Positions 1 to 10,661 of a stretch of DNA of 10,661 bases are shown here, piece by piece (the stretch's first letter is position 1; every line of letters begins with the position of its first letter). A model generated the notes under the pieces. That model was not told the origin of the DNA. It ran no database searches and was given only the letters and a program-made list of their open reading frames with translations. The position numbers and the translations under genes are program-made. The stretch is from contig DHDT01000020.1 in NCBI GenBank assembly GCA_002399505.1, positions 2,890 to 13,550 of the forward strand, written 5' to 3'. The stretch is from Caryophanales bacterium UBA4869 (lineage in GTDB: Bacteria; Bacillota_I; Bacilli_A; RFN20; CAG-288).

Positions 1-1297
1 GTTCAAACTCTCCCCATCCTTCGTTGAAGATAGTATAGATGAGAATAGAAGGATAGTTGTTAAGATAAGGAAGATACTGACTTACTTCGTCTTCAAATTC
101 CTTTCGACCATTGATGTCATCTCTCCCCACCTTTGCTTTATTAAGATGTTTTTCATCGGAAATACAGGGAAGAAGCCTTGGGAGTACAACGGATTTGAAT
201 TCATATTCTTCACCGCCGCAGGGGAAATCCTGAATCAGAATCATTCCTTCCCGGTCAGCATAATAATAAAAGAGAGGATTCTCGATCTTGATATGAACAC
301 GGAGCATATTGAATCCAAGTTCTTTGGCTTTCCTGATGTCGAAAAGATAATCGTCGTATGACTTGGGAGTCAGGTTACCCTGATAATAATATCCCTGGTC
401 CAGCAAACCGGATAGGAAGATTTTTCTGTCATTCAGAAACAGTCTCTTGAATCCGTCTTCTTCTCTGATTTCTATCTTTCTCACTCCAAAATAGGAAGTG
501 ACTCGGTCATCGAAGAAAGAAAGACTGACGTCATATAGATAAGGATTGTCAGCTGACCAGGGATTAAACGAAATCAAGGGAATAGATGTTCTCTGATTTG
601 CCTTGATCACATGTTCTTTTCCTTCGATAACCACCTTCACATCGCCATCGATATCAGTAAGAGGAAGAACATCTACTTTTTTCTTATCATAGTCAGGATA
701 AAAGAGAACATTTCTGATGTAATGCTCGGGGACTGATTCAATCCAGACTGGCTTATAGATGCCACTTGAAGAAGAATAGAACCAGCCTGTTGGATTGAGT
801 ACCTGTTTTCCTCTTGTATGATAAGAAGAATCGGTGACATCCTGAACAACGACAGTCAGATTGAAAGAAGAAGGAAGAGTCGAGGGTATGACGACTTCAA
901 AAGGCGTATATCCGCCCAGATGTTCATAAACTAAGGTCCGTTCAAAATAGATTTTAGCCTTCTGATCGACACCGTCAAAGTGAAGAATTAGCTTTCCTCT
1001 GTTGAATCCTTCCGGTATTTTGATAACCCGGTGATAGAAGATATATTCATCCGGTTCCAAAAGATGATTGACACCGCTTAAAGGAGATTCGACAGCATAA
1101 GGAACCATCGCTCTTTGAAGATACCTGTTTGGAAAGGACTCATCTTTCTTGATTTCGATATCATAAGCACCATTAAGGCAGATATTGGAATCTCTTTTAA
1201 GATTAGGACGGGGATAGTCATTCAGAGGAACAGAATCAGAGTCGACTTTAATTTCTTTCTTATTCGGATAGAGATAACCGTTATTGAGCATGTTCAT
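1..1297 (-). CDS. Glycoside hydrolase family 2 (partial, C-terminus off the left edge)
   Basis: This is a GH2 exo-glycosidase, a family that includes beta-galactosidases, beta-glucuronidases and beta-mannosidases. The frame is open from an ATG at 1297 to the window edge, giving 432 codons. The domain order fits GH2. A jelly-roll sugar-binding domain spans about residues 40-190 (HFDGVD at 107-112, GGYTPF at 128-133, SGIYKPVWIE at 178-187). An Ig-like domain follows at about 195-280 and ends in FGVRKIEI. A TIM barrel starts near 285, with FNMLRVH at 329-335 and QDF at 356-358. Near the cut end is FNEGWGE (424-430), in which E426 is the expected acid/base; the nucleophile Glu is outside the window. 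There is no signal peptide, so it is probably cytoplasmic. The start overlaps the transporter stop by 17 nt (or 11 nt if the second ATG, at 1291, is used), and AAAGGA lies 4 or 10 nt upstream of these. The exact substrate cannot be read from this part. Confidence 0.9.
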   Translation of the reverse strand, partial: MNMLNNGYLYPNKKEIKVDSDSVPLNDYPRPNLKRDSNICLNGAYDIEIKKDESFPNRYLQRAMVPYAVESPLSGVNHLLEPDEYIFYHRVIKIPEGFNRGKLILHFDGVDQKAKIYFERTLVYEHLGGYTPFEVVIPSTLPSSFNLTVVVQDVTDSSYHTRGKQVLNPTGWFYSSSSGIYKPVWIESVPEHYIRNVLFYPDYDKKKVDVLPLTDIDGDVKVVIEGKEHVIKANQRTSIPLISFNPWSADNPYLYDVSLSFFDDRVTSYFGVRKIEIREEDGFKRLFLNDRKIFLSGLLDQGYYYQGNLTPKSYDDYLFDIRKAKELGFNMLRVHIKIENPLFYYYADREGMILIQDFPCGGEEYEFKSVVLPRLLPCISDEKHLNKAKVGRDDINGRKEFEDEVSQYLPYLNNYPSILIYTIFNEGWGEFE

Positions 1298-2681
1298 CAG
1301 TTCCTTTCTTCAGTTCTTTGAAATAGAAATAGAGCGGAATCAGAGTCAGAAACACCAAGGCAAAAGCCATCAGATAGCCAAAGGAAGAAGGAAGGTTAGA
1401 CACAACACCGTAATCCCCCATATGAGGTTTTCCGTATACGCCGTTAAAGGCATCGCCGATAAAGGGCCCGATACACATAGGAAGAGCAACGACAAAGAGC
1501 ATTCTCACCCCCATGAATGAGCCTTCTCTTCCTTTAGGTATATATTCTCGGACTAAGGCATTGATGACAGTTGGAACTCCGACAAAGCCTAAGATCATCA
1601 AAAGACAGGCGATGGCGCCATAGACCATTCTCATAGTATCAGAAGCGATAGTGGGAATAAAGAACATGAGCAGAAGACCTAAGGCAAATACCATCAGCGA
1701 AGGAATGATCATCTTATTCCTTCCGACTTTGTCGGAGAGGAATCCAAAGACGACAGAAAGAGCCGATCCGCCAATCAGGGCAATAGCCATGACGATAGCG
1801 AAAGGAGTCAAAAACGAGCTTCCCGAATTGGCAATAGAACAGGAATACTCGATATAAGTCATCAAGTAGGGGAAGTAGACCTGGCAGGCAGTCGAGAAGA
1901 TGAAATAGACTAAAAGAATAAGATACAGTTTCTTATTGGTCTTGACAGTCTTAGGCTTAAAACCGTCAACTAATAATTTGACATAGGTTTCGCTGTTTGT
2001 CTTCTCCTTCTCCTTAGGAAGAAGGAAGAAACTCAATATGCCGACTAAGAAGACCAAGCCTCCGATGATATAAAAGAAGATATCCCAGCGATATCCGTTA
2101 TCCTTAGTAGTCAGTCCGTTAAGACCGACAAAGATGAAAAGCATCGAAACCAAAGGAAGAATACCTAAGACGCCTTCCACCTTCGAACGGTTGGAATCGT
2201 CAGTGTGACTCGTGACATAGGAATTGAAAGAGGCATCATTGGCAGTCGAACCAAAATAGGTCATCAGACAGTCAATGACAACCACCATCACTGCAGCTGT
2301 GAATGCACTCATGCTGATTTTGATGATGTCATTATCGGAATTGACATTGAGAAGACCAAATGAGGCCGTGGCAATACCCCAAACCGAATAGCCGACCGAT
2401 ATGAAAAGCTTCTTATGACCGATTCGATCGGTCAGGGCTCCCATGAAGATAGTCGTTAGCATCGCGACGATGGCAGAACAGGCAGTCGTTATTGCAATCA
2501 TCAGCGAATAGTTGAATCCTATGCCGGTCTTGTCAGTGAAATTGAGATAGGTGATATAAGTATTCAGATACATATTCTCCACCGACCAGGCAAACTGACC
2601 TGCCAATCCGATGATGATGAAAACCATCCACATCCTAAGCGGAATTCCGCTCTTCTTCTCTGTAGTCTTTTCTATATCCAT
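1281..2681 (-). CDS. MFS transporter, probably for a sugar or glycoside
   Basis: This is a major facilitator superfamily secondary transporter of 466 residues with about 12 hydrophobic segments, the standard size. The conserved loop 2-3 motif is present as GALTDRIGHKK (81-91), and its half-repeat counterpart is GFLSDKVGRNK (313-323). The first segment carries GLAGQFAWSVENMYLNTY (25-42), which resembles the N-terminus of sugar-cation symporters of the GPH/SLC45-like type. That sub-family assignment is a judgement by eye. The start is supported by AAAGGA 9 nt upstream. The stop lies inside the start region of the downstream GH2 gene, so translational coupling is likely and the cargo is probably the oligosaccharide or glycoside that the GH2 enzyme cleaves. 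The gene reads away from a strong terminator that ends the antiporter transcript, so it needs its own promoter in 2682-2753. Confidence 0.88.
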   Translation of the reverse strand: MDIEKTTEKKSGIPLRMWMVFIIIGLAGQFAWSVENMYLNTYITYLNFTDKTGIGFNYSLMIAITTACSAIVAMLTTIFMGALTDRIGHKKLFISVGYSVWGIATASFGLLNVNSDNDIIKISMSAFTAAVMVVVIDCLMTYFGSTANDASFNSYVTSHTDDSNRSKVEGVLGILPLVSMLFIFVGLNGLTTKDNGYRWDIFFYIIGGLVFLVGILSFFLLPKEKEKTNSETYVKLLVDGFKPKTVKTNKKLYLILLVYFIFSTACQVYFPYLMTYIEYSCSIANSGSSFLTPFAIVMAIALIGGSALSVVFGFLSDKVGRNKMIIPSLMVFALGLLLMFFIPTIASDTMRMVYGAIACLLMILGFVGVPTVINALVREYIPKGREGSFMGVRMLFVVALPMCIGPFIGDAFNGVYGKPHMGDYGVVSNLPSSFGYLMAFALVFLTLIPLYFYFKELKKGTDEHAQ

Positions 2682-2700
2682 AAAACCGCTTCCTTTATAA
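2682..2700 (-). promoter_or_regulatory. RBS and cre-like half-conserved site before the MFS gene
   Basis: On the minus strand this reads AAAGGA, followed by GGAAGCGGTTTTATGG across the start codon. The AAAGGA is the ribosome binding site. The core AAGCGGTTT is identical to the core of a better cre-like site at 4246-4260, but here two conserved positions of the cre consensus are lost. A convincing -35/-10 pair could not be assigned in the A/T-rich gap (a TAAAAT lies at about 2707-2712 on the minus strand without a good -35). Regulation by a CcpA or LacI-type protein is only a possibility. Confidence 0.3.
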
Positions 2701-2751
2701 TGTCTATTTTATGACAAACTAAAAGAACAAGCGATATATAAACGAAAATTA

Positions 2752-2781
2752 GCAAAAGAAATGCCCTCATTTCGAGGGCAT
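2752..2781 (-). terminator. Intrinsic terminator of the antiporter gene
   Basis: A perfect 8-bp stem (2761-2768 paired with 2774-2781, four or more G-C pairs) with a 5-nt loop lies 8 nt after the antiporter stop. On the minus strand it is followed by TTCTTTTGCT, a U-rich tail. This is the layout of a Rho-independent terminator for minus-strand transcription. It separates the antiporter from the downstream MFS-GH2 unit. Confidence 0.85.
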
Positions 2782-2789
2782 TTCATCAT

Positions 2790-4181
2790 TTACGCTGTCT
2801 TAACAGGAGTACTTATATCAGTTTTGAGGGAAATCTTCTCTTCGGGCGGTTCGCCTTTATAGAGAACCTTAAGAAGAATAGGTGTCAGGAAACTGGAAAT
2901 AAGAATGAGTATCAAGGTGAAGGGCATGATCTGAGAAGAAACTAATCCGGCTTCCACGCCCTTTTGGGCACAGACTATCAAGACTTCAGCTCGGGCCATC
3001 ATGCCAATGCCGATACGAAGACTGTCCTTAAACTTGAATTTAGACATCATAGCACCAGCTCCTGCACCGAGAACCTTCCCCGCCAGTCCCACTACTACCC
3101 AGACTAAGCCAAAGCCTAAGAAAGCCAAAAAGGAACTGTCAAACTTAGTCTGATACATCTCCATGGCAATGCTGGCGAAAAAGACTGGCGCAAAGATATA
3201 GTTGTTGGTAGTTTCAGCCCGGTGATCGATATAATCGGCCGGAGTTGTTCCGGCAAAGATAAGACCCATCAAGTAGGCGCCGGTGATATCGGCAATATTG
3301 AAGAACTCGGCCAGATATGACCATAAGAAACAGAAACCCAAGGAGAGAATAGTAATACGGATATGATGAGGATATTTGTTTCCGAGGAAGTTGAAGAACT
3401 TCTTTAGAACAATTCCTAAGACAAAAGTCAAAGCGAAGAAGATAAGCATGAAAAGGACAATCAGGAAGATATTCAAGGCGGCATTAGTTGAACCGGTGGC
3501 ATTCATAATCATGGAGACAAAGTCTTCGCCGCCCCCAGTCTGATTGCCGTTAGCCAAAGAAATAACAAGTGAAAGCAAGATGATGCCGATGATATCATCG
3601 AGGATAGCAGCACTGACTAAGGCAGTACCGACTCGAGAATCCAATCTGCCCAGTTCTTTTAAAGTGGCAACTGTAATAGAAACGGAAGTTGCGGACAAAA
3701 TAACGCCATAATAGATATCAGAATAAATAGGATTGATTCCCTTTTCAGTCATTGCCTTATAGAAATCAGTATCCAGTTCGCCAAAGGTTCTGAATAAGAA
3801 AGCGACCAAGAAACCTAAGGCCAAAGGAATCAGAACACCTAAAGAGGTGATGACAACAGAGGCTACACCTTCCGCCTTCACCTTCTTGATATCAGTCTCG
3901 ACACCCGCTGTGAAAAGAATCAGCACGACGCCGATCTTGGCAAAATAGCTGAGTCCGATCATCGTGTTGGAAGTCAGGACTGTTTGGTTCGGTATGAATC
4001 CAATAGCTCCGACAACTAGGCCGGAGATCAAAAATCCGACAACCTGAGGAAGATGGGCTTTGTTGAGTAAGAGAGAGAAGACTTTGGCAAAGATAAGAAT
4101 AAGACCTAACGGCAGCAGAAGCTTGAATGGCTCCAGGTTTTCTGAAGTCGAAGGAAAGCTAGTCAAAAAATCAAGTAACAT
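2790..4181 (-). CDS. Na+(K+)/H+ antiporter, CPA2 family
   Basis: This is a membrane cation:proton antiporter of the CPA2 (NapA/GerN/Kef-like) family, which exchanges cytoplasmic Na+ or K+ for H+ in pH and salt balance. From the ATG at 4181 it has 463 residues and about 12-13 membrane segments. The unwound TM4 region reads ATSVSITVATLKELG. TM5 carries AILDDIIGI with the Asp-Asp pair (D195, D196), typical of electrogenic members. LFTAGVETD and GMMARAEVLIV are also family-like. There is no C-terminal RCK/TrkA-N domain, which argues against a full Kef-type K+ channel-antiporter; the tail is only about 20 polar residues. An upstream in-frame TTG at 4205 would add 8 residues. That start is unlikely, because the ribosome site (AGGAGG, 4193-4198) lies inside the added codons and the -10 box lies just before them. 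The gene appears monocistronic. Confidence 0.9.
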   Translation of the reverse strand: MLLDFLTSFPSTSENLEPFKLLLPLGLILIFAKVFSLLLNKAHLPQVVGFLISGLVVGAIGFIPNQTVLTSNTMIGLSYFAKIGVVLILFTAGVETDIKKVKAEGVASVVITSLGVLIPLALGFLVAFLFRTFGELDTDFYKAMTEKGINPIYSDIYYGVILSATSVSITVATLKELGRLDSRVGTALVSAAILDDIIGIILLSLVISLANGNQTGGGEDFVSMIMNATGSTNAALNIFLIVLFMLIFFALTFVLGIVLKKFFNFLGNKYPHHIRITILSLGFCFLWSYLAEFFNIADITGAYLMGLIFAGTTPADYIDHRAETTNNYIFAPVFFASIAMEMYQTKFDSSFLAFLGFGLVWVVVGLAGKVLGAGAGAMMSKFKFKDSLRIGIGMMARAEVLIVCAQKGVEAGLVSSQIMPFTLILILISSFLTPILLKVLYKGEPPEEKISLKTDISTPVKTA

Positions 4182-4192
4182 ATAAGAGACGT

Positions 4193-4213
4193 CCTCCTGT
4201 AACAATCATTATA
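4193..4213 (-). promoter_or_regulatory. Antiporter -10 box and Shine-Dalgarno that decide its start
   Basis: On the minus strand a perfect TATAAT occupies 4213-4208, placing transcription start near 4201. A perfect AGGAGG follows at 4198-4193, 11 nt before the ATG at 4181. No good -35 hexamer sits 16-18 bp upstream of the -10, so the promoter may be weak or activator-dependent. A TTG start at 4205 would lie upstream of the predicted transcription start, so it is rejected. Confidence 0.6.
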
Positions 4214-4221
4214 ATAGGATT

Positions 4222-4236
4222 GTATAAAACTTATAC
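4222..4236. promoter_or_regulatory. Inverted repeat in divergent promoter region (possible operator)
   Basis: GTATAA-AAC-TTATAC is a perfect 6+6 bp palindrome with a 3-nt spacer. It lies just upstream of the antiporter -10 box, in the 106-bp gap between the divergent antiporter and esterase genes. It could be an operator for a dimeric repressor acting on either side. It could equally be chance A/T-rich symmetry, since only one copy is present. Confidence 0.3.
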
Positions 4237-4245
4237 TCAGTCTTA

Positions 4246-4260
4246 ATGAAAGCGGTTTGA
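4246..4260 (+). promoter_or_regulatory. cre-like site (catabolite control) upstream of the esterase gene
   Basis: ATGAAAGCGGTTTGA matches the Gram-positive cre consensus WTGNAANCGNWNNCW at every fixed position except one (G for C near the end). It lies 27 bp before the esterase ATG and about 45 bp upstream of the predicted antiporter transcription start. A possible plus-strand -35 (TTGTAT, 4220-4225) lies 17 bp before TTAATG, a poor -10, so this site would overlap the esterase promoter. Binding by CcpA or another LacI-family regulator is inference. Confidence 0.4.
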
Positions 4261-4287
4261 ACGTCAAAACAGACCATCAGGTAACTT

Positions 4288-4962
4288 ATGAAAAGAATCA
4301 ATATCAAGATAGAATCCTACTCCTTAAGCATCATCATTCCGGAAAATGCCGACCAAAAAACTATCTTTTATCTAAACGGGTATGACGGAACAGAAAATCT
4401 CATTCCTTTTCTTTCTGCTTTCGGATATCCGTCGGTCTTAATCGGAAACAACGATTATGAAAAAGACTTCTCTCCTTATCCTCACGCTCCAGTCTTCAAG
4501 GGCGGACATGAGTTTGAAGGCAAGGCAGCTTACTACTTGAAGACACTGACTGAAAAGATAATCCCCAAGGCTGAAAGCTATCTTTCCAATAAGCCGGAGA
4601 AAAGAGGAATAATCGGTTATTCATTAGCCGGTCTTTTCTCAATCTATTCTTTATACAACACCGATCAGTTCAGTCTCTTCGGGTCAGTTTCCGGTTCTCT
4701 TTGGTATCCGGATTTCATCTCCTATCTAAAGCAAAATAAAGCAAAGACCAAACCCGATCTCATCTACCTGTCTTTAGGAGACAGAGAAAGCCAGACTAAA
4801 AACCCTTTTCTTTCCAAAGCCGCTATTAAAACAGAAACGGCAAAAGCAGTCCTTGAAGAAGAAGGACCGGTTTTCTTTGAGTATAACGAGGGAGGTCATT
4901 TCATCGACTTTGATAAGAGGATAATGAAATGCCTTATTTATCTAGCAGACAGCTTAATATAG
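4288..4962 (+). CDS. Alpha/beta-hydrolase esterase, Fes/BesA/esterase-D-like
   Basis: This is a 224-residue serine hydrolase with an alpha/beta-hydrolase fold, probably a cytoplasmic carboxylesterase. The nucleophile elbow is GYSLAG (110-115), with S112 as nucleophile. The likely acid is D165 or E167 in LSLGDRES (161-168). The catalytic His is H204 in EGGHFIDFD (201-209), near the C-terminus as expected. The layout matches the predicted hydrolases of the alpha/beta superfamily that include the BesA/IroE-type esterases, but nothing nearby suggests siderophore use, so the substrate is unknown. Deacylation of esterified sugars is possible given the glycan-use neighbours. There is no signal peptide. 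The start is supported by AGG 6 nt before the ATG. It is the only plus-strand gene, and it converges on the ribonuclease-like lipoprotein with 9 nt between the stops and no visible terminator hairpin. Confidence 0.75.
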   Translation: MKRINIKIESYSLSIIIPENADQKTIFYLNGYDGTENLIPFLSAFGYPSVLIGNNDYEKDFSPYPHAPVFKGGHEFEGKAAYYLKTLTEKIIPKAESYLSNKPEKRGIIGYSLAGLFSIYSLYNTDQFSLFGSVSGSLWYPDFISYLKQNKAKTKPDLIYLSLGDRESQTKNPFLSKAAIKTETAKAVLEEEGPVFFEYNEGGHFIDFDKRIMKCLIYLADSLI

Positions 4963-4971
4963 AAGAAGAAA

Positions 4972-6042
4972 CTAGAGGGCTTTAAGGCTAGTTTCCGGAT
5001 AATCAGTGACATACTTACTTGTTGTTCCGTTATAACTGCCGCCGCCTTCCATATTGCCGAATCTCTTGCCCCAGCCATTTTCATAATTGAGGTATTCTTC
5101 AAAATCGTTATAGTGATTATAGGTATAGAAAACATGACGTTCATCGCTTGATGATATCCGGTTTCCGTTCCGATAAAGTCTTGTATAAACAAGTCTTGAA
5201 ACACCGCGGTTTATCTTTTTGCCGTTATTATAGACTCCGCTTCCATAAACATAGCTTTCCGTACATCCGGTTGTGCCGATATCAAGTTCGTAGTATTTCT
5301 TAGTCCCGTTGTTTTTTCCAGAATAAGCATCAGGAAGCTCAGGCTCATAGACATAATCTGTAGTATCATCACTGAAATAAGAATGATTGACACGAAGATA
5401 CTTACCCCAGGGCTCTGAAGAAATACCAGTAGTGTTGTCTTTGTCTTCATCATAATTTGCCGGTATATCTCCAAAGGCATAGACATAACTGGCCACTTCT
5501 TCTAAAGTGACATATGCTCCGCCTTTATAGATCGTATAGGCAGCAGTGCCATTTGCATCAATTACCGTATAGCTTTTTCCGCCGTCTCCATATCGGGAAG
5601 TGGTATTGCGGACAAAGAGGTTATTTTCCATAGGTCTCGAGGAAGAGATAGTGGCTTTATATTTCTGGTCGGAGATAGAACCCGACATGAAATTATGATT
5701 TGTACGGTAAATGGCATCCTGGAGAGAGGATGCTCTATTGTAGTTTTTATAAAACGCCGCAGATGTCATGTTTTCATAAGGGTCTTTATCTAAGGAAGGA
5801 ACAGATGAAGACGAAGAAGACGAAGAAGAAGAAGAAGAAGAAACGGAGGAGGAAATTGCATCGCTTGTTTTACTGGAATCAAGAGAAGAATCAGAAGAAT
5901 CAGAAGAATCAGTAACGGAAGAAGGGAGAGAAGAACTATTTTCTGTACTGTCACTTAAGGAACTGCTCACATTAAAGCCACAGCTTGAAAGAGAAAGAAA
6001 TACGACAGACGCTAAAATAGCAAGAAATTTAATGCTTTTCAT
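4972..6042 (-). CDS. Surface lipoprotein with Ser-rich linker and divergent barnase-type ribonuclease domain
   Basis: This is a 356-residue exported lipoprotein. Residues 1-20 are a lipoprotein signal peptide ending in LSLSSC, with C21 as the lipidated Cys. Residues 25-83 are a Ser/Asp-rich linker, including 13 consecutive Ser at 68-80. Residues 85-175 are an unrecognised region. Residues 176-320 resemble the microbial ribonuclease family of barnase by eye: TLEEVASYVYAFGDIPANY corresponds to the first helix and LPDNY loop of barnase. ELP then KKYYELDIG matches KLP then WREADIN, and RGVSRLVYTR followed by YNHYNDF matches RNSDRILY followed by TDHYQTF. The catalytic counterparts would be E252 (Glu73), R279 (Arg83), R283 (Arg87) and H310 (His102). 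Compared with barnase, the loops are longer before and after the Arg strand. It is the last gene of the GH13-ATPase-lipoprotein run, and no barstar-like gene is visible. Activity as a surface RNase for nucleotide scavenging or competition is inference. Confidence 0.75.
   Translation of the reverse strand: MKSIKFLAILASVVFLSLSSCGFNVSSSLSDSTENSSSLPSSVTDSSDSSDSSLDSSKTSDAISSSVSSSSSSSSSSSSSVPSLDKDPYENMTSAAFYKNYNRASSLQDAIYRTNHNFMSGSISDQKYKATISSSRPMENNLFVRNTTSRYGDGGKSYTVIDANGTAAYTIYKGGAYVTLEEVASYVYAFGDIPANYDEDKDNTTGISSEPWGKYLRVNHSYFSDDTTDYVYEPELPDAYSGKNNGTKKYYELDIGTTGCTESYVYGSGVYNNGKKINRGVSRLVYTRLYRNGNRISSSDERHVFYTYNHYNDFEEYLNYENGWGKRFGNMEGGGSYNGTTSKYVTDYPETSLKAL
5803..5841 (-). repeat. Serine-codon microsatellite (13 Ser) in the lipoprotein linker
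   Basis: This stretch encodes 13 Ser in a row, with TCT repeated six times at one end and mixed TCG, TCT and TCA codons after that. Because the unit is a trinucleotide in frame, slippage would change linker length without shifting the frame. Confidence 0.85.
5888..5912 (-). repeat. Short 9-bp tandem repeat, nearly three copies
   Basis: The plus-strand unit GAATCAGAA occurs 2.8 times without mismatch. In the gene it encodes the repeated Ser-Asp-Ser pattern of the lipoprotein linker (around residues 44-52). It is in frame, so copy-number change would only lengthen or shorten the linker. Confidence 0.75.
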
Positions 6043-6059
6043 GTTTAAACATTTTATCA
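6043..6059 (-). promoter_or_regulatory. Extended -10 promoter abutting the start of the ribonuclease-like lipoprotein
   Basis: On the minus strand TGATAAAAT (an extended -10, TGnTATAAT with one mismatch, 6059-6051) ends 8 nt before the ATG. The 8 nt between are the palindrome GTTTAAAC. The predicted transcription start is therefore at about 6044, almost at the start codon. No AGGAGG-like sequence lies in the 45-nt gap at a usable distance. The gene may have its own promoter and a leaderless message in addition to readthrough from the operon. Confidence 0.45.
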
Positions 6060-6087
6060 GTTTATCTGAAGAAATTAAACAAATATC

Positions 6088-6858
6088 CTATTTCCGTGTT
6101 ATTTTTTCGTTGTAAATAACATTGATCTCAGCAACGCTTTTCTTTTTAGAAGTCACATTATAGCTAGTCTCATCGACTTTTGTCACCATGCCGATATTAT
6201 TCATATAAGCGACTTCATCGACATAGCCTTCCTCATCGTCAGACTTGAAACCGAAATTATCGAGAGTATAGACAAAGACATCGTCTTCTACTTTCATATA
6301 ATCATAGTATTTGATCTTGGATTTAAAGAAATCAGCATAATAAAGACCGCCCGTATATAAGTTTTCGGTGACAGTCGTATAGAAAACCTTTTTGCTCTCC
6401 TCGATGATCTGGTCTTTAGTATAGAGAACCCGGGAAGAATAGGTTTTGATATCACCTTTTTTATCAGCGTTTTCATAGCCTTCCTGATAAAGTTCATAGG
6501 AAAAAGCCAAGTCGGCCTTTGAATATACGGTATAGGCAGTGGCCTTAGTGACATAGAGATGACTATTGGCATCTTGCGTAATCAAGTCACCGGTCATCTT
6601 CATCTCCGTATAGTTATAGTAGTCGCCCATATCGTTGCGGTCGACATTGATAGTAGTCAGATAAGTCCCATACACTTTTTCGTCTTTTGTCCCGATTATC
6701 GAATTGGTCCAGGTCGCAGAAATAGTCTTGACAGAAGAAAGAGCCTGCTTTAAAGAGCAGGCTGAAAGATAATCAGTTATTTCCGAAGGAGCGTTGATAG
6801 TGTTAGCGCAGGAAGAAAGAAGAAACAACGAAAAGAATAATGCTTTGCTGTTTTTCAT
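6088..6858 (-). CDS. Lipoprotein of unknown function
   Basis: This is a 256-residue protein that I do not recognise. Residues 1-16 are a short lipoprotein signal peptide with lipobox LLSSC, and C17 is the lipidated Cys, so it should be anchored on the outer face of the membrane. The mature part begins with a short helix-like stretch (about 35-48) and is then dominated by alternating Tyr/Val/Thr-rich segments that suggest beta-strands, as in half-barrel lipoproteins of the LolA/LppX kind. That fold guess is weak. The C-terminal pattern NNIGMVTKV followed by INVIY resembles the end of the upstream lipoprotein gene product. The ATG overlaps the TGA of that gene (ATGA) and has no clear Shine-Dalgarno, so it is probably translated by coupling. 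A role beside the sugar ABC system is suggested only by position. Confidence 0.7.
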   Translation of the reverse strand: MKNSKALFFSLFLLSSCANTINAPSEITDYLSACSLKQALSSVKTISATWTNSIIGTKDEKVYGTYLTTINVDRNDMGDYYNYTEMKMTGDLITQDANSHLYVTKATAYTVYSKADLAFSYELYQEGYENADKKGDIKTYSSRVLYTKDQIIEESKKVFYTTVTENLYTGGLYYADFFKSKIKYYDYMKVEDDVFVYTLDNFGFKSDDEEGYVDEVAYMNNIGMVTKVDETSYNVTSKKKSVAEINVIYNEKITRK

Positions 6859-7499
6859 GCCGAATAAGTGTAGGTAGATAAGATATCGACAGTTATGGAC
6901 TGACTGTCATCGGGAGTAGAACAGTTGGTGACTTTTTCAGTCTTCAAAAGTCCGTTTGATCCATAGACCAACTTAATATCAAAACGAGAATAGACTTCTG
7001 CTGAGGCAGCAACATCGGGATTGTTTTTATCGGTGTAGACATTGTAGAATTTCAAAAATTTGGAAACGCCGTTGATGAAGAAGACTAAGTCATCGCCATC
7101 CTTTTCAAATTCCATCTTATGGATTTTGTCATCGCCGCTTTCAAGACGGCTGATCAGACGATTATAAGAATAGGCAGTAGTGTCGGCATTTTCGTCAACA
7201 TCAGCAGATGGATAGAAGTTGTCAGCAGTCAAAACCATTGGAGTTCTAATCATATAGCTTCTATTAGTAGCCGTGTTAGTCACTCCATACTTTGGTATCG
7301 AAGAAGTTGATTTTGGTTCAAAGCCGGTAAAAGACGAGACGTGTCCTTCTACCTTGACATCATACTTTGTCTCGGTAAAGGCCGTGAGGGAAGAGACGGC
7401 TTCTTTGGCTTCGTTGAGTTCAGTTACACTGTCGACTCCCTGGCAGGAAGCGAGAAAAAGAAGAGGAAGGATAAAAATTGAAAGTTTATGATTCTTCAT
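6855..7499 (-). CDS. Lipoprotein of unknown function, directly downstream of the ABC ATPase
   Basis: This is a 214-residue protein that I do not recognise. The signal peptide runs to LFLASC with C19 as the lipidated Cys. The mature part has an initial helix-like stretch (ELNEAKEAVSSLTAF, 27-41), then alternating polar and hydrophobic segments consistent with beta structure. It ends with a YGSNGLLKTEKV segment followed by SITVDILSTYTY. It is far too small to be a sugar solute-binding protein (usually over 400 residues). Its start follows the ATPase stop by 10 nt, and GGAGGAG fills that gap, so it is co-transcribed and well translated. The stop is TGA, which overlaps the next start and shows that TGA is a stop codon in this organism. 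Confidence 0.72.
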   Translation of the reverse strand: MKNHKLSIFILPLLFLASCQGVDSVTELNEAKEAVSSLTAFTETKYDVKVEGHVSSFTGFEPKSTSSIPKYGVTNTATNRSYMIRTPMVLTADNFYPSADVDENADTTAYSYNRLISRLESGDDKIHKMEFEKDGDDLVFFINGVSKFLKFYNVYTDKNNPDVAASAEVYSRFDIKLVYGSNGLLKTEKVTNCSTPDDSQSITVDILSTYTYSA

Positions 7500-7509
7500 G
7501 ATCTCCTCC

Positions 7510-10065
7510 TTAATACAATCTGATATTCATACCGGTCTCCGTAATACGGGAACGGGCGATATCAAAATCCAATCCTAAGGTCTTGCCATCAGGGATCTTT
7601 TCATTGGTCTTGATGAACAGACACTGTTCATCTCCGTTGTCATCCTTATAGGTGGCTCGGACAAAATAGGTATTGTCTCCATAATCGAGGGTCTTGTTGA
7701 CTATGACTGAAAAGGAATTGCTCTTAGCTGACAAAGTATAAGCATCATGAGGGATTTCGATCAGGAATTCCTTTGAGAAGACACGGGTTCCTAAACCCTG
7801 AATCAGTTTGTTGGAGATGATATCAGTGGCCATCGAATAGTAGTCACCGGGTAATTTGAAGAAAAAGACTAATCCGGCACGCTTAACGGCATCAGCCTTC
7901 TGCTTTTGAAGGAGACTGAGCTTTCTATCATGTTCTTTTGTCAGGACCTTCAAAGGATTGACGATAGTCTGGTATTCGTTCTTCTTATCAGATATTTCCT
8001 TTCGGTAGAGTTCAACTTGTCTTCTCGTACCTGATTTGAGAGAGGATATTTCTGATTCATAATCCATGGTGACTCCGTTTATGAGATTGTTGAGTGTGTT
8101 CTCCTTATCAGTCTGGAAGTTATCTTTGAAGATATGATATTCATCGGTTCTTCTCTTGAGAGAATCCTTGTCTTTGTTGTTTTCCTTAAAAACTTTGAAT
8201 TCCTGTTCTTCGTTGTTCTTCTTATCGGCAAAGAGAGAGTCGTTCTTCGCTTTGAGGTCTTTCTTGGTATTAAGGAAAGAAGTCTTCTTTTCAGAAAGTT
8301 CCTTCTTGGTCTTCGCCTTCAATTCTTTGATGGCAGTCAGATTGTTTTCGCAAATAGTCTGATATTCCTCTAAGGCTTTGGTACCGACTGCATTCTTATC
8401 GGCGTTGGATATTTCAAGTTTTTTCTTATCAAAGTCTTGGTTTTCCAAAAGAATCTGAGCATCCATGAACTGGATGGCAGAGGCGATCTTGTCATCACGG
8501 AACTTCACATATTCAGGATCATTGTCTTTGGCAATGACAGTCTGATAATTGAAGAAAGTTCCTTTGAAGCTGTCGATTTCCGAGATAGGAGAAAGAATAG
8601 TGTTCTTATCAAAGACCAAAGTCATCTTCGTGAAATCAATTCCGAGACTGATGTTCTCACCGGGCTTATAAGGAGAAGGGGCAACCATAAAGAAAGTACG
8701 GTCAGAGGAAGAAAGATGAACGAGATTAGTAGTTCCGATAACCTCAGTCTTGATGACAGTGGCCTTTATTCCTTCTTTTCCGATTAAGAAACCATCGGTG
8801 GGAATACGAAGATCAGCATCTTTGATATCGCCGGTGCTTAAAGCCGGAGGAAGAATGATGTCAGATTGCAAGAACTTCAGATGATTGTCTTCGACCTGGC
8901 AGGTAAAGGAGTTATAGGAAGGAATACGGGGAACGACAGTATCTTCGCTCTTGTCATCAAAGAAATAGGCAAAATCCATATCAAATGAAACAGAAATAAT
9001 ATCACCGGGTTTGATGCCGTCAACCGCCATCACCTTGATGACAATAGTTCCCACTCCGTCAGAGGCGATAGAATCGGAATCAAGATTGACATTTCCGTAA
9101 ATAAGGCAATCGGCTCCCAATTCCTCAAAGTGGGAGACTCTTACTTTGACAGTCGAAGTATCCAAAGACGTGGCTAGAAGAATATGTTCGCAGCGGATAC
9201 CCATAGTGATATCGTGTTTTCCATCTAAGAACTGAGGCAGAACCTTGACAAGCTGATTGAAGGGAACGGTGAGTTTCTCGCCGTTTTCCTTCATAGAGAC
9301 AATGACTGAGTCTGCTTTCTTCAATAAAGTACAGTGGAAGAAGTTCATCTGCGGAGTTCCGATGAATCCGGCGACAAACTTATTGGACGGATAATCATAG
9401 AGGTTCTTAGGAGTATCGACCTGCTGTATGCGACCGCCCTTCATGACAACAACTCTATCACCTAAGGTCATAGCTTCAATCTGATCGTGAGTGACGTAGA
9501 TAAAAGTAGTCTTCAGTTTCTGATGAAGCTTGGCGATTTCGGTTCTCATCTGAGTACGGAGCTTGGCATCAAGGTTGCTTAAAGGCTCATCGAGAAGCAT
9601 GACTTTAGGATTTCTCAAGATGGAACGTCCTAAGGCAACACGCTGTCTTTGACCGCCGGACATATTCTTTGGACGTCTGTCAAGATAATCCTTGATTCCT
9701 AAGATATCAGCAGCCCAAAGGACCTTTTCCTGAATTTCATCATCTGGGACATGGCGGAGCTTGAGACCGAAAGCCATGTTTTCATAGACAGTCATATGAG
9801 GATAAAGCGCATAGTTTTGGAAAACCATGGCGATATCACGGTCTTTAGGTTCAACATCATTGACAATCTGATTGTCGATATAGAGTTCACCGGCGGTGAT
9901 ATCCTCAAGACCGGCGATCATTCTCAAGGTTGTGGACTTTCCGCAGCCGGAAGGACCGACAAAAACGACGAACTCGCCGTCCTTGATATCCAAAGAGATA
10001 TCGTTGACAGCTTTGGTTCCGTTAGGATAGACCTTGTAAATGTGTTCTAGTTTAAGACTTGCCAT
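7510..10065 (-). CDS. MalK/UgpC-like sugar ABC transporter ATPase with extra TOBE modules and a coiled-coil insertion
   Basis: This is the cytoplasmic ATPase of a CUT1-type carbohydrate importer, but at 851 residues it is more than twice the usual 360-390. Residues 1-235 form a complete nucleotide-binding domain: Walker [10 protein letters not shown] (37-45), Q-loop Q83, signature MSGGQ (135-139), Walker B LLDEP with E160, D-loop SNLD (163-166) and switch H193. Residues 236-378 form the usual MalK regulatory TOBE domain (GTPQMNF at 236-242, MGIRCEHI at 288-295). Residues 380-495 repeat a TOBE-like pattern that ends [10 protein letters not shown], then FDKN. Residues 518-703 contain no proline and are very rich in Lys, Glu, Asp and Asn, so a long coiled coil is likely. 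Residues 765-845 give a third TOBE-like segment (IEIPHD, then [10 protein letters not shown]). The start has AAAGGAG 9 nt upstream and lies 21 nt after the GH13 gene. Cargo is probably malto-oligosaccharide. All ATPase motifs are intact. Confidence 0.92.
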
Positions 10066-10086
10066 AATGTATAGCTCCTTTATCCG

Positions 10087-10661
10087 TTATGCTAAGACCG
10101 CCATCGAGAAAGGCGGGATAGTAACTTTCTTATCGGCATTCATAACCTTTTTGGGGGTCGACTCTAAGACAGCTTTGACTTCATAGTCACAGGAAGAATA
10201 ATCATATGTCCCATCTTCAGTATTTGAGAAGTTGATCACAATCTTGATTTTCTTTCCCTTATATTCCTTATTGATAGAAAGAAGAGGCAGAGAATTACCG
10301 CTCACCGACTTATTCAGTATATCAGTATCATCTGAGTCGAGAACCTGACCCCGGCTGACTTCAGGAAGGGAGTTGCGAATGAGGTTGGCTTTTCTGACGT
10401 AATTAAGTAGAGAGGAAGGATCACTTAACTGAGTGAGACTGTCTTTATAGTATTCAACTTGCGGATAAGCAGACTTAGGATCGTTGCATTCCATAGAATG
10501 AGTAGAATCATCCCAGTAATAATGAGTGCGGTAGTTAGCATCATTAGAAGGTGAATTTTCCGAGCTTGACATACCTATCTCATCGCCGTAATAAGTGAAA
10601 GAAGAACCGGTAGACATGGCAAGAAGACCTTGAATAAACTTAGCCGAAGTAGGGTCATTAG
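10087..10661 (-). CDS. Alpha-amylase family GH13 enzyme (partial, N-terminus off the right edge)
   Basis: This is the C-terminal part of a GH13 glucan hydrolase, such as an alpha-amylase, neopullulanase or alpha-glucosidase. The frame is open to the window edge, so the internal ATG at 10617 is not the start. About 190 codons are visible. The end of the catalytic barrel is recognisable as FIQGLLAMSTGSSFTYYGDEIGM-type sequence, equivalent to the widely conserved TPFIYYGDEIGM. It is followed by DANYRTHYYWDDS, DPSSLLNYVRKANLIR (helix 8 region) and a roughly 90-residue C-terminal beta-sandwich that ends PPFSMAVLA. The catalytic residues all lie outside the window, so specificity cannot be judged. 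The gene directly precedes the MalK-like ATPase by 21 nt, which supports a shared role in starch or malto-oligosaccharide use. Confidence 0.88.
   Translation of the reverse strand, partial: NDPTSAKFIQGLLAMSTGSSFTYYGDEIGMSSSENSPSNDANYRTHYYWDDSTHSMECNDPKSAYPQVEYYKDSLTQLSDPSSLLNYVRKANLIRNSLPEVSRGQVLDSDDTDILNKSVSGNSLPLLSINKEYKGKKIKIVINFSNTEDGTYDYSSCDYEVKAVLESTPKKVMNADKKVTIPPFSMAVLA

Follow-up and report, generated by a model that had tools for sequence, protein, structure and literature searches.

A predicted coiled-coil hairpin arm in the third regulatory module of a maltodextrin-type ABC importer ATPase

The window, which is the entire stretch of 10,661 nucleotides analysed here, encodes an ATPase of a maltodextrin-type ABC importer. 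Sequence comparison and structure prediction indicate with good confidence that its nucleotide-binding domain (NBD) is followed by three regulatory modules, and that a coiled-coil hairpin is inserted in the third of these. Across the relatives of this protein, a single armed clade, a nearly fixed length and conserved tip of the major arm type (type A), and a shared operon can be assigned with similarly good confidence from the same kinds of evidence. While the anatomy of the armed ATPase is well supported by prediction and comparison, the proposal that the tip of the arm docks on a specific partner, and thereby tethers or signals to the importer, is considered evenly balanced. The features of the ATPase are as follows:

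7510..10065 (-): MalK/UgpC-type importer ATPase with coiled-coil arm, 851 aa, on the basis of NCBIfam PRK11650, Pfam and PDB matches
9361..10065 (-): NBD, residues 1-235, on the basis of Pfam ABC_tran and invariant motif columns
8932..9360 (-): regulatory module 1, residues 236-378, an ordinary MalK OB/TOBE module
8584..8931 (-): regulatory module 2, residues 379-494, without Pfam match, assigned by profile comparison
8524..8580 (-): first part of regulatory module 3, residues 496-514, a strand preceding the arm, with an AlphaFold2 (AF2) strand at 497-506
7876..8517 (-): predicted coiled-coil hairpin arm, residues 517-730, from AF2, with the insertion site given by alignment
8086..8226 (-): conserved tip region, residues 614-660, with E619, N630-K631-D632, R639 and F646, from conservation counts
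7510..7875 (-): second part of regulatory module 3 (residues 731-851), closing with [11 protein letters not shown] and the stop codon, with AF2 beta structure

The ATPase scores 467.4 bits against the NCBIfam model PRK11650 (UgpC), above the curated cut-off of 432, and 413.7 bits against the E. coli-type MalK equivalog PRK11000, below the curated cut-off of 568. Pfam places ABC_tran at residues 20-162, with OB_MalK (35.2 bits; cut-off 27) and TOBE_2 (23.9 bits; cut-off 21) standing after the NBD, and matched nothing past residue 328, while the best PDB sequence match, 7x0q, extends over residues 1-378. The motifs GPSGCGK (37-43), SGGQ (136-139), D159-E160 and H193, which we take to be the Walker A, signature, Walker B and H-loop motifs, respectively, are intact and invariant among 81 aligned sequences. 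Profile comparison relates module 2 to module 3 (96.8 %, E 3e-10) and to module 1 (60 %, E 8.7e-5). The fold of the MalK regulatory domain is recovered in module 3 once the arm is set aside, and its two parts together align to MalK regulatory domains in structure comparison. In the alignment, the third module is shared by relatives of ~627 aa, in which a short turn takes the place of ~220 residues found in the ~845-aa class. The coil would therefore occupy the turn of this module's first beta-hairpin. Poor alignment in module 3 is seen at two loci of the ~627-aa size class (L052 and L056). The initial annotation had proposed that the coil may be an antiparallel hairpin inserted within the third OB/TOBE module; such a hairpin is indeed predicted, and is supported by the agreement of the arm-less alignment, AF2, structure comparison with both flanks and the module profiles. 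A Foldseek search with a fragment of the protein gave ModE (E 2.8e-05) and one sugar-importer ATPase, 2yyz (E 4.4e-4), as best matches. Its coil matches to SMC proteins, PI3K and designed bundles look generic. The PDB sequence search with the arm and module 3 yielded only marginal matches, to ATP synthase subunit 4 (3 sequences; best E 0.0025), and these are likewise attributed to generic coiled coil.

Residues 518-703 are free of proline, as had been noted at the outset, and are bounded by P517 and P704, where ~7.8 prolines would be expected at the frequency of the remaining protein. As an equally long proline-free run occurred in 122/5000 shuffles of the whole protein, the lack of proline is by itself only moderately unusual. 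The family-wide scarcity of proline is stronger evidence, with zero to three prolines in the arm stretch of 55/56 type A rows and six in one (L014, the arm of which contains an inserted domain). The charged and polar bias of residues 518-703 was likewise confirmed (K+E+D+N+R+Q 53 %, versus 32 % in the remaining protein). The span originally assigned to this segment, 7861-8514, encodes residues 518-735, with residues 518-703 occupying 7957-8514. Hydrophobic periodicity is consistent with helix over some stretches. The mean hydrophobicity of 78 aligned sequences (the query and 77 relatives) has a helical period of 3.7 over residues 518-610 (p 0.01) and 3.6 over 655-735 (p 0.001), but no significant helical period over 518-560, 560-650 or 575-650. 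In the query alone the period is significant over 655-735 (p 0.032) and not over 518-610. The proposed beta-type flanks are supported, in that AF2 predicts beta structure to either side of the arm and the family mean has a beta-like period of 2.2-2.3 in both flanks.

Two AF2 runs, one with the full protein (81 sequences; pLDDT 89.1; pTM 0.71) and one with a fragment (26 sequences; pLDDT 92.8; pTM 0.67), agree on helices at residues 517-553, 557 (or 560)-629, 633-702 and 704-730, although both are monomer models with common sequences and method, and so do not constitute independent proof. The AF2 alignment incorporated 57/61 database proteins (without P0001, P0045, P0051 and P0053) and part of the loci. 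As the helices flank residues 630-632, a single hairpin is predicted, comprising arm 1 (517-629), the turn (630-632) and arm 2 (633-730). A turn at 655-665, as suggested in the initial annotation, is rejected by its placement at 630-632 in both runs. The two long arms envisaged there are retained, but their estimated size of 90-100 residues and ~13 nm is revised to 98-113 residues, which at a helix rise of 0.15 nm per residue amounts to ~15-17 nm.

A protein search with residues 380-851, in which 7993 candidates (those sharing most words) were scored, yielded 61 proteins, comprising 58 of 841-881 aa, one of 800 aa and two of ~1030 aa. One database cluster among the relatives (P0056) alone represents 2003 sequences. 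Genome contigs were also scanned, and 80 of the 593 stretches confirmed in this way were retained; the ORFs of these 80 are mostly of three sizes, namely ~370, ~627 and ~845 aa or more. Armed loci numbered 75, which collapsed to 66 distinct ones. Besides the type A arms, a second arm type (type B) is found in eleven loci (L129-L139), with inserts of 166-233 residues at the same insertion site. The type B arms align poorly to type A and are devoid of the type A tip, and this retention of an arm without that tip speaks against a single universal tip partner. A GDLGK.GKK-like stretch recurs in several type B arms. In a quick maximum-likelihood tree on the basis of residues 1-500 (113 rows, taking in 8/44 short rows; LG+G4; SH-aLRT values, no bootstrap), the armed ATPases form one clade of 67 rows (56 type A and 11 type B; SH-aLRT 99) with no arm-less rows inside it, subject to the caveat that long arm-less branches meet in this tree. 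The arm-less rows nearest to this clade are those of L113 and L114, while within it type A has an SH-aLRT value of 92 and type B one of just 55. Since the arm-less sampling is limited to the reach of the searches, losses of the arm could have been missed.

A profile of the arm plus module 3 matched 77/279 genomes in the order of genome G003. These include 51 genomes matching along most of the profile (with shorter open frames in G331, G204 and G388), thirteen partial matches (the eleven type B loci, G012 and G286) and thirteen weak matches (twelve arm-less, and G369, where MalK is absent from the stretch examined). In the order of G001, 24/160 genomes were matched, sixteen of them along the profile, while in a thin class-level sample the window's own sequence matched 10/198. 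Two genomes (G570 and G536) harbour an armed and an arm-less triple-module ATPase together. Armed ATPases are found among Anaeroplasma bactoclasticum, Acholeplasmatales, Bacilli and Erysipelotrichaceae, and two armed records originate from goat rumen and roe deer omasum. The armed ATPases appear to occur in a bacterial group with several members from animal guts.

These distributions bear on whether the arm is a tolerated insertion without function of its own, or an artefact of gene fusion or assembly. The turn length varies among the arm-less relatives (roughly 6 to 35 residues, by eye) and the arm sequences vary fast, as might be expected of tolerated sequence. Set against this are the 61 database proteins with their narrow main size class and the dozens of genomes in which the arm is encoded, the existence of one clade without arm-less rows, and the conserved length and tip of type A, which together render this explanation quite unlikely. 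The occurrence in dozens of genomes also disposes of the concern, raised in the initial annotation, that the coil might belong to a separate gene fused by an assembly error.

The length of the type A arm is nearly constant. Between positions 505 and 729, the insert comprises 221-227 residues in 53/56 type A rows (which include the window sequence itself), 236 in two and 465 in one, while the lengths outside 221-227 among the database relatives are 180, 246-252 and 405-408 residues. The inserts of 405-408 residues, nearly double the usual arm, are those of P0051 (1030 aa) and P0053 (1035 aa). The tip residues E619 and N630 are conserved in 56/56 type A rows, D632, R639 and F646 each in 55/56 and K631 in 53/56. 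Mean information across the 56 rows is 2.58 bits in the tip (614-660), in comparison to 1.88 in arm 1 and 2.20 in arm 2, and the most conserved 40-residue window of the arm, which begins at residue 630, is equalled in 0/5000 shuffles. Weighted conservation in the 78-sequence alignment is 0.98 for N630, 0.81 for K631 and 1.0 for D632. An exact-spacing tip pattern matched 43/61 database proteins; given that K631 is weighted at just 0.81, this pattern is probably too strict at position 631. The end of the rod matters, either by binding or by making the turn. Tip conservation may reflect the hairpin turn, with E619, R639 and F646 placed where packing across the hairpin is possible. Alternatively, a conserved tip on an arm of ~15 nm suggests docking of the importer onto some cellular component. 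Counting against docking, the conservation of the tip is roughly that of module 3 (2.55 bits), and below that of module 1 (2.76 bits) and the NBD (3.99 bits).

Three further features of the window adjoin the ATPase gene:

10087..10617 (-): alpha-amylase-like gene, C-terminal part, read from the first ATG, with the frame open to the window edge
6855..7499 (-): lipoA, small lipoprotein-like gene downstream of malK, with a signal peptide and Cys motif by eye
6088..6858 (-): lipoB, second small lipoprotein-like gene downstream of malK, with a signal peptide and Cys motif by eye

Among sixteen loci compared (L001-L016), two permease genes are located directly upstream of the ATPase gene in 16/16, a gene of ~530-550 aa lies between the permeases and the ATPase in 13/16 (absent from L009, L010 and L012), and two ORFs of ~200-370 aa occur directly downstream in 16/16. 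The downstream ORF pair is lipoprotein-like where examined, and without Pfam match in the five tested. The window ends before the permease genes, and the permease evidence comes from these relatives: the MalF and MalG proteins of L001 both match BPD_transp_1 above the cut-off, and the same clusters are found in 16/16 loci. In L001, the gene between the permeases and the ATPase codes for a GH13 amylase that begins like a lipoprotein; the malE position (L001:2521-3810) is occupied by a lipoprotein-like gene without Pfam match. In the window, the product of 10087..10617 scores 21.8 bits against Alpha-amylase, just below the cut-off of 22, and matches the N-terminal model of TreS (E 2.9e-08) with a score well short of the cut-off for that model. 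It clusters (c0) with the GH13 gene L001:6355-7986, in a cluster which also includes malE-like genes. The lipoA and lipoB products have no Pfam match and belong to clusters c10 and c11, respectively, with proteins of L001-L003. Nearby genes code for a 4-alpha-glucanotransferase in L001, and for a pullulanase-like protein and a CBM26 protein in L004. On the basis of these neighbour genes and the kinship to MalK, maltodextrin is the probable substrate. MalF is present at 74/75 armed loci, the exception (L132) ending at the contig end. One standout MalG match (289-720 bits) was obtained in each of 6/6 armed genomes, the runner-up scoring 185.7 bits in G001 and below 80 bits elsewhere, and G003 and G005 each hold one MalK match above 300 bits. 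The armed ATPase appears to serve an importer of its own, which counts in favour of the docking proposal.

Elsewhere in the window, a lipoprotein-like ORF with a long serine-rich stretch (4972-6042) has no Pfam match over the cut-off. A partial glycoside hydrolase family 2 gene (2-1297, (-) strand; Glyco_hydro_2_N, E 8.7e-09) is present, and genes for a putative esterase (4288-4962, (+) strand), a Na/H exchanger (2790-4205, (-) strand) and an MFS transporter (1281-2681, (-) strand) lie beside the operon.

In the docking proposal, a single MalK regulatory domain would have become three in tandem, after which the beta-hairpin turn of the third module would have gained a coiled-coil hairpin ~15 nm long. 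The third module would hold the base of the arm, and the two arms would form a rod of nearly fixed length, the conserved tip of which would dock with a particular partner at a defined distance. Such docking would tether the importer, or signal to it via the regulatory modules. The regulatory domains of E. coli MalK are docking sites for regulators, and the arm could by extension tether the importer to HPr of the PTS, or to a cytoskeleton formed by MreB. HPr is present in 11/32 armed genomes and was not found in the remaining 21 drafts, with 7/14 genomes positive in the HPr control. MreB matches over the family cut-off occur in 32/32 armed genomes, yet exceed 200 bits in just eight. The best matches in the other 24 genomes score 27-82 bits; most of them fall in frames of 540-640 aa and presumably represent DnaK/Hsp70 proteins of the same fold. 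Thus the cytoskeletal tether put forward in the initial annotation does not look general in its MreB form, with true-size matches in 8/32 armed genomes. As most of the armed genomes tested seem to be without them, either protein is very improbable as the partner, although the genomes are drafts of unstated completeness and single absences therefore prove little. The MalQ family is represented in 30/32 armed genomes, which neither supports nor excludes MalQ as partner.

Coiled coils often self-associate, and the arms of neighbouring importers might instead pair via their tips, clustering transporters in the membrane. A rod of near-fixed length with a conserved end fits such pairing, but no result of this analysis supports it, and self-association is deemed unlikely.

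A more serious alternative, although still a rather doubtful one, is that the arm is an internal brace which folds back onto the sister MalK, or onto an unusual, cytoplasmic N-terminal extension of its own MalF, and tunes the opening of the ATPase dimer without an outside partner. The MalF proteins of armed operons start with a conserved motif (e.g. TTIEYLSLSKPxR) and amphipathic stretches before the first membrane helix, as would suit this role; examples are the MalF genes L001:3887-5464, L002:3747-5339 and L013:3913-5466. A profile of the motif, built from type A, matched 63/64 type A (by construction; the single miss, L154, is cut at the contig end), 9/10 type B, 6/25 arm-less and 0/1 short loci. 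However, with the motif found in arm-less operons and alongside type B arms, which do not have the tip, it may only track the clade. Furthermore, co-variation of the tip with the motif is weak and not specific (partial r 0.21, versus 0.19 for module 3; 54 loci), when controlled for NBD, MalG and mid-MalF distances. From this correlation and the distribution of the motif, the MalF N-terminal motif is not supported as the partner of the tip. The brace is also favoured by the ATPase of L014 (L014:8001-11267; 1088 aa), in which residues 554-791, inside the first arm, match DUF6693 and DUF898 (E 4.4e-22 and 2.1e-20, respectively). This inserted domain is located in arm 1 ~40 residues from the base and has four hydrophobic segments, which suggests a possible position close to the membrane for that portion of the arm. 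The flanks of the insertion are 89 % and 77 % identical to L093, which is without the inserted domain. Against this weigh the long linkers in L014 and its derivation from one draft genome. Returning to the docking proposal, its furthest extension is a new class of ABC importer, in which the ATPase docks through an arm with a fixed reach and so links maltodextrin uptake to a membrane-near or cytoplasmic partner, perhaps with a membrane-anchored arm in L014, and with gating or positioning via the third module. This extension is tentative.

The regulatory domain of MalK is a known control site of sugar uptake. Importer ATPases are usually drawn as compact blocks, while one lineage appears to have multiplied the regulatory domain, built a rod of ~15 nm and kept its length and tip. 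If the arm docks, this would represent a new way of placing or gating an ABC importer, and the short turn that is tolerated in place of the arm can be read from the arm-less relatives. In the open-licence PMC literature surveyed, a scope outside which most subscription papers fall, no description of such an arm on an importer ATPase was found. Parts of the paper on MsmX (PMC7658222) describe the regulatory domain as the most diverse and regulatory part of the ATPase.

The NBD and first OB/TOBE module are shared with MsmX of B. subtilis (6yir), Clo1313_2554 of C. thermocellum (7x0q) and E. coli MalK, with the query 54 % and 58 % identical to 6yir and 7x0q, respectively, over ~360 aligned residues. 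The chains of these three proteins comprise ~360-375 residues, have a single regulatory module and lack a coil, whereas the query has three predicted modules and a 214-residue arm. The arm-less relatives of ~627 aa (e.g. L017-L031, L113 and L114), for which no family name was found, have three modules in the same order as the query and a short turn at the site of the arm. A coiled coil linked to an ABC system is also present in FtsE/FtsX/EnvC, for which there is a weak Foldseek match (8tzl_E; E 8.1e-3; probability 0.33), but there the coiled coil belongs to a separate, extracytoplasmic protein and not to the ATPase. The ABC-F, SMC/Rad50 and seryl-tRNA synthetase proteins resemble the query in that a core enzyme or ATPase carries a hairpin, and their coiled-coil hairpins bind through their tips. 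The matches to SMC segments are weak and generic in fold, and the hairpin of the query, unlike those of ABC-F, SMC and seryl-tRNA synthetase, is predicted to leave the third regulatory OB/TOBE module of a membrane importer.
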